Assembly: GCA_021806225.1 (NCBI GenBank)
Contig: JAJZXW010000026.1
Span: 50,197-114,196, forward strand
Reading direction: 5' to 3'
DNA: 64,000 nt
Source of the DNA: Nitrospirota bacterium
Lineage (GTDB): Bacteria; Nitrospirota; Leptospirillia; Leptospirillales; Leptospirillaceae
Shown: piece by piece, positions 1-64,000 of the stretch
Numbering within the stretch: position 1 is the stretch's first letter
Layout: each line of letters starts with the position of its first letter
Program-made: the position numbers and the translations under genes
The notes under the pieces: model-generated
Told to the model about the DNA's origin: nothing
Database searches by the model: none
What the model saw: only the letters and a program-made list of their open reading frames with translations

Positions 1-862
1 TTTCCAGAACCCGGCCCATGTAGTCCCGGAAGGAGGGGGCCAGGGCTTCGCTCAGCATCACCGCCTTGCCGGCCACGACATGCATCAGGGGTCCTCCCTG
101 CATCATCGGAAAGACAGCCTTGTCGAGGGCCTTGGCCATCGGCTCGCGGGAGAAGGCCATTCCCCCCCGTGGGCCCCGGAGGGTCTTGTGTGTGGAGGTC
201 GTGACGAAGTCGGCTACCGGGAAGGGGGAGGGATGCAGGCCCGCTGCCACGAGGCCGGCGATGTGGGCCATGTCCACGAGCAGGGTCGCCCCCACTTCAT
301 CGGCGATCGCCCGGAAGGGGGCGAAGTCGATGGTCCGGGGATAGGAGCTGGCTCCGGCGATGATGATTCGCGGCCGGTGCTCCCGGGCCTGGGCCCGGAG
401 ACCGTCGTAGTCTATCAGTCCGGTTTTCGGGTCGACCCCGTAGAAGACCGACTTGTAGTAGTGGCCCGAAAAGGAAACAGGGGATCCGTGGGTCAGATGT
501 CCCCCGTGGGCGAGATTCATGCCGAGGATGGTGTCCCCCGGCTTGATCGACGCAAGATAAACGGCCATGTTGGCCTGGGATCCGGAGTGGGGCTGGACAT
601 TCACATGTTCCGCCCCGAAGAGGGTCCTGGCGCGGGAAATGGCCAGCTCCTCTACCTGGTCTACCGCCTCGCAGCCGGCGTAGTACCGCCGGCCGGGATA
701 GCCCTCGGCGTACTTGTTGGTCATGACCGAGCCGACCGCCTCGAGGATGGAGGGGCTGACATAGTTCTCGGAGGCGATCAGGATCAGGCGATCCTGTTCC
801 CGTTTGACTTCGTTCATGATCGCCTGATAGGTTTCGGGGTCTTTCTGTTCAAGCCAGAACAT
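1..862 (-). CDS. glyA: Serine hydroxymethyltransferase, partial (3' end beyond window)
   Basis: Minus-strand translation from 862: [65 protein letters not shown]; classic SHMT N-terminus. Runs off the left edge, so absent from the ORF track. Confidence 0.96.
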
Positions 863-955
863 GGAATGTCGGTCCTCTCTCGATGATGGGGCGGACAGGA
901 AAGGTTTTTTCCGTCGGCCGGATGTCTGTGTGCGGGGGATCGTGTTTCAGGAGAA

Positions 956-1420
956 TCACGATCCCTCGAGGCGGGCGACCTTTTCCAGTCGACGGCCGTG
1001 ACGGCCTCCCTCGAAAACGGTCGCCACGAAGATGTCGAACCAGGTGATGGCCTGGTCCGGAGCAATCTCCCGGCCCCCCATGGCGATGATGTTGGCGTTG
1101 TTGTGCTGCCGGGCGAGGCGGGCGGTACTGGCGTTATAAAGAAGTGCCGCGCGAGCGCCATGAATCTTGTTGGCGGCGATGCTCATGCCGATCCCGGTTC
1201 CGCAGACCAGAACGCCCAAAGATCCGGGGTCGGCGACGACCTCCCTGGCCACCTTTTCCGCGTAATCGGGATAATCGACCGACGCGTCGGTGTGGGTTCC
1301 CAGATCCTCGACGGCCAGCCCCCGGTTCTTGGCGTGGGCGAGGAGAATCTCCTTGAGTTCCCGTCCCGCATGGTCGGATCCGAAGTAAAAACGGGAGGGT
1401 GCGGCGCTGACGTTTGACAT
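956..1420 (-). CDS. rpiB: Ribose-5-phosphate isomerase B
   Basis: 154 aa; FGSDHAGRELKE, DYPDYAEKVAREV, GVLVCGTGIGMSIAANK, HNNANIIAMGGR motifs. Confidence 0.96.
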   Translation of the reverse strand: MSNVSAAPSRFYFGSDHAGRELKEILLAHAKNRGLAVEDLGTHTDASVDYPDYAEKVAREVVADPGSLGVLVCGTGIGMSIAANKIHGARAALLYNASTARLARQHNNANIIAMGGREIAPDQAITWFDIFVATVFEGGRHGRRLEKVARLEGS

Positions 1421-1493
1421 GAAGACATCGTTTCGTTTGATTATTGTGGCGACGGGTTTTGCCGGATGACAAATTTACCAGCCTACTTTAAGA

Positions 1494-1502
1494 TTATAAC
1501 AT
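1494..1502 (-). promoter_or_regulatory. Extended -10 promoter element upstream of rpiB-glyA
   Basis: Minus strand reads TGTTATAAT (TGn-TATAAT) about 75 bp upstream of the rpiB start; no clear -35. Confidence 0.4.
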
Positions 1503-1574
1503 CGAAACGGGCGGGATGCGACCCTGACACCTCCGGGAAAACCCCGGAATTGCCGATGAAGGGATGGATGAAAG

Positions 1575-2048
1575 ATGGAGAAATGGAGGATGCGCATTGC
1601 CGGCCCGGTGGTTCTCGCCCTCCTTTTCCTGTCCGGATGCACCGCGGATGCGTGGAACAATCCCCACGGGCTTCTGGGAGGGCTGTTCTCTCCTTCGAAG
1701 CCGGACTCGTCCCAGACGGTGACACCCTCCAGCTCCGAAACGACGACGAAAAGCCCACATTCCGGCTTCGGGACCGAACTTCAGCCCCCTACCTTTTCCC
1801 ATGTTGTTCCCCTGAGCGAGGGGGACGGCATCTATCTCGAGTGGCGGCGCGTAAGCGATGTCACAGACTATCTCGTCTATAACGGCAATCGCCTGGTCGA
1901 AGACGTCCCGACAAACCAGGTTCGGATCACGGGACTCCTCCCCTGCACCCCCTACCAGTTCCGGATTTACAGCTCCAACGGAAAACGCGTCTCCAAAAAC
2001 AGCCTTCTTGTGCGGGTCCACACCCGGGGTTGCCTCCGCACCCCCTAG
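1575..2048 (+). CDS. Lipoprotein with fibronectin type III-like domain
   Basis: Lipobox LFLSGC; IYLEWRRVSDVTDYLVYNG...ITGLLPCTPYQFRIYSSNG resembles FN3. Confidence 0.7.
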   Translation: MEKWRMRIAGPVVLALLFLSGCTADAWNNPHGLLGGLFSPSKPDSSQTVTPSSSETTTKSPHSGFGTELQPPTFSHVVPLSEGDGIYLEWRRVSDVTDYLVYNGNRLVEDVPTNQVRITGLLPCTPYQFRIYSSNGKRVSKNSLLVRVHTRGCLRTP

Positions 2049-2064
2049 CGTCTTTCCGGATCCG

Positions 2065-2727
2065 TCAGGAGAGGGAGCGGATGATCGGGCCCATGAGACG
2101 CCGCATCCGGGACTGGGTCCGTTCGAGGCTCAGGGTCGCGTCCACCACATGGAAGCCGTAATCCTCTTTCATGGACTCGTATTCCGAAAGAACGCGAGAC
2201 TGAAAAAGAGTGTAGGATTCCCGGGGGTTCGGGGAGAGATTCATGTCCATTCCCGCCTCGTAAAACTTGATGGGGCGCGTCCGGGTGATGCGCTGGTAGG
2301 AGGTCTCGGGGTCGACCCGGAAGAAGAAGGTCAGGTCCGGAACGATGGCGAAGCTGAAATTCGAGACGAGCCATTTTCTGGGGATTCCCCGGGCGCAGTC
2401 CCGGGCGATGGCGGTGAAGATGTACCGGTCGGACAGGACGACCATTCCTGCCTCCATGGCCGGAAGAATCTCGTATGTGTACCGGAAGCTGAAGTCGGCG
2501 GCATGGAGCAGGCTGAACGCGTAAGGTGTCAGGACCTGCTTCTTCTTGGCCTTGCGGATGACGGGGGAAATGTCGGGGCTCGAGTTCCAGGAGCTCTTGA
2601 GAACGCCGAAGCCCCGGGACTGGAGATAGTCGGCGAGAAGATCCATCTGGGTGGACTTCCCCGATCCGTCGATTCCCTCGACGACGACGAGGCGTCCCGG
2701 ATAGGAATGTGGAGGCGTGTGGCTCAC
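2065..2727 (-). CDS. dTMP kinase-like P-loop kinase, copy 2
   Basis: P-loop VVVEGIDGSGKSTQ; GTG start at 2727 overlaps upstream gene stop by 4 bp; paralogous to 2724-3422. Confidence 0.82.
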   Translation of the reverse strand: MSHTPPHSYPGRLVVVEGIDGSGKSTQMDLLADYLQSRGFGVLKSSWNSSPDISPVIRKAKKKQVLTPYAFSLLHAADFSFRYTYEILPAMEAGMVVLSDRYIFTAIARDCARGIPRKWLVSNFSFAIVPDLTFFFRVDPETSYQRITRTRPIKFYEAGMDMNLSPNPRESYTLFQSRVLSEYESMKEDYGFHVVDATLSLERTQSRMRRLMGPIIRSLS

Positions 2728-3422
2728 CGGATCCCTTCCAAAAGATCCCCCCCCTTCCGGTGGGCGACCAGCAGGGTGTCGATCTTCGTCCGCAGGGATT
2801 TTTGCTGGCGGTGGATCGGGGCCATGGCGTCGATGGTCTCCATTCCGTGCTTCCTGGCCATTTCCCGATAGAGCTCGATGAGCCGGCGCTGGTAGATGAC
2901 GAAGGAGTCCTTTTTGCGGCTCGAAAGATTCATGTCCATTCCCGCCTCGTAGTAGTCGAAGAAGCGCTCCTGCCGGGTCTTCCAGTGGATTCTCTCGAGG
3001 AGGGACTCGACCGGCAGATCGAGGTAGAAGGTCTTGGCCGGAGCGAGGGCGAAGTCGAAAATGTTCGCGATCCATTCCGGGGCGATTCCCCGAAGGATGG
3101 CCCGGCCGAAGACGGTGTAGACGTACTGCTCGGCGATCACGAGCTGCCCGGCCTCGAGCGCCGGAATGATCTGGTGCTCGAAGCGGTCGACGAAGTCGGC
3201 GGCATAGAGAAAGCTGAATGTGAGGGGGTCGAGAAAGTTCTGCTGCTTGAGGTCGGAGATGGCCCGGCGGATGAGCTCGACGGTGTTGCAGGCGGAGACG
3301 ACCACCGCCACCCCTCGCGACAGATAATAGTGCTTCAGAAGTTCGGCCTGTGTGGTTTTTCCCGATCCGTCGGTGCCTTCGATGGCGATCAGGAGTCCGG
3401 GATACTGGGAGGTCCGTTCCAA
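2724..3422 (-). CDS. dTMP kinase-like P-loop kinase, copy 1
   Basis: P-loop AIEGTDGSGKTTQAELL; 232 aa; shares YEAGMDMNLS and AADF motifs with neighbour. Confidence 0.85.
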   Translation of the reverse strand: MERTSQYPGLLIAIEGTDGSGKTTQAELLKHYYLSRGVAVVVSACNTVELIRRAISDLKQQNFLDPLTFSFLYAADFVDRFEHQIIPALEAGQLVIAEQYVYTVFGRAILRGIAPEWIANIFDFALAPAKTFYLDLPVESLLERIHWKTRQERFFDYYEAGMDMNLSSRKKDSFVIYQRRLIELYREMARKHGMETIDAMAPIHRQQKSLRTKIDTLLVAHRKGGDLLEGIR

Positions 3423-3541
3423 CAGGAATTTTCCTTGGAGAGTGGGTGGTGTGCCCGGTCCGGGGCTCGATACAAAAAGCTATCAGCCACGACCGGTAAA
3501 GTCAAGCAAGAGAGATCCCTCCCGCCCCGGTCGTGGCCGGC

Positions 3542-3570
3542 TTGCATTCCGTTTTCGCCGGGGGTATAGT
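3542..3570 (+). promoter_or_regulatory. Putative sigma70-type promoter of the hydrogenase operon
   Basis: TTGCAT (3542-3547), 17-nt spacer, TATAGT (3565-3570). Confidence 0.55.
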
Positions 3571-3747
3571 TCGGGCGGAAACATTTTATCGGCCTGGGGC
3601 TCCGTTTCCGGCCTGTTCCCTTCTTCTCTTCCCTACCGGCAATGAAGCCGGGTCGCCTTTCAATTCAAGCGTCATCGAAGACGCCACACCGTTCATTCAC
3701 GGAAAAATCCGTTCCTGGGAGAAATCCCGCTTCACCGAGGAGGGACC

Positions 3748-4842
3748 ATGTCCGAGACTGTCTACGAGGTCATGCGGAGCCAGGGAATCACCCGAAGAAG
3801 CTTTCTCAAGTTCTGCAGCGTCATGGCCGCCGGCCTGTCGCTGGGGCCGGCCTATGTCTACGACATCGCACGGGCCCTTGAAACCAAGCCACGCCTCCCC
3901 GTCCTCTGGCTGCACGGACTCGAGTGCACCTGCTGCAGCGAATCCTTCATCCGTTCTTCCCATCCCCTGGCCAAGGATGTCATCCTGTCGATGATCTCGC
4001 TGGACTACGACGACACCCTCATGGCGGCGGCGGGCTTCCAGGCGGAGGCCTGCATCGACGATATCATGCAGAAATATCCCGGGGAATACATCCTGGCCGT
4101 CGAGGGGAATCCTCCGTTAAACGAGGACGGGATGTACTGCATCGTCGGAGGAAAACCTTTCGTCGAGCAGCTCAGGCGGGTCGCCGCGAAGGCCAAGGCC
4201 GTCATCGCGTGGGGCTCCTGTGCCTCGTGGGGATGCGTCCAGGCCGCGAAACCCAATCCGACACAGGCCACGCCCATCCACAAGGTCCTGACCGACCACC
4301 CGGTGATCAAGATCCCCGGGTGTCCCCCCATCGCCGAGGTGATGACCGGCGTCATCACCTACATCACCGCCTTCGGACGGCTTCCCGACCTCGACAGGGA
4401 AGGGCGTCCCAAGATGTTCTACAGCCAGCGAATCCACGACAAGTGCTATCGGCGGCCCAATTTCGACGCGGGCCAGTACGTCGAACGGTGGGACGACGAG
4501 GGGGCCCGGAAGGGCTATTGCCTTTACAAGGTCGGATGCAAGGGGCCGGTGACCTACAACGCCTGTTCGACGATCGGCTGGAACAACGGCGTCTCCTTCC
4601 CGATCAAGTCCGGCCACGGATGCATCGGGTGTTCCGAGAAGGATTTCTGGGACAATGGGCCTTTCTACAAGCATCTGTCCAACCTCGACGGCTTCGGGGT
4701 CGAGGCCGACGCCGACACCATCGGGATGGTCGCACTGGGGGCGGCGGGCGCCGGAGTGGCGGCCCATGCGGTCCTCACAGGGATACGAAAACCTGGACAG
4801 GAAGAGGGTCAGGACCGGCCCGGGGACAAGGGACAGGGTTGA
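3748..4842 (+). CDS. hyaA: [NiFe]-hydrogenase small subunit, Tat-exported, six-cysteine proximal cluster type
   Basis: Tat motif [66 protein letters not shown]. Confidence 0.97.
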
Positions 4843-4875
4843 CCGAGGTCGACGACAAGGGAAGGAGCACATTCC

Positions 4876-6669
4876 ATGAGTGTCTATGAAACGCAGGGAT
4901 TCCGCCTCGACAACTCGGGGCGGCGGGTCGTGGTCGACCCCGTCACCCGGATCGAGGGCCATCTGAGGTGCGAGGTCAACATCGACCACGACAACGTGAT
5001 CCGGAACGCGGTCAGCTCGGGAACCATGTGGCGGGGGATCGAGACGATCCTGAAGGGAAGGGATCCCCGCGATGCCTGGGCCTTCACCCAGCGGATCTGC
5101 GGGGTCTGCACGGGGGTTCATGCCCTGGTCTCTGTGCGGACGGTGGAGGATAGCTTGGGGATCCGGATCCCCGAAAACGCGAACATCATCCGGAACCTCA
5201 TGCACGCCACACTTTTCGCCCAGGACCATCTGGTCCACTTCTACCATCTTCACGCCATGGACTGGGTGGATGTTCCGGATGCGCTCAAGGCCGATCCCCG
5301 CGAGACCTCCGCGATCGCCCAGAAAATTTCGCGCTGGCCGAATTCCTCTCCGGGATATTTCCGGGACGTCCAGAACCGCCTCAAAAAATTTGTCGAGTCG
5401 GGACAGCTGGGACCCTTCGCCAACGGATACTGGGGCAACGCCTCCTACCGGCTCCCTTCGGCGGTCAACCTCCTGGCGGTGACGCATTATCTCGAGGCGC
5501 TCGACTTCCAGAAGGATATCGTCAAGATCCAGACCATCTTCGGGGGAAAGAACCCCCACCCCAACTGGCTGGTGGGAGGCGTTCCGTGCGCGATCAACAT
5601 CGACGGGGATCTTGCGGCCGGAGCGCCCCTCAACATGGAGCGTCTGAACTTCGTCTCGTCCATCATCGACCGGACGATCGCCTTCATCGACCAGGTCTAC
5701 ATTCCGGATCTCGTCGCCATCGCGTCCTATTACAAGAACTGGCTCTACGGAGCCGGCCTGTCGGGACAGAATGTCCTGGCTTACGGGGATTTTCCCGACC
5801 GGGCCAACAATGACAGTCCCGACAACCTGCTTCTTCCCCGCGGGGCCATCGTGAACGGAGATCTCTCCACCGTTCATCCCGTCGATCTCCGCAACCCCGA
5901 AGAGGTGAAGGAGTACGTCGTCCATTCCTGGTACCGCTATCCTGACGAGACGAAGGGCCTTCATCCCTGGGACGGAATCACCGATCCCCACTACGTTCTT
6001 GGGAAGAAGGCGAAAGGGACGCCCACCGACATCCAGGAGCTCGACGAGGAGGGAAAGTATTCCTTCATCAAGGCCCCCCGCTGGAAGGGCCACGCCATGG
6101 AGGTCGGCCCCCTGGCCCGCTGGATCGTCGGCTACGCCCTGAAAAAACCGGAGTTCAAGGAGCCTGTCGACAATCTGCTCGGAACGCTTGGCCTCCCGGT
6201 TTCGGCGCTCTTCTCCACCCTGGGGAGAACGGCAGCCCGGGGACTCGAGGCCTCCTGGGCCGCCCACAAGATGCGGTATTTCCACGACCGGCTCATGGCC
6301 AACATCCGGGCCGGGGACACGTCGACCGCCAACACCGAAAAATGGGAGCCGTCCACATGGTCCCGGGAGTGCAAGGGGGTGGGGTCCGGCGAAGCGCCAC
6401 GAGGCGCCCTCGCTCACTGGATCCGGATCCGGGACGAAAAGATCGAAAATTACCAGGCCGTGGTCCCCACGACCTGGAATGCCTCTCCCCGCGATCCGAA
6501 GGGCCAGATCGGGGCCTACGAGGCGGCTCTCCTGAATACTCCGCTCTCGAACCCGAAGCAGCCGCTCGAGATCCTGCGGACACTGCACAGCTTCGATCCC
6601 TGCCTGGCCTGTTCGACCCACATCATGGGCCCGGCCGGCGAACCCCTTCACAGCGTCAAGGTCTGCTAG
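4876..6669 (+). CDS. hyaB: [NiFe]-hydrogenase large subunit
   Basis: [11 protein letters not shown] and C-terminal DPCLACSTH active-site motifs; 597 aa. Confidence 0.98.
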
Positions 6670-6687
6670 GACAGACGGGAGGGATAA

Positions 6688-7392
6688 ATGAGAAGACGCG
6701 AACACGGGGAGTTCCTGACAGCCCCCGAGGACGAACGGGGCAGCTTCTATGTCTATGAGGCCCCCGTGCGGCTCTGGCACTGGATCAACGCCGGCTCGAT
6801 CATCGCCCTGGCCGCGACCGGCCTCCTGATCGCCCATCCCTTCCCGAGCCTCATGGGAGAGGCCAGCCACCACTTCCTGATGGGGGATGTCCGCTTTGTC
6901 CATTTCGTGGCCGCATGGCTCTTCGGGGGAGGCTTCCTGGTCCGGTTCCTCTGGGCCCTTGCGGGAAACACCTATTCCCGGGAACTCTTTCATTTGCCAC
7001 TGGGCGACCGTTCCTGGTGGGGCTCGCTCGCCTATGAGGCCCGCTGGAACCTCTTTCTCGAGAAGCGGGCCCGAAAATACTATGGTCACAACCCCCTGGC
7101 CCAGCTGTCCATGTTCGTTTTCTTCGTCCTGGGCAGCCTGCTCATGATTCTCACGGGGGGAGCCCTCTATGCCGAAGGTCTTGGAGACGGCTCCTGGGCC
7201 GACCGTCTTTTCGGATGGGTCACCCCCCTTGTCGGTCAGCCCCAAGATCTCCGGACGCTTCACCATCTGGGAATGTGGATCATCCTCGTCTTCGTGGTCG
7301 GGCACATCTACATGGCCGTACGCGAGGATATCGTGGGCCGGCAGACCTCGGTCGGGACGATGATCAGCGGCTTCAGGATCTTCCGGAAGTAG
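6688..7392 (+). CDS. hyaC: Ni/Fe-hydrogenase b-type cytochrome subunit
   Basis: VRLWHWINAGSIIALAATGLLI, multiple TM segments, LHHLGMWIILVFVVGHIYMAVREDI. Confidence 0.95.
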   Translation: MRRREHGEFLTAPEDERGSFYVYEAPVRLWHWINAGSIIALAATGLLIAHPFPSLMGEASHHFLMGDVRFVHFVAAWLFGGGFLVRFLWALAGNTYSRELFHLPLGDRSWWGSLAYEARWNLFLEKRARKYYGHNPLAQLSMFVFFVLGSLLMILTGGALYAEGLGDGSWADRLFGWVTPLVGQPQDLRTLHHLGMWIILVFVVGHIYMAVREDIVGRQTSVGTMISGFRIFRK

Positions 7393-7403
7393 CGGAGGAA
7401 AGG

Positions 7404-7964
7404 GTGGAGAAAAATCTCCCGTCCGGGAGACGGATCCTTGTTCTGGGAATCGGCAACCTCCTTTGGGCCGACGAAGGGTTCGGGGTTCGTGCGGTCGAAG
7501 CCTTCGGGCGAACCTTTGATCTTCCCGCCTCCGTCCTCCTCATGGACGGAGGCACCCAGGGACTCCTGCTGATGCCCCATATCCAGGAGGCCACCCATCT
7601 TCTGATCTTCGATGCGGTCGACTTCGGACAGCCGCCCGGGACGATGGTCCTCAGAAGGAACGAGGAGGTTCCGGCCTATCTTCACTCGGGAAAGATGAGC
7701 CTTCACCAGACGGGCTTCCAGGAGGTGCTGGCCTTGTGTGATCTATTGGGCAGCCGTCCACCGGAGATGGCCCTCATCGGCCTCCAGCCCCTGGACTGGG
7801 ATACCTTCGGAGGTGATCTGACCGCCGTGGCAAGAGACAGCCTTCCGCCGGCCCTTGATCTGGCGAAAGCGGTTCTCCGGGAGTGGGGAGCCGAACCCCG
7901 GCTCCGCCGGGACGGGACCCCCGGAGAGTTTCTGTTTCCCCGGGCTCTTCAGTCATCCGTCTAG
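7404..7964 (+). CDS. hyaD: Hydrogenase maturation endopeptidase (HyaD/HupD)
   Basis: ILVLGIGNLLWADEGFGVRAVEAF, DGGTQGLLL, FDAVDFGQPPGT, SLHQTGFQEVLAL; GTG start. Confidence 0.94.
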   Translation: MEKNLPSGRRILVLGIGNLLWADEGFGVRAVEAFGRTFDLPASVLLMDGGTQGLLLMPHIQEATHLLIFDAVDFGQPPGTMVLRRNEEVPAYLHSGKMSLHQTGFQEVLALCDLLGSRPPEMALIGLQPLDWDTFGGDLTAVARDSLPPALDLAKAVLREWGAEPRLRRDGTPGEFLFPRALQSSV

Positions 7965-7978
7965 AAAGGGATCAGGCC

Positions 7979-8275
7979 GTGTGTCTCGGACTCCCCATGC
8001 GCGTGATCACTCCCTCCTCCGAATTTTCCCTCCAGGCGACCTGCGAGGGACGGGGGGAGCGGCGCGTCGTCAATCTCGCACTTGTCGGTCCCCAGAGCGA
8101 AGGAAGCTGGGTCCTTGTCTTTTCCGACCACGCCCGGCGTGTCCTGGACCGGGAAGAGGCCCGGCAGATCGACCTGGCCCTCGACGCCTTGGCCGCGGCC
8201 GTTTCGGGGGAGACGGATTTCGACAGATTTTTTCCGGGACTTCCCTCCGCCCTGGACAGGAGGGAGCAAGGATGA
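7979..8275 (+). CDS. hupF: HupF/HypC-family chaperone
   Basis: VCLGLPMRVI start with conserved Cys2; between hyaD and hupH; GTG start at 7979. Confidence 0.82.
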   Translation: MCLGLPMRVITPSSEFSLQATCEGRGERRVVNLALVGPQSEGSWVLVFSDHARRVLDREEARQIDLALDALAAAVSGETDFDRFFPGLPSALDRREQG

Positions 8276-9078
8276 CCGGCCGGCCCACGGAGGAACGTCC
8301 GGAAGGGGAGCCGGTCACCCGCGCCCTGTTCTCGGCCCTCGAAAGAGTGGGTGCGGCTCTCGAACGGGCCTCGACCTCCCCCGCTCTTCCTGAGCGGCCC
8401 GAACTGGGGAATCTGACCCCCGACGAGCGCCGGAGGCTCGTCACCCTCCTGGGGGATGGTGAGATCTCCGGAACCGTCCAGTCCTTTGGCGGTGAAGCCG
8501 GAGGCCCCCTTTATCTTCGGGAATCGATCCACCCGGGGATCTGGCTGGTGGGGTCGAAGCCGGAGAATGGCGACGGGGTGGTTCTGTCCCATATCGAGGT
8601 CGGGAGGGCGCCCGGGATCCTGATTCAGACACCGGAGCCTTCCCCCTTCCTCGAATCGGGCGGCCTTGCCTCCGATGACCCGGTCGCTGACCGGCTTCGG
8701 CCGGGGCTCATGAACGCCCTGCCACTTCTGAAGGAAGCGTCCCACCATCTTGCGGAACACTCTCCGGACAAAAAGAACCACCGGATCTTTCTCAACAAGC
8801 TTCCTCTCTCGGAAGGGGACGCCGAATGGATCGACCGGGTCTGCGCGGGGGGGCGCATCGCCCTGGCGTCGAAGGGATACGGGGACTGCCGTGTGCTGTC
8901 GACCGGTTTTTCAGGGTTGTGGCGGGTCCTCTACAGGAATCCCGAGGGAATCCCCCTTCTCGACGCTCTTTGCGTCGCCGACATTCCCGACGAGGTCGCC
9001 GCCGCCCCGGAAGATGTCTCCCAGTCCCTCTCGGACTATCGGGACTTTCTGGAATGGGTCGCCCGGGACCTGTCGTGA
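8272..9078 (+). CDS. hupH: HupH/HyaF/HoxQ-family hydrogenase expression protein
   Basis: LGDGEISGTV, LRESIHPGIWLV, HIEVGRAPGILI, NALPLLKEA, GYGDCRVLSTGFSGLWRVLY, DIPDEVAAAPEDVSQSLSDYRDFLEW. Confidence 0.88.
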   Translation: MTGRPTEERPEGEPVTRALFSALERVGAALERASTSPALPERPELGNLTPDERRRLVTLLGDGEISGTVQSFGGEAGGPLYLRESIHPGIWLVGSKPENGDGVVLSHIEVGRAPGILIQTPEPSPFLESGGLASDDPVADRLRPGLMNALPLLKEASHHLAEHSPDKKNHRIFLNKLPLSEGDAEWIDRVCAGGRIALASKGYGDCRVLSTGFSGLWRVLYRNPEGIPLLDALCVADIPDEVAAAPEDVSQSLSDYRDFLEWVARDLS

Positions 9079-10235
9079 CAGAGCGGACGGGCGATCCCCC
9101 GGACGGCCTCCGTGCCGTCCTGGAGCCGGAGGGGGAGGCCGGCCCGGTCCGACTGTCCCTTTTTCCGAGGGATCTGTCCCATCAGCGCCTTCTCGAAGGG
9201 GTGGAGGAAAAGGAGGCGCTGGGTCGCCTCCGGTGTCTTTTTCACCTTTGCGGGAGGGCCCAGGAGCGATTGGCCTTCCATGCCATCCGGGCGGCCCTGA
9301 GGGAGCGGGTCGAAGAGGTCTTTTCCGACGGGGAGGTCCTTCGGGAAAGTCTGTTCGAGGGCTTGAGGGCCCTCCTCCTGCCGATGGCGGGCGAGGCGAT
9401 TCTCCCTTCTTCGGAAAAGGAAGCCTGGAAACATCTTCGGGATCTCGGAAAGGAGCTGAACCCGGAGGGTTCCGATTTTTTCACGAAGTTCCGGGCCCTG
9501 CTAGAAGGCGTCGTTCTGGGGGAGGGCGCCTTGCGGTTCCTGGCCCGCGAAACGGCCCTGGACTGGGAGGAATGGCTCCGGGAGAGGCACTCACTCTCCC
9601 CGGTCGCCCGGCGGGCGGCTCTTCTCGCTCCCGAAGGGGAGGTGGCCGTCCCGATTCTCCCGGAGCTCTCCCTGACCAAGGCAGGCTTCGTGGAGCGGCT
9701 TGCCCGCGCCATGGACGACCGGGAATTCCTGTCATGGCCCCATCTGGCGGGGGAGGGCCGGGAGACCGGTTCTCTCGCCAGAGAGAGAGATCATCCTCTG
9801 GTTTGGGATCTCTGGAGGTCGGGGCGCACCCTGTCGGCCCGGCTGTCCGCCCGGCTTGTCGAACTCGCCCGCTGGTCCGGGGGGGAGAATGCCGGCGCGG
9901 TCGAAAAGATCCGGCTCGCGGAGATCCGTTCCCGCTCCCTGGGTGAGGGGGCGGGTATTGCCTGGGGCGAGACCTCCCGGGGACTTCTGGTCCACAGGTG
10001 GACCGTAAGGGACGGGAGGGTGAGGGAAGCCCGGATCCTGGCCCCCACGGAGTGGACCTTCGCTCCGGAAGGGGGCGCCTTTGCCTCCTGGTGTTCCGCC
10101 CTGTCCCGAAGGAGGATCTCCGGAAGGGGCCTTCGGGAGCTCGTAAGGGAGTCTTTGTGGGTCTTCGACCCCTGCGCCCCGGTCGTGGTACGGGAGCGCG
10201 GTCTCTCCGGAGAGCGGGAAGGCCGGAATGCATGA
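9075..10235 (+). CDS. hupK: HupK-like protein (degenerate large-subunit homologue, maturation scaffold)
   Basis: Position after hupH; LRCLFHLCGRAQERLAF and C-terminal LWVFDPCAPVVV; GTG start overlapping hupH stop. Confidence 0.68.
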   Translation: MTERTGDPPDGLRAVLEPEGEAGPVRLSLFPRDLSHQRLLEGVEEKEALGRLRCLFHLCGRAQERLAFHAIRAALRERVEEVFSDGEVLRESLFEGLRALLLPMAGEAILPSSEKEAWKHLRDLGKELNPEGSDFFTKFRALLEGVVLGEGALRFLARETALDWEEWLRERHSLSPVARRAALLAPEGEVAVPILPELSLTKAGFVERLARAMDDREFLSWPHLAGEGRETGSLARERDHPLVWDLWRSGRTLSARLSARLVELARWSGGENAGAVEKIRLAEIRSRSLGEGAGIAWGETSRGLLVHRWTVRDGRVREARILAPTEWTFAPEGGAFASWCSALSRRRISGRGLRELVRESLWVFDPCAPVVVRERGLSGEREGRNA

Positions 10236-10608
10236 GCTTTCCCTGGTGATGAACCTCCTGGAAATCTGCGAGGCGGAAGCCATCCGGAGAGGATTCGAAA
10301 GGATCGACCGGGTCGTCCTGGAGGTCGGTGTGCTTTCGGGGGTCTCCGTTTCCGCCCTTACGTTCGGCTTCGAATCCGCGGTCCGGGGAACCGTCTTGGA
10401 ATTCGCCGAACTCGAGATCCGGGAGATCCCGGGAACCGGGTGGTGTCTTCATTGCGAAGAGACGGTTCCTCTGGTGGAGCCCTTTCGGAGCTGTCCCGGA
10501 TGCGGGGCCTCCGGGGTTCTTCCCACGGGGGGAACGGAGTTCCGTCTTTGCGAGCTGATCGTGAGCGACAATCGGGCCGGAGGCCATTCCGTCCAAGGAG
10601 GGGGATGA
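10228..10608 (+). CDS. hypA: Hydrogenase nickel incorporation protein HypA
   Basis: MHELSLVMNLLEICE; zinc site CLHCEE...CPGCGA. Confidence 0.96.
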   Translation: MHELSLVMNLLEICEAEAIRRGFERIDRVVLEVGVLSGVSVSALTFGFESAVRGTVLEFAELEIREIPGTGWCLHCEETVPLVEPFRSCPGCGASGVLPTGGTEFRLCELIVSDNRAGGHSVQGGG

Positions 10609-11417
10609 TGTGCGTGGAGTGCGGGTGCGGGTCTCAAGGGGGCGAGAAGCGGCATGGGCGACTCCTGCCCCACCACCATCACGACGAAGGGAATCATTTG
10701 GACTCTCACGATTCCCACGGACCGAAGGAGGGTGGGAACCGCCGGAGAATTTCCGTCGAGCAGGACATCCTGTCGAAAAACAACCGCCTCGCCCGTGACA
10801 ACCGTGATTTTTTCAGGGCGCACGGCATCCTCGTCCTGAATCTTCTCTCCAGTCCGGGATCGGGAAAGACAACCCTCCTCGAACGGACCATCGGCGCACT
10901 GGGGGACAGGCTCCCCCTGGCGGTCATCGAAGGAGACCAGGAGACGAGCCGGGATGCGGACCGGATCCGCCGGATGGGGGTTCCAGCGGTCCAGATCAAC
11001 ACGGGAGCCGGCTGCCATCTCGACGCCCACCAGGTGGCCCACGCCGTAGGGGAGCTCTCGCTCCTCCCCGGGATGGTCCTGGTCATCGAGAATGTCGGGA
11101 ACCTGGTCTGTCCGGCCCTCTTCGACCTTGGAGAGACGGTCCGGGTCGTCCTTTTTTCGGTGACGGAGGGGGAAGACAAGCCTCTCAAGTATCCCCGGAT
11201 CTTCCGGGACGCCGATCTGACCCTTCTCACCAAGGCTGACCTTCTTCCCCACCTGGATTTCGAGTGGGACATGGCCATAAACGCGCTCCGGTCCGTCAAT
11301 CCCCGGGGAGAAATCCTCTCCCTCTCCTCCCGGACAGGGGAAGGGATGGAGGGCTGGCTGTCATGGCTCTCTGCACGGCGGGCGGGGGTCGGGACAGTTC
11401 CGGACCTCCCGGCCTGA
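10605..11417 (+). CDS. hypB: Hydrogenase nickel incorporation GTPase HypB with His-rich N-terminus
   Basis: MMCVECGCG, LLPHHHHDEGNHLDSHDSHG, LSSPGSGKTTLLERT, VIENVGNLVCPALFDLGE, LLTKADLLPH. Confidence 0.97.
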   Translation: MMCVECGCGSQGGEKRHGRLLPHHHHDEGNHLDSHDSHGPKEGGNRRRISVEQDILSKNNRLARDNRDFFRAHGILVLNLLSSPGSGKTTLLERTIGALGDRLPLAVIEGDQETSRDADRIRRMGVPAVQINTGAGCHLDAHQVAHAVGELSLLPGMVLVIENVGNLVCPALFDLGETVRVVLFSVTEGEDKPLKYPRIFRDADLTLLTKADLLPHLDFEWDMAINALRSVNPRGEILSLSSRTGEGMEGWLSWLSARRAGVGTVPDLPA

Positions 11418-11429
11418 AGCGGAAAAATT

Positions 11430-13796
11430 GTGGATCCCAGTCCTCACGAACCGGAGGTTCCGGCATCCCTCGAAGGGCTTGCGGAGATGGCGCGAATCTC
11501 CCTTGCGATTTCCGGGCGGGTCCAGGGCGTGGGTTTTCGCCCTTTCGTCGTCCGGCTCGCCCGGGGACTCTCCCTCTCGGGATCGGTGGCGAACGTCCCG
11601 GAGGGGGTTTGCCTGGAGATCCAGGGAAGCCGGACCCGGCTTGGACGCTTCCTGGAGGCGCTCGGGTCGGAGCTCCCCCCCGGTGCCCGGATCGACAGCA
11701 TCCGTCGCGAAGAGTGCCCGTTCAGGAGGAACGAGTCATCCTTCGTCCTCCGGAACTCCCGGAGGGGGATTCGGGGGGACGGGAAGGATCTCTCGTCCCT
11801 TCGGCCGGATACGGCCGTCTGTTCCGACTGTCTAAGGGAGCTCTTCGACCCGGGCAATCGTCGCTTCCGTTATCCGCTGATTTCCTGCACCGTCTGCGGT
11901 CCCCGGTATTCGATCGCCCTGCGGCCGCCCTTCGACCGTTGCCGGACCACCCTCCGGCGTTTTCCCCTGTGTCCGGAATGCCGGAGGGAGTATGGAGATC
12001 CGGCCGACCGGCGCTATCACGCCCAGACCATCGGCTGCCCGGACTGCGGTCCGAAAACCTGGTTTCTGGAGGGAGACGGCCGGAAAAAAAAGGGGGTCGG
12101 CTGTCTGGAGGAGGCGGGGCGCCGCCTCCGGTCCGGCGGGGTGCTGGTGCTCAAGGGACTCGGTGGTTTTCACCTGGCCTGCGATGCCGGAAATCGGGAG
12201 GGGATTGACCGGATCCGGGAGCTCAAGGGCCGTCCGGAAAAGCCCCTGGCCGTGATGGTTGGATCTGTCGCCACAGCGGGAGAGCTGGCCCGCATTTCAC
12301 CGTCGGCCCGTCGGCTTCTTCTCTCACCGGAGAACCCGATCGTCCTGCTTCCCTTCAGGAAGGGGGCTCCGGTCGTCCTGGACCGGCTCGCCCCCGGTCT
12401 CGACAGGATCGGACTTTTTCTTCCCTCGACCCCGATCCATCACCTTCTCTTCGGGGAGACGGGTCAGTCCCTTCCGACTCTCGTCATGACCAGCGCCAAT
12501 CCGGAAGGGCAGCCGATCGCCGCGTCGCTTGTCGAGGTTCTGGGATACTTCCGGGGTCGGGTGGATGGCCTCCTCGTCCACGGACGCCCGATCCGGGAAC
12601 GCCAGGACGACAGTCTGACTGTTCCGGACAGGCGGGGGACCGTGCTGCTCCGCCGGTCCCGGGGATGGGTTCCCGCCTCATTTTCTATCCTCCGGAGACG
12701 CTGCCCTCTGTCGGAGCCGGTCGTCCTGGCCCTGGGCGGCCACCAGAAGACCGCTCCCTGCAGGATCCGGAAGGGGAGGGCCCTGGTCCTGCCCCATCTG
12801 GGCGACCTCGACACTCCGGAGAGCCGCGAGCTTTTCAGGAAGACCCTGGAACGATTCGTCGAGCGGGACGGGGGACCTCCGACCCATCTGGCCTGCGATC
12901 TCCATCCCGACTTTCCGTCCACCCGGATGGCCTTCGACATGGGGGAGGAGTGGGGGATCCCTGTGATTCCTGTCCAGCATCACCACGCTCATGTGGCTTC
13001 GGTGATGGCAGACAGGGGAATCTGTGGTCCGGTCCTGGGTCTCGCGCTGGACGGATTCGGTCTGGGGTCGGACGGGAGCTTCTGGGGAGGGGAGCTGCTC
13101 CGGGTAGAGCGATCCGGCTGGACGCGTCTGGGTCATTTCGCCCCCTTTCCCGTTCCGGGAGGGGCCCGGGCCTTCCGGGAGCCCTGGCGCATGGGAGTGG
13201 TCGCTCTCCACGCCCTTGGCCGGGGGGAGGAGGCGGTACGGCGTTTCCGGAACCCTCGCGCCGGAGAGATCCTGGCCCTTCTCGAAGGAGGCCGTTCCGG
13301 ACTCATTCCCCAGACCTCGAGCGCCGGGCGGCTCTTCGATACGGTCTACGCCCTGCTCGGAGGACGGGAACATCTTTCGTACGAGGGGCAGGGGGCGATG
13401 GAGCTCGAATCCTGGGCCCGAAAGGGGCGCACGGATCCGGCAGAGAGGCTCGGACGGTTCCACCGGATCAAGGCGGGAATCCTCGATTTCCGTCCCCTTC
13501 TCGCCCGTCTCGCCGGGGAATCCTCCCGGGAAGACGGCGCCCGCCTTTTTCACGAGGCGATCGCGACGGGGCTCTCGGAATGGGTTCTCGACGGGAGGTC
13601 CCGCACGGGCCTGTCGACCGTCCTCCTGTCCGGAGGGGTCTTCCAGAATCGCCTTTTGGCCGGATTGTTTCGCCGGCGGCTCGAAGGAAAAGGCGTCATG
13701 GTCATCGAGCCGGTGAGGGTTCCGGCGAACGACGGGGGGTTGGCCTTGGGTCAGGCCTGGACCGTGTGGGCTCCGGAGGCAAGTCCTTCGCATTAG
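11430..13796 (+). CDS. hypF: Carbamoyltransferase HypF
   Basis: Acylphosphatase-like GRVQGVGFRPFV; zinc-finger CSDCLREL..CTVCGPRYS..CPECRREY..CPDCGP; Kae1-like VQHHHAHVASVMAD; 788 aa. Confidence 0.98.
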   Translation: MDPSPHEPEVPASLEGLAEMARISLAISGRVQGVGFRPFVVRLARGLSLSGSVANVPEGVCLEIQGSRTRLGRFLEALGSELPPGARIDSIRREECPFRRNESSFVLRNSRRGIRGDGKDLSSLRPDTAVCSDCLRELFDPGNRRFRYPLISCTVCGPRYSIALRPPFDRCRTTLRRFPLCPECRREYGDPADRRYHAQTIGCPDCGPKTWFLEGDGRKKKGVGCLEEAGRRLRSGGVLVLKGLGGFHLACDAGNREGIDRIRELKGRPEKPLAVMVGSVATAGELARISPSARRLLLSPENPIVLLPFRKGAPVVLDRLAPGLDRIGLFLPSTPIHHLLFGETGQSLPTLVMTSANPEGQPIAASLVEVLGYFRGRVDGLLVHGRPIRERQDDSLTVPDRRGTVLLRRSRGWVPASFSILRRRCPLSEPVVLALGGHQKTAPCRIRKGRALVLPHLGDLDTPESRELFRKTLERFVERDGGPPTHLACDLHPDFPSTRMAFDMGEEWGIPVIPVQHHHAHVASVMADRGICGPVLGLALDGFGLGSDGSFWGGELLRVERSGWTRLGHFAPFPVPGGARAFREPWRMGVVALHALGRGEEAVRRFRNPRAGEILALLEGGRSGLIPQTSSAGRLFDTVYALLGGREHLSYEGQGAMELESWARKGRTDPAERLGRFHRIKAGILDFRPLLARLAGESSREDGARLFHEAIATGLSEWVLDGRSRTGLSTVLLSGGVFQNRLLAGLFRRRLEGKGVMVIEPVRVPANDGGLALGQAWTVWAPEASPSH

Positions 13797-13827
13797 AAAA
13801 CAATGGAAATTATGAGGAGAGCGACCG

Positions 13828-14058
13828 ATGTGTCTTGCCGTTCCGGCACTGGTGGAGGAGGTTCTCGGGGATTCGCGGGCCCGGGTGCGTCTGGGGGGCG
13901 TTCTTCAGGATATCTCGACCGTCCTGGTCGAGGATCTCCGGAAGGGGGACTATGTAATCGTCCACGTCGGATTCGCCCTGAGCCGGCTCGACCGGGACGA
14001 GGCGCAGAAGACCCTGGACCTCATGCGCGAAGCCGCCGGCTTCGAAGGAGGTGCCTGA
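13828..14058 (+). CDS. hypC: HypC chaperone
   Basis: MCLAVPALVEEV..DYVIVHVGFALSRLD. Confidence 0.96.
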   Translation: MCLAVPALVEEVLGDSRARVRLGGVLQDISTVLVEDLRKGDYVIVHVGFALSRLDRDEAQKTLDLMREAAGFEGGA

Positions 14059-15179
14059 TGTCCGATCTCCGCTACATCGAATCCTTCCGGGATCCGGACA
14101 TTGGGCGATCCCTGCTGGCCGCTCTGGCACTCGCGGCGAATCAGCTTCCCCGCTCTCCGGTCCGGATCATGGAGTTCTGCGGAGGCCACACCCACGCCTT
14201 TCACCGGTTCGGCCTTCTCGAACTGCTCCCCCCTCAAATCCGCATGGTCCACGGTCCGGGATGCCCGGTCTGCGTCCTGCCGAAGGGGCGCATCGACACG
14301 GCCATCGGCCTCGCCCTCGAAAAAAAGGTGGTGCTCGCGGTCTATGGGGATGTTCTCCGTGTCCCGGGCTCCCACGGCATGACCCTCATGAAGGCCCGCG
14401 CCAGAGGAGCGGACGTCCGGATCGTCGTCTCGGCCATGGATGCCCTGGCCCTGGCGGAGGTTCTCCCCGACCGGGAAATCGTCTTCTTCGCCATCGGATT
14501 CGAGACGACGACTCCCCCCACCGCGGCTGTGATCCTCGAAGCACGCCGGAGGAATCTCCGGAACTTTTCCGTCTTTGCAAACCATGTCCTGACTCCCCCC
14601 GCCATGGAAGCCATTTTGTCCGGGACCGCCCTGGACGGCATCGTCGGGCCGTCCCATGTCAGTACGGTCATCGGCACCCGGGCCTACGACTTTGTGTCCC
14701 GGAACCACAGGATTCCCCTTGTGGTGGCCGGCTTCGAGCCCCTGGACATCCTGCTGGCCCTCCGCATGCTCCTCGTCCAGATTGCGGAGGGGCGGGCGGA
14801 AGTGGAAAACGAATACGCGCGCGCAGTGGTGCCGCAAGGAAATCCCCGATCTCTCGAGCTGATCGAAAGGGTATTCGAAAGGGCGTCCTTCTTCGAATGG
14901 CGTGGGCTTGGAGCCTTGCCCCGGAGTGGCCTGGCAATACGGGAGGAGTTCGGATTCCTTGACGCCCAAAGGCGTTTCTCGGTCGAGGTCGGTCAGGTCT
15001 CCGACCCGGGGATCTGCGAATGCGGGGAGATCCTGAAGGGAGCCAAGGGCCCCCGGGATTGCCGGATATTCGGGACTCTCTGCACTCCCGACACGCCGGT
15101 CGGGGCCTGCATGGTCAGTGCCGAAGGGGCCTGTGCGGCCGTTTTTCACTATGGGGACCGGGAAGGGGCCGTCTCTTGA
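14058..15179 (+). CDS. hypD: HypD
   Basis: IMEFCGGHTHAFHRFGL, VHGPGCPVCVLP, IGFETTTPPTA, GPSHVSTVIG. Confidence 0.97.
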   Translation: MSDLRYIESFRDPDIGRSLLAALALAANQLPRSPVRIMEFCGGHTHAFHRFGLLELLPPQIRMVHGPGCPVCVLPKGRIDTAIGLALEKKVVLAVYGDVLRVPGSHGMTLMKARARGADVRIVVSAMDALALAEVLPDREIVFFAIGFETTTPPTAAVILEARRRNLRNFSVFANHVLTPPAMEAILSGTALDGIVGPSHVSTVIGTRAYDFVSRNHRIPLVVAGFEPLDILLALRMLLVQIAEGRAEVENEYARAVVPQGNPRSLELIERVFERASFFEWRGLGALPRSGLAIREEFGFLDAQRRFSVEVGQVSDPGICECGEILKGAKGPRDCRIFGTLCTPDTPVGACMVSAEGACAAVFHYGDREGAVS

Positions 15180-16237
15180 GCGGGGGGCGGGGAGCGCTGG
15201 GGGTCCGGCTCGACCTTGAAAAAGGGCGCGTGGAGATGGTCCATGGCAGCGGGGGACGGGCTTCGGCCCAGCTGGTGGAGGAGCTCTTCATCCCGGCGTT
15301 CGACAATCCGTGGCTCCGGATGGCGGGAGACCAGGCCCAGCTCGACCTGCCGGAGGGACGATGGGCCATGAGCACCGATTCCTTCGTGGTATCTCCCTAC
15401 TTCTTTCCGGGGGGAGATATCGGATCCCTCTCCATTCACGGGACGGTCAACGATCTGGCCATGGGAGGTGCCCGTCCGCTCTATCTGACGGCGGGGTTCG
15501 TCCTCGAGGAGGGATTCCCTCTTTCGGACCTTGTCCGGATCCTCCGGAGCATGGGGACGGCGGCCAGGGAGTGCGGCGTGTCTCTGGTGGCAGGAGACAC
15601 CAAGGTGGTGGAACGCGGCAAGGGGGACGGCATCTACATCAACACCTCCGGAATCGGACGGATTCCGGCCGGAGTCAGCCTCGATCCATCCGGCATCCGT
15701 CCGGGTGATGAAATCCTCATCTCGGGGCCGGTCGGCGATCACGGGGCCACCGTCCTGGCCGCCCGGGAGGAAGGAAGGATCGCAACGTCCCTTCGCTCGG
15801 ACTCAGCACCTCTTGACGGGCTAGTCGCGGCGATGCTCGTCTCCGGTCCGGGTCTCGTCTGCCTCCGGGATCCGACCCGGGGGGGGGTGGCCTCCACCCT
15901 GAACGAGTGGGCCCGGATTTCGGGTCTGTGCTTCGAGATCGAGGAGTCCGGGCTTCAGGTCCGTCCCGAGGTCCGGGGGATTTCCGAGCTTCTGGGGATC
16001 GACCCTCTCTATCTGGCCAACGAAGGCCGACTCATGGGAGTTTGCCGGCCCGAGGCCGCTGACCGGCTCCTGTCGGCCCTGCGCTCCAATCCGTCGGGTC
16101 GTGAGGCGACGCGGATCGGAAGGGTCGAGAAAGGAAGGCCGGGCCGCCCGGAGGGAACCGTCCGTATGAAGACCCTCATGGGCGGAACCCGGACGGTGGA
16201 CTGGCTTCTCGGGGATCCCCTCCCCCGGATTTGCTAG
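15176..16237 (+). CDS. hypE: HypE
   Basis: VEMVHGSGGRASAQLVEELF, MSTDSFVVSPYFFPGGDIG, VAGDTKVVERGKGDGIYINTSGIG; TTG start overlapping hypD stop (start uncertain). Confidence 0.95.
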   Translation: MSGGRGALGVRLDLEKGRVEMVHGSGGRASAQLVEELFIPAFDNPWLRMAGDQAQLDLPEGRWAMSTDSFVVSPYFFPGGDIGSLSIHGTVNDLAMGGARPLYLTAGFVLEEGFPLSDLVRILRSMGTAARECGVSLVAGDTKVVERGKGDGIYINTSGIGRIPAGVSLDPSGIRPGDEILISGPVGDHGATVLAAREEGRIATSLRSDSAPLDGLVAAMLVSGPGLVCLRDPTRGGVASTLNEWARISGLCFEIEESGLQVRPEVRGISELLGIDPLYLANEGRLMGVCRPEAADRLLSALRSNPSGREATRIGRVEKGRPGRPEGTVRMKTLMGGTRTVDWLLGDPLPRIC

Positions 16238-16251
16238 AAAGGAGGCACAGG

Positions 16252-17067
16252 ATGACAGGCCTTTCAGGAGTGGCCGCCGGAAGCGTCATTCTTGTCACGA
16301 TGGCTCTGGGGATGGGATTCCGCCACGGTCTAGATCCCGACCATCTGACGGCCATCGATGCCATCCTCCGGTTCCAGTCGGTCCGGAAAAGGAGGGTGGT
16401 CCGGTGGTCCGGTCTCTTTTTTTCCATGGGCCACGGGGTGGTCGTCATGACCCTCGGAGCCTGCATTCTCACTTTGGCTCTTCGTGTCCGGGTTCCTGCG
16501 GCCCTCTCCCTCGCCGGAGGTCTCGTTTCGGGGATTTTTCTCCTGGGCATGGCCGGGGCCAACGGTCTCTTTCTGGCCCGCTCGGAGGCGACGGTCCCTT
16601 TCGTTCCGGTGGGGTTCAGGGCCCGTCTTCTCCTCCGGGGCCTCCCCCTCGACAGGCCCGTCTTTCTCGTTTTTTTGGGAATGCTCTTTGCCGTTTCCTT
16701 CGACACCTTCTCCCAGACGGTGTTTTTTTCTCTGGCCGCCTCCTCCCTGGGAGGAAGGGGGGAGGGCCTGGCCGTAGGAGCGGCCTTCGTTCTGGGGATG
16801 TGTCTTTCCGACGGAGCGAATGGGCTATGGATCGCCCGGCTGATCGAACGATCCGACCGTCAGGGCGTCCGGCTTTCCCGCGTCATGGGATGGTCAGTGG
16901 TTCTCCTGAGCCTCCTCGTCGGGTTTTTTGTTCTTTCCACAAGCTTAACGAAAAACGTCATTCCCGATTCTCCGATGGGGGAAACCCTGACTGGGATCGG
17001 GGTGATTCTGCTCCTGTCCCTGGCCTACCTTCTCGGAAGCCGCCTTGTCCGGGACAGAGCCTCTTGA
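16252..17067 (+). CDS. Nickel/cobalt transporter, high-affinity permease type
   Basis: GFRHGLDPDHLTAID signature; multiple TM; end of hydrogenase locus. Confidence 0.85.
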   Translation: MTGLSGVAAGSVILVTMALGMGFRHGLDPDHLTAIDAILRFQSVRKRRVVRWSGLFFSMGHGVVVMTLGACILTLALRVRVPAALSLAGGLVSGIFLLGMAGANGLFLARSEATVPFVPVGFRARLLLRGLPLDRPVFLVFLGMLFAVSFDTFSQTVFFSLAASSLGGRGEGLAVGAAFVLGMCLSDGANGLWIARLIERSDRQGVRLSRVMGWSVVLLSLLVGFFVLSTSLTKNVIPDSPMGETLTGIGVILLLSLAYLLGSRLVRDRAS

Positions 17068-17197
17068 GCGCCCGCCTTTCCTGAAGTTCTCCCGAAAAAA
17101 TCCGGCCGGTTTTCCCGGTCCTGCCATGAATACTCCGTTTGTTCTCCGGGAAAGGATCAGGAGGGTCTGTGCCTGGCAGGGAATGGGCCAAAGGGGA

Positions 17198-18733
17198 TCA
17201 GGATTCGCGGCCGGTTCCCGCCTCGGAGAACCACTGGACCGACAAGGGGTGCCCCAGTCCCAGGTCCCGGCTTTCGGTAGATGACAGGGACAGCGATTCG
17301 TCCGATTCCTCAAGATCCCGGGGCAGAACTCTGAGAACGGGAGTCCGGTAGGACAAGGTGGCGGAATCTCCGCCCGAGGCGAGGAGGATGTCCCGCGCCA
17401 GGCCGAGGAGGGGGTTCAGAATCCCGAGAAGGCGCTGGTCATCCTTGTTCAGATGACGAAGGTAGGGGTGCCCTTTCTTTTTGGGTCGGCCCGACCTGTC
17501 CTCCGTCTGGCTGAGGATGAGACCGCAAAGGAGGCGGTCTCGCTGGGAAAGGCCGGGAAGATCCCCGTGGAGAAGGAGGTCCCAGAGCTCCCGCATGTTG
17601 GGGGAGGGGTTGTGAAAGACGGGGAGCAGGGCCAGGGTCCCGATCATGTCGCAAAGAAGGGGGAGCCTCCCCGAAGGGAGGCCGGAGGGGAAGATGAGCC
17701 GAAGAAGTTCGTGGAGGGTATCCCGAAGGGGTTTCGAATCCCGGATGCGCCCGTAGCGCCGGGCGATTCTCCGGAGAGTGTTCCGGCTCACCGGACCCTC
17801 CTCTCCGCCTTCTGTCTTCTGATAGTATTCCATGAAGAGGCCCTGCCGGAGACCATAATGGGAAAAGGTCAGTACGGGAGCTCCGGAGAGGGATGTGATC
17901 GCGGAGATGACGGCCAGTCCCGCGGGAAGAATGTCGGAGCGGTCGGCCCCGATGTTGAGAGTCCGCGCCTGTTCCGGGGTCAGCCGGCGGCCGGTCCGTT
18001 TCACGATGCGGGCCGCCTCCCGGGACGGGATTTCATAATGGTGGATGTCGGGATAGAAGGGGTAGGAGCGGAGCTTCTGCGAGATGCGAGCGAGCTGGCG
18101 GGCGGTCCCTCCCACTCCGACCAGGGCCGGAAAGGGACGGGTGAAGAGGCCGCTTTCCTCGAGGACGGAGGCGATGTGGCGCTCCATCCTTTTCCATTCG
18201 GCCTGCGACGGGCGCCCCCTGTTCTCGAAGAACATTTCAGTGAGCCGCACCGCCCCCAGGGGAAGGGTCAGGATTTTTCTCGGGTGATGTCCATGAAGGT
18301 CGATCAGTTCGGCGCTTCCCCCGCCGATATCGAAAACGAGAGCGTCCCCCTTGTCGAAGCCGTTCTGGACGCCCAGGCAGCTGTAGGATCCTTCCTGCTC
18401 TCCGTCGAGAATTTCGACAGGCGCTTCCAGGGAGGCCGAAAGCCGCGAGAGGACCTCCTCGCGATTTCTGGCGTCCCGGACGGCCGAGGTGGCGACGCAG
18501 CGAAGCTCATCGGCTTGGTGGAGGGCGATCCTTTTCCGAAAATCCGTGAGGGCCCTTGAAGCCCGTTCGATGGCCTCCGGCGTGATCGTCAGGGAAGGGT
18601 ACATCCCCGAGGCGATCCGGGCGGAGCTCTTGTAGCGGGCGACTGTCCAGAAATCTCCTCCGCGCATGGCCACGATCTCAAGACGCATGGAGTTCGATCC
18701 GATGTCGATGAGGGCGATTTTGTGGAGGCTCAT
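17198..18733 (-). CDS. Exopolyphosphatase / Ppx-GppA family phosphatase
   Basis: IALIDIGSNSMRLEIV, VATSAVRDARNR, VFDIGGGSAELI, LPLGAVRLTEMF; start placed at MSLHKIAL. Confidence 0.92.
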   Translation of the reverse strand: MSLHKIALIDIGSNSMRLEIVAMRGGDFWTVARYKSSARIASGMYPSLTITPEAIERASRALTDFRKRIALHQADELRCVATSAVRDARNREEVLSRLSASLEAPVEILDGEQEGSYSCLGVQNGFDKGDALVFDIGGGSAELIDLHGHHPRKILTLPLGAVRLTEMFFENRGRPSQAEWKRMERHIASVLEESGLFTRPFPALVGVGGTARQLARISQKLRSYPFYPDIHHYEIPSREAARIVKRTGRRLTPEQARTLNIGADRSDILPAGLAVISAITSLSGAPVLTFSHYGLRQGLFMEYYQKTEGGEEGPVSRNTLRRIARRYGRIRDSKPLRDTLHELLRLIFPSGLPSGRLPLLCDMIGTLALLPVFHNPSPNMRELWDLLLHGDLPGLSQRDRLLCGLILSQTEDRSGRPKKKGHPYLRHLNKDDQRLLGILNPLLGLARDILLASGGDSATLSYRTPVLRVLPRDLEESDESLSLSSTESRDLGLGHPLSVQWFSEAGTGRES

Positions 18734-18911
18734 GGACTGATTGTGCCACAGGTCAGGACGACTTCCAAGGAGAGTACCCGGCATTCGGCTCCTTGCCGAT
18801 TGATCCCGGGAAATCTTGCGTTATAATTGGAAAACTGATCAGGGGGCGTATGGCCTTTCCCAAACGGCGGCGGGTCACGCCTCTTCCACGTCATCATCCG
18901 AAAGGACCGGA

Positions 18912-19664
18912 ATGTCGGAGTATTCCCTTCCTGCCAAGGAACGCAAGCAAGACGTCGTCCAGAACATGTTCACATCGGCAGCCAAGGCCTACGACCTCAA
19001 CAATTCGGTTCTGAGCCTGGGCCAGCACCACCGATGGAAGCGCCTGACGATCGACCTTCTGAAAATCGAAAAAGGACAGGTCATTCTGGATCTGTGCGGA
19101 GGAACCGCCGATCTGTCTCTTCTGGCCGCCGAAAAGGCGGGGGGAGATGGGCTTGTCATGACCGTCGATCTCAACATGGCGATGCTCCGGGTTGGTCTTT
19201 CCAAGGCCCGCTCCCGTGTCATCGACGGCCTCAAGGAAAGGATGAGCCGTGCGCGGCCGGTCATGATCCAGGCCAATGCGGAAAGCATCCCCCTTCCCTC
19301 CGGTACGGTCGACCGTCTGACGGTGGGGTTCGGGCTCAGAAATGTGACCAATCTCGACGTGGCCCTGGCTGAAATTTACAGGGTCCTGAAGCCGGGCGGG
19401 CGCTTTGCCTGCCTGGAGTTTTCCCATCCCGTGAACGCCCTTTGGGATGGATTGTACCGCTTCTATTCCTTCTTCATCCTGCCGAAGATCGGCAAATGGA
19501 TATCCAGGGACAATACAGGGATCTACGAGTACCTGCCCGCATCGATCGCAAAATTTCCGGATCAGGAGAGTTTTAGCGAGACGATCAGGAAGGCCGGCTT
19601 TTCAAATGTCGTCTACCGGAATCTGTCGGGAGGGATCGTCGCGATCCATATGGGAGAAAAGTAA
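18912..19664 (+). CDS. ubiE: UbiE/MenG-family quinone C-methyltransferase
   Basis: VVQNMFTSAAKAYDLNNSVLSLGQHHRWKR, LDLCGGTADLSLLAA, VGFGLRNVTNLDVALAEIYRVLKPGGRFACLEFS, YEYLPASIAKFPDQE. Confidence 0.93.
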   Translation: MSEYSLPAKERKQDVVQNMFTSAAKAYDLNNSVLSLGQHHRWKRLTIDLLKIEKGQVILDLCGGTADLSLLAAEKAGGDGLVMTVDLNMAMLRVGLSKARSRVIDGLKERMSRARPVMIQANAESIPLPSGTVDRLTVGFGLRNVTNLDVALAEIYRVLKPGGRFACLEFSHPVNALWDGLYRFYSFFILPKIGKWISRDNTGIYEYLPASIAKFPDQESFSETIRKAGFSNVVYRNLSGGIVAIHMGEK

Positions 19665-21235
19665 TGGAGGTAAAAGAGTTGCCCATGGTGGCGGGGACGG
19701 GAGATCGTCCGTCCAGCCTGTACCGGAGGGTTCTTTTCGTCTGGCTTCCCGTTCGCCCGATCTTTCCCGTGGGGATCGGATACCTTGCGAACTGGATTCA
19801 CCGGGAGCATCCGGAAGTCGCGCTCGAGGTCCTCGACCTGACCCGCTTCGAAGAGGCCGACCAGATGCCCGCACTGACGAAAAAAATTGCGGAGTTTTCC
19901 CCTGACCTTCTCGCCTATTCCTGGCGGGACGTCCAGATATTCGCTCCCCACGAGGGAGACAATTCCCTCCGGCGGGCCTTCGAATTCTATTACTCCCCCA
20001 ACCTTCTCACCCGGGCTTACGCCGCGTTGGACGGGGTTCGCATGGTCTGGAAATACCGTTCGGAATTCCACAAGAAGCTTCGCTTCATCAAGGAGGGCGT
20101 CCGAAGGGCTCCGAAGGCCCGCGTCATGGTCGGGGGCGGGGCCTTTTCGGTTTTCGCCGAACAGATCATCCGCCTGCTTCCGGAAGGCGTGATCGGGGTG
20201 GTGGGGGAGGGAGAGACGGCCCTGATCAAGACCCTCGAAGGGCGTCCGGTCGATGACGAACGCGTCATCACCCGGAAGGGTACGCAGATCGTTTTGGGAA
20301 AGAAGGCGGGGGCAGTGGAAATACGGCGTGCTCCTTTCGATCTGGCCTATCTCGAATCCGTATTCCCGGGCCACGAGATGTATCACGGCAAAACCGTCGG
20401 AATCCAGACCAAGCGTGGCTGTCCTTACGGATGCTCCTTCTGTCTGTATACCTATATCGAGGGAAAGCGGGTCTACTACCGTGATCCGGAAGACGTGGTG
20501 GACGAGATCCGCCAGTATCGGGACCGATGGGGAATCCGGAACTTCTGGTTTGCAGACGCCCAGTTCATTCCTGGCGTCAAGGCGGTTCCCGAGGCCATTG
20601 CCCTTCTCACGGCCCTCCGGGACAGTCGCCTCGACATCACCTGGAGCGGCTATATCCGGACCAGTCTCATTTCTCCGGAAATGGCGCGGCTGATGGTGGA
20701 GTCAGGAATGGGAGACCTCGAAGTGGCGATCACCTCCGGCTCCCAGGAGATTCTGGACTCCCTCAAGATGGGCTTCCGACTGGAAGGACTGATGGAAGGA
20801 TGCAGAAACCTCAAGGCCGCCGGATACAAGGGAAAGATCATCCTGAATTACTCCCTGAACGCGCCGGGCGAGACACCGGAATCACTGGCCGAGGCCGTCG
20901 AAAGCTACGAGGCCATCTGCGGCATCTTCGGACCGGAGAATGTCTATCCTATGGTCTTTTTCCTGGCGGTCCAGCCCCACACGAGCTTCGAGAAGCGTCT
21001 CATGCGTGAGGGGTGGCTCGACCCCGACTACGATCCCATTTCGCTGAACCCGTGGACCATCCGCAAGCTCCTCTACAATCCGGGCCCCCTCGGGGAGCTG
21101 ATCGCGAAGGCCTGTCTTCTGGCTTGGGACATCGAGCCCATGGCGATGGGACGGGTTGTGATGCGTGAGATCAAGAAATCCCTCGGTGCCGTCGGAATAT
21201 CCTCCAAGGGGTCGGTCGTGGTCCAGGCTTCGTGA
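19664..21235 (+). CDS. B12-binding-domain radical SAM protein
   Basis: N-terminal cobalamin-binding-like PVGIGYLANWI..; radical SAM cluster KRGCPYGCSFCLYTY (CxxxCxxC); 523 aa. Confidence 0.88.
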   Translation: MEVKELPMVAGTGDRPSSLYRRVLFVWLPVRPIFPVGIGYLANWIHREHPEVALEVLDLTRFEEADQMPALTKKIAEFSPDLLAYSWRDVQIFAPHEGDNSLRRAFEFYYSPNLLTRAYAALDGVRMVWKYRSEFHKKLRFIKEGVRRAPKARVMVGGGAFSVFAEQIIRLLPEGVIGVVGEGETALIKTLEGRPVDDERVITRKGTQIVLGKKAGAVEIRRAPFDLAYLESVFPGHEMYHGKTVGIQTKRGCPYGCSFCLYTYIEGKRVYYRDPEDVVDEIRQYRDRWGIRNFWFADAQFIPGVKAVPEAIALLTALRDSRLDITWSGYIRTSLISPEMARLMVESGMGDLEVAITSGSQEILDSLKMGFRLEGLMEGCRNLKAAGYKGKIILNYSLNAPGETPESLAEAVESYEAICGIFGPENVYPMVFFLAVQPHTSFEKRLMREGWLDPDYDPISLNPWTIRKLLYNPGPLGELIAKACLLAWDIEPMAMGRVVMREIKKSLGAVGISSKGSVVVQAS

Positions 21236-21765
21236 GCGAAAAAGCGGAGAGCGAGTCCATGGAGGCGGTCCTCGAGGAACCTCTTCCTCCCGGATTTCCG
21301 CTTCTTCCGGGACCCTTTCGAATGCTTCTGGGTCTGGACGGAACCCTGACCCGTTCCCTGACCTTTCTTTCGGGGGAGAGGGTCGAGGTCGAGACCGTTC
21401 TCCTCCCGGATGCTCCCGAGGGGATCAGGAAGGTTTATCTTCGGGTGCCCTCGATCGGCCGGCTCGTCTTTGCGAGGACGCGCCTCCTTTCCATCCCGTC
21501 GCGGGAGGAGGCTCCATGGATTGCCTCTCTCATGCGCGGGGATCTTCCCATCGGCCAGTCGATGGAGGCCCGGTACGGACCCCTGACCAAGGACGAGTTT
21601 TCCGTTTTCTCCGTCTCCACCCCCTTCGATCCCCACGGGCCCCGGGAGTCTGGAGGGACATGGGCTCGCTCCTACCGGATGCGGACCCGCGAGGGACTCG
21701 CCCTCCGGATCGAGGAGTTCTTCCTGGACGCTCTTTTTCGGCTTGCCGGCGGAGGCGGCCTATGA
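21232..21765 (+). CDS. UbiC-like chorismate pyruvate-lyase family protein
   Basis: FRMLLGLDGTLTRSLTFLSGERVEVETVLL..VYLRVPSIGRLVFARTRL..IGQSMEARYGPLTKDEFSVF..WARSYRM resembles the chorismate lyase fold; immediately upstream of ubiA. Confidence 0.7.
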   Translation: MSEKAESESMEAVLEEPLPPGFPLLPGPFRMLLGLDGTLTRSLTFLSGERVEVETVLLPDAPEGIRKVYLRVPSIGRLVFARTRLLSIPSREEAPWIASLMRGDLPIGQSMEARYGPLTKDEFSVFSVSTPFDPHGPRESGGTWARSYRMRTREGLALRIEEFFLDALFRLAGGGGL

Positions 21766-22628
21766 CTCGGCGTTTTTCAGCGACTCTGGATCTGATTCGC
21801 TTCGACAGGCCCATCGGCTGGGTTCTTCTTTTTCTCCCGGCGGGATGGGCCCTTCTCCTTGCACGTCCTGGAGAGGTCCCTTGGAAATGGGTCGCCGTCT
21901 TTCTCGCAGGCGCCTTCCTGACCCGTTCTGCGGGTTGCGTCGTGAACGACATCTTCGACAGGAAGATCGACCGGGAGGTAGCCCGGACCAGAATGCGGCC
22001 CCTGGCCGACGGACGCCTCTCCGTCGCTTGGGCCCTCGGGGTTTTTCTTCTTCTGACCCTCCTCTCGGCCTCCCTTCTCACATTTTTTTCGGCAAAGGCC
22101 ATCCTGGTGGCAGTCGCGGGATATGGTTCTGCGGTGGTCTATCCGCTCATGAAGCGATTCTTTCCTCTTCCCCAGCTTTTCATGGGGATTCCCTTCGGAG
22201 CGACGGCTCCTCTCATGGCCTGGGTCCAGCTTACGGGAACCTTCTCGCTCCCGGGAGTTGAGATTGCCCTGGCCGGCCTCTTCTGGTCCACGGCCTATGA
22301 CCTCATCTATGCGGTGGCGGATCTTCCGGACGACCGGAAGGCCGGTGTCCGGTCGGGAGCCGTCACCTTCGGACCGTCTCTCTGGGCCGTCTTCCTCTTC
22401 TTCTCCGCTCTGGCCGCACTCCTTCTGTGGCAGGCGGGACGATCACTTCCCCAGTCCGGATGGCTCCTGCTCTCGATCGGTCTTTTCTTCTCAGCCATCT
22501 TCTGGCAATCCCTCCGGATGCGCTCGGGGTTGAGCGAAGATGAGCCGCTCCGTCTCTTCCGCTCCCATGCGCTCCTGGGAGGGCTCATTCTGGCGGGCTT
22601 CTGGTCCTCCTCGCCGATTCTTGTCTGA
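21762..22628 (+). CDS. ubiA: 4-hydroxybenzoate polyprenyltransferase
   Basis: IRFDRPIGWVLLFLPAGWAL, GCVVNDIFDRKIDREVARTRMRPLADG, YDLIYAVADLPDDRKAGVRS. Confidence 0.95.
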   Translation: MTRRFSATLDLIRFDRPIGWVLLFLPAGWALLLARPGEVPWKWVAVFLAGAFLTRSAGCVVNDIFDRKIDREVARTRMRPLADGRLSVAWALGVFLLLTLLSASLLTFFSAKAILVAVAGYGSAVVYPLMKRFFPLPQLFMGIPFGATAPLMAWVQLTGTFSLPGVEIALAGLFWSTAYDLIYAVADLPDDRKAGVRSGAVTFGPSLWAVFLFFSALAALLLWQAGRSLPQSGWLLLSIGLFFSAIFWQSLRMRSGLSEDEPLRLFRSHALLGGLILAGFWSSSPILV

Positions 22629-22670
22629 CAATCAGTCCGGACCCGTTCCTTTCAAAAGGGACAGCTTCGA

Positions 22671-23255
22671 ATGGAGGCTTCGATGTTTTCCAGAATCAAA
22701 ATCCTGCTCCTGACCCTGCTCCTGTCCGCCCTTATTTTTGCGCCGACCCTCTCCTTTGCCCTCTCCCCAATCAGGGTGACGAGTTCCGCCTTCAGAAACG
22801 GGGGGAGGATCGGGTCGAAATACGTTTTTTCCGGGTTCGGATGCACCGGTAAAAACGTCTCCCCCGGGATCCGCTGGGGGAGGCTTCCGCGGGGGACGAA
22901 AAGTGTGGCGGTGACCGTGTACGATCCTGACGCTCCCACCGGTTCCGGCTGGTGGCATTGGGTGGTCTACGACATTCCGGCCACGGTCCACGCCCTTCCT
23001 GAGGGGGCGGGGACCAAGGATGGCCATCGGCTTCCGGCCGGATCCCTTCAGGCCGTGACCGACTTTGGAGCCCCGGGTTATGGAGGGCCCTGTCCGCCGA
23101 AGGGCGATCGTCCCCATCACTACATCGTCACGGTCTATGCTCTCAAGACGGCCAAGTTGCCTGTGTCACCGACCGCATCTCCGGCCCAGATCGGCTATTT
23201 TCTCCATTTCGCGACCATCGGAAAGGGAAATCTCGTGGGGCGTTATGGTCGGTAG
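22671..23255 (+). CDS. YbhB/YbcL-family (PEBP-like) protein with signal peptide
   Basis: DPDAPTGSGWWHWVVYDIPATV, YGGPCPPKGDRPHHYIVTVYAL. Confidence 0.92.
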   Translation: MEASMFSRIKILLLTLLLSALIFAPTLSFALSPIRVTSSAFRNGGRIGSKYVFSGFGCTGKNVSPGIRWGRLPRGTKSVAVTVYDPDAPTGSGWWHWVVYDIPATVHALPEGAGTKDGHRLPAGSLQAVTDFGAPGYGGPCPPKGDRPHHYIVTVYALKTAKLPVSPTASPAQIGYFLHFATIGKGNLVGRYGR

Positions 23256-23294
23256 CGTGAGGGAAGGATTCGGGACCGGTTCGATTTTTTCGAC

Positions 23295-23323
23295 TTGCGA
23301 TTTTTGATTTCTTTGGATATCCT
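23295..23323 (+). promoter_or_regulatory. Possible sigma70-type promoter upstream of two small membrane ORFs
   Basis: TTGCGA (23295-23300), 17-nt spacer, TATCCT (23318-23323) in an AT-rich intergenic stretch. Confidence 0.35.
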
Positions 23324-23389
23324 CTAGGAAACGGCGACTCACCTGTTCGTCGTCCGAACTATTACATTATCCCGATTGGAGGTTCCAGA

Positions 23390-23518
23390 ATGGCTCCCAT
23401 TCAAACCGTTGGTAACTGGACTGCGCTGGAGTGGGCTATCCCGATCGCTCTCGGGTTTGCGATAGTCGCGGGATGGTTCATGGCCATCTCTTCCATCTAT
23501 TCCAATCCCGACAAGTAG
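23390..23518 (+). CDS. 42-aa single-TM membrane protein (below ORF-track cutoff)
   Basis: MAPIQTVGNWTALEWAIPIALGFAIVAGWFMAISSIYSNPDK; upstream GGAGG (attggaggttccagaATG). Confidence 0.6.
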   Translation: MAPIQTVGNWTALEWAIPIALGFAIVAGWFMAISSIYSNPDK

Positions 23519-23549
23519 GTTTCGTGCTGGCCTTTTTCTAGGATTTCTG

Positions 23550-23735
23550 ATGCGGTTTATTGCGGAAATCAAGAAAATGTGGACCGATGCCCGGCCGATA
23601 TTTTTCATATTGGCCGGAGTCATCGGTCTTTTTCTTCTTCTCTTTGGTTCCATGATGTGGGGATTGCTGGGAAAGGATTCCTTCAGCCAGTATTCCCATC
23701 CATCCTACCCCCCTTCCGCCAGTCCTTCCAAATAA
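23550..23735 (+). CDS. 61-aa single-TM membrane protein
   Basis: MRFIAEIKKMWTDARPIFFILAGVIGLFLLLFGSMMWGLLGKDSFSQYSHPSYPPSASPSK. Confidence 0.6.
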   Translation: MRFIAEIKKMWTDARPIFFILAGVIGLFLLLFGSMMWGLLGKDSFSQYSHPSYPPSASPSK

Positions 23736-23918
23736 GGGTTCGGCACGCCGCTGGAGTGTCGAGCGGTCGTGCGAATCATGTCTCTGTCCGGACCTTCGAC
23801 AACGATGCTTGAATTTTAAGGGGTTTACCGGTTACCCTGTAGAGATGCGCGCCTTTGTCTTCAGGCGGATCGATGTCTCCAGGATTGAAAAAACCGGATT
23901 TCGGGAAAGGATAGTTTC

Positions 23919-25292
23919 ATGGCAGGGAACGGGGAAGGACTGAGCGCGGTCGAGAAGAAGACTCTGGCCGGTCTCAGCATGATTTTCGCAATTCGGATGT
24001 TCGGACTGTTCATTGTGCTGCCGGTCATCAGCCTTTACGCAAGGACCCTTCCGGGGGCCGATCCCCTGTGGCTCGGCCTGGCCCTTGGGGGATACGGGCT
24101 CTCCCAGGCGGTGTTCCAGATTCCCTTCGGGATGCTGTCCGACCGCTTCGGCCGTAAACCCCTGATCGTGGCGGGCCTTCTTATTTTTGCGGGAGGCTCG
24201 GTCTTCGCGGCGACCGCCCATTCGGTGATGGCCCTTTTTATCGGACGGCTTCTCCAGGGGTCGGGGGCCGTCGCCTCGGTAGTGATCGCCCTGATGGCCG
24301 ATCTCACCCGCGAGGAGTACCGGACGCGGGCCATGGCGGGGATCGGGATCTCGATCGGTCTATCCTTCGCCGTCGGGATGGTGGTGGGACCGATCATGGG
24401 TGCCCATTATGGGGGCGCCTCCCTCTTCTGGCTGACGGCCGTTCTGGCCCTCGTGGGGATCGCGATCCTTCTTCTTGTCGTTCCCAATCCGGTCGGTGCG
24501 GTCCACAAGAACGAAATGGAGCTGTCCTTTTCCCAGCTCGGTTACGTTCTCCGGAATCCGGCCCTTCTCCGGATCGATATTTCCGTCTTCACCCTGCATC
24601 TTTTTCTGACCGGCGTATTCGTGAGCTTTCCGGTTCTCCTCCACAAGTACATGTCGGCCCAGAGCATGTGGAAGGTCTATCTGCCCGTGATTCTCGGCGG
24701 AATGTTTCTCATGGTTCCGGGGATGATCCTGGCCGAAAAGCGAAAAAAGCTCAAGGTGGTCTACCTGATCGCCATCGCCTTCATCGTCGTGAGCTTCGTG
24801 ATTTTCCTTCTGGGATACCGCAGCGAATTCGGTCTGATCGCCGGCCTGTCCGTCTTCTTCGTCGGCTTCAACCTCCTCGAGCCTCTCATGCCCTCCATCA
24901 TGACCCGATTTGTCCGGACGCGAACCCGTGGGACCTCGTCGGGAGTCTTCAACATGAGCCAGTTCATGGGAGCCTTTTTAGGCGGTGCTCTGGGTGGCGC
25001 CCTGGTCACGGTGTCGAACGAGGCCTTTTTCACCGGGATGCTGGTGATCGCCATCCTGTGGTTCTTCATTTCGATGGGGCTGACCGATCCCAACCTGCTT
25101 GAAACCTTTGAGCGGCCGGTGGCGAGGGAGCTTTCCGATCCCCAGCCTCTCGTCCGGCAGATGGGAGACATGGCTGGCGTGGTGGATTGCCGCTACCGGG
25201 AATCGGAAAAGATCCTTTGGGTGAAATATCTCCGGGACAGGATCACGCCGGAAGATCTTGAAAGAAAGCTGGCAGGCCTGCTCGAAGCCTGA
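23919..25292 (+). CDS. MFS transporter, YajR-like with C-terminal small domain
   Basis: LPVISLYARTLPGADPLWLGLALGGYGLSQAVFQIPFGMLSDRFGRKPLIV; soluble C-term VVDCRYRESEKILWVKYLRDRITPEDLERKLAGLL. Confidence 0.88.
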   Translation: MAGNGEGLSAVEKKTLAGLSMIFAIRMFGLFIVLPVISLYARTLPGADPLWLGLALGGYGLSQAVFQIPFGMLSDRFGRKPLIVAGLLIFAGGSVFAATAHSVMALFIGRLLQGSGAVASVVIALMADLTREEYRTRAMAGIGISIGLSFAVGMVVGPIMGAHYGGASLFWLTAVLALVGIAILLLVVPNPVGAVHKNEMELSFSQLGYVLRNPALLRIDISVFTLHLFLTGVFVSFPVLLHKYMSAQSMWKVYLPVILGGMFLMVPGMILAEKRKKLKVVYLIAIAFIVVSFVIFLLGYRSEFGLIAGLSVFFVGFNLLEPLMPSIMTRFVRTRTRGTSSGVFNMSQFMGAFLGGALGGALVTVSNEAFFTGMLVIAILWFFISMGLTDPNLLETFERPVARELSDPQPLVRQMGDMAGVVDCRYRESEKILWVKYLRDRITPEDLERKLAGLLEA

Positions 25293-25311
25293 GACATCCG
25301 GAAAGGTCCCT

Positions 25312-26337
25312 GTGACGCCCATCCAGAGATTCCGCCTTTCTCTTCTCCTGATTTTTCTTCTGACCGGAGGAGGGACGCTCGGCTACAGGGAAATCGAGGG
25401 ATGGGGCTGGGTCGATTCCCTTTTCATGACGGTGATCACCCTGTCGACCGTCGGGTACCAGACAGTTCATCCCCTGGACAGGGCTGGACTGTTTTTTACG
25501 ATGGCCCTTATCATCGTGGGGGTGGGCACCTTGGGGTATGCCATCGCCACTCTGTCCGAAATGATCCTCGAAGGGCATCTGCAGCATTTCTGGGGAGGCC
25601 GCAAGATGGAGAGGATGATCGATAAGCTTGAGAATCATGTGGTGGTTTGCGGGTTCGGGCGGATTGGCACACTGACTGCCGTCTCCTTGGCCGAGAGAGG
25701 GATCCCTTTCGTGGTGGTGGAGGAGAATTCCGATCTTGTCAAGGAGGCCGTCGCCAGGAAGTTCCTGGCCGTCATGGGAAACGCCACCGAGGAAGGAGTT
25801 CTCGGCAGGGCGGGGATCGACCGGGCGCAGGCGTTGCTGGTGACCCTGTCGACGCGGGTCGCGGATGCGGCCTATATCGTGATGAGCAGCCGGATCGATC
25901 ATCCTGGGCTCACGATCATCGCCATGGCCAACGACTCCCGGACAGAGGCCAAGCTCCTGAAGGCGGGGGCCAACAAGGTCGTCTCCCCCTTCATTCTCGG
26001 GAGCAGCCGGATGGTCATGGCCCTGACCCAGCCGACCCTTCTCGATGTGATGGATATCGTGACGACCCGTGACGGGATGGGGCTGACCTTCGAGGAGCTT
26101 GTGGTTCCAGAGATGTCACCGTTCTGCGACCTTTCTATCGCCGAAATTGGCAAAAAGTTCGGTTTCCGCTCCCACATTATCGCCATACGCCCGGTCGGGG
26201 GGAAAACCTTTGTCCTTCCGACAGCCCAGAGCGTCCTGAGGGCGCTCGACCAGATTGTCCTGATCGGCTCCCGGGAGGAGTTCGACCGGATCAGGGAGGT
26301 GATGGCGGGAAATCGTGAACCCAGGGTCCTGTCGTGA
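25312..26337 (+). CDS. Two-TM potassium channel with TrkA-N/TrkA-C (RCK) domains
   Basis: Filter TLSTVGYQTVHPLD; NAD-binding VVVCGFGRIGTLTAVSLAERGIPFVVVE; GTG start. Confidence 0.88.
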   Translation: MTPIQRFRLSLLLIFLLTGGGTLGYREIEGWGWVDSLFMTVITLSTVGYQTVHPLDRAGLFFTMALIIVGVGTLGYAIATLSEMILEGHLQHFWGGRKMERMIDKLENHVVVCGFGRIGTLTAVSLAERGIPFVVVEENSDLVKEAVARKFLAVMGNATEEGVLGRAGIDRAQALLVTLSTRVADAAYIVMSSRIDHPGLTIIAMANDSRTEAKLLKAGANKVVSPFILGSSRMVMALTQPTLLDVMDIVTTRDGMGLTFEELVVPEMSPFCDLSIAEIGKKFGFRSHIIAIRPVGGKTFVLPTAQSVLRALDQIVLIGSREEFDRIREVMAGNREPRVLS

Positions 26338-26358
26338 TCCGGAAAGGGGAGGGAAGCG

Positions 26359-27597
26359 GTGAAGCATGACGAGGGATCCCATCCGTCAACGGTTTCCAAT
26401 GCCGAGTGGGCGGTCCGAGGAAGCCGGGTTCTTGTGGGGAATGTTCGTCGGGAGGACCTGGTCTTCCGGAAAGGGAGAGGGTCCTGGCTCTATGATGTGG
26501 AGGGAAGCCCCTATCTCGACTTTCTGGGAGGAGTGGCGATCCACGTCCTCGGACACTGTCACCCCCGGGTGACGGTTGCCGTCCAGAAACAGGCCCAGCG
26601 CCTGTTACACACCTCCAATCTCTATTATCACGAACCCCAGATCCTTCTGGCGGAGTTACTCGTCAGGGAAACCTTTGCCGACAGGGTTTTTTTCTCAAAC
26701 TCGGGGACGGAAACCGTGGAGGCGGCGATCAAGCTCGCAAGACGCTACGGAGACCGGACCGGACGGTACGCCCTTCTGGGGCTCGAAGGAAGCTTCCATG
26801 GCCGGACCCTGGGAGCTCTGACCCTGACGGGCCAGAAAAAAATCAGGGAAGGAATCGGTCCTCTCCCAAGCGGTTTCGACTGGGCTCCCTTCAATGATTT
26901 CGAGGGGGTCGTCAGCAAGGTGACCCCCGAGACGGTGGCCATTTTCGTGGAGCCTGTCCAGGGGGAGGGGGGAGTCCTTCCCGCCGATCCAGGATTTTTA
27001 AGGGAGCTGAGACGGTTCACGCGAGAGCGGGACATCCTTCTCGTTTTCGACGAAATCCAGACCGGAATCGGTAGGACAGGGACCCTTTTCGCCTACGAAT
27101 CCTTCGACGTGGTGCCGGACATTCTCCTTTCTGCAAAAGCCCTGGGGGGAGGCCTTCCACTTGGAGCCCTGCTGACGACCTCACATCTGGCCGAATGTCT
27201 TCCCCCCGGCTCCCATGGCTCGACATTCGGAGGCAACCCCTTGTCATGCGCCGCGGGCCTGGCCGTTCTCGAAGCCCTCTTCGAGGAAGGGTATCTCCCG
27301 GACGGGGGACAGAGGATCGCCGATACCCTCTGGGAGGAGCTGTCCTCGCTCAGGGAACTCTATCCCGAGTGGATTCGCGAGATACGGGGAAAAGGAATGA
27401 TGATCGGTCTCGTTCTTCCCGGAAGGGCGGTGGAGGTCAAGGATCGCTTCCTCAAGGAAAAGGTTCTCGTCAACGCCACGGGGCCCGAAGTGATCCGGCT
27501 GCTTCCCCCCGTAAACCTCTCCCTTGAGGAGATCGCCACCTTCATCAAGTCCGCGGACCGTGTCTTTGCGTCCATGGGAAATCCCGGAGGATCCTGA
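26359..27597 (+). CDS. argD: Acetylornithine aminotransferase
   Basis: FSNSGTETVEAAIKLAR, LVFDEIQTGIGRTGTLFAYE, HGSTFGGNPLSCA. Confidence 0.94.
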   Translation: MKHDEGSHPSTVSNAEWAVRGSRVLVGNVRREDLVFRKGRGSWLYDVEGSPYLDFLGGVAIHVLGHCHPRVTVAVQKQAQRLLHTSNLYYHEPQILLAELLVRETFADRVFFSNSGTETVEAAIKLARRYGDRTGRYALLGLEGSFHGRTLGALTLTGQKKIREGIGPLPSGFDWAPFNDFEGVVSKVTPETVAIFVEPVQGEGGVLPADPGFLRELRRFTRERDILLVFDEIQTGIGRTGTLFAYESFDVVPDILLSAKALGGGLPLGALLTTSHLAECLPPGSHGSTFGGNPLSCAAGLAVLEALFEEGYLPDGGQRIADTLWEELSSLRELYPEWIREIRGKGMMIGLVLPGRAVEVKDRFLKEKVLVNATGPEVIRLLPPVNLSLEEIATFIKSADRVFASMGNPGGS

Positions 27598-27599
27598 TT

Positions 27600-28532
27600 T
27601 TGAAAAAAAGCCCGCACCGCTCCTTCCTGACTCTCATCGAGAGGACTCCCCGAGAGCTTCGCTCCATCATGGAGCTGGCCGGACGCATCGACGCCGAGCC
27701 GGAGGCATTCCGGACGCCGCTCGCATGGAAGACCGTCGGACTTCTATTTGAAAAAAGCTCGACGCGGACCCGGCTTTCTTTCGAGGCAGGGATCCGCCAG
27801 CTTGGCGGGGGAAGCCTCTTTCTGGGGGGCGACATCCAGCTGGCCCGGGGGGAAACGATCGAGGATACCGCCCGCGTCGTGAGCGCCTACCTCGACATGC
27901 TGGTCATCCGGACCTTTGGCCACGAACGGATCGAGGCATTTTCCGCAGCAGCCGGAATACCGGTGGTCAATGGCCTGACCGATGGCCACCATCCATGTCA
28001 GGCCCTTTCCGACTTCTATTACATGGAAAAGGTCTTCGGAACTCTTTTGGGACTGCGGGTAACCTATGTGGGAGACGGAAACAACATGGCCCGGTCCCTG
28101 GCCGAAGGGGCGGCCCTCCTGGGCGTGAACCTGGTCCTGGCTTCCCCGCAGGATTACCAGCTTCCGGAATCCGAGGTGGCCGCCCTCAACCGGATCGCAT
28201 GCGGGGCGGGAGGCAGCGTCCGGACGCTGCCGGACCCTCAGGAAGCTGCCCGGGGCGCGCAGGTTCTCTATACCGATGTCTGGACGAGCATGGGACAGGA
28301 GGCGGAGTCCGCCATACGGGAAAAAGCATTCCGCGGGTACTGCATCGACCGGAGTCTGCTTGCGGTGGCCGATCCGGGGGCCATCGTCATGCATTGCCTG
28401 CCGGCCTATCGGGGAAAGGAAATTACGGCGGAGGTCATCGATGGACCACGCTCGCGGGTCTTCGAGCAGGCGGCCGCCCGGCTTCCGCTGCAGAAGGCGA
28501 TCATGATGTTTTGCTTGGGAAGGGAGCAGTAG
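27600..28532 (+). CDS. argF: Ornithine carbamoyltransferase
   Basis: FEKSSTRTRLSFEAG, GLTDGHHPCQALSDFYYM, YVGDGNNMARSL, MHCLPAYRGKEI. Confidence 0.96.
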   Translation: MKKSPHRSFLTLIERTPRELRSIMELAGRIDAEPEAFRTPLAWKTVGLLFEKSSTRTRLSFEAGIRQLGGGSLFLGGDIQLARGETIEDTARVVSAYLDMLVIRTFGHERIEAFSAAAGIPVVNGLTDGHHPCQALSDFYYMEKVFGTLLGLRVTYVGDGNNMARSLAEGAALLGVNLVLASPQDYQLPESEVAALNRIACGAGGSVRTLPDPQEAARGAQVLYTDVWTSMGQEAESAIREKAFRGYCIDRSLLAVADPGAIVMHCLPAYRGKEITAEVIDGPRSRVFEQAAARLPLQKAIMMFCLGREQ

Positions 28533-28535
28533 GAG

Positions 28536-29768
28536 ATGGAACAGAAGAAGAACGACGGATCCGACCGCCCGTCCCGGGTGGTCCTGGCCTATTCGGGCGG
28601 GCTCGACACCTCGGTGGCGATCGTCTGGCTCAAGGAGACCTATGGGTGCGAGGTGATCTGCTACTGCGCCGACCTGGGCCAGGGGGAGGACCTCGACGCA
28701 GTGGCGGAGAAGGCCAGGAAAAGCGGGGCCTCAGACGTGGTCGTGGTCGACCTTCGGGAGACCTTTGTCCGGGACTATCTTTTTCCGATGATCCAGGCGG
28801 GGGCTGTTTACGAGGACGGCTATCTGCTGGGAACCTCGATCGCCCGTCCTCTGATCGCCAAGGTCCAGATGGAGATCGCCCGGGAGAAGGGCGCCGATGC
28901 GGTCGCCCACGGGGCGACCGGGAAAGGAAACGACCAGGTCCGCTTCGAACTCGCCTACTACTACTTCAATCCCCGGATCCGGATCCTCGCTCCCTGGAGG
29001 CTCTGGAGCTTCACCAGCCGTTCCGAGCTTATCAACTATTCGAAGAAACACCACATTCCCGTGACGGCCACCCTGGAGAAGCCCTACAGCGTCGACCGGA
29101 ACCTCTTTCACACGAGTTACGAGGGCGGGATCCTCGAGGATCCCTGGGCGGCACCGCCGGAAGAGATCTTCCAGCTGACCCGGAATCCCCTGACCGCGCC
29201 CGGCGAGCCTGAAGAGGTGACGGTCTCCTTCGAAAAAGGACTCCCGATCGCAATCAATGGGGCGCTCCTCTCTCCCCTCGACCTCATGGAGAAGGCAAAC
29301 AGCCTCGGGGCCATCCACGGAATCGGACGGATCGACCTCGTGGAGAGCCGCTTCGTGGGCATGAAGTCCCGCGGAGTTTACGAAACCCCCGGAGGGACTC
29401 TTCTCCACGCCGCCCACCGGGCTCTCGAGACACTGACGCTCGACCGCGAGCTCCTCTCCATGAAGGCCCAGTTCATGCCGCAATACGCCCGCATGATTTA
29501 CAACGGCTTCTGGTTTTCTCCGGAACGGCTGGCTCTGGCCGACCTCATCGCCTCCACGCAGCACCGGGTGACAGGGGATGTCCGGCTCCTGCTCTTCAAG
29601 GGCGGGATCCGTGTTCTGGGACGGCGTTCTCCGTATTCCCTGTACCGAAAGGATCTGGCGACCTTCGAGACGGACAGCGTCTATCGACAGGCCGATGCGG
29701 ATGGCTTCATCCGGATCCAGGCTCTTCGGCTCAAGCTTTTTTCCGACCAGGAAGGGACCTCCCTGTGA
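28536..29768 (+). CDS. argG: Argininosuccinate synthase
   Basis: VLAYSGGLDTSVAIVWLKE, GTSIARPLIAK, GATGKGNDQVRFEL. Confidence 0.98.
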   Translation: MEQKKNDGSDRPSRVVLAYSGGLDTSVAIVWLKETYGCEVICYCADLGQGEDLDAVAEKARKSGASDVVVVDLRETFVRDYLFPMIQAGAVYEDGYLLGTSIARPLIAKVQMEIAREKGADAVAHGATGKGNDQVRFELAYYYFNPRIRILAPWRLWSFTSRSELINYSKKHHIPVTATLEKPYSVDRNLFHTSYEGGILEDPWAAPPEEIFQLTRNPLTAPGEPEEVTVSFEKGLPIAINGALLSPLDLMEKANSLGAIHGIGRIDLVESRFVGMKSRGVYETPGGTLLHAAHRALETLTLDRELLSMKAQFMPQYARMIYNGFWFSPERLALADLIASTQHRVTGDVRLLLFKGGIRVLGRRSPYSLYRKDLATFETDSVYRQADADGFIRIQALRLKLFSDQEGTSL

Positions 29769-31195
29769 CCGGAGAAGAGTCGGGCGCGCAGTCCGGAAAG
29801 CCCTGGGGCGGCCGCTTCTCGGAGCCGACTGATCGGGATGTAGAGGCCTTCACCGAGTCGATCTCCTTCGACAGGAGGCTCTGGAAGGAAGATATCGAAG
29901 GGTCCCGGGCCCACGCCCGCATGCTCCGGCGGATCGGCCTCCTGTCCGGGGAGGAGGAGAGACAGATCCTGACGGGGCTCGACAAGGTGGCGGAGGAATT
30001 CGCCGGAGGAACATTTCCTGTCCGGATCGAGTGGGAGGATGTCCACATGCATGTGGAGAAGCGCCTGGTCCACCACGCCGGTCCGGCCGGTCTAAAGATA
30101 CACACGGCCCGGAGCCGGAACGACCAGGTGGCCCTCGACCTCCGGCTCTTCGTACGGCGGGAGGCCGGGGAGATGGCCGTCTCCGTCGAGGGGCTCCTCA
30201 GGCAGATTCTTCTCCGGGCTCGGGAATACCGGGATCTCCTTCTTCCCGGCTACACCCACACCCAGCAGGCCCAGCCTATTTCGGGAGGATATTATTTCGG
30301 GAGCTACGCGGAGCGCTTTCTTCGCGACAGGGACCGCCTGCTTGCAGTGGTCGGGAGCGCCAACCTCTCGCCTCTCGGTTCGGGGGCCCTGGCCGGGACG
30401 ACCTTGCCGATCGACCGCGAGGGGGTGGCCGCCGAACTGGGATTTTCCGGAGTGACCCAGAACGGCCTCGATGCGGTCGGCGATCGGGATTTCGTGGCCG
30501 ATTTCCTCCACGCCCTCTCGCTTTTGATGGTTCACCTGTCGGGCTGGGCCGAGGAATGGGTGCTCTGGTCGACCCGGGAGTTCGGCATGATCCGGCTTCC
30601 CGACCGGCTTCTCACCGGCTCCTCGATGATGCCGCAGAAAAAGAATCCGGACATTCTTGAACTCGTCCGGGGCAAGGCGGGCCGCGTCTTTTCCGATTAT
30701 GGGGCATTGATGACCCTCCTCAAGGGCCTTCCCCTTTCCTACAACCGGGATCTCCAGGAAGACAAGGAGCGTCTTTTCGACGCCCTCGACACGACCCGGG
30801 CCTGCCTGAAGATGATGACCCTCGCCGTGGAGGGGATGCGATTCGTGGAGGAGCGGGTGGCGGAGATCCTGAAAGGAACGGAACTCCTCGCGACGGATAT
30901 CGCGGAAGATCTCGTCCGTGAAGGGGTTCCCTTCCGGGAGGCCCATGCCATCGTCGGGCGGATCGTGGCCGAAGCGGCACGGAAGGGGCGTTCCCTCGAG
31001 AGTCTTTCCGACGCGGACCTGAAGCCCTTCTTCGACCGGTTTCCCCTGGGGTATGCCTCCACTCTGTCTCTCCGAGGCTCGGTCGAGCGCCGTTCCCATG
31101 TGGGGGGACCCGCCCCCGAAACGGTGATGCGCCGGGTCGATGCCCTCTGGAACACACTCTTCGGAGCAGAGCCGGGACCGGCTCTTCCCCGGTGA
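29765..31195 (+). CDS. argH: Argininosuccinate lyase
   Basis: KPWGGRFSEPTDRDVEAF, HTARSRNDQVALDLRL, GSSMMPQKKNPDILELVRGK. Confidence 0.98.
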   Translation: MTGEESGAQSGKPWGGRFSEPTDRDVEAFTESISFDRRLWKEDIEGSRAHARMLRRIGLLSGEEERQILTGLDKVAEEFAGGTFPVRIEWEDVHMHVEKRLVHHAGPAGLKIHTARSRNDQVALDLRLFVRREAGEMAVSVEGLLRQILLRAREYRDLLLPGYTHTQQAQPISGGYYFGSYAERFLRDRDRLLAVVGSANLSPLGSGALAGTTLPIDREGVAAELGFSGVTQNGLDAVGDRDFVADFLHALSLLMVHLSGWAEEWVLWSTREFGMIRLPDRLLTGSSMMPQKKNPDILELVRGKAGRVFSDYGALMTLLKGLPLSYNRDLQEDKERLFDALDTTRACLKMMTLAVEGMRFVEERVAEILKGTELLATDIAEDLVREGVPFREAHAIVGRIVAEAARKGRSLESLSDADLKPFFDRFPLGYASTLSLRGSVERRSHVGGPAPETVMRRVDALWNTLFGAEPGPALPR

Positions 31196-31479
31196 GGCCG
31201 ATGGGGATCCCTGGGAGGGCGGGGCGGTCTCTGGCCCTTGGGGCCTTTTTGCTTTTGCTTTCTGCCTGCGGAATTCAGGGACAGCCGATCCCGCCCGGCC
31301 AGGTTCCTCCCGAGTCAGCACCCGAACAGCCGGCCCAGGCGTCCCCTCCCGGGGGGCAGAGCCAGGGAGGACCGGGCGTCTCCGCCGGCGGAGACGGCGC
31401 ACGGAAGGGATCTTCCTCTCCCGACGACAGCGGAGAGGTCCCGAAGGGAGGATTTCCGGAAGGGGAAAACGGACAGTAG
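31192..31479 (+). CDS. Small Pro/Gly-rich lipoprotein upstream of lysA (LptM/LppL-like)
   Basis: Lipobox LLSACGIQGQPIPPG; position adjacent to lysA. Confidence 0.6.
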   Translation: MRPMGIPGRAGRSLALGAFLLLLSACGIQGQPIPPGQVPPESAPEQPAQASPPGGQSQGGPGVSAGGDGARKGSSSPDDSGEVPKGGFPEGENGQ

Positions 31480-31650
31480 CGTTTTCGGAGCCTTCCTCTG
31501 CCACGGGCTTCCGGGAGGGAACGGAAACCGGGAACGGAGCAGTGAGAGTGTGTTAAGATAACCATTCCGTCGGGCCTGTAAGGGGAGCCCCTTTTCGGAC
31601 GTCGAACCGGCGGGAATCGAAATCCACACAATATTCGGGAGAATGACGCC

Positions 31651-32892
31651 TTGAGCACATTTCACTACGAGAACGACAGACTGATGGTGGAAAACCTTCC
31701 GGTGGAGGAGATCGTCGCGAAGGAAGGCTCGCCACTCTATATCTATAGCCGGGAGGCACTCGTCGAGAGGATTTCGTCCTATCGTGAGGCCTTTTCCGCC
31801 CATCCGACCCTTGTCGCCTACGCGATGAAGGCCAACGGGAACCTGGCGATCCTCTCCCTTCTGGGACAGGAGGGGGCCGGAATCGACGTGGTGTCGGGCG
31901 GAGAGCTCTTCCGGGCGCGGAAGGCGGGAATCCCTGGAAACAAAATCGTTTTCGCCGGGGTTGGCAAGACCGAAGAGGAGATCGCCTACGCCCTGAAAGA
32001 AGGCATCCTGATGTTCAACGTGGAAAGCCAGGCCGAACTCGACCATATCAGCGCCGTGGCGGTCCGCATGGGGACGAAGGCCCCGGTGGCCCTCCGCGTC
32101 AATCCCGACGTGGATCCCAAAACCCACCCCTACATTTCGACAGGCATGAAGAAATCAAAGTTTGGCATTCCCGTCGATGTGGCGGTGGCCGAGTACCGCC
32201 GGGCCTCGACCCTGCCCGGTATCCGCATCGTCGGGATCCACCAGCACATCGGCTCCCAGCTGACGGAGATCGCGCCCTTCCGGGACGCTTTCGAACGCCT
32301 CCTGGCCTTCCACGGAGAGCTCCGGAAGGCTGGCATCAAGGTCACGCATCTCGATCTGGGAGGCGGTCTGGGGATCCGGTACCGGAACGAGGCGCCCCCG
32401 AGCCCGAAGGATCTGGCAGACCTGGTGCTTCCCAGGGTGGGCGATCTGGGGGTGACCCTGGTCCTCGAGCCCGGACGCTCGATCGTCGGAAACGCCGGCA
32501 TCCTCGTGACCCGGGTTCTCTACCGGAAGCAGACCGCCGTCAAGACCTTTTTCATCGGGGATGCCGGGATGAACGACCTGTTGCGTCCATCCCTCTACGG
32601 GGCACACCATGATCTTCTTCCGGTGCTCCGGAGCGTAAGGCCGGAGGTGAAGGGGGATCTGGTGGGGCCGATCTGCGAGACGGGGGACTTTCTGGCTACC
32701 GACCGGGAGATGCCGGATTTCGCCGCAGGCGACCTGATCGCGGTCATGAGTGCCGGCGCCTACGGGTTTTCGATGGCATCGAACTACAACGCCCGGCCGC
32801 GTCCGGCCGAAGTTCTCGTCGATGGCAACACCTACCGTGTCATCCGGGATCGGGAGAGCTTCGAGGACCTCGTTCGGGGCGAACGGATTTGA
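31651..32892 (+). CDS. lysA: Diaminopimelate decarboxylase
   Basis: YAMKANGNLAILSLLGQEGAGIDVVSGGEL, GIHQHIGSQL, LEPGRSIVGNAG, GPICETGDFLA. Confidence 0.97.
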   Translation: MSTFHYENDRLMVENLPVEEIVAKEGSPLYIYSREALVERISSYREAFSAHPTLVAYAMKANGNLAILSLLGQEGAGIDVVSGGELFRARKAGIPGNKIVFAGVGKTEEEIAYALKEGILMFNVESQAELDHISAVAVRMGTKAPVALRVNPDVDPKTHPYISTGMKKSKFGIPVDVAVAEYRRASTLPGIRIVGIHQHIGSQLTEIAPFRDAFERLLAFHGELRKAGIKVTHLDLGGGLGIRYRNEAPPSPKDLADLVLPRVGDLGVTLVLEPGRSIVGNAGILVTRVLYRKQTAVKTFFIGDAGMNDLLRPSLYGAHHDLLPVLRSVRPEVKGDLVGPICETGDFLATDREMPDFAAGDLIAVMSAGAYGFSMASNYNARPRPAEVLVDGNTYRVIRDRESFEDLVRGERI

Positions 32893-33371
32893 GTCAGGCC
32901 GATTCGCATCCCTCCGTCGAGGATTCCGACGACGAGGAGGTTCCGCTGTCCCCTCATCGCAAGGAAGGAAAAGGGTGCTTTCTTGTCCTGATCCTCCTGT
33001 CGGCGATTCCGGTGGTCTTTTTCCTGCTGACCTTTCTTGGGGGAAACTATTTCACCTACGTCTACATGCGGTACTTCGCCGTCGACCGGGGCCTTTCCGA
33101 GCGGAGGCCTCCCGAGGTGGATGTTGCGGAGTTCCAGAAGGATCTCCGGGCTCTCGATCGCTTCTATGACGCTGGAAATGCCGGGAAGATCCCCGGCCGG
33201 GATGTGGTCAACCTCTCTTCCGAGCTAAAGGAGATGCTCTCCTATCCGGGGCCGGTTCGTCCCGAGGTGCTGCGTCTGGTGGTTGGACATGCCAGGGAGG
33301 TCATGCAACAATACCGTATTGGACCGATCAAGGGGGAGCCCGGTCGCTCGCCCGGTCCGTCCAAAGACTGA
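32889..33371 (+). CDS. Hypothetical single-TM protein within lysine operon
   Basis: TM GCFLVLILLSAIPVVFFLLTFLG; TTG start overlapping lysA stop. Confidence 0.65.
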   Translation: MSQADSHPSVEDSDDEEVPLSPHRKEGKGCFLVLILLSAIPVVFFLLTFLGGNYFTYVYMRYFAVDRGLSERRPPEVDVAEFQKDLRALDRFYDAGNAGKIPGRDVVNLSSELKEMLSYPGPVRPEVLRLVVGHAREVMQQYRIGPIKGEPGRSPGPSKD

Positions 33372-33390
33372 GAGCGTGGGAGGAGTGACG

Positions 33391-34296
33391 TTGTTTTCCG
33401 GTTCGATGGTGGCACTGGTGACACCGTTTTTCAGGGATCAGGAAGGGCGGGGAGGGGATCTCGACGAAAAGGCCCTGCGCCATCTGGTGGATCTTCATGT
33501 CCGGGAAGGGACCCGGGTCATCGTCCCGGTCGGAACGACCGGGGAATCGGCGACGCTCACCCATGAAGAACATGAAAGGGTCATCCGTATCGTTGTCGAG
33601 CAGGCGGCGGGCCGAGTTCTGGTCATGGCCGGCACGGGATCGAACAGCACTTCGGAGGCCATCGCCCTGACCCGGGCGGCCCGGGATATCGGTGCCGACG
33701 GGGCCCTGGTTATCACTCCCTACTACAATCGTCCCACCCAGGAGGGCCTCGTCCGCCATTATGAAGCCCTGGCCTCGCGGGTCTCCTTTCCCATGGTGAT
33801 CTACAATGTGCCGGCCCGCACGGGAGTGAACATGCTTCCGGAGACGATCGCCCGCCTTGCCGCGATTCCCGAATACGTGGGCGTCAAGGAAGCCTCAGGA
33901 AACATGGGGCAGATCGTCGACCTTTTCGACCGCCTTGAAAACCGGATGGCGGTTTACTCCGGGGACGACAGCCTGACTTACCCGATCCTGGCCCTGGGTG
34001 GCCACGGGACCATCTCCGTCTCGGCCAATCTCGTCCCCCGGCTGATGGCCGAAATGTGCGACATGGCGCTCTCGGGGAACCTGTCCGAAGCACGGGCCCG
34101 GCACAACGGCCTGGTCTCCCTGCACAGGGTCCTTGGTCTTGAAACCAATCCCATTCCGATCAAGACCGCCATGGAAATCGCCGGAATCATCGACTCCGCG
34201 ATGCGTCTGCCTCTGGTTCCCATGGATCCAGACAACAGGAAGCGTCTGACCGCGGTTATGGCGTCGATGAAGCTCGTCAAGGACGGATCCCGATGA
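33391..34296 (+). CDS. dapA: 4-hydroxy-tetrahydrodipicolinate synthase
   Basis: MVALVTPF, VPVGTTGESATLTHEEH, PYYNRPTQEGLVRHYEA, YNVPARTGVNM, GVKEASGN. Confidence 0.97.
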   Translation: MFSGSMVALVTPFFRDQEGRGGDLDEKALRHLVDLHVREGTRVIVPVGTTGESATLTHEEHERVIRIVVEQAAGRVLVMAGTGSNSTSEAIALTRAARDIGADGALVITPYYNRPTQEGLVRHYEALASRVSFPMVIYNVPARTGVNMLPETIARLAAIPEYVGVKEASGNMGQIVDLFDRLENRMAVYSGDDSLTYPILALGGHGTISVSANLVPRLMAEMCDMALSGNLSEARARHNGLVSLHRVLGLETNPIPIKTAMEIAGIIDSAMRLPLVPMDPDNRKRLTAVMASMKLVKDGSR

Positions 34297-35105
34297 TGGG
34301 GGAGCGCAGGAAGGTCGCCCTCCTCGGTGCCGGGGGCCGCATGGGCCAGGAGATCGCGGCGCTTCTCCATTCCGACCCGCTCCTCTCGCTCGGGGCGGCT
34401 ATCGAATCCGTGGACTCCCGGTTGATCGGCCTTCCCGTCTCCTCCGCCCCCGAACTCCTCTATGATTCCGATCTCGGACGCGGAATCCTCCATTGCGACG
34501 TCGGCATCGACTTTTCTTCTCCCGATTCGCTCAGGCGGTCCGTGGAGGGCTTTGTCCAGGCGGGGAAGCCTCTCGTGATCGGTACTACCGGGCTGACCCT
34601 GGCCGATCGCGACTTCGTCCGCGAGATGGGAGCCCACATCCCCATTCTCTGGTCTCCCAACATGAGCCTGGGGGTCAACCTCCTCGCCATTCTGGCGGGT
34701 CAGGCCGCCCGGGCTCTCGAAGAGTTCGACGCCGAAATACTCGAAATCCATCACCGCAACAAGAAGGACGCCCCCAGCGGGACGGCGCTCTTTCTCGGCG
34801 AAGCGGTGGCCTCGGCCCGAAACGGGACACTTTCCCAGTCGGGGGTCTTCGTCCGGCATGGGTTGACGGGGGAGCGTGAGGAGGGATCGATCGGGGTGAT
34901 GGCCCTGCGGGGCGGGGATGTCCCGGGAGATCATACCGTTTTTTTTCTGGGAGCGGGGGAGCGTCTTGAGCTGACCCACCGTGCCGAAAGCCGGGAGGTT
35001 TTTGCCCGTGGGGCCATCCGGGCGGCGGCCTTTCTGCTGGGACGGCCGACGGGCTTCTACACGATGGCCGACGTCCTTCTCTCGGGAGAGGACAAAGGCC
35101 GGTGA
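34293..35105 (+). CDS. dapB: 4-hydroxy-tetrahydrodipicolinate reductase
   Basis: VALLGAGGRMGQEI, VIGTTGLT, EIHHRNKKDAPSGTAL. Confidence 0.97.
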   Translation: MMGERRKVALLGAGGRMGQEIAALLHSDPLLSLGAAIESVDSRLIGLPVSSAPELLYDSDLGRGILHCDVGIDFSSPDSLRRSVEGFVQAGKPLVIGTTGLTLADRDFVREMGAHIPILWSPNMSLGVNLLAILAGQAARALEEFDAEILEIHHRNKKDAPSGTALFLGEAVASARNGTLSQSGVFVRHGLTGEREEGSIGVMALRGGDVPGDHTVFFLGAGERLELTHRAESREVFARGAIRAAAFLLGRPTGFYTMADVLLSGEDKGR

Positions 35106-35926
35106 ACCGGCTTCTTCCGGAGGATCTCTCTTCCGGGGATCTTTTTGTCCGCTATCTCCTCCGCGGGGATCGCGGCCCGGAAGAGAGATCCGGACGCCTT
35201 CTCCCGGACGGGCTTCTCCTCTCCGGAGACGGATCCCGCCACCGGGCGGACGAGGTGACGTGGCTTCCTCCCGTGCGGCCTGGCAAGATCGTTGCGGTCG
35301 GCTTGAATGACCGGGGACATGCCCTCGAGATGGGAAAGCCCCTTCCGGCGGAGCCCCTTCTCTTCCTGAAGGCCCATTGCGCCCTGGCGGCTTCCGGGGA
35401 AAGCGTGGTCTACCCGGCCGTATCCGCCCGGGTGGATTTCGAGGGGGAGATCGCCCTTGTGATCGGGGAGCGGGCAGACCATGTCTCCCCGTCGGAATCC
35501 GGGAGACATCTCTTCGGGATTTGCGCCGCCAACGACATTACGGCCCGCGATCTCCAGACCAGAGACGTCCAGTACACCCGTGCCAAGTCCTTTCCCGGCT
35601 TCTGTCCGCTCGGTCCGGCGATCCTGGTGGGGGGCAGACCCGACGGCCGCCGCGTCAGGACGTGGCTGAACGGGGTCTTGAAGCAGGATGGTTCGGAGGC
35701 CGGCCAGATCTTCCGATGGGAGTCCCTGATCAGCTACATCAGCCACATGATGCCGCTCGAGACGGGGGACCTCGTATTGACCGGCACCTATCGCGGCATC
35801 GGACCCATGGCCGTGGGAGACACTGTGACGGTCTCGGTGGAGGGGTGCGGACCTCCCCTCGAAAGCCGGATCGTGGCCGATCCCCGTCCGGCGCTCTCCA
35901 CGGTCTGGCCGGGTCAGACACGATAA
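35102..35926 (+). CDS. Fumarylacetoacetate hydrolase (FAH) family protein
   Basis: VAVGLNDRGHALEMG, VDFEGEIALVIGERA, GICAANDITARDLQ, KSFPGFCPLGPAI, GDLVLTGTYRGIGPM. Confidence 0.92.
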   Translation: MNRLLPEDLSSGDLFVRYLLRGDRGPEERSGRLLPDGLLLSGDGSRHRADEVTWLPPVRPGKIVAVGLNDRGHALEMGKPLPAEPLLFLKAHCALAASGESVVYPAVSARVDFEGEIALVIGERADHVSPSESGRHLFGICAANDITARDLQTRDVQYTRAKSFPGFCPLGPAILVGGRPDGRRVRTWLNGVLKQDGSEAGQIFRWESLISYISHMMPLETGDLVLTGTYRGIGPMAVGDTVTVSVEGCGPPLESRIVADPRPALSTVWPGQTR

Positions 35927-36039
35927 CGAAAACGATCTCAACCCGTCCGGAAGCTTCTCTTCTCAAAATGTCCGAAGGGAGACAATCCGGACCAATAACC
36001 AACCGGGATCCGTCCGGATCCCCCAGGAGACCTTAGATC

Positions 36040-37221
36040 ATGGATTTCAGAACCAAGCTCGCCAAGCGGATCACCTCTCTTCCCCCCTATCTCTTCGCCC
36101 GCATCGATGAAAAAAAACGGGAAGCCCTTTCCCGGGGCGTGGATCTCATCAACCTTGGGATCGGAGACCCCGACACTCCGACTCTCGAACCGATCGTGGC
36201 GGCGGGCCAGAAGGCCCTGGCGAAGCCAGAGCATCACCAGTATCCTTCCTACGAAGGAATGCTGTCCTTCCGGACGGCGGTGGCGGACTGGTACCGGAGA
36301 CGCTTTTCCGTGACCCTCGACCCGGCCACCGAGGTCGTGGGGCTGATCGGCTCCAAGGAGGGAATCGGCCACCTTCCCCTGGCCTTTGTCGAACCCGGGG
36401 ACGCCGTGCTGATTCCCGAGCCCGGTTACCCGGTCTATCATGCCGGAACCCTCTTTGCCGGGGGAGAGAGTTACTTCATGCCCATTCTCGAAGCGAACGG
36501 CTTCATGCCGGATCTCGACAGGATTCCCGAATCGGTGCTCAAGCGGGCGAAGATCCTCTTCGTCAATTATCCGAACAACCCCACCGGCGCCACGGCCACC
36601 GACGCCTTCTTCAAAAAGGTGATCGACCTCGCGACCCGGTACGGGATCATCGTGGCGCACGACGCGGCTTACTCCGAGATTTACTACGACGGGAAGCCTC
36701 CCAAGAGCTTTCTTTCCTACCCGGGGGCGAAGGAGATCGGAATCGAGTTCCACAGCCTTTCCAAGACCTACAACATGACCGGGTGGCGCGTGGGATTTGC
36801 CGTCGGGAACCCCCAGGTCCTGTCGGGACTTCTGAAGGTCAAGAGCAACATGGACTCGGGAATATTCCAGGCCCTTCAGGAAGCCTCCATCACCGCCCTC
36901 TCCCTTCCCGAGCCGATGCTGGACTCCCTTCGCTCCCTCTACCAGAAGCGGCGGGACGTCCTGGTGCCGGGCCTCAACAGCGTCGGGCTTCGCGCCTTTT
37001 CCCCGGGAGCCTCTTTTTACCTCTGGGCGGCTCTTCCCAAGGGCCTCACCTCCGAGCAGGCGACTCTCGCGCTTCTCGACAAAACGGGGATCGTCGCCAC
37101 TCCGGGAAACGGATTCGGACCTTCCGGAGAGGGGTATGTCCGGTTTGCCCTGACCGTCGGCACGGACCGTCTGACCGAGGCGATCGAACGGATCCGTTCC
37201 CACCGGCTCTTCGAGGTCTAG
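36040..37221 (+). CDS. dapL: LL-diaminopimelate aminotransferase-type class I/II aminotransferase
   Basis: INLGIGDPDTPT, QYPSYEGMLSFRTAVADWY, NYPNNPTGATA, SLSKTYNMTGWRVGFAVGN; genomic context dapA/dapB/lysA. Confidence 0.9.
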   Translation: MDFRTKLAKRITSLPPYLFARIDEKKREALSRGVDLINLGIGDPDTPTLEPIVAAGQKALAKPEHHQYPSYEGMLSFRTAVADWYRRRFSVTLDPATEVVGLIGSKEGIGHLPLAFVEPGDAVLIPEPGYPVYHAGTLFAGGESYFMPILEANGFMPDLDRIPESVLKRAKILFVNYPNNPTGATATDAFFKKVIDLATRYGIIVAHDAAYSEIYYDGKPPKSFLSYPGAKEIGIEFHSLSKTYNMTGWRVGFAVGNPQVLSGLLKVKSNMDSGIFQALQEASITALSLPEPMLDSLRSLYQKRRDVLVPGLNSVGLRAFSPGASFYLWAALPKGLTSEQATLALLDKTGIVATPGNGFGPSGEGYVRFALTVGTDRLTEAIERIRSHRLFEV

Positions 37222-37238
37222 CGGGTCGGAGGATTCCC

Positions 37239-37715
37239 ATGGGAGGATTCTTCGCGATTTCCCTCGGAGGAAACCTCCGGAATTCGCGGCGGGCCTTCGA
37301 CCGGGCCCTCCGCACGCTCCTGTCGAACAAAAACCTCACGCTCACCGGATGCTCCCCGGTCCTGCGCACCGAACCCTGGGAGATCGTTTCTCCGGCGTTC
37401 CTGAACCAGGTCGTGACCGGATATTCCCGCATAGGGGCTCCCGGCCTCTGGGCGCTTCTGGTGCGGACCGAGCGTCGGGAGATCCGGCGCGGAAAGGGAA
37501 AGCTGTACCCCCGGACGCTCGACCTCGACTTTCTCCTCTTCGAGGGAGCTCCCTCTCCGCGAAGGGATCTCGTCCTTCCTCATCCCCGGCTCTCCTCCCG
37601 GCAGGAGCTCCTGAACCTCCTGGCTTCCGCGAAGTCCGCCCCCCGCTCCGCCGTGCGCCGGATTGCGAAAGGGCGACCTCATCCGTCTGGCCCGGGAAGA
37701 TCGGGAGGGAAGTGA
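37239..37715 (+). CDS. folK: 2-amino-4-hydroxy-6-hydroxymethyldihydropteridine pyrophosphokinase
   Basis: ISLGGNLRNSRRAFDRAL, YPRTLDLDFLLFEG, LPHPRLSSRQ. Confidence 0.88.
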   Translation: MGGFFAISLGGNLRNSRRAFDRALRTLLSNKNLTLTGCSPVLRTEPWEIVSPAFLNQVVTGYSRIGAPGLWALLVRTERREIRRGKGKLYPRTLDLDFLLFEGAPSPRRDLVLPHPRLSSRQELLNLLASAKSAPRSAVRRIAKGRPHPSGPGRSGGK

Positions 37716-37722
37716 CATCTTC

Positions 37723-38532
37723 ATGACGGGGAGAGAGGGTCGTGATCCAGGGGCCTGTTGGCAGCGGCTAATACGGTTGGGCCAGGCCCTCGGGGTCTCC
37801 CTGCTTCTGATTCCAGTGCTCCCGGCCGCTTCCTCCGCCCAGACTTTCGAGATTACAGGGGGAGAGACGGTCTTTTCCCAGGACAGCCAGTATTATTTTG
37901 GCGAGGTGGGAGACTATTACTCCCTCCAGGGGATTCCGGCGACCCCAAACGGGGGGACGTCGTCGCCCGATGTCGGGACGGCCGCCACAGGAGGACCGAC
38001 CCTCCATCTTTTTGTCGCCGTCTTCTATTTTTCCTACGAAACACCCGGTCCGCCCATGACGACGCAAAACGCCTACAACGGTCTCAATCCAGCGGTTGGA
38101 ATAAGGATTCCCGTTCGGGACGGATTCTGGGAGGGAGACGTCGGAATTGCCTTGGCCGAAGCCTTTCAGACCGACACGCCCATCGAATCCCTGGCTGGAA
38201 TCTACCTTCAGACCGAGTACTACCAGAGTCTGGGACCGGGCGCCTTCGACTTTTTCGCAAACTACATCGGTTATATCCAGTATATCTACGGACAGGCCCG
38301 CTACCTCTCTCCCGTCTGGGAGTCCTCCCGAAAAAGCACGTCATTTTTTCTCGGTCCTGAACTGATCGGGCAGGGAAACAACGCCTACAATGCCGGCCAG
38401 GGAGGGGCCGTCCTGGGGATCGCTCTTCCCCGTCTCCACTCCTACCTCACCTTCGACGGCGGCCTTCTCCGTTCTTCCGTGTCGGATGGCTGGGGGGGCT
38501 ATCAGGGGTTTTCCTGGTATGTTTCCTTCTGA
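37723..38532 (+). CDS. Secreted/outer-membrane beta-barrel-like protein (BcsS-like?)
   Basis: Signal peptide LGVSLLLIPVLPAASSAQ; alternating aromatic beta-rich pattern ending in WYVSF. Confidence 0.5.
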   Translation: MTGREGRDPGACWQRLIRLGQALGVSLLLIPVLPAASSAQTFEITGGETVFSQDSQYYFGEVGDYYSLQGIPATPNGGTSSPDVGTAATGGPTLHLFVAVFYFSYETPGPPMTTQNAYNGLNPAVGIRIPVRDGFWEGDVGIALAEAFQTDTPIESLAGIYLQTEYYQSLGPGAFDFFANYIGYIQYIYGQARYLSPVWESSRKSTSFFLGPELIGQGNNAYNAGQGGAVLGIALPRLHSYLTFDGGLLRSSVSDGWGGYQGFSWYVSF

Positions 38533-39772
38533 CGATCCCTTTCTTTCGGACAGCTGGCAGACCCGGCAGGCCAGGTCGTCTCTCCTCGCATGGTATGACC
38601 GGACGCGGCGGGATCTTCCATGGAGAAGGAGGAGGGATCCCTACGCGATCTGGGTATCGGAGATCATGCTTCAGCAGACGACAGTCAGAACGGTCCTTCG
38701 GTATTACGAGCGATTCATGGAGCGTTTCCCGACCGTTTGGGACTTGGCCCGAGCGGAGCTTTCCGCTGTCCTCAAATCATGGGAGGGGCTGGGATACTAC
38801 CAGAGAGCGCGGAACCTCCACCGTGCGGCGGGGATCGTGGCGCAAGATCACGGAAACCTCCGATGGCCGGAATCCGTGGAGGAGTGGCAGCGGCTTCCCG
38901 GGATAGGCCGCTCCACGGCCGGGGCGATCCTGTCCATCTCGACCGATCGCTGGGCCCCCATACTCGACGCGAATGTCCGACGGGTCACCGGTCGATTCTT
39001 CGGGATCCCGTCCGCGATGAAAGATGATCCAGAGCGATTTTGGGAAGCTTCCGACTCGTGGGGGGCCGAAAATCCTCGGCCGGGGGATACCAACCAGGCC
39101 CTGATGGAGCTCGGGGCCGTCCTTTGCCTGCCGTCCTCTCCGTCCTGCGGACAGTGTCCCGTCGCCTCTTTCTGCGCGACGCAAGGAAGCGGGGAAGACG
39201 AGAGGGCTCCTCCTGGGCAGCCTGGTCCCGCCGCTCCACCAGGGCCTTCCGGCAAGTCCCCCGGAAGCCGGGCGAAAAAAGCCACGCCTCCCACGCGCAA
39301 GCGCGTTGCCCTGATCCCCGCATCGGGCCCCCTCCTGTTCGAACCGAGAGGCGAGGGCCGTCTTCTGGAAGGGCTTCTCGAGGTGGCCGGATTTCCTTCG
39401 GAGTGTCTCTCTCCGGGAGATACGGTGGCGGAGGGGGCTCTCTGCGGGTGGCGCGTGGTGGAGGAGCTTTTCTCGGTGCGGCATGTCTATTCCCATTTTC
39501 GGGAACAGGTCCAGGTCCTCAGGGTGGTTCCGGCGGAAGGGGGTGTGGCGATGGGCGGGGAAGGGAGAGCCATGGAGGTGTGGGCCTCCCTTCCCGCCTC
39601 GGAGGGTCTGGCCCTGACTGGGGTGGCGCGGAAGATCGTCCGGAAGCTCCGGACCCAAGCGGATATCGGCTTTCTTACGGACTTCCGTGCTACCGGTCCA
39701 ACAGGGACGCGGGAGACGTATCGGGATCTCCCTCCCGATCCGGGAGGGGCTCGATCCGGACAAGGGCGCTGA
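38519..39772 (+). CDS. mutY: A/G-specific adenine glycosylase
   Basis: PWRRRRDPYAIWVSEIMLQQTTV, LPGIGRSTAGAILSI, DANVRRVTGRFFG, CxxxxxxCxxCPVASFC FeS loop. Confidence 0.93.
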   Translation: MFPSDDPFLSDSWQTRQARSSLLAWYDRTRRDLPWRRRRDPYAIWVSEIMLQQTTVRTVLRYYERFMERFPTVWDLARAELSAVLKSWEGLGYYQRARNLHRAAGIVAQDHGNLRWPESVEEWQRLPGIGRSTAGAILSISTDRWAPILDANVRRVTGRFFGIPSAMKDDPERFWEASDSWGAENPRPGDTNQALMELGAVLCLPSSPSCGQCPVASFCATQGSGEDERAPPGQPGPAAPPGPSGKSPGSRAKKATPPTRKRVALIPASGPLLFEPRGEGRLLEGLLEVAGFPSECLSPGDTVAEGALCGWRVVEELFSVRHVYSHFREQVQVLRVVPAEGGVAMGGEGRAMEVWASLPASEGLALTGVARKIVRKLRTQADIGFLTDFRATGPTGTRETYRDLPPDPGGARSGQGR

Positions 39773-40589
39773 GGGTCGAGTCTCCCGGCCCACGGAAGGT
39801 TCCTTCCGTGGGAAGCGTCAGGAAGGGGTCGGGGGAGGAGACGAGGGCGACATGGCGGTCGGCGGTCAGAAGTCCTTCGCTCGGATCGAATCCCCGCCAT
39901 CCGATCTCCGGAAGATAGGCTTCGGCCCAGGCATGCAGCGAAGGAGACGTGGGGGAAGAAGGAAGATGGTAGCCGCTTGTGAACCGGGCGGCGATATTCA
40001 GGGCGCGGCACGCTTCCATGGCCAGAAGGGCGAAATCCCTGCAAGAACCCGATCCTTCTTCCAGGGTCTCTTCGGGGGAGCGGGGGGGACCTTCTTCCCG
40101 GGACTGGTTTGAGAGGATTTCCGGGATGTGGCGGGAAAGTGCCGCCAGGAAAGGGACGGTCTCCATCCGGGAGAGGTCCTGGAGGTCTTCCATAAACTTC
40201 CGGAACAGGGGTCCTCTGAATGAAGCGTTCTCCGGGAGCAGGTAAGGAGCGAGCAACGGGGCCAGGCGGGGCGGATACGACATCGGAAGCGCACAGGCCC
40301 GGGGGTCCTGAAACAGGAAGTCGAAAGGGTTGGATCGGAGGGTTCTCACCAGGGAGGTGGCTTTCAGGAGAAGCGCAGGGTGGGATCCAGAGAACCAGAG
40401 GCGCGAGAGACCGTTTCCGTCGAGATCTGTCATGCGTTCGATCCGGTCTGGCTCCGGCAGGGACTCGAGGTGGAAGGAGAGAAGGGTCTGTGAGGGATCG
40501 GTCCGGGGGCGCAACCTGAGCCAGACCGGATCGAGGAAGACCGGGTGCTCGAAGGCGAATTGCATCGAATGGACAAGGGACAGGATCAT
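39690..40589 (-). CDS. Transglutaminase-like family protein
   Basis: GSCRDFALLAMEACRALNIAARFTSGYH, HAWAEAYLPEIGWRGFDPSEG. Confidence 0.92.
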   Translation of the reverse strand: MILSLVHSMQFAFEHPVFLDPVWLRLRPRTDPSQTLLSFHLESLPEPDRIERMTDLDGNGLSRLWFSGSHPALLLKATSLVRTLRSNPFDFLFQDPRACALPMSYPPRLAPLLAPYLLPENASFRGPLFRKFMEDLQDLSRMETVPFLAALSRHIPEILSNQSREEGPPRSPEETLEEGSGSCRDFALLAMEACRALNIAARFTSGYHLPSSPTSPSLHAWAEAYLPEIGWRGFDPSEGLLTADRHVALVSSPDPFLTLPTEGTFRGPGDSTLSALVRIEPLPDREGDPDTSPASLLDR

Positions 40590-40593
40590 GGCC

Positions 40594-41328
40594 TTATCCG
40601 GGATTGGTCAGTTTTGAGAGGGCTTCGTGGACCCATTCGTCGGGAAGAGCCTCGACCGAGGCCCGGAGCCTTTCCTGCCACCACTGGGGAAGATGCTGGA
40701 GGTCTTTCCGGTTGTACCGGTGGTGAACCAGTTCCCGCGTCCTGTGGAGATAGAGGACGACGTCGATCGGAAAGTCGACATCAACCGCACTGATTCGGGT
40801 CGAATCGAAGGAGAGATAGGCGAGCTTGAGCGCCGACTCCATGGAGGAGGAATGACGGAGAACCCGGTCGAGGATAGGCTTTCCGTAGGAGCTCTCGCCG
40901 ATCAGGAAATAGGGAGTCGACTCGCTGACCTCCACCCAATTCCCTTCGGGATAAAGAAGGTATAGCTTGTGTTCCTTGTCCTTCTCGAGTTGCCCTCCGA
41001 CGATGGTGAAAAGATTGAAATCGAGGCCGCTTTCCCGGAGGGCCGCCTTGTCTTCGGCGGCGACCCTTCTGACCTGGGTCGCGAACAGGTTGACGACCTG
41101 ATAGAGCTTGTCGTAGCCGATCGAGCTCTCCTCCAGAACCTCCTCGAAATAGGTCATGGCCTTGTCCCGGACCGACCGGAGCCCCGAAGTCATGAGGAAG
41201 AGGGGCCTCTCCCCGACATGATGGAGGGTCACCTTCCGGGCGGTGGTATGCTCGAGTCCGGAGGTGATGCGGGTGTCGGCGATACCGACCAACCCTTCCC
41301 GGATCTTGATGGAGACGCAAAATGTCAT
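40594..41328 (-). CDS. Proteasome-type protease (Anbu/BPH family)
   Basis: MTFCVSIKIREGLVGIADTRITSG..KVTLH; 20S-subunit-like; next to alpha-E and ATP-grasp genes. Confidence 0.9.
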   Translation of the reverse strand: MTFCVSIKIREGLVGIADTRITSGLEHTTARKVTLHHVGERPLFLMTSGLRSVRDKAMTYFEEVLEESSIGYDKLYQVVNLFATQVRRVAAEDKAALRESGLDFNLFTIVGGQLEKDKEHKLYLLYPEGNWVEVSESTPYFLIGESSYGKPILDRVLRHSSSMESALKLAYLSFDSTRISAVDVDFPIDVVLYLHRTRELVHHRYNRKDLQHLPQWWQERLRASVEALPDEWVHEALSKLTNPG

Positions 41329-41342
41329 CGGGATCCTTCCGG

Positions 41343-42332
41343 CTACTGATTCAGGGTTTTGGGTAAAGGGGATCCGCCCTCCGGCATGCGCGGGATGGCG
41401 AAGAATGTCTCGTGGATGGCGTCGTCGATGCGGTTCATCTGAATCTGGAGAGAGTCGATGAATTCATGAAGCCCTCCTTTTATTATCTCTTCGATATCCG
41501 AATAATTCAAACGGGCGGCAAGCTGGCCGAGCCGCTGTTCAGCGATATTTCCATACTGGTGTGGAGGGGTCCCTGTGATCGATCGGAGCGACTCCTGGGC
41601 TTTGGAGACGCAAAAGGCGATCGCCCTGGGAAAAAAGCGGTCGAGTATCAGGAAGTTGGCGACTTTTTCAGGGGTGATCCGGCGGTGTCGCTTCCGGTAC
41701 ATCTCGAACGAACTGGCGGACCGGAGAAGAGCGGCCCACTGGACCCCGTCGATCGCGCTTCCAACCCATTCGGGGGACGGAAGGAGGAAAAAGTACTTCA
41801 CATCCAGGATGCGGGAGGTCTTGTCGGCGCGCTCGAGCATCTTTCCGAGCCTGAGAAAATGCCAGGGCTCGCCCCGGGTGAGGGTGGCTCCGGTGATGCC
41901 GTCGAAAAGATGGCTCTCCATCTTCACCGCGGTAAAGAAGGCGTGCGGGTTTTTGATAAGGACATCGCTGTTCTGGGCATCCCGGACGAGATGATAGAAT
42001 CTGTTGGCCTGTTCCCACATCTCGGAGGAAATGATTTCCCGTATCGACCGGGCATTTTCCCGTGCAGACCAGGCGCAGGAAAGAATGGAGTTCGGATTGT
42101 TCCGGTCGAGTGTCAGGAAGCGGATGACGGAATCCTTTGTCGCTTCGTCGTATCCGGCCTCGAAGAGCGACAGGTCCCCGCTCGTCGTGATCAGGGGACG
42201 CCACTGGGCCCCTTCCAGAACCTCGCTGTCGAGCATGAGGTTCAGGTTGACATCGATGAAGCGGGCGACACTTTCGGCGCGTTCGAGCCCTCGGCTCATC
42301 CAGTAGACGGAATCGGCAACCCGGCTCAGCAT
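41343..42332 (-). CDS. Alpha-E domain-containing protein
   Basis: MLSRVADSVYWMSRGLERAESVARFIDVNLNLMLD. Confidence 0.93.
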   Translation of the reverse strand: MLSRVADSVYWMSRGLERAESVARFIDVNLNLMLDSEVLEGAQWRPLITTSGDLSLFEAGYDEATKDSVIRFLTLDRNNPNSILSCAWSARENARSIREIISSEMWEQANRFYHLVRDAQNSDVLIKNPHAFFTAVKMESHLFDGITGATLTRGEPWHFLRLGKMLERADKTSRILDVKYFFLLPSPEWVGSAIDGVQWAALLRSASSFEMYRKRHRRITPEKVANFLILDRFFPRAIAFCVSKAQESLRSITGTPPHQYGNIAEQRLGQLAARLNYSDIEEIIKGGLHEFIDSLQIQMNRIDDAIHETFFAIPRMPEGGSPLPKTLNQ

Positions 42333-42354
42333 GGCATTCCTTTCGGAGGGGGTG

Positions 42355-43791
42355 TCAGTCCTTCAGAACCCAGGTATCCTTGCTCCCCCCGCCCTGGGAG
42401 GAGTTGACGATCAGGGAGTCTTTTTTGAGGGCCACGCGGGTGAGGCCTCCGGGTGTCACATAAAGTCCCTTTCCGTAGAGGATGTAGGGACGAAGATCGA
42501 CGTGGCGTCCTTCCAGGTGGTCCTCCACGAGAACCGGAGCCCGCGACAGGGAGAGTGTTTCCTGGGCGATGTAGTTTCTGGGGTTTGCCAGGATGCGCTC
42601 CCGGAAGCTCTCCCTTTCGGCTCGTGACGCGGTCGGCCCGATCAGCATGCCGTATCCCCCGGAATCGTTGGTGGTTTTGACCACCATGGTCTGGAGATTG
42701 TCGAGAACATGGCTCCGGTCCGCCGGATTGGAGCAGAGCCATGTGGGGACGTTCCCGAGAATGGGGTCCTCCTTCAGATAATAATCGATGATCTTCGGGA
42801 TCCAGGCATAGACGGCCTTGTCGTCGGCGACTCCCGTTCCCGGAGCGTTTGCGATGGCGACCTTGCCGGACCGGTAGACGCTCATGATGCCGGGGATTCC
42901 AAGAAGGGAGTCGGCCCTGAAGACCGCCGGATCGAGGAAGTCGTCGTCGATCCTCCGGTAAACGACATCGACCCGCCGGGGTCCCTGAGTGGTCCTCATG
43001 AAGAGAAGACCGTCCGAGACATGGAGGTCGGCAGGTTCCACGAGTTCGATGCCCATCTGCTGGGCGAGAAAGGAGTGTTCGAAGTAGGCCGAATTGTAGG
43101 TCCCCGGCGTCAGGAGGACGACCGTGGGAGAGTCGGTCGTCGGGCTCAGCGACTCAAGGGATTCCAGGAGACGCAGGGGGTAGTCGTCCACGGACCGGAT
43201 CCGGGAGGTGCCGAAGGCGGCGGCGAATGTTCGCTTGAGGACGTGGCGGTTTTCGAGGACATAGGAGACGCCCGACGGGCATCTGAGATTGTCTTCCAGA
43301 ACGAAGAAATCTCCGCTCCTGTCCCGGACAAGATCAGAGCCGGTGATATGGCACCAGATTCCCCCGGGAACGCGGATTCCCCGGCATTCGGGACGGTAGG
43401 CCGGCGAGGACAGGATCACCTCCTCCGGAATGACCTTGTCCCGGAGGATCGTTTGTCCTGAGTAGAGGTCTTCGAGAAAGAGGTTGAGCGCCAGGACGCG
43501 CTGCTTCAGGCCTTCCTCCACGGTTTTCCATTCCCTGGCCCCGATCACGCGGGGAATGATGTCGAAGGGCATGATTTTCTCAAGCCCGCTGTCATCGCTG
43601 TAGACGGTAAAGGTGACACCCATCCGGTAAAGGGCCATTTCCGCGGCCTTCTGGAGCCTTCCCAGCTCTCCTTCGGGAAGGGAGTCCAGAAGTTCGAAGA
43701 GAACTTTTGAGGAAGGTCGGGGAAGAGCGGGAGCCGCGACGAGTTCATCGTAAAAGAGACCTGGGTCGTAGTTTTTCAGGAGAGAGTTCAT
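42355..43791 (-). CDS. Circularly permuted type 2 ATP-grasp protein
   Basis: PFDIIPRVIGAREWKTVEEGLKQRVLALNLFLEDLYSGQ, LLTPGTYNSAYFEHSFLAQQMGIELVE, KTTNDSGGYGMLIGP, GGGSKDTWVL. Confidence 0.94.
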   Translation of the reverse strand: MNSLLKNYDPGLFYDELVAAPALPRPSSKVLFELLDSLPEGELGRLQKAAEMALYRMGVTFTVYSDDSGLEKIMPFDIIPRVIGAREWKTVEEGLKQRVLALNLFLEDLYSGQTILRDKVIPEEVILSSPAYRPECRGIRVPGGIWCHITGSDLVRDRSGDFFVLEDNLRCPSGVSYVLENRHVLKRTFAAAFGTSRIRSVDDYPLRLLESLESLSPTTDSPTVVLLTPGTYNSAYFEHSFLAQQMGIELVEPADLHVSDGLLFMRTTQGPRRVDVVYRRIDDDFLDPAVFRADSLLGIPGIMSVYRSGKVAIANAPGTGVADDKAVYAWIPKIIDYYLKEDPILGNVPTWLCSNPADRSHVLDNLQTMVVKTTNDSGGYGMLIGPTASRAERESFRERILANPRNYIAQETLSLSRAPVLVEDHLEGRHVDLRPYILYGKGLYVTPGGLTRVALKKDSLIVNSSQGGGSKDTWVLKD

Positions 43792-44522
43792 GAACGGGCT
43801 CCTTGACCGGCGCATGGAAGTGACGGGTTTCTTTCATTGACTCAGAAATGCAAACCCGATGCCAATATTCATGTCACACTCAGGGGGAGCTTCTACGGTC
43901 CTGCCAGTCCACTGGAGGGAGCGGAAATGGACAAAAGTGTTTCGGGTATTACCTAAAGAGTATTCCCTTTTCAAATCCTTCCGATTGGACCGCGAGGATG
44001 CGAGACTCTTTTTCCGAAGTCGTCGAGGGCGACGGAGGCATTTTCGGCTACCCGGTCGACGAGACTTGCTTTTTCGCTGTCAAGGCATCCGGGTTCGGTG
44101 CTCGAAAGCAGCTGAACCCCGCAGCGGTCTTCCCGAGCAACCTTCTCCGGAGCCTCGCGGTCCGGATTGATCCGGGATCGTTGTCCAGCCGTTCCAGACG
44201 TTCGGTTCGCCGCCGGAGCGTCAGCGCCTCCGGGGAAGGATGACGACAGGCCAGAAGATGACGGAGGGGTGCAAAACAGAGATAATCATGGAAAATGAGG
44301 CGAAGGGTCGGGAGGAAAAAGTCCGGAGGAGAGCCTGATCCCTGGCGCAAGAATTTCTTTTATTGACTGGGGAGGCAGCCTGGATGTTCCTCCAGAGGAC
44401 GTCGCCGTTCCTGGTTCCGGTGGGACACGTTGGAAAATGCTCCCATGATCCATAACATGGACAACCTAAGAGGCAGTGCCGGGGGATGAAAATCGTTTTG
44501 GAAAGAGTCGTTTGGAGAAGCC

Positions 44523-45629
44523 ATGAACATTGATTCGGCCCGCCGCAGGCGGATGGGAGGAGGGGTGGCGATCCTGGTGATGCTCTTCCTGGCGTCCTGT
44601 CAGGCGCCGTCCGCTCTCCTCTGGCTTCTGGCCTATACCCCCTCCGGGGCGGAGCCGTCCGCCATTGCGTGCCCGTCGCCCCAGAGCTGCATCGCGGTCG
44701 GACAGTCGGGGCTCTTCCTGGTCTCCCAGAACGGGGGACAACTGTGGATTCCGGCCAACAGCGGTCTCGGGGCCGCTCTCGCGAACTTCAACCTCACTTC
44801 GATCGCCTGTCTGTCGGGAACCCAGTGCACCATCGTCGGAAACCAGGGTCTGATCCTGCAGAGCACCAACGGAGGACAGAGCTTTTCGATCACCAATGTG
44901 ACCACCAACGGAAACCTGACCTTGAACGAGGTCGTCTGCCAGAGTTCGGGCTCTCCCGCCTGCGCCATCGTGGGGGACAACAACACCCTTTTGCTTCAGA
45001 ACGGCTCCGGGGCGTCCTGGACGCCCGACCTCAATGTTCTTTCGGCGGCCATCGGACCGGCCAACTTCAACCAGGTCTTTCTCCTCGGGTCCTCGATCTG
45101 GATTTCGGCCTCGAATACGTCGGGGACCGGGATGAATGCTCTCCTTTATTCGGGGGACGGAGGTCAGACCTGGACCCTTATCGTCGTTCCCCAGGTCCTC
45201 GCTCCCCAGGGGGTGAGCGGGGTGGGCTGCCTCTCGGTCTCCACCTGTTATGTGGACGGGACGGGGGCACTTCTGGAGACGGTCGACGGGGGCGCAACCT
45301 GGTCCTCGGCCCTCATCCTGGGGGAGGGCGGGGCCCAGATGCCTCCCTCACTGACGGGGATCTACATCGGTCCCGGAAGCACCATCTTCGCTTATGGACA
45401 GAACGGTTCGCTCTATCAGGTCACCGCCCTGGCCGGCGGATCGGTTTCGGGGGAGGCGGCGGCTCCCCAGATCCTTCCGCCGGCCGCTGCACAACTCTCC
45501 TTCACCGGCATGGTCTGCCCTCAGGCGCTTTCCTGCTATGTGGCGGGAAATTCTCTTGCCATTTCCGGAGGAATCTTCTACGCTAGCCCCAGCGGGTCAC
45601 CGGGGACCGGTTCCGCGGGGGCTCCCTGA
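44523..45629 (+). CDS. Lipoprotein with BNR/YCF48-like beta-propeller repeats
   Basis: Lipobox LFLASC; repeats CIAVGQSGLFLVSQNGGQLW, CTIVGNQGLILQSTNGGQSF, LLYSGDGGQTW, ALLETVDGGATW. Confidence 0.75.
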   Translation: MNIDSARRRRMGGGVAILVMLFLASCQAPSALLWLLAYTPSGAEPSAIACPSPQSCIAVGQSGLFLVSQNGGQLWIPANSGLGAALANFNLTSIACLSGTQCTIVGNQGLILQSTNGGQSFSITNVTTNGNLTLNEVVCQSSGSPACAIVGDNNTLLLQNGSGASWTPDLNVLSAAIGPANFNQVFLLGSSIWISASNTSGTGMNALLYSGDGGQTWTLIVVPQVLAPQGVSGVGCLSVSTCYVDGTGALLETVDGGATWSSALILGEGGAQMPPSLTGIYIGPGSTIFAYGQNGSLYQVTALAGGSVSGEAAAPQILPPAAAQLSFTGMVCPQALSCYVAGNSLAISGGIFYASPSGSPGTGSAGAP

Positions 45630-45649
45630 GTTTAAATAAGGAGGACGTT

Positions 45650-46228
45650 ATGAACTTAAAGATTAAACGGCTGGGGCTTGGAATGGCCATGTTGGCTTTG
45701 ACGACGGTCATGTCAGGATGCTACGGCCAGTTTGCCCTGGTGCATACCCTCTACAAGGCGAACGGGAGCGTGGAGAACAAGTGGGCGCGGTCGGGGCTGA
45801 CGGCTCTCATGGTCATTCTTCCCGTATATGGATTGGCCGGTCTGGGGGATGTGATCATCTTCAACCCCATCGAGTTCTGGAGCCATGTGAACCCCATCAC
45901 CAACAAACCCTCCGTGGCCTCCTCCCGAACCCAGGGTCCCGGGGCCGACCCCTCGAAGGATCCCGACGGGTGGCTCTCCCGATCGGACAAGGCCGGATCC
46001 CGCATCCTTCTCGCATGGCACTATGATGCCGTTTCCAAGAAGCTCTCGGCCATCCGTGTCGCGTCCGGGAAGGACGGACGTCCCTCTGTGACGCTCTACC
46101 GGTCGGCCATGCCGCTTGTCGGCCACCTGGGCACAACACCCCGGGTCAAGGCCGTGACCTTCGACCACGGACGCCCAGTGACGACAACGACCGGAGGGGA
46201 CATCCTTTCGGGACCGGTCCGCCTGTAA
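45650..46228 (+). CDS. DUF3332-like lipoprotein
   Basis: Lipobox TTVMSGCYGQFALVHTLYKANGSVENKWARSGL. Confidence 0.75.
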   Translation: MNLKIKRLGLGMAMLALTTVMSGCYGQFALVHTLYKANGSVENKWARSGLTALMVILPVYGLAGLGDVIIFNPIEFWSHVNPITNKPSVASSRTQGPGADPSKDPDGWLSRSDKAGSRILLAWHYDAVSKKLSAIRVASGKDGRPSVTLYRSAMPLVGHLGTTPRVKAVTFDHGRPVTTTTGGDILSGPVRL

Positions 46229-46257
46229 GCGAAACTTCAGAAAGAGGCGGCTTTGGG

Positions 46258-46292
46258 AGGGGGGAGGCCCGTCGGGCGTCCCCCCTCTTTTT
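46258..46292 (+). terminator. Rho-independent terminator
   Basis: AGGGGGGAGGCCCG / CGGGCGTCCCCCCT inverted repeat (one mismatch) followed by CTTTTT, 29 bp after the DUF3332 gene stop. Confidence 0.75.
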
Positions 46293-46302
46293 ATTGAGGG
46301 GG

Positions 46303-46602
46303 TCAGGCTCCCGGAGTGGAGGAGGGCGTCCGGTCCTTTTCGATGGTGGCCCGGAAGGCTTTCCATCCTTCCCGGACCGCCTCGGCGTAGCGTTCCTTTT
46401 TTGCGGGGAGGTCGTGCTTGAGATGCTCGATCCCTTCCTCGAACTCTTCTTCGGCCTCCTCGCGAAGGGCACGCGCCTTGTCGACGATTTTTCTCCGGGT
46501 TTCTGCCCCCGAAGCGGGAGCGAGAAGGACTCCGGCGATCGCGCCCAATGCCAGCCCTGTCAAAAAGAGGGCAAGTCCTGTATCATTCCTGTCACTGGCC
46601 AT
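46303..46602 (-). CDS. YtxH-domain protein
   Basis: GLALFLTGLALGAIAGVLLAPASGAETRRKI. Confidence 0.85.
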   Translation of the reverse strand: MASDRNDTGLALFLTGLALGAIAGVLLAPASGAETRRKIVDKARALREEAEEEFEEGIEHLKHDLPAKKERYAEAVREGWKAFRATIEKDRTPSSTPGA

Positions 46603-47038
46603 GGTGATTCTCCTGTTTGTTGGGTGTAGAAGAGGTGGGGTTCAGAGGCGGGCGTGGTTCTTTCAGGACCTCACGGGCCCTGGACAATCCGGCGGCGACC
46701 CCCCGGATGATCCTGAACAGGCTGGTCACGACATGGACTGGCCCTCCACCCGTCTTCAGGATCGGGGAAATCAGGGACAGGAAGGGGTTCCGGGTGAGAG
46801 TTCCGATCCCTTCTTCGATTGTCCGGTAATGCTCGGTGGTTCTCCTGACGACGGGTTCGACCTCTTCGGCCATCCGGCGAAGGCTTTCGACGAGGGGAAC
46901 TGTGGCCGTCTCGAGTTCCCGGGTCGACGCTTCGACGCGGTCGAGCACCTTGAGCGCCCGAAAAAGAAAAAAGAGGATTCCGGCGACGAGTATTGCCGCT
47001 AAAATCACCAGAAGCAGAAGGGCCGTTCGGGTGTCCAT
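46592..47038 (-). CDS. DUF948-like single-TM protein
   Basis: MDTRTALLLLVILAAILVAGILFFLFRALKVLDRVEASTRELE; overlaps YtxH gene. Confidence 0.7.
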   Translation of the reverse strand: MDTRTALLLLVILAAILVAGILFFLFRALKVLDRVEASTRELETATVPLVESLRRMAEEVEPVVRRTTEHYRTIEEGIGTLTRNPFLSLISPILKTGGGPVHVVTSLFRIIRGVAAGLSRAREVLKEPRPPLNPTSSTPNKQENHHGQ

Positions 47039-47159
47039 GGGCGAACCTTTCCGCGGGTGTGCATGAGTGTGTATGGATGGACGATGACGCTGTCTCCATG
47101 GTACCGGAACAAGGAATTTTTTCAAGATTCTGGCGCGGGAACCCCGGAGGAGGGAGTCT

Positions 47160-48872
47160 GTGAACACTGACCTCTTCCGGAAGCTGACCTTTCTTCTCCC
47201 GACCGCCATCGTGGTTGGCATCCTGTCGGGCATCGTGCTCCTTTTTTCGCGCACCCCCCCCTCTGGCTCCCCCGTCATTCCCCGGGAGGACCTGGCCGAT
47301 CTTCCCGGGGACATCCTGCACTCCCTGTTTCGCCTTCTCCTGGCCTATCTTCTCTCCCTGGCCTTTGCCTACCTGTATGGGTTCGCCGCCGCCCTGACCC
47401 GCTGGGGATCCCGGATCCTGATCCCGGTCCTGGACATTCTCCAGTCGATTCCCGTCCTGGGATTCTTTCCCGCGGTCGTCCTGATGATGATTCCCCTCTT
47501 CCCGTCCACGAAGATGGGCGTGGAGGCGGCTTCGGTCGTCCTGATCGCGACCAGCATGGCCTGGAACATGGCTTTTGCCGTCTACGAATCGGTCAGGACT
47601 GCCCCTCCCGATCTTCTGGACCTGTTCCGGGGCATCCGGGCGCCCTCCTGGCTGTGGGGCGTCCGCTTTCTCGTTCCCTTGACCCTTCCCAAGGTCGTCT
47701 ACAACTCCGTCCTCTCCTGGACTGCCGGATGGTACTTTCTGATCGCCTGCGAGATGATCGCCCTGGGCCCCGTCCATTACGAGCTTCCCGGACTGGGAAG
47801 CTTTCTGGTGGCCAGTACGGAAAAGGGAAGATTCGGTGAAGCCCTCCTGGGGATCGGGGCCCTGATCGTGACGGTGATGGTCCTGGACCTTCTTGTGTTC
47901 CGACCCTCGCTCGTCTGGTCGCACACCTTCCGGATCGGAGAGGTGGAAGGGCCCTTTTCCCGTGTGTCCTCCCCCGTCTACGATTTTCTGGCCTCCTCCG
48001 AAGGGCTGGCCCGCCTCAGGAGGAGTATTGCCCGTTCGATGGGCCGACTGGTCCGGATCCTCTGGAGCGAGGGCCGCACTGTGCGGCGCCCCCTGTCTCC
48101 CTCCCTTCAATTCCTGCTCCGGGCCGGGGGCGGATTCCTGGTGGGTTTCGTCATCGCAAAGGGGCTTTTCGGGGGAGCTCACGTGGTTTCGGGATGGATC
48201 CGGCAGGGGATTCCCTGGGCCGCGCTGGGAGAGCTTCCGGCCGATCTCGTTTTTTCCATGCTTCGTCTGATGGCGGGATATCTGTTGAGCCTCCTCTGGA
48301 CCATTCCGCTGGCCTACTGGGTCTTCCGGACCCCCCGCCTGTCGCGGATCATCTTCCCGCTGGCGGAGGTGATGGCCTCGGTTCCGGCCACCGCGCTGTT
48401 CCCGTTCGTGATTGTCCTGGTGGTCCAGAAGCTGCATAGCATGAACCTGGCCTCGGTGATCCTTCTGATGTCGGGCATGCAGTGGTACCTGCTGTTTAAT
48501 CTGCTCTCGGGGGTGGGGACCTTTCCCTCCGAGCTCCGCGAGGTCTCCCTCACCTTCGGAATGCGGGGGACACTGTTTCTCCGGAAGGTCTTTCTCCCCT
48601 TCCTGATGCCCTCCCTGGTGACCGGCTCCATTACTGCCTTCGGGGGGGGGTGGAACGCCCTGATCGTTTCCGAGTATGTCGTTTACGCCCAGAAGGACTA
48701 CGGAGTTCGGGGGGTTGGGGCCTTTCTCGACAGGGCGACCTATTCCGGAGGCCATCCGGTCCTCATCGTGGCCGCCCTTCTTGTCATGACCGCGGCGGTG
48801 GTGGCCGCGAACAGGCTTTTCTGGGTTCCTCTCTACGATCGGGTGACCCGAAGGTACGGGTATGACGCCTAG
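47160..48872 (+). CDS. ABC transporter permease, two fused permease domains
   Basis: 570 aa with two BPD_transp_1-like halves; GTG start; followed by ATPase. Confidence 0.9.
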   Translation: MNTDLFRKLTFLLPTAIVVGILSGIVLLFSRTPPSGSPVIPREDLADLPGDILHSLFRLLLAYLLSLAFAYLYGFAAALTRWGSRILIPVLDILQSIPVLGFFPAVVLMMIPLFPSTKMGVEAASVVLIATSMAWNMAFAVYESVRTAPPDLLDLFRGIRAPSWLWGVRFLVPLTLPKVVYNSVLSWTAGWYFLIACEMIALGPVHYELPGLGSFLVASTEKGRFGEALLGIGALIVTVMVLDLLVFRPSLVWSHTFRIGEVEGPFSRVSSPVYDFLASSEGLARLRRSIARSMGRLVRILWSEGRTVRRPLSPSLQFLLRAGGGFLVGFVIAKGLFGGAHVVSGWIRQGIPWAALGELPADLVFSMLRLMAGYLLSLLWTIPLAYWVFRTPRLSRIIFPLAEVMASVPATALFPFVIVLVVQKLHSMNLASVILLMSGMQWYLLFNLLSGVGTFPSELREVSLTFGMRGTLFLRKVFLPFLMPSLVTGSITAFGGGWNALIVSEYVVYAQKDYGVRGVGAFLDRATYSGGHPVLIVAALLVMTAAVVAANRLFWVPLYDRVTRRYGYDA

Positions 48873-49626
48873 CCGGTCCGACTTTCTGAGCCTTAGGAAT
48901 GTCGCACGGGACTTTACCCGGGAGACCCGCTCCTATCGGGCGATCGACAACCTTTCCCTCGATGTGGAGGAGGGAGAATTCGTTGCTATCGTCGGGCCTT
49001 CGGGATGCGGGAAATCGACCCTTCTGAGGATACTCCAGGGGCTGATCCCACCGACATCGGGAGAGGTTTCCTACAAGAACCGTCCCCAGGACGGAGTGAA
49101 TTCGGACATGGCCATGGTGTTCCAGGGATTCGCCCTTCTCCCGTGGCTTTCGGTCCGGGACAACGTGGCCCTGGGTCTGGTCGCGCGGGGTAGGAAGCCT
49201 TCCGAGATCGACCGGACGGTTTCTTTCTACATCGACAAGGTGGGACTGGAAGGATACGAGGAAGCCTATCCTCGCGAACTGTCCGGCGGGATGAAGCAGC
49301 GGGTGGGTCTTGCCCGGGCGCTGGCGATCGAGCCCCGGATCCTTCTCATGGACGAGCCGTTCTCAAATCTTGACGCACTGACCTCGGTGACCCTCCGGGA
49401 CGAGGTGCTGATGCTCTGGAAGGATCCGGAGATGCCGGTCCGGACGATCATCATGGTGACCCACATCATCGAAGAGGCCATCCAGATGGCCGACAGGGTT
49501 GTCGTTCTCTCCAGGCGACCGACCCACGTCGTCCGAGAAATCACGGTGGATCTACCCCGTCCGAGAAGCCGGAAACACCCGGAGTTCGAACGGCTTTCGG
49601 ACGAGATTTTCTCTCTCATTTCCTGA
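48862..49626 (+). CDS. ABC transporter ATP-binding protein (NitT/TauT-like)
   Basis: Walker A VGPSGCGKST, LSGGMKQRVGLARAL, ILLMDEPFSNLD. Confidence 0.95.
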   Translation: MTPSRSDFLSLRNVARDFTRETRSYRAIDNLSLDVEEGEFVAIVGPSGCGKSTLLRILQGLIPPTSGEVSYKNRPQDGVNSDMAMVFQGFALLPWLSVRDNVALGLVARGRKPSEIDRTVSFYIDKVGLEGYEEAYPRELSGGMKQRVGLARALAIEPRILLMDEPFSNLDALTSVTLRDEVLMLWKDPEMPVRTIIMVTHIIEEAIQMADRVVVLSRRPTHVVREITVDLPRPRSRKHPEFERLSDEIFSLIS

Positions 49627-49671
49627 TGGCAGACAAAGGACCAATGGCGCGTCATACGACAAGGAGGAAGG

Positions 49672-50157
49672 GTGATGGAAGGCGAACCTGAGCCTTATAC
49701 GGGGATCAGTCGGATAATCGGTCTTCTCAAGATCCTGAAGGAGAAGGGAGGGGCCTCCGATCTCTACCAGCTCGGGGTCGATCTCCATCTAGAACTGGGC
49801 GAGGAGCTTCAGATCGTGAAGGCCGCCGAATCCCTGGGGTTCGTCATCACACCCGAAAGCGATATCGCGCTCACTTCCCTTGGAGAGGAGATTCTGGAAA
49901 AGGACATCAACGGCCGGAAGAAGCTTATCCGGGAGCGTCTGCTGACCCTTCCTCTTTTTTCCAGGGTTTTCGAATGGCTCGAAGGGGAGGAGCAGGAAAG
50001 CCTTTCAATGGAGACGCTCAAGCAGAGAATCGGGGAAGTCTTTCCAAACGAGGATGTGGACACCTCCTTTTCGATGCTCGTCAACTGGGGGCGTTACGCC
50101 GAACTCTTCGGATACAATGCCGCCCGCGAAGAACTCTATGTCGACAGGGGTGTCTAG
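49672..50157 (+). CDS. Standalone AAA-associated C-terminal-type domain protein
   Basis: GISRIIGLLKILKEKGGASDLYQLGVDLHLELGEELQIVKAAESLGFV..DIALTSLGEEIL resembles the C-terminal extension normally fused to NitT/TauT-type ABC ATPases. Confidence 0.75.
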   Translation: MMEGEPEPYTGISRIIGLLKILKEKGGASDLYQLGVDLHLELGEELQIVKAAESLGFVITPESDIALTSLGEEILEKDINGRKKLIRERLLTLPLFSRVFEWLEGEEQESLSMETLKQRIGEVFPNEDVDTSFSMLVNWGRYAELFGYNAAREELYVDRGV

Positions 50158-50169
50158 GGTTCGGGAGTC

Positions 50170-50412
50170 TCAGCTGCGGCTTGAGGAGAGAATCTTTTTC
50201 TTCTCCTCCTCGAGGTCGGAAATCCGGCGCTGAAAGGCGGCAATCTGGGAGTCGATCTCGGAGATTCGCTCCGATGGGGAAAGGGTTTGCCGGTCCGGAT
50301 TTTCCGCGAGCCTGCGCTTGCGGTCCGAGAGATAATAGGCTGTCCCGAGCATCGTCAGGACGGTCAGAATGATGGTGGCGTAAAGGAACAGGTGATAAAG
50401 GGATTGGTCCAT
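50170..50412 (-). CDS. Small TM plus coiled-coil protein
   Basis: MDQSLYHLFLYATIILTVLTMLGTAYYLSDRKRR...IDSQIAAFQRRISDLEEEKKKIL. Confidence 0.6.
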   Translation of the reverse strand: MDQSLYHLFLYATIILTVLTMLGTAYYLSDRKRRLAENPDRQTLSPSERISEIDSQIAAFQRRISDLEEEKKKILSSSRS

Positions 50413-50485
50413 GGTTCTTCTTCCTGTCGGCAAACGTGGAATGCGCACGAGGCCCTGAACAGGGCCCATTGTACCCCGATTCTCC

Positions 50486-51388
50486 GTGAAGAAAAATCCC
50501 GGGAGGTTTTCCGTGTCCCCTGATCCGGACCGGGCTGCTCTCCTGATATGGGGCGTGGCCCATCTGGCCGAACTCGAAGCCCTGGGCCGGAGGCGCCGTC
50601 TCCGGGCTCAGTCGGACGAGAGTGTCGCCTCCGCGAGGGACCGGATTCTCGGAGAGTTGTCTCCAAAAGACCGGGAGCGATTGACGGCCCAGCTTTTGAC
50701 GCTTCTTGACAATTCCGAACGCCTTGGGCTTAAGATGAGTCATCCCGGATCTTCCGGATGGCCCGGTCTCCTGTCGGATCTCTCTTTTCCCCCGTTCCTG
50801 CTCTGGATGAAAGGAGACCTCTTGGCGCTCGTTCCTCCCGGAATTGCCGTCGTGGGTGCCCGTGATGCCGGACCGCCGGCCTGCGGGGCGGTTTCGGAGC
50901 TGGTCCGGGAGCTTTCCTCTCTGGGGATATGCGTGGTGTCGGGGTTGGCGAGGGGCGTGGACGGGGCCGCACATAGGGGCGCCCTTGCGGCGGCTGGACG
51001 CACAATCGCCGTGGTCGGGACAGGACTCGACAGGGTCTATCCGGCCGAACACCGGGCCCTTGAGGCGGACATTCTGTCTGGAGGAGGCCTGCTCCTCTCG
51101 GAGTACCCTCCCGGGGATCCGCCGGAGCACTGGCACTTCCCCCACCGCAACCGGCTGATCGTCGGTCTGTCTGTGGCGGTTGTGGCCGGTCCCCATCGCC
51201 GGCGGTCCGGGACCTACGTGACGGCGCGCATCGCCCTTGAAGAAGGGCGGGAGCTCCTGGTTTTCGATCGTGAGGCCAGGGGATGGGAAGAGGAAGGGCC
51301 GGCACTTCTGGCGGGCGAAGGGGCCCGGAGAGTGTCGGATGCGGAGGAGATCCTCTCCGCGATCTTGTCCCGAGGAGACATTGTATGA
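50486..51388 (+). CDS. dprA: DNA processing protein DprA
   Basis: VVGARDAGP, VSGLARGVDGAAHRGAL, GTGLDRVYPAEHRAL, HFPHRNRLIVGLS. Confidence 0.93.
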   Translation: MKKNPGRFSVSPDPDRAALLIWGVAHLAELEALGRRRRLRAQSDESVASARDRILGELSPKDRERLTAQLLTLLDNSERLGLKMSHPGSSGWPGLLSDLSFPPFLLWMKGDLLALVPPGIAVVGARDAGPPACGAVSELVRELSSLGICVVSGLARGVDGAAHRGALAAAGRTIAVVGTGLDRVYPAEHRALEADILSGGGLLLSEYPPGDPPEHWHFPHRNRLIVGLSVAVVAGPHRRRSGTYVTARIALEEGRELLVFDREARGWEEEGPALLAGEGARRVSDAEEILSAILSRGDIV

Positions 51389-51414
51389 CAACCTTCAAGA
51401 AAGGCATCTGAAAA

Positions 51415-54015
51415 GTGAGTGTTCGCAAGAAAGCGTCTCCCGCCGTTCCCGCGGCTGCAAAGAGCCGGACATCCCGGAAAAAATCATCGGACTCCTCCCG
51501 GTCTGCGGCCTCGGAAGAGCCCATCGTGGAGAAGAAAACCGCGACCGCTCCGAAGGGGACACTCATCATCGTCGAGTCCCCCACGAAGGCCAGGACCCTG
51601 ACCCGGATTCTGGGAAGCGGGTACAAGGTCAAGGCCAGCGTCGGCCATCTGAAGGATCTTCCTCCGTCCAAGATCGGAGTGGACGTCGACAATGGCTACG
51701 AACTCCAGTTTGTGGTCTCGGAAGGGAAAAAGAAGGTTCTCGATGAAATCCGCCAGGCCGCTCGCGGGGCCCGGGAGATCTTTCTCGCCTCCGATCCGGA
51801 CCGGGAAGGGGAGGCGATCGCCTATCACATCGCGAGCGAGCTGACCGGGCTCAAGAAGCCGATTCGCCGGGTGCTGGTCCACGAACTGACACCCCGGGGA
51901 ATCGAGGCGGCCCTGGCCGAACCCGGCGAGATCGACCTTCACAAGGTCGACGCCCAAAAGGCCCGCCGGGCGCTCGACCGGATCGTCGGATACACCCTCT
52001 CCCCCCTTCTCTGGGAGCGGGTTCGGAGGGGGCTTTCCGCCGGTCGGGTCCAGTCCGTGGCCGTCCGGCTTGTATGCGACCGGGAAAACGAGATCCGTTC
52101 TTTTGTTCCGGAGGAATACTGGACCATCTCCCTTTCGATGCGCCCGTCCGATCCGGCCCGCTCCGCCAGCGTCTTCACCGCGCGTCTCGACCGGATCGCT
52201 GGCAGGAAGATGCAGATCCCGAATGCCGAGGAGGCCCGGAAGACGGTGGACCGGATCGGCTCGGAAGGCTTCCGGATCGAAAGCCTCTCCGCAGACGAAA
52301 AGCGGCGCCAGCCCTCTCCCCCGCTCACGACCAGCCGCCTCCAGCAGGAAGGGGCCAGGCGCTTCCGCTTTTCCGCCAAGAAGACCATGCAGCTGGCCCA
52401 GAAGCTTTACGAAGGGGTCGAACTTCCCGGACAGGGCCAGACAGGACTCATTACCTACATGAGGACCGACTCCGTCCGTCTCGCTCCCGAGGCCCAGGAG
52501 ATGGCCCGCAACTTCATTGCCAAGGCCTACCCGCAGGCGCTTCCTCCACGGAGCCCCGCCTACCGGAACAAGAAAGGGATCCAGGATGCCCACGAGGCGA
52601 TCCGTCCCACAGACGCCAGCCGAACGCCCGACTCTCTCGAGGGGATCCTCGACCGGGATCTCCTTCGGGTCTACCGGCTGATCTGGCAGAGCTTCCTCGA
52701 AAGCCAGATGGTTCCGGCGCGATACCTTCTCACGACCGTCATCGTCGAGGGGGACAAGGGGGATACCTTCCGGGCGACCGGACGGCGAATGCTCGATCCG
52801 GGCTTTCTTGTCCTGCGGGGGGAAGATCTCCGGCCCCGGAAAAAAACGGATGCCAACCCTGAAGAGGAAGATGAGGAGAAGGCCGAAGAGGAGAACGAGC
52901 TCCCCCTTCTCCACGAAGGAGAGGCTGTGGAAGCCGCCGCTCCCCCCGAATCCCAGCAGCACTTCACCGAGCCGCCTCCCCGCTACAACGAGGCCTCGCT
53001 CATCCGTGAGCTCGAGGAAAAAGGAATCGGCCGTCCCAGCACCTACGCCACCATCATGACCACCATCCTCGACCGGGAGTATGTGGAGAAGAAGGAGAAC
53101 CGCTTCCACCCGACCGAACTCGGGGAGACGGTGAACCGCCTCCTGGTCGATTCCTTTCCCGACCTTCTGAACGTCGCCTTCACGGCCCGCATGGAAGAAG
53201 AGCTCGATTCGGTAGAGGAGGGGGAGAAGATTTACCGCGAGGCGGTGGACGACTTCTATCGTCCTTTTTCGAGGGAGCTGTCGAAGGCGAAGGGGGGCGG
53301 CATGGCCAACCTGAAGGCCCAGAGCGAGCCGACCACGATCCCCTGTCCTGTCTGCGGTACCCTCATGGTCAAAAAATGGGGCCGTCATGGCGCTTACCTG
53401 GCCTGCGGAAACTACCCGGCCTGCAAGACCACCCGCAACATCGTAGAGACGGAAAACGGGCCCGCCCCCGAGGTCCTTCCCGAGGCCGCCGGGGAAACCT
53501 GTTCCACATGCGGAAAGCCGATGGTGGTCCGGAAAGGGAGGTTCGGAACCTTTCTGGCCTGCAGCGATTACCCGGCCTGCAAGACCACCCGTCCCTGGCC
53601 ACCGAAAGGCCACTCCGAACCTCCGGTACCCCTCCCGGCGGATATTCCTCCCTGTCCGGCCTGCGGGGGGGCCATGGTGCTCAAGACCGGTCGCTTCGGA
53701 AGCTTCCTGTCCTGTGCCAACTATCCGAAATGCAAGACCACGCGGCCGCTTCCGACCGGGATTGCCTGCACCCGTCCAGGCTGCGGTGGCGAGATCACCC
53801 CCCGGAAGGGAAAGAGGGGAACCTTCTACGGATGCAGCCATTATCCGGAGTGCGACCGGACCTACCCGGGTCGTCCCGTGGCCAAGCCCTGCCCGCTTTG
53901 CGGCCATGCCTTCCTGGTCGAGAAAAAGAGTGGAAAGAGAACGGTCATCTCCTGTCCCGAAAAAGGATGTGGATACGAGAGCGAGGACGGCGAGGAGCCG
54001 GGGATCACGGCGTGA
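51415..54015 (+). CDS. topA: DNA topoisomerase I with tandem C-terminal zinc ribbons
   Basis: LIIVESPTKARTLTRIL, LASDPDREGEAIAYHI, GLITYMRTDS; repeated CPVCG..C..YPAC modules. Confidence 0.98.
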   Translation: MSVRKKASPAVPAAAKSRTSRKKSSDSSRSAASEEPIVEKKTATAPKGTLIIVESPTKARTLTRILGSGYKVKASVGHLKDLPPSKIGVDVDNGYELQFVVSEGKKKVLDEIRQAARGAREIFLASDPDREGEAIAYHIASELTGLKKPIRRVLVHELTPRGIEAALAEPGEIDLHKVDAQKARRALDRIVGYTLSPLLWERVRRGLSAGRVQSVAVRLVCDRENEIRSFVPEEYWTISLSMRPSDPARSASVFTARLDRIAGRKMQIPNAEEARKTVDRIGSEGFRIESLSADEKRRQPSPPLTTSRLQQEGARRFRFSAKKTMQLAQKLYEGVELPGQGQTGLITYMRTDSVRLAPEAQEMARNFIAKAYPQALPPRSPAYRNKKGIQDAHEAIRPTDASRTPDSLEGILDRDLLRVYRLIWQSFLESQMVPARYLLTTVIVEGDKGDTFRATGRRMLDPGFLVLRGEDLRPRKKTDANPEEEDEEKAEEENELPLLHEGEAVEAAAPPESQQHFTEPPPRYNEASLIRELEEKGIGRPSTYATIMTTILDREYVEKKENRFHPTELGETVNRLLVDSFPDLLNVAFTARMEEELDSVEEGEKIYREAVDDFYRPFSRELSKAKGGGMANLKAQSEPTTIPCPVCGTLMVKKWGRHGAYLACGNYPACKTTRNIVETENGPAPEVLPEAAGETCSTCGKPMVVRKGRFGTFLACSDYPACKTTRPWPPKGHSEPPVPLPADIPPCPACGGAMVLKTGRFGSFLSCANYPKCKTTRPLPTGIACTRPGCGGEITPRKGKRGTFYGCSHYPECDRTYPGRPVAKPCPLCGHAFLVEKKSGKRTVISCPEKGCGYESEDGEEPGITA

Positions 54016-55430
54016 ACGACCATGCCCACGTGACGGTGATCGGCGGGGGCCTTGCCGGCACGGAGGCGGCGCTGTCGCTTTCCCGTTCCGGGGTTCGAGT
54101 AACCCTCTACGAAATGCGGCCGTCTACCCTGACAGGTGCCCACAGGACCGGAAACCTTGCCGAGCTGGTCTGTTCGAATTCCCTCAAGTCCGTCGACCCG
54201 GAGACGGCCCATGGGCTCCTCAAGGAGGAGCTCGGGGCGATGGGGTCCTTCGTGCTCGAAGCCGCCATGGAGGCCCGCATCCCGGGGGGAGGGGCTCTCG
54301 TGGTCGACCGGGACCGCTTTTCCGTCGGGCTGACCTCACGCGTCGCGGCCGATCCGAACATTACGATCCTCCGGGAGCGTGTGGACCGGATTCCTCCGGA
54401 TCGCCCCCTGATCCTGGCGACAGGGCCCCTGACTGCGCCCGAACTCTCCCGGGACCTTCTGGCCCGGATCGGGAGCGACCGGCTGTCCTTCTATGATGCC
54501 ATCAGTCCGGTGGTTGACGCCTTGTCCCTGGATCGGTCGCTTCTGTTCCGGGGGGACCGCTACGGGACGCCGGGCGAGGGGGATTATCTCAATGTGCCTC
54601 TCGACGAAGAAGCCTACCGGATGCTGGTCGGGGATCTTCTCCTTGGAGAGCGGGTCCCCCCCCATGAAGGGGTGGAGGATCGGCCGGATGCGCTCAGGGC
54701 CTTCGAGGCGTGCCAGCCCGTGGAGTCTCTGGCCGATTCAGGGCCGGAAACTCTGGCTTTTGGTCCCATGAGGCCAGTGGGTCTCGTCGATCCAAGGACT
54801 GGGAGGACGCCTTATGCCGTCGTCCAGCTCCGGGCCGAAAACAAAGAGGAGACCGCCTACAACATGGTGGGATTCCAGACCAAGCTCCGTTACTCGGAGC
54901 AGGACAGGATTTTTCGCAAGCTTCCCGGCTTCGCGGAGGTCCAGTTCCTCCGGTACGGATCGCTCCACCGGAACACCTTTCTCGACGCACCGCGGGTTCT
55001 GGGGCCCGACCTCTCGCTTCGCGCACTTCCGGGAGTCTATCCGACCGGACAGATGGTCGGTGTGGAGGGGTACACCGAGTCGATCGCCCTGGGGCGCCTC
55101 TCGGCCCTCTATCTCTCCCCCGATCCACCCTCCACACTGCCGCCTTCAACAACAGCTGTGGGAGCCCTCCTCCGGGCCCTTCTTCCTTCCGTCTATCGGC
55201 CTGGGGGAGAGTCGCCCGGCCCGGAGGAGAACGCCCCCTTTTCTCCGGTCAACCTGCATTTTGGCCTTTTCCCCGCTCTCCCTTCCCGGGTCCGGGGAGG
55301 AAAACGCGAGAGAAGAAGGGCCATCGTGGACCGGGCGCGGCGGGATTTCGCCTCCTGGTGGAAGAGCTGCCGGGAATCCCTTTGTCCGGAGGAGACCGGA
55401 CACCGGTCTCTCACTCCGGAGAGGAGGTAG
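54012..55430 (+). CDS. trmFO: tRNA U54 methyltransferase (FADH2/methylene-THF-dependent)
   Basis: VTVIGGGLAGTEAALSLSRSGVRVTLYEMRP, LAELVCSNSLKS, GPMRPVGLVDPRTG, AYNMVGFQTKL. Confidence 0.97.
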   Translation: MNDHAHVTVIGGGLAGTEAALSLSRSGVRVTLYEMRPSTLTGAHRTGNLAELVCSNSLKSVDPETAHGLLKEELGAMGSFVLEAAMEARIPGGGALVVDRDRFSVGLTSRVAADPNITILRERVDRIPPDRPLILATGPLTAPELSRDLLARIGSDRLSFYDAISPVVDALSLDRSLLFRGDRYGTPGEGDYLNVPLDEEAYRMLVGDLLLGERVPPHEGVEDRPDALRAFEACQPVESLADSGPETLAFGPMRPVGLVDPRTGRTPYAVVQLRAENKEETAYNMVGFQTKLRYSEQDRIFRKLPGFAEVQFLRYGSLHRNTFLDAPRVLGPDLSLRALPGVYPTGQMVGVEGYTESIALGRLSALYLSPDPPSTLPPSTTAVGALLRALLPSVYRPGGESPGPEENAPFSPVNLHFGLFPALPSRVRGGKRERRRAIVDRARRDFASWWKSCRESLCPEETGHRSLTPERR

Positions 55431-55434
55431 AGCC

Positions 55435-56400
55435 ATGGGCGGGGAGGGATCGGGGCAGCGTCGAAGCGATCGCGAGCGACGGGGAAAGGACGAAAGGATA
55501 CTCCGGGATCCCCTTTTTTCCGACTACCGGAGGGATCTCGAGCAGGGAGGCCGCTCTCCCCGGACCATCGAGGCCGTCGGGAAGGATCTTTCCCTTCTGG
55601 CGGGTCTGGCGGGAGAGACGCTGGTCGGGGGGGAAGGATTCCTCTGGGAGCGTCTCGACCGTCCCAGGGCCCTGCGCTTCGTCAAGCGCCTTCATGAACG
55701 GGGCTACGCTCCGTCGAGCATTGCCCGGATCATCTCCAATCTGCGCGGATTCTTCCGGTATCTGAAAAAGAAGGGCCATGTCGAAGAGGATCCCTTTCGG
55801 CTGGTTTCCGGACCCCGGGTTCCCCGGGTCCTTCCGTCCGTTCTTTCCGAAGGGGAGGCCTCGGCCCTCGTGGGTTTCCCTGGTGCAAGCGGGGATCCGG
55901 ACTATCTCCGGGACAAAGCCCTTCTCGAGCTTTTTTATGAAAGCGGCGTCCGTCTTTCCGAGCTGTGCGGGCTCGTCTGGGGGGACTTCGAGGAAGGATC
56001 AGGAGCCCTTCTGGTTCACGGCAAAGGGGGCCGCGACCGGAGGGTGCCGGTTGTCGGGGAGGCCATGGCGGCCCTCGCCGCCTACCGGACATCGCGCGAA
56101 AAGGAGGGTGCGTTCAATTCGGCGATGCCCATTTTTGCCGGGAAGGGAGATCGGGGGCTTTCCGTCTGGCAGGTCGGTCGGATCGTCGGAAGGCGATCCC
56201 GGGAGGGGGGGCTGGAGAGGAAGGTCACCCCCCACGCTCTCCGACACTCCTGCGCGACCCACCTTCTGAATCGCGAGGCCGATCTCCGGGAGATCCAGGC
56301 CCTCCTGGGCCACGCCTCCCTGGGAACGACCCAGCGATATCTTCACACCGGTCTCGACGAGCTCGCGAAAAAACTCGCGAAGGTCCGCAAAGACCCCTGA
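55435..56400 (+). CDS. xerC: XerC/D-type tyrosine recombinase
   Basis: ESGVRLSELCGL, TPHALRHSCATHLLN, LGHASLGTTQRYLH. Confidence 0.92.
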   Translation: MGGEGSGQRRSDRERRGKDERILRDPLFSDYRRDLEQGGRSPRTIEAVGKDLSLLAGLAGETLVGGEGFLWERLDRPRALRFVKRLHERGYAPSSIARIISNLRGFFRYLKKKGHVEEDPFRLVSGPRVPRVLPSVLSEGEASALVGFPGASGDPDYLRDKALLELFYESGVRLSELCGLVWGDFEEGSGALLVHGKGGRDRRVPVVGEAMAALAAYRTSREKEGAFNSAMPIFAGKGDRGLSVWQVGRIVGRRSREGGLERKVTPHALRHSCATHLLNREADLREIQALLGHASLGTTQRYLHTGLDELAKKLAKVRKDP

Positions 56401-56433
56401 GAGACGACTCACACAATCCATCCCGGAGAGTTC

Positions 56434-57300
56434 ATGGACAGCGTTCTGGAGAAGGCGCAGGTTCTGATCGACGCCCTGCCCTACATCCGTACCTTTCACG
56501 GCAAGACCTTTGTCATCAAGTTCGGGGGCGGGGCGCTCGACGGGGGGGGGGAGGAGAGCCTGTCCTTCGCCCAGGACCTGGTTCTTCTCCAGCATATCGG
56601 GATCCGCCCGGTGGTGATCCACGGGGGAGGTCCCCAGATCTCCCACCTCATGGGCCGTCTGGGGATGAGTCCGGAGTTTGTCGACGGAATTCGGGTGACG
56701 GGAAGCGATGCGATGGAGGTGGTGGAGATGGTTCTCACCGGCCGCATCAACCGGGAAATCGTGACGATGGTGCACCGCCACGGAGGGCGGGCCGTCGGAC
56801 TCTCCGGCCGGGACGCAGGGTTCCTCGTGGGCGAGAGGAAGAGCCATTCCGGGCGGGATTTGGGCCATGTGGGCCAGATCGTCACTGTCAATCCCGAAAT
56901 CCTTGACCTTCTCGACCGCCACCGGTTCATTCCCATCGTGGCGCCGGTCGGAGTGACGGAAGAGGGGGTCCCCCTCAATATCAATGCCGACGAGGCGGCC
57001 GCGGTGATCGCGGGGGCCCTCAAGGCGGAAAAGCTCATCATGATGACCAACACCCGGGGGGTCCTGGACGGGAACGGCGAGCTTCTCTCCTCTCTGGACC
57101 GGCGTGAGATCCTGTCCCTGATCGAGCGGGGAACCATCGCCGGAGGAATGGTCCCCAAGATGGAAGGATGTCTTCGGGCGCTTGCCGACGGGGTCGGAAA
57201 GGTCCATGTGATCGACGGTCGCATCGCCCATGCCCTTCTGCTCGAAATCTTCACGCCGGAAGGGATCGGCACCGAGATCGTGCGGAGTTCCCCCTCGTGA
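56434..57300 (+). CDS. argB: Acetylglutamate kinase
   Basis: FVIKFGGGAL, VVIHGGGPQISHLMGRLGM, INADEAAAVIAGALKAEKLIMMTNTRGV, GGMVPKMEGC. Confidence 0.97.
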   Translation: MDSVLEKAQVLIDALPYIRTFHGKTFVIKFGGGALDGGGEESLSFAQDLVLLQHIGIRPVVIHGGGPQISHLMGRLGMSPEFVDGIRVTGSDAMEVVEMVLTGRINREIVTMVHRHGGRAVGLSGRDAGFLVGERKSHSGRDLGHVGQIVTVNPEILDLLDRHRFIPIVAPVGVTEEGVPLNINADEAAAVIAGALKAEKLIMMTNTRGVLDGNGELLSSLDRREILSLIERGTIAGGMVPKMEGCLRALADGVGKVHVIDGRIAHALLLEIFTPEGIGTEIVRSSPS

Positions 57301-57821
57301 AGCTCCCATTCCTTGGAAAACTGATCCTTGGCGGATTCCTGGGAGGGCTCCTGCTTTCCTGCACTCCCCATGAAAATTCCCCTCCGGTGACAGGACGGAT
57401 TGCCAGAGCACAGCAACTTGCTGTCGACTCCGGAGGAGCGCCCGGCCAACGGTCGACGATCCCGATCCTTGCCATCCAGCTGGTCGTGACCAACCCGGGC
57501 CCTGAGGTCCGCCTTCTTGGATACCGCTACATCTCCTCAGGGGGAATCGCATCTGAAGCCCTTATGAACCACGATCTCGTCGAGCGGAGCCGCTCGAAGC
57601 TCGGGCGCCTTGTTCGTCTTGGCCTCCCCACCGTTTTCCCTCCCAATGGAACTTCCACGGGTTGGGTGTTTTTCAAGACGTCCGATCTGAGGGGGCGTCT
57701 TCACCTGTCCCTGCGCGATGTTTACGGGCGATTTTCCTCACTGGAGATTCCCGTGGCCCCGGCCATATCCAAAAGATCTCCGACAAAGGGGATCCATTCC
57801 CCATCGCCCGGAAGCCCCTGA
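57297..57821 (+). CDS. Hypothetical lipoprotein
   Basis: Lipobox GGLLLSC; GTG start overlapping argB stop. Confidence 0.6.
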
Positions 57822-57882
57822 GAAAGACGGAGAGAATCCGGAGTGGCAAGGTCCGGAAGAGGGCCGGCAGAAAAGGAGAATC

Positions 57883-58338
57883 ATGAGAACTGTCATTCGG
57901 ATCAAAAAGATGGGAGAGGGAACGGAGTCGACCCTTCCCTTGCGTGCGACGCCGGGGTCGGCCGGTCTGGATCTCAGGGCGGCCATTGACGGTCCGGTGA
58001 TTCTCCCTCCGGGGGGACGACGGCTCATTCCTGCTGGGATTGCTGTCGACATCCGGGATTCGGGCGTCGTGGGTGTGGTGGCTTCGCGGTCGGGCCTCTC
58101 CCTGAAACATGGCATTCGGGTCGCACAGGGAATCGGTGTGATCGATTCCGACTACCATGGGGAGATCGGGGTCATTCTGGCCAACGATGGGACGGATCCC
58201 TATACCGTCTCGCCAGGAGACCGTATTGCCCAGCTACTTTTCATGCCAGTTCTATTGGTGGATCTCATACCGGTCGAGAGTTTCGAAGAAGAGACCCTCC
58301 GGGGAACCGGAGGATTCGGTCATACGGGACATGCGTGA
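57883..58338 (+). CDS. dut: dUTP diphosphatase
   Basis: [60 protein letters not shown]. Confidence 0.97.
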
Positions 58339-58347
58339 GACAGATCC

Positions 58348-59853
58348 CTACCGGCTCGTTTTCATGTCCGAGAGGGGAACGGCGAGGATCCAGTCGTAGG
58401 AATTGGCAAGGAAGGCGGTGCCCCCCACAATGGTGGGGCTGACGATGCCCATTCGTCCGCCGATGCGGAGATGTCCGGTTTCCCGGCCGGTTTTCGGATC
58501 GAGCCGGTAGAGGCTGTCTCCTCCGGCCAGGTAGAGGCTCCCTCCGGAGAAGGTGGGGGCGCTCCGCGTGGCGGCAATCCTGTGCCAGGACCAGAGACGT
58601 TTTCCCGTGCGAAGGTCCAGGGCCTCGTAGCGGCCGGTCACGGGGGAGCCCACGTAGACGGTCTTCCCGTGGATCAGGGGAACGCCGCCCTTGAAGGCCG
58701 GAGGCTTGGGGCCCCTTCCCGTGGAGACGGTCCAGAGGGTTCGTCCCGTCCTGGCGTCGAAGGCCCGGATGACCGGTACGAGGGTGGGGTGTCCATGAAC
58801 CCTTTTCGGATTGGTGACCGTATCCATGACCACGACGCCGTGGCCGACGGCGGGGCTGACATCGCCCATGCCCGTGTTGGCGGCTCCGGGGATGGTTCCG
58901 CTCCAGAGGGTGCGGCCGGTCTTCGCGTCGAGGCAGTAGAGGCGGGGGGGCGAGGCCATGGCCAGATAGAGGCGTCCGTGGCGATAGGCCGGGCTGGACA
59001 TGTTGTCGTTTCCGCCGAGCCTTGAGGTCCAGATCGGGTGTCCCGTGCGGCGGTCGATGGCGTGGACGGCTCCGGAGCCGGTGGCGAAGTAGAGGGTCCG
59101 GCCGTGGATGGCGGGGGTGGGCATGGCCTCCCCGACCGAGTCCGCATGCCAGAGAAGCCGGCCGGTCGTCCGGTCCAGGGCATAGATGCCGTTGTAGCTC
59201 ACATCCATGCCCCGGACGGCCGTTCCCTTTTTGGCAAAGGCGGCGACATTCGCGAAATTGAATCCGACCCCGCCTGCCGCCAGGTAGACGATCCGTCCGG
59301 CGACCAGGGGATTGCCCATCAGGTTGTTCCCGACGGGGCTGGTCCGCCAGATGAGCTGGCCCGTCCGGGCATTTAGCGCATAGGCGAACATGTCATCGCT
59401 CTCCGCATAGACAACCCCGCCGACCACGGACACACCCAAGGCATTTCCGTAGAACTGCGTCTGGACAGCTCCCGCCTCCGTCTCCCCGTAAGTTTTTGTT
59501 CCGAAGGGATGGGATCTTTCGAGGGGCCAGGCCCGGGCCTCGGCGTAGCGCCAGAAGACCCCTTCCCGGAACCAGGCGGGTGCGTCTTCCGGAATGCTGG
59601 TGGCGGCGTTGTGTCGGGCGTTGGCATTCATCTGGAGCCACTCGGTGGCCCCGAATGTCCTGTCGGCTCCGACGGGCGCGTTCTGCGGGAGATAGACGCG
59701 GGCAAAGGGGCCGCCCGGAGCTACCGGAACGGACCAGGAGGAGTCATGAACCCCTCCTGCCGCGGGAGGGGAGCCGGCTTCGGAAGTCCCTGACAGAATG
59801 AATGAATAAGCCAGGAGAGCCAGAATAAGGGGTAGACTTTTCAATGTTCTCAA
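58348..59853 (-). CDS. Exported PQQ-binding-like beta-propeller repeat protein
   Basis: Signal peptide; repeats ALNARTGQLIWR, ALDRTTGRLLWH, AIDRRTGHPIWT, CLDAKTGRTLWS, AFDARTGRTLWT, ALDLRTGKRLWSW. Confidence 0.93.
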   Translation of the reverse strand: MRTLKSLPLILALLAYSFILSGTSEAGSPPAAGGVHDSSWSVPVAPGGPFARVYLPQNAPVGADRTFGATEWLQMNANARHNAATSIPEDAPAWFREGVFWRYAEARAWPLERSHPFGTKTYGETEAGAVQTQFYGNALGVSVVGGVVYAESDDMFAYALNARTGQLIWRTSPVGNNLMGNPLVAGRIVYLAAGGVGFNFANVAAFAKKGTAVRGMDVSYNGIYALDRTTGRLLWHADSVGEAMPTPAIHGRTLYFATGSGAVHAIDRRTGHPIWTSRLGGNDNMSSPAYRHGRLYLAMASPPRLYCLDAKTGRTLWSGTIPGAANTGMGDVSPAVGHGVVVMDTVTNPKRVHGHPTLVPVIRAFDARTGRTLWTVSTGRGPKPPAFKGGVPLIHGKTVYVGSPVTGRYEALDLRTGKRLWSWHRIAATRSAPTFSGGSLYLAGGDSLYRLDPKTGRETGHLRIGGRMGIVSPTIVGGTAFLANSYDWILAVPLSDMKTSR

Positions 59854-59907
59854 AGCGGCGCTTCCTTATGAGATGACACACCCTCCAGAGTCCCGGCCGT
59901 CAGAAAT

Positions 59908-60762
59908 TCAGGCCACCTCTTCGATGGTGACGATGCGGAGAGCGGTCATCATGCGGGCGATGGATTCTTCGATCGGTCGTGAAAGCTCCGAAATGCGCTC
60001 TCCCGTTCGTCGGAGCTGGCGCATGAGAACCTTCTGCGGAAGCATCCGGTCATAGCCGGGGGCTTCCCGGGCCATGAGGATGGCCTTGCGGCGGTAGTCG
60101 TGCATGGTGTTGTGGAGCGGCATCTTGTAGTTGAGGGTGACATCTTCGATGAGGGGAAGCACCTTTTCTCCGTAGGCTTCGATGAAGGAGTCGACCATGT
60201 CGCAGAAAAAGCCGAAATGGCGGGATTCGTCCTTGGTCAGATAGATCAGGAGACGGTTCAGCACAGGTTCGCGGACAACGCGGGACAGGCTCTGGTAGTA
60301 GAGCTGAGTGGCTTTTTCCTGCAGGAGCGTGTAGGTGAACACCTGAACAGGATTCGAAAATCCGATGCTGAAAGGCTTGCGGTTTTCGATGATCAGTTTT
60401 TCCTCGAGACGGTCGCGGTCCGGTTCGATTCCTGCATGGTACTGGTAAAGGGCCAGAGCCTGGGCGTGGCGGTCTTCCTCGAGTCCCCACCGGACGGTGA
60501 AGTGGAAAAGCTCCCGATTGTGCATCGATTCTTCCATCGTGGGAGTTTCAATGGGGAAAAGGGACTGGTATTCGGAGAAGTATCCGGGGAGATGGTCCTC
60601 GACGTAGGTGACGAAGACAACTGCTTCTTTCTGGCCGGGGGTCAACAGTTCGGGTTTGAGTTCATGCCAGTGCAGAGACTTGAAACGGTTCCAGTTCGCG
60701 TCGTCGGCGAGCCGATTATAGTGATCCACATGCTGTCGAATTTTTGCGAGCGGCAGTTGCAC
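59908..60762 (-). CDS. Acyl-ACP desaturase-like diiron (ferritin-like) protein
   Basis: Carboxylate/His motifs WGLEEDRHAQAL and TKDESRHFGFF; EKATQLYYQSLSR; GTG start at 60762 with AAGGAAGG upstream. Confidence 0.78.
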   Translation of the reverse strand: MQLPLAKIRQHVDHYNRLADDANWNRFKSLHWHELKPELLTPGQKEAVVFVTYVEDHLPGYFSEYQSLFPIETPTMEESMHNRELFHFTVRWGLEEDRHAQALALYQYHAGIEPDRDRLEEKLIIENRKPFSIGFSNPVQVFTYTLLQEKATQLYYQSLSRVVREPVLNRLLIYLTKDESRHFGFFCDMVDSFIEAYGEKVLPLIEDVTLNYKMPLHNTMHDYRRKAILMAREAPGYDRMLPQKVLMRQLRRTGERISELSRPIEESIARMMTALRIVTIEEVA

Positions 60763-60843
60763 CCTGCATTCCTTCCTTAGGTTCGTCGGGGGCCATGCCC
60801 GTAATCTCACAAAAATAGCGGCGATGGCCCGTTTATGAAGCAA

Positions 60844-60868
60844 GATTGACTCAATCTAAGACATTATA
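60844..60868 (-). promoter_or_regulatory. -10 element (TATAAT) with a 13-bp palindrome at the predicted start site, upstream of desaturase-like gene
   Basis: Minus-strand TATAAT at 60863-60868; GATTGAGTCAATC palindrome at 60844-60856. Confidence 0.45.
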
Positions 60869-60925
60869 CTCTCTAAAAATGAAAAAAGCATCTTTTTGGA
60901 CTGAAGATCCTGTATCTCCAATGTC

Positions 60926-61690
60926 TTATCGGTCGATATTCACGGGAGCCACAGTCGTTTCCCCATGGGAATAGGGGGACCATGGAAAGCGGTCCGGGGA
61001 AAGAAGAAAGTCCGCTTCCCGATGGGTCAGAGCCTCAGCGGACACGGCATCGGCGATTCTGTTGGCCTGCATCAGGCACTCTTCGATGACGCTTGCGGCA
61101 TCGGGGATTGAGAGACCGGAAAAGTTCGAGAGGTGAAGGGGGGGCGAGCAGACATAGGTGGCCTTTCCGAAGGGCAGGGGGATGCGGAATCGGTCCCAGG
61201 AGCTCAGGGTCCTGACCCGGGAACAGGTCACAGAAAGGAGGTAAAGAGGCTTTTTGGAGGAGAGGGCGAGATAGGCGACGCCCTCCTTCACGCGATAGAG
61301 AGGGCCTTTGGGACCATCGGGGGTGAAGACGATCGAATCCTCGCCCGCCCGGTCGAGTCGCAGGAGTTCCTTGAGAGCCGCGCTGCCACCCCGGGTCGAG
61401 GAGCCACGGACGCTCAGGATTCCAAACCAGCGGAGGAGGGCGGCGATAAGCTCGCCATCCTTTGACTGGGAGACGATCAGCTTGATCTTTCCCGGCTTTC
61501 CGAACCAGACGAAGGGCATGAACAGACCCTGGTTGTGCCAGAAGGCGATCATGACAGGCAAGCCAGCTTCCAGGCGCTGTCGGTAACCGTCGAAGCCGAT
61601 ATACTGCGACTTGTTCGACATCTTGATGAGCCGAAGCAGGATGGAGGTGGCCCAGGAGGCCGTATCGAGAGGCCATTTTGCGGATTTCAT
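60926..61690 (-). CDS. Lysophospholipid acyltransferase, DUF374/LpxL-like
   Basis: MIAFWHNQGLFMPFVW, VSQSKDGELIAALLRWFGI, RGSSTRGGSAALKELL, FTPDGPKGPLYRVKEG. Confidence 0.92.
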   Translation of the reverse strand: MKSAKWPLDTASWATSILLRLIKMSNKSQYIGFDGYRQRLEAGLPVMIAFWHNQGLFMPFVWFGKPGKIKLIVSQSKDGELIAALLRWFGILSVRGSSTRGGSAALKELLRLDRAGEDSIVFTPDGPKGPLYRVKEGVAYLALSSKKPLYLLSVTCSRVRTLSSWDRFRIPLPFGKATYVCSPPLHLSNFSGLSIPDAASVIEECLMQANRIADAVSAEALTHREADFLLSPDRFPWSPYSHGETTVAPVNIDR

Positions 61691-61821
61691 CGAAGAAAGT
61701 TCCTGTCAGCATCAAGGCTTGAGGTGTGTAAGCATTTGGGTGGAATGATTTAAATGACCTGTCTTGCGATCATAGCCAAGGGGGGATAAAAAATCCACTC
61801 CGAAGGGAAGGTGCGACAGCG

Positions 61822-62577
61822 TCAGGAAGGGAGATTAAGGGCGGAGCGGAGGATCTCCCAGGCCTCTCGTGAGAGATCCCTGCGGGAGCGTCCCTCAGGC
61901 AAGAGGGGAGAAAAAACGCGAATGCGGACAGTGATGCGTGGTTCGCCAAGCGTTCGCCAGAAGGAGCGCACAAAGCTTTCTCCTCCGGTGTAGGCGATGG
62001 ATCTCAAGGGGCGCCGGTCGTGAGATTCGTATTGCAGGCAGAAGGGAAGAACGGGACGTCCCGTCCGGATGGCTGCCTCGAAAAGTCCGCTCCGGAATGG
62101 GAGGAGGCGCTCTCCGCAGGTTGTGGTTCCTTCCGGAAAGACGGCCACGCACTCTTCCCGTTCAAGTGTTTTCCGTACCTGTTCGAATATATTCCGAAAG
62201 GAGGAGAGACGGGTTCTGGCGATGAAAAAAGTCCCCGCCGCTTGAGCCGAACTTCCGACCAGGGGCCAGAGGGCGATCTCCTCCTTGGCGATGAAGCGGG
62301 CCGGGACAAGGGCGCGAATGACGAGGATGTCCATCCAGGAAACATGGTTGGAAATCAGGAGAAAGGGGCCAGAAGGGATATCGGCCCCTGAAATTTCCAT
62401 GCGGACTCCGAGTCGGAAAAGAAGCTCACGGCACCATACGGCCAGTGGGTCTTCCCCGGACAGAGCCGGGACTTTGGGAACAAAAACACTGCGTGCCACG
62501 TGCATCGCCGCACTGACGCCCCGCAAGGCCCGGCCGGGAATGGAAAGGGAATGAGGGGCGATTGAGAGGTCGCTCAT
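61822..62577 (-). CDS. 1-acyl-glycerol-3-phosphate acyltransferase family (PlsC/OlsA-like)
   Basis: LLISNHVSWMDILVI (HX4D), CVAVFPEGTTTCGERLLPFRSGLFEAA. Confidence 0.92.
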   Translation of the reverse strand: MSDLSIAPHSLSIPGRALRGVSAAMHVARSVFVPKVPALSGEDPLAVWCRELLFRLGVRMEISGADIPSGPFLLISNHVSWMDILVIRALVPARFIAKEEIALWPLVGSSAQAAGTFFIARTRLSSFRNIFEQVRKTLEREECVAVFPEGTTTCGERLLPFRSGLFEAAIRTGRPVLPFCLQYESHDRRPLRSIAYTGGESFVRSFWRTLGEPRITVRIRVFSPLLPEGRSRRDLSREAWEILRSALNLPS

Positions 62578-63347
62578 TTCGTTGGATTGCTCGACCGGAA
62601 AAAATGGCGCGAATAGGCGACACTCATTTGGGAGAGGGGGAGCCACACCGGGAAATCGGCCGTCTTGAAGACGGGATCATGTGCAGGATATCCGATACAT
62701 CGGGCTCCGATTCGGAGATATCCCTTGAGAAGGGGGGGAAGTGTCGGAACCCGACCGTCACGGACCGGCCGCACAAGACACGGAAAGGGACGATGGGGCA
62801 CGACACTGATGGCTGCGTCTTCCCAGGCTTTCCGGAAAAGATAGCTCCCGATCTCGTCGAGGTCTAGATCGGGGTTCGTCAGGTCGACGCTTGCGCAACC
62901 CATCAGATATTTGATTTTTTCGGTGATCAGTGTCCGGGCCAGAGCCGCCCAGAGAAGGGCGATGACGCTTCCATTCCGGTAATCCGGGTGGACGCAGGAT
63001 CGTCCAAGCTCGACTGTTTCATCAAGAAAGGGAGACAAGCTTGAAATATCGAATTCGGACTCCGTGTAGAATCCCCCGGCTTTTCGGGCTCCTTCCGGGC
63101 CTAGGAGACGGTATGTGCCAACGCAGTGGCCTGTTTTCGTCTCGACGACCATCAGATGGCGTGCAAAAGCGTCAAAGGAGTCGCATTCTGGGATGATTTC
63201 ATTGTAGGAAATCTCCGGAGGAGAAAAGCCGAAGGCGAGTGCCCGAAGTTTCTGGGCCTTGAGGAGGTCGCTCGACGAACGGGCCCATCGAACCTCCAGC
63301 GTGGTGTTGTCGGCTGATGAAGGAAGGAGCAGGCAGGAGACGGACAT
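62574..63347 (-). CDS. OlsB-like ornithine-acyl-ACP N-acyltransferase (GNAT-type)
   Basis: LMVVETKTGHCVGTYRLL, ELGRSCVHPDYRNGSVIALLWAAL, YLMGCASVDL; RBS GGGAGGT before ATG 63347; 4-bp overlap with PlsC-like gene. Confidence 0.85.
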   Translation of the reverse strand: MSVSCLLLPSSADNTTLEVRWARSSSDLLKAQKLRALAFGFSPPEISYNEIIPECDSFDAFARHLMVVETKTGHCVGTYRLLGPEGARKAGGFYTESEFDISSLSPFLDETVELGRSCVHPDYRNGSVIALLWAALARTLITEKIKYLMGCASVDLTNPDLDLDEIGSYLFRKAWEDAAISVVPHRPFPCLVRPVRDGRVPTLPPLLKGYLRIGARCIGYPAHDPVFKTADFPVWLPLSQMSVAYSRHFFRSSNPTK

Positions 63348-63724
63348 TTGTACCTCCCGGAAAGGGTGGACGGGATTCATCTCCTGCAGGATATTTAATT
63401 CTTGTGACGGGAATGTCGTGAGAAGGTTACGGGAAGAATACGAAGGCTGAAAAACGAATCAACGGGTTCCGAAGGTCAATTTTCAGGTCCAACCGGGCCA
63501 CGGACTGGGTTTATGAGAAGGGCCACCTCGACAAATCATTAACCTGAGCCATATCTCTGTTTCCTCCCATGACGGCATGGTATAAGATTTGCCATGTTAA
63601 AACGGAAGAAGTCTTCAGGAATACATTGCATGGCTGGTGTTTCAACAACTATTTATTCTTCTCTCTTTCCGTTCCTGGACCTTTTTCCCAAGGCGCGCTT
63701 CCTTCATTCCTGACTGATCTGGTG

Positions 63725-63904
63725 TTAGGGGTAACTCATTTCAGAAGGAGATGGCATCTGGATCGCCTTGACGGGATTGCGAAGGCCTTCCATCCCCCAT
63801 TCTTTCCGGGCAATCTCGAAAAGATGGGAAATAACGGTCAGATCAAGCCGAACGGTATTGGCGGAGGACCCGGATTTGATCCGGTCGTCACGGTAAAGAG
63901 CGTT
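63725..63904 (-). pseudogene. Truncated tyrosine integrase (core-binding domain fragment)
   Basis: Minus-strand frame: NALYRDDRIKSGSSANTVRLDLTVISHLFEIARKEWGMEGLRNPVKAIQMPSPSEMSYP*; integrase SAM-like-domain sequence with no catalytic domain. Confidence 0.75.
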
Positions 63905-63942
63905 TTCCCTGGGAGGAATTGTTCTTTAAATGGCTTATATTA

Positions 63943-64000
63943 TGGTGCTCGGGAGGAGAATCGAACTCCTATGACCGTGAGGTCGGCGGATTTTGAGTCC
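63943..64000 (-). tRNA. tRNA-Leu (anticodon CAA), partial, 3' CCA encoded
   Basis: Minus strand GGACTCAAAATCCGCCGACCTCACGGTCATAGGAGTTCGATTCTCCTCCCGAGCACCA: anticodon loop CTCAAAA, long variable arm, T arm GGAG-TTCGATT-CTCC; 5' part beyond window. Confidence 0.9.

Follow-up and report, generated by a model that had tools for sequence, protein, structure and literature searches.

What does a B12-binding-type radical SAM enzyme do in the middle of a quinone operon? The locus that raises this question lies on the + strand at 18912-22628 of our window, a 64,000-nucleotide stretch of a Nitrospirota genome. The first-pass annotation described four co-oriented, tightly coupled genes here, and all four reading frames are indeed open. 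In operon order they encode a UbiE-type methyltransferase (18912..19664), a Slr0320-family radical SAM protein of B12-binding type (19664..21235), a divergent chorismate lyase-like protein (21232..21765) and UbiA (21762..22628). The junctions are TAATG, with one base shared at 19664; GTGA, with four bases shared at 21232-21235; and ATGA, with four shared at 21762-21765. An Rfam scan of the window gave no matches. The four-gene order was identical in 5/5 other Leptospirillum-family loci examined with their flanks (L032-L036), and the pair formed by the first two genes was found again across the phylum Nitrospirota, so the cluster is not a product of chance.

The top NCBIfam model for the UbiE-like protein is MpqE (NF052510, 3.1e-96), a C-methyltransferase of the UbiE family; its predicted role is to place the ring methyl specific to methyl-plastoquinone (mPQ) beside the prenyl chain. 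Its score of 321 bits, against 240 bits for the next model, is just under the curated cut-off of 335. Leptospirillum-family members score 316-343 bits and Nitrospira members mostly 380-416, which suggests that the model is centred on Nitrospira and that the window protein is a near miss. The Pfam match is PF01209 (2.5e-69), and the frame is already open from a TTG at 18816. MpqE had been missed as the top curated match when the sequence was annotated.

mPQ itself has been described before in Nitrospirota, as has part of its pathway. The compound is 2-prenyl-3,5,6-trimethylbenzoquinone, its 5,6-methyls are those of plastoquinone, and it has been measured in Nitrospira inopinata and N. moscoviensis (PMC12324825). 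That work and the pathway of Elling et al. 2025, as cited in PMC13386864, bear out the annotation's mention of unusual quinones in the phylum; its expectation of a quinone derived from 4-hydroxybenzoate is supported too. The label “high-potential” holds only in a relative sense, as the E0' of mPQ (57-59 mV) lies between those of menaquinone and plastoquinone (PMC12324825). The cluster resembles the Mpq pathway of Nitrospirota (Elling et al. 2025, PNAS e2421994122; Bale et al. 2025) in its MpqE top match, its UbiC-like and UbiA partners, its phylum and its arrangement in one operon. It differs from the pathway as listed in PMC13386864 (MpqA-E), where no radical SAM enzyme appears. In NCBIfam (June 2026), the radical SAM family carries neither an Mpq name nor a curated mPQ function.

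The third gene, mpqC, starts with GTG and encodes a chorismate lyase-like protein (predicted to take chorismate to 4-hydroxybenzoate) that matches the NCBIfam model of cyanobacterial chorismate lyase, NF037993, at 2.2e-5 and PF01947 (Rv2949c-like) at 1.1e-3, the latter under the Pfam cut-off. A relative in family f8 (L040) matches PF01947 at 9e-17. The annotation had proposed comparing a structure prediction for 21232-21765 with UbiC; the model (pLDDT 76) has as its top PDB match 2nwi, a DUF98 protein (E 3.1e-6, TM 0.58/0.64). Residue E162 (codon 21715..21717) is invariant in 6 family members and aligns with what we take to be the catalytic Glu155 in the TELFL motif of E. coli UbiC, while in L052 a Cys stands in place of an Arg close to the active-site strand. 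The fourth gene, mpqA, encodes a UbiA-type 4-hydroxybenzoate polyprenyltransferase (PF01040, 4.9e-49; TIGR01474 ubiA_proteo, 1.4e-65, 222 bits, under the cut-off of 275) whose translation contains both Asp-rich motifs, NDIFDRKID (NDxxDxxxD) and DLPDD (DxxDD). It is the only UbiA-family gene recovered from the 67%-complete source genome, which may count against the case, raised in the annotation, of an organism that makes nothing but menaquinone.

The radical SAM protein matches NF045585 (rSAM_slr0320) at 5e-144 and 481 bits. The curated cut-off of 775 bits is reached by all cyanobacterial matches and by 0 Nitrospirota members, and on their scores we file the Nitrospirota proteins as a homologous sister group of the Slr0320 family and not as curated members. 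Homology to the family is full-length, with about 40-44% identity to cyanobacterial members and all motifs in common; the window protein differs in its sub-threshold score and in its setting, a non-phototroph and a quinone operon. Its family name, “photosystem II high light acclimation radical SAM protein”, therefore cannot describe its function. The next NCBIfam models, BzaD (B12 lower-ligand) and a ladderane-type lipid radical SAM protein, reach 143-147 bits, and we rejected both roles because these scores are far under that for Slr0320. A tree splits the Slr0320 family from five paralogues with a support of 75 and a very distant outgroup. Grouping with a characterized non-quinone family had been a concern; the protein instead belongs with the Slr0320 family, in which the single member studied so far is itself suspected of plastoquinone methylation. 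In the radical SAM tree, cyanobacteria stand beside the Leptospirillum family at an SH-aLRT of 90 (unstarred), which is too weak for a direction of transfer to be argued.

The protein carries the radical SAM domain (PF04055, 2.4e-18) with a CxxxCxxC motif for the [4Fe-4S] cluster at 20420..20443. These cysteines (C253, C257, C260) are invariant in 22 aligned family members, four cyanobacteria among them, and in 16 Nitrospirota members. A putative N-terminal B12-binding-type Rossmann domain is matched by PF02310 over residues 137-187 (5.6e-6, under the Pfam cut-off) and ends in a GGGAF...GEGE stretch (residues 157-184, 20132..20215) whose GGGA and GEGE are invariant in the same 22-member alignment. 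The structure model (pLDDT 85) has as its top PDB match the Trp-C2 methyltransferase TsrM (E 2.4e-21, TM 0.62). Like TsrM and other class B radical SAM methyltransferases, the protein has this predicted fold, the CxxxCxxC motif and a putative B12-binding-type N-terminal domain, and its identity to TsrM is about 21%. Since TsrM methylates an aromatic carbon, we counted the match in favor of ring C-methylation. The predicted fold matches AprD4 as well, an enzyme that is not known to bind cobalamin.

Among 296 Nitrospirota genomes, the radical SAM gene occurs in 133 and an mpqE-type gene in 142, and 133/133 carriers of the former have the latter (Fisher 4e-74). In 121/134 cases it immediately follows mpqE in the same orientation, with a median gap of 73 bases. 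The linkage to ubiA that the annotation emphasized is confined to the Leptospirillum family and family f8; the linkage that extends across the phylum is to mpqE. Nine genomes have mpqE and no radical SAM match: three stop at contig edges (G054, G186, G240), five are losses, and G184 is the ninth. Masking was rejected as a cause, as there are no N runs in the loci.

In cyanobacteria, the Slr0320-family protein is present in 107/244 Cyanobacteriota genomes and is all-or-none, scoring >925 bits or being absent. It follows the photosystem II (PSII) reaction-centre genes (both in 97 genomes, neither in 130; Fisher 5e-47) and occurs in 97/104 PSII-bearing genomes. It was not found in the other 7, six of which group in one early-looking Gloeobacterales-like clade, where another enzyme would be needed if plastoquinone is made. 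At 1e-30, Synechococcus elongatus is the single one of 14 control genomes with the protein, and the ubiquinone and menaquinone makers lack it. Since the protein tracks mpqE in Nitrospirota and PSII in cyanobacteria and is not seen in these controls, it appears to accompany the two quinones with the 5,6-dimethyl pattern, mPQ and plastoquinone. According to PMC8065906, the QA-to-QB step is slow in a Synechocystis slr0320 mutant, and plastoquinone methylation was the role suspected by the authors; growth is normal in normal light, so the Slr0320 step is not essential there.

A further clue to function comes from genomes in which the gene is lost or broken. Placed on the mpqE tree, the radical SAM gene is decayed or gone in six separate Nitrospira lineages, and in five of these the genome carries a methyltransferase of cyanobacterial MPBQ/MSBQ type. 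In three of them it occupies the radical SAM locus, its orientation varying from case to case. In G248, N- and C-terminal radical SAM scars stand on either side of an inserted FAD monooxygenase and SAM methyltransferase; G050 has a C-terminal scar with the same cassette; and in G290 the methyltransferase immediately follows mpqE. The cassette is elsewhere in the genome in G188, whose radical SAM gene is frameshifted, and in G148 (Nitrospira japonica NJ1, PMC5767232), which retains a scar. In G262, a MAG, the radical SAM gene is lost and the methyltransferase was not found. The Nitrospira methyltransferase is 72-79% identical to one present in 11/11 cyanobacterial genomes tested. We named its type by comparison with what we take to be the sequence of Synechocystis Sll0418, the MPBQ/MSBQ methyltransferase, an ordinary SAM-dependent class I enzyme that is not radical-based and has no sequence kinship to the radical SAM protein, and that we propose as its functional equivalent. 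As some relatives that lost the radical SAM gene carry this borrowed enzyme, three times at the very locus, the radical SAM protein is very probably a ring methylase. The ring-modifying role suggested by the annotation, in its C-methylation form, thus gains support from genomic association with mpqE and from displacement.

A decay unrelated to a general or mobile methyltransferase that lies beside mpqE by chance could mimic such displacement. Close copies (79-82%) on cyanobacterial plasmids and the loss in G262 would fit this, as would the 19 Nitrospira genomes in which both genes are present and the methyltransferase lies elsewhere in the genome. The cyanobacteria checked have both genes as well, so neither simply duplicates the other. 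When plasmids were searched with the radical SAM protein, nothing closer came up than HpnJ-like and other radical SAM proteins, all distant and at coverage <=50%. However, the three insertions at one locus differ in orientation, that of G248 lies inside gene scars, and 5/6 independent losses fall in the minority of genomes carrying the methyltransferase, so that we consider chance unlikely. Loss and methyltransferase are moderately associated (5/24 vs 1/53, Fisher p 0.010), and a tree-aware paired test, which is underpowered, gave p about 0.4. An action on some other target, such as a protein, a cofactor or the isoprenoid tail, with a regulatory adjacency to mpqE, would suit the BzaD and ladderane-type secondary matches and the PSII phenotypes (psbH, psbI and PsbL altered) through which the available text of PMC8065906 describes Slr0320. 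We judge it quite improbable, given the scores of those matches, the occurrence of the protein in non-phototrophic Nitrospirota, its nearly universal adjacency to mpqE and the takeover of its locus by a methyltransferase of quinone-ring type.

Another ring step, either hydroxylation or decarboxylation-linked oxidation in place of an O2-dependent hydroxylase, deserves separate mention. The annotation noted the lack of a ring hydroxylase, and this is true of the four-gene cluster; the radical SAM enzyme belongs to an O2-independent type, and an FAD monooxygenase is also part of the displacing cassette. However, the source genome has a candidate UbiH/COQ6-type FAD monooxygenase (PF01494) elsewhere (G000:C15:10277-11530). 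This type occurs in 136/296 Nitrospirota genomes, nearly the mpqE set and including most carriers of the radical SAM gene, and the family f9 genome G008, which has no FAD enzyme, has a UbiU/UbiV pair instead. The radical SAM protein is thus not needed to explain hydroxylation. In G148 and G248, the native FAD gene persists only as remnants beside the cassette copy, so the cassette appears to supply two substitutes, its FAD enzyme for that gene and its methyltransferase for the radical SAM gene. We rejected the hydroxylase role, which these gene contents make very unlikely indeed.

The genes and their order, the motifs, the predicted fold, the association across the phylum and the displacement by an MPBQ/MSBQ methyltransferase of cyanobacterial type are observed here. 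From them we infer a route in which methylation by the radical SAM protein, its position, the binding of cobalamin and the order of steps are all provisional. MpqC would make 4-hydroxybenzoate from chorismate and MpqA would prenylate it; decarboxylation and para-hydroxylation by genes outside the cluster would give a 2-prenyl-1,4-quinol, whose three free ring positions would then all be C-methylated. MpqE would add the mPQ-specific methyl beside the prenyl chain (C3), and the Slr0320-family protein, as a class B radical SAM enzyme, would use methylcobalamin and a second SAM to add one or both plastoquinone-shared methyls (C5, C6). That the cluster is the core of mPQ biosynthesis, with MpqE acting at C3 and the radical SAM protein at C5/C6, is in our view probable. 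A broader version, to which we give slightly less than an even chance, is that this single cobalamin-type enzyme sets both C5/C6 methyls of mPQ and, in cyanobacteria, one or both of the plastoquinone ones. It would then be the inherited O2-independent route to 5,6-dimethylbenzoquinones, which aerobic Nitrospira, N. japonica among them, would have repeatedly exchanged for a cyanobacterial methyltransferase that tolerates O2 and comes with an FAD hydroxylase.

The class C radical SAM menaquinone methylases MenK/MqnK likewise methylate a quinone-ring carbon; they have no B12 domain, act on naphthoquinones and are not known to be homologous beyond the radical SAM core. We know of no quinone methylase among the class B (cobalamin) radical SAM methyltransferases, and to our knowledge the protein, if our reading is true, would be the first quinone methylase among B12-dependent radical SAM enzymes. 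The accessible literature appears to have gaps on the C-methylation of 4-hydroxybenzoate-derived plastoquinone and of mPQ. A tie to mPQ in a non-phototroph separates the Slr0320 family from PSII and points to the quinone ring as the substrate, and the idea bears on the origins of benzoquinones before or without O2. It can be tested by strain comparison, since the cultured Nitrospira japonica NJ1 has a natural deletion together with a replacement enzyme.

We checked the open reading frames and junctions of the four overlapping genes that the first-pass annotation had placed at 18912-22628, and all four are real and lie on the same strand. The UbiE-like product of 18912-19664 matched best the curated methyl-plastoquinone (mPQ) methyltransferase MpqE (321 bits; next model 240), and the radical SAM protein (19664-21235) matched best the cyanobacterial Slr0320 family (481 bits; next model 147). 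Matches of the third protein (21232-21765) to cyanobacterial chorismate lyase and Rv2949c-like models were weak; its predicted structure is nearest the DUF98 protein 2nwi, and the catalytic Glu is conserved. The fourth (21762-22628) matches UbiA. The genome carrying the window belongs to the Leptospirillum family of Nitrospirota, is 1.43 Mb and is 67% complete.

In Nitrospira, methyl-plastoquinones are the sole quinones detected; the ring bears the prenyl chain at C2, an extra methyl at C3 and, at C5 and C6, the methyls shared with plastoquinone, and E0' is 57-59 mV (PMC12324825). A tentative pathway was reconstructed by Elling et al. 2025; PMC13386864, which cites it, takes over the names MpqA-MpqE, PlqA, PlqC and PlqD and mentions no radical SAM enzyme. 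The closest structural match of our model of the radical SAM protein (pLDDT 85) is the cobalamin radical SAM enzyme TsrM, an indole-ring methylase, followed by MgmA, AprD4 and OxsB. UbiE methylates the position next to the prenyl chain in the ubiquinone pathway. On the best reading, the radical SAM protein would act as a class B radical SAM C-methylase that supplies one or both of the C5/C6 methyls of mPQ, and the UbiE homologue MpqE would supply the C3 methyl. NCBIfam (June 2026) names the Nitrospira protein by Slr0320 only. Priority for the assignment is uncertain because the Elling reconstruction may already include a radical SAM methylase.

The radical SAM protein occurs in 133 of 296 Nitrospirota genomes in an all-or-none manner (at least 426 bits, save one broken gene), and mpqE-type genes occur in 142, covering all 133. 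It directly follows mpqE on the same strand for 121 of 134 genes. The complete four-gene unit is confined to the Leptospirillum family and one case in family f8, with only the mpqE-radical SAM pair elsewhere.

No Slr0320-family gene was found in Nitrospira genomes G050, G148, G248, G262 and G290, and the gene is broken in G188. On the mpqE tree, these losses represent six separate events, five of them in genomes bearing an MSBQ-type methyltransferase (Fisher 0.010, kinship disregarded). In G248, the first ~30 and last ~60 codons persist as scars flanking an inserted FAD monooxygenase and methyltransferase; G148 retains scars of both ends and G050 a C-terminal scar, and in G290 the methyltransferase directly adjoins mpqE. 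The two inserted genes form a mobile pair in Nitrospira (loci L155:2547-5244, L154:2933-5646, L176, L185 and L177). The displacing methyltransferase is 77% identical to what we take to be the Sll0418 sequence, and 72-79% identical to a protein found in 11/11 cyanobacterial genomes tested. Its type occurs in 24/296 Nitrospirota genomes, every one in family f10. In Synechocystis, the MPBQ/MSBQ enzyme catalyses the last methylation of the plastoquinone ring (PMC5159609). MSBQ-type methyltransferase genes that share 79-82% identity with the Nitrospira copy are also carried by plasmids of cyanobacteria (NZ_CP054697, NZ_CP124544, NZ_CP014003 and others), a possible transfer route.

Among 244 Cyanobacteriota genomes, 107 encode an Slr0320-family protein, and 97 of these also carry a photosystem II (PSII) reaction-centre gene; the other 10 have none above threshold, with assembly gaps possible. 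Since Slr0320-family proteins and Sll0418-type enzymes are both kept in cyanobacteria, each may add one methyl there. The Slr0320-family protein was not found in seven PSII-bearing genomes of the 244. Six of these (G356, G409, G419, G451, G470 and G511, Gloeobacterales-like) cluster in one early-looking clade of the MSBQ-type methyltransferase tree, so the absence is probably real there, which limits how far a need for this protein can be extended to all plastoquinone makers. Two MSBQ-type methyltransferases are encoded in G511.

There are better ring-hydroxylase candidates than the radical SAM protein, because homologues of the inserted FAD enzyme, a divergent UbiH/COQ6-type protein, track mpqE (136/296 Nitrospirota genomes, almost the same set) and because a family f9 genome, G008, encodes UbiU/UbiV. 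The window's own genome has a divergent UbiH/COQ6-type monooxygenase (contig C15, 10277-11530; locus L194:7275-8618) among these homologues (32% identity), and it is a candidate mPQ ring hydroxylase. In G148 and G248, the native FAD gene survives only as fragments alongside the inserted copy. No FAD enzyme homologue was found in G008, which bears mpqE, the radical SAM gene and an adjacent UbiU/UbiV pair (contig C42; L209:5489-7419; 397 and 282 bits). UbiU and UbiV are O2-independent ring hydroxylases, and judging from its gene content G008 is a candidate for a fully anaerobic mPQ pathway.

Adjoining the quinone cluster, 13803-17067 encodes HypD, a HypE-like AIRS protein and a NicO nickel transporter, which suggests hydrogenase maturation. 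A phosphatidylethanolamine-binding-type protein (PF01161) is encoded at 22671-23255, 42 bases after ubiA on the same strand, and an ORF of similar size also lies 3' of ubiA in locus L036.
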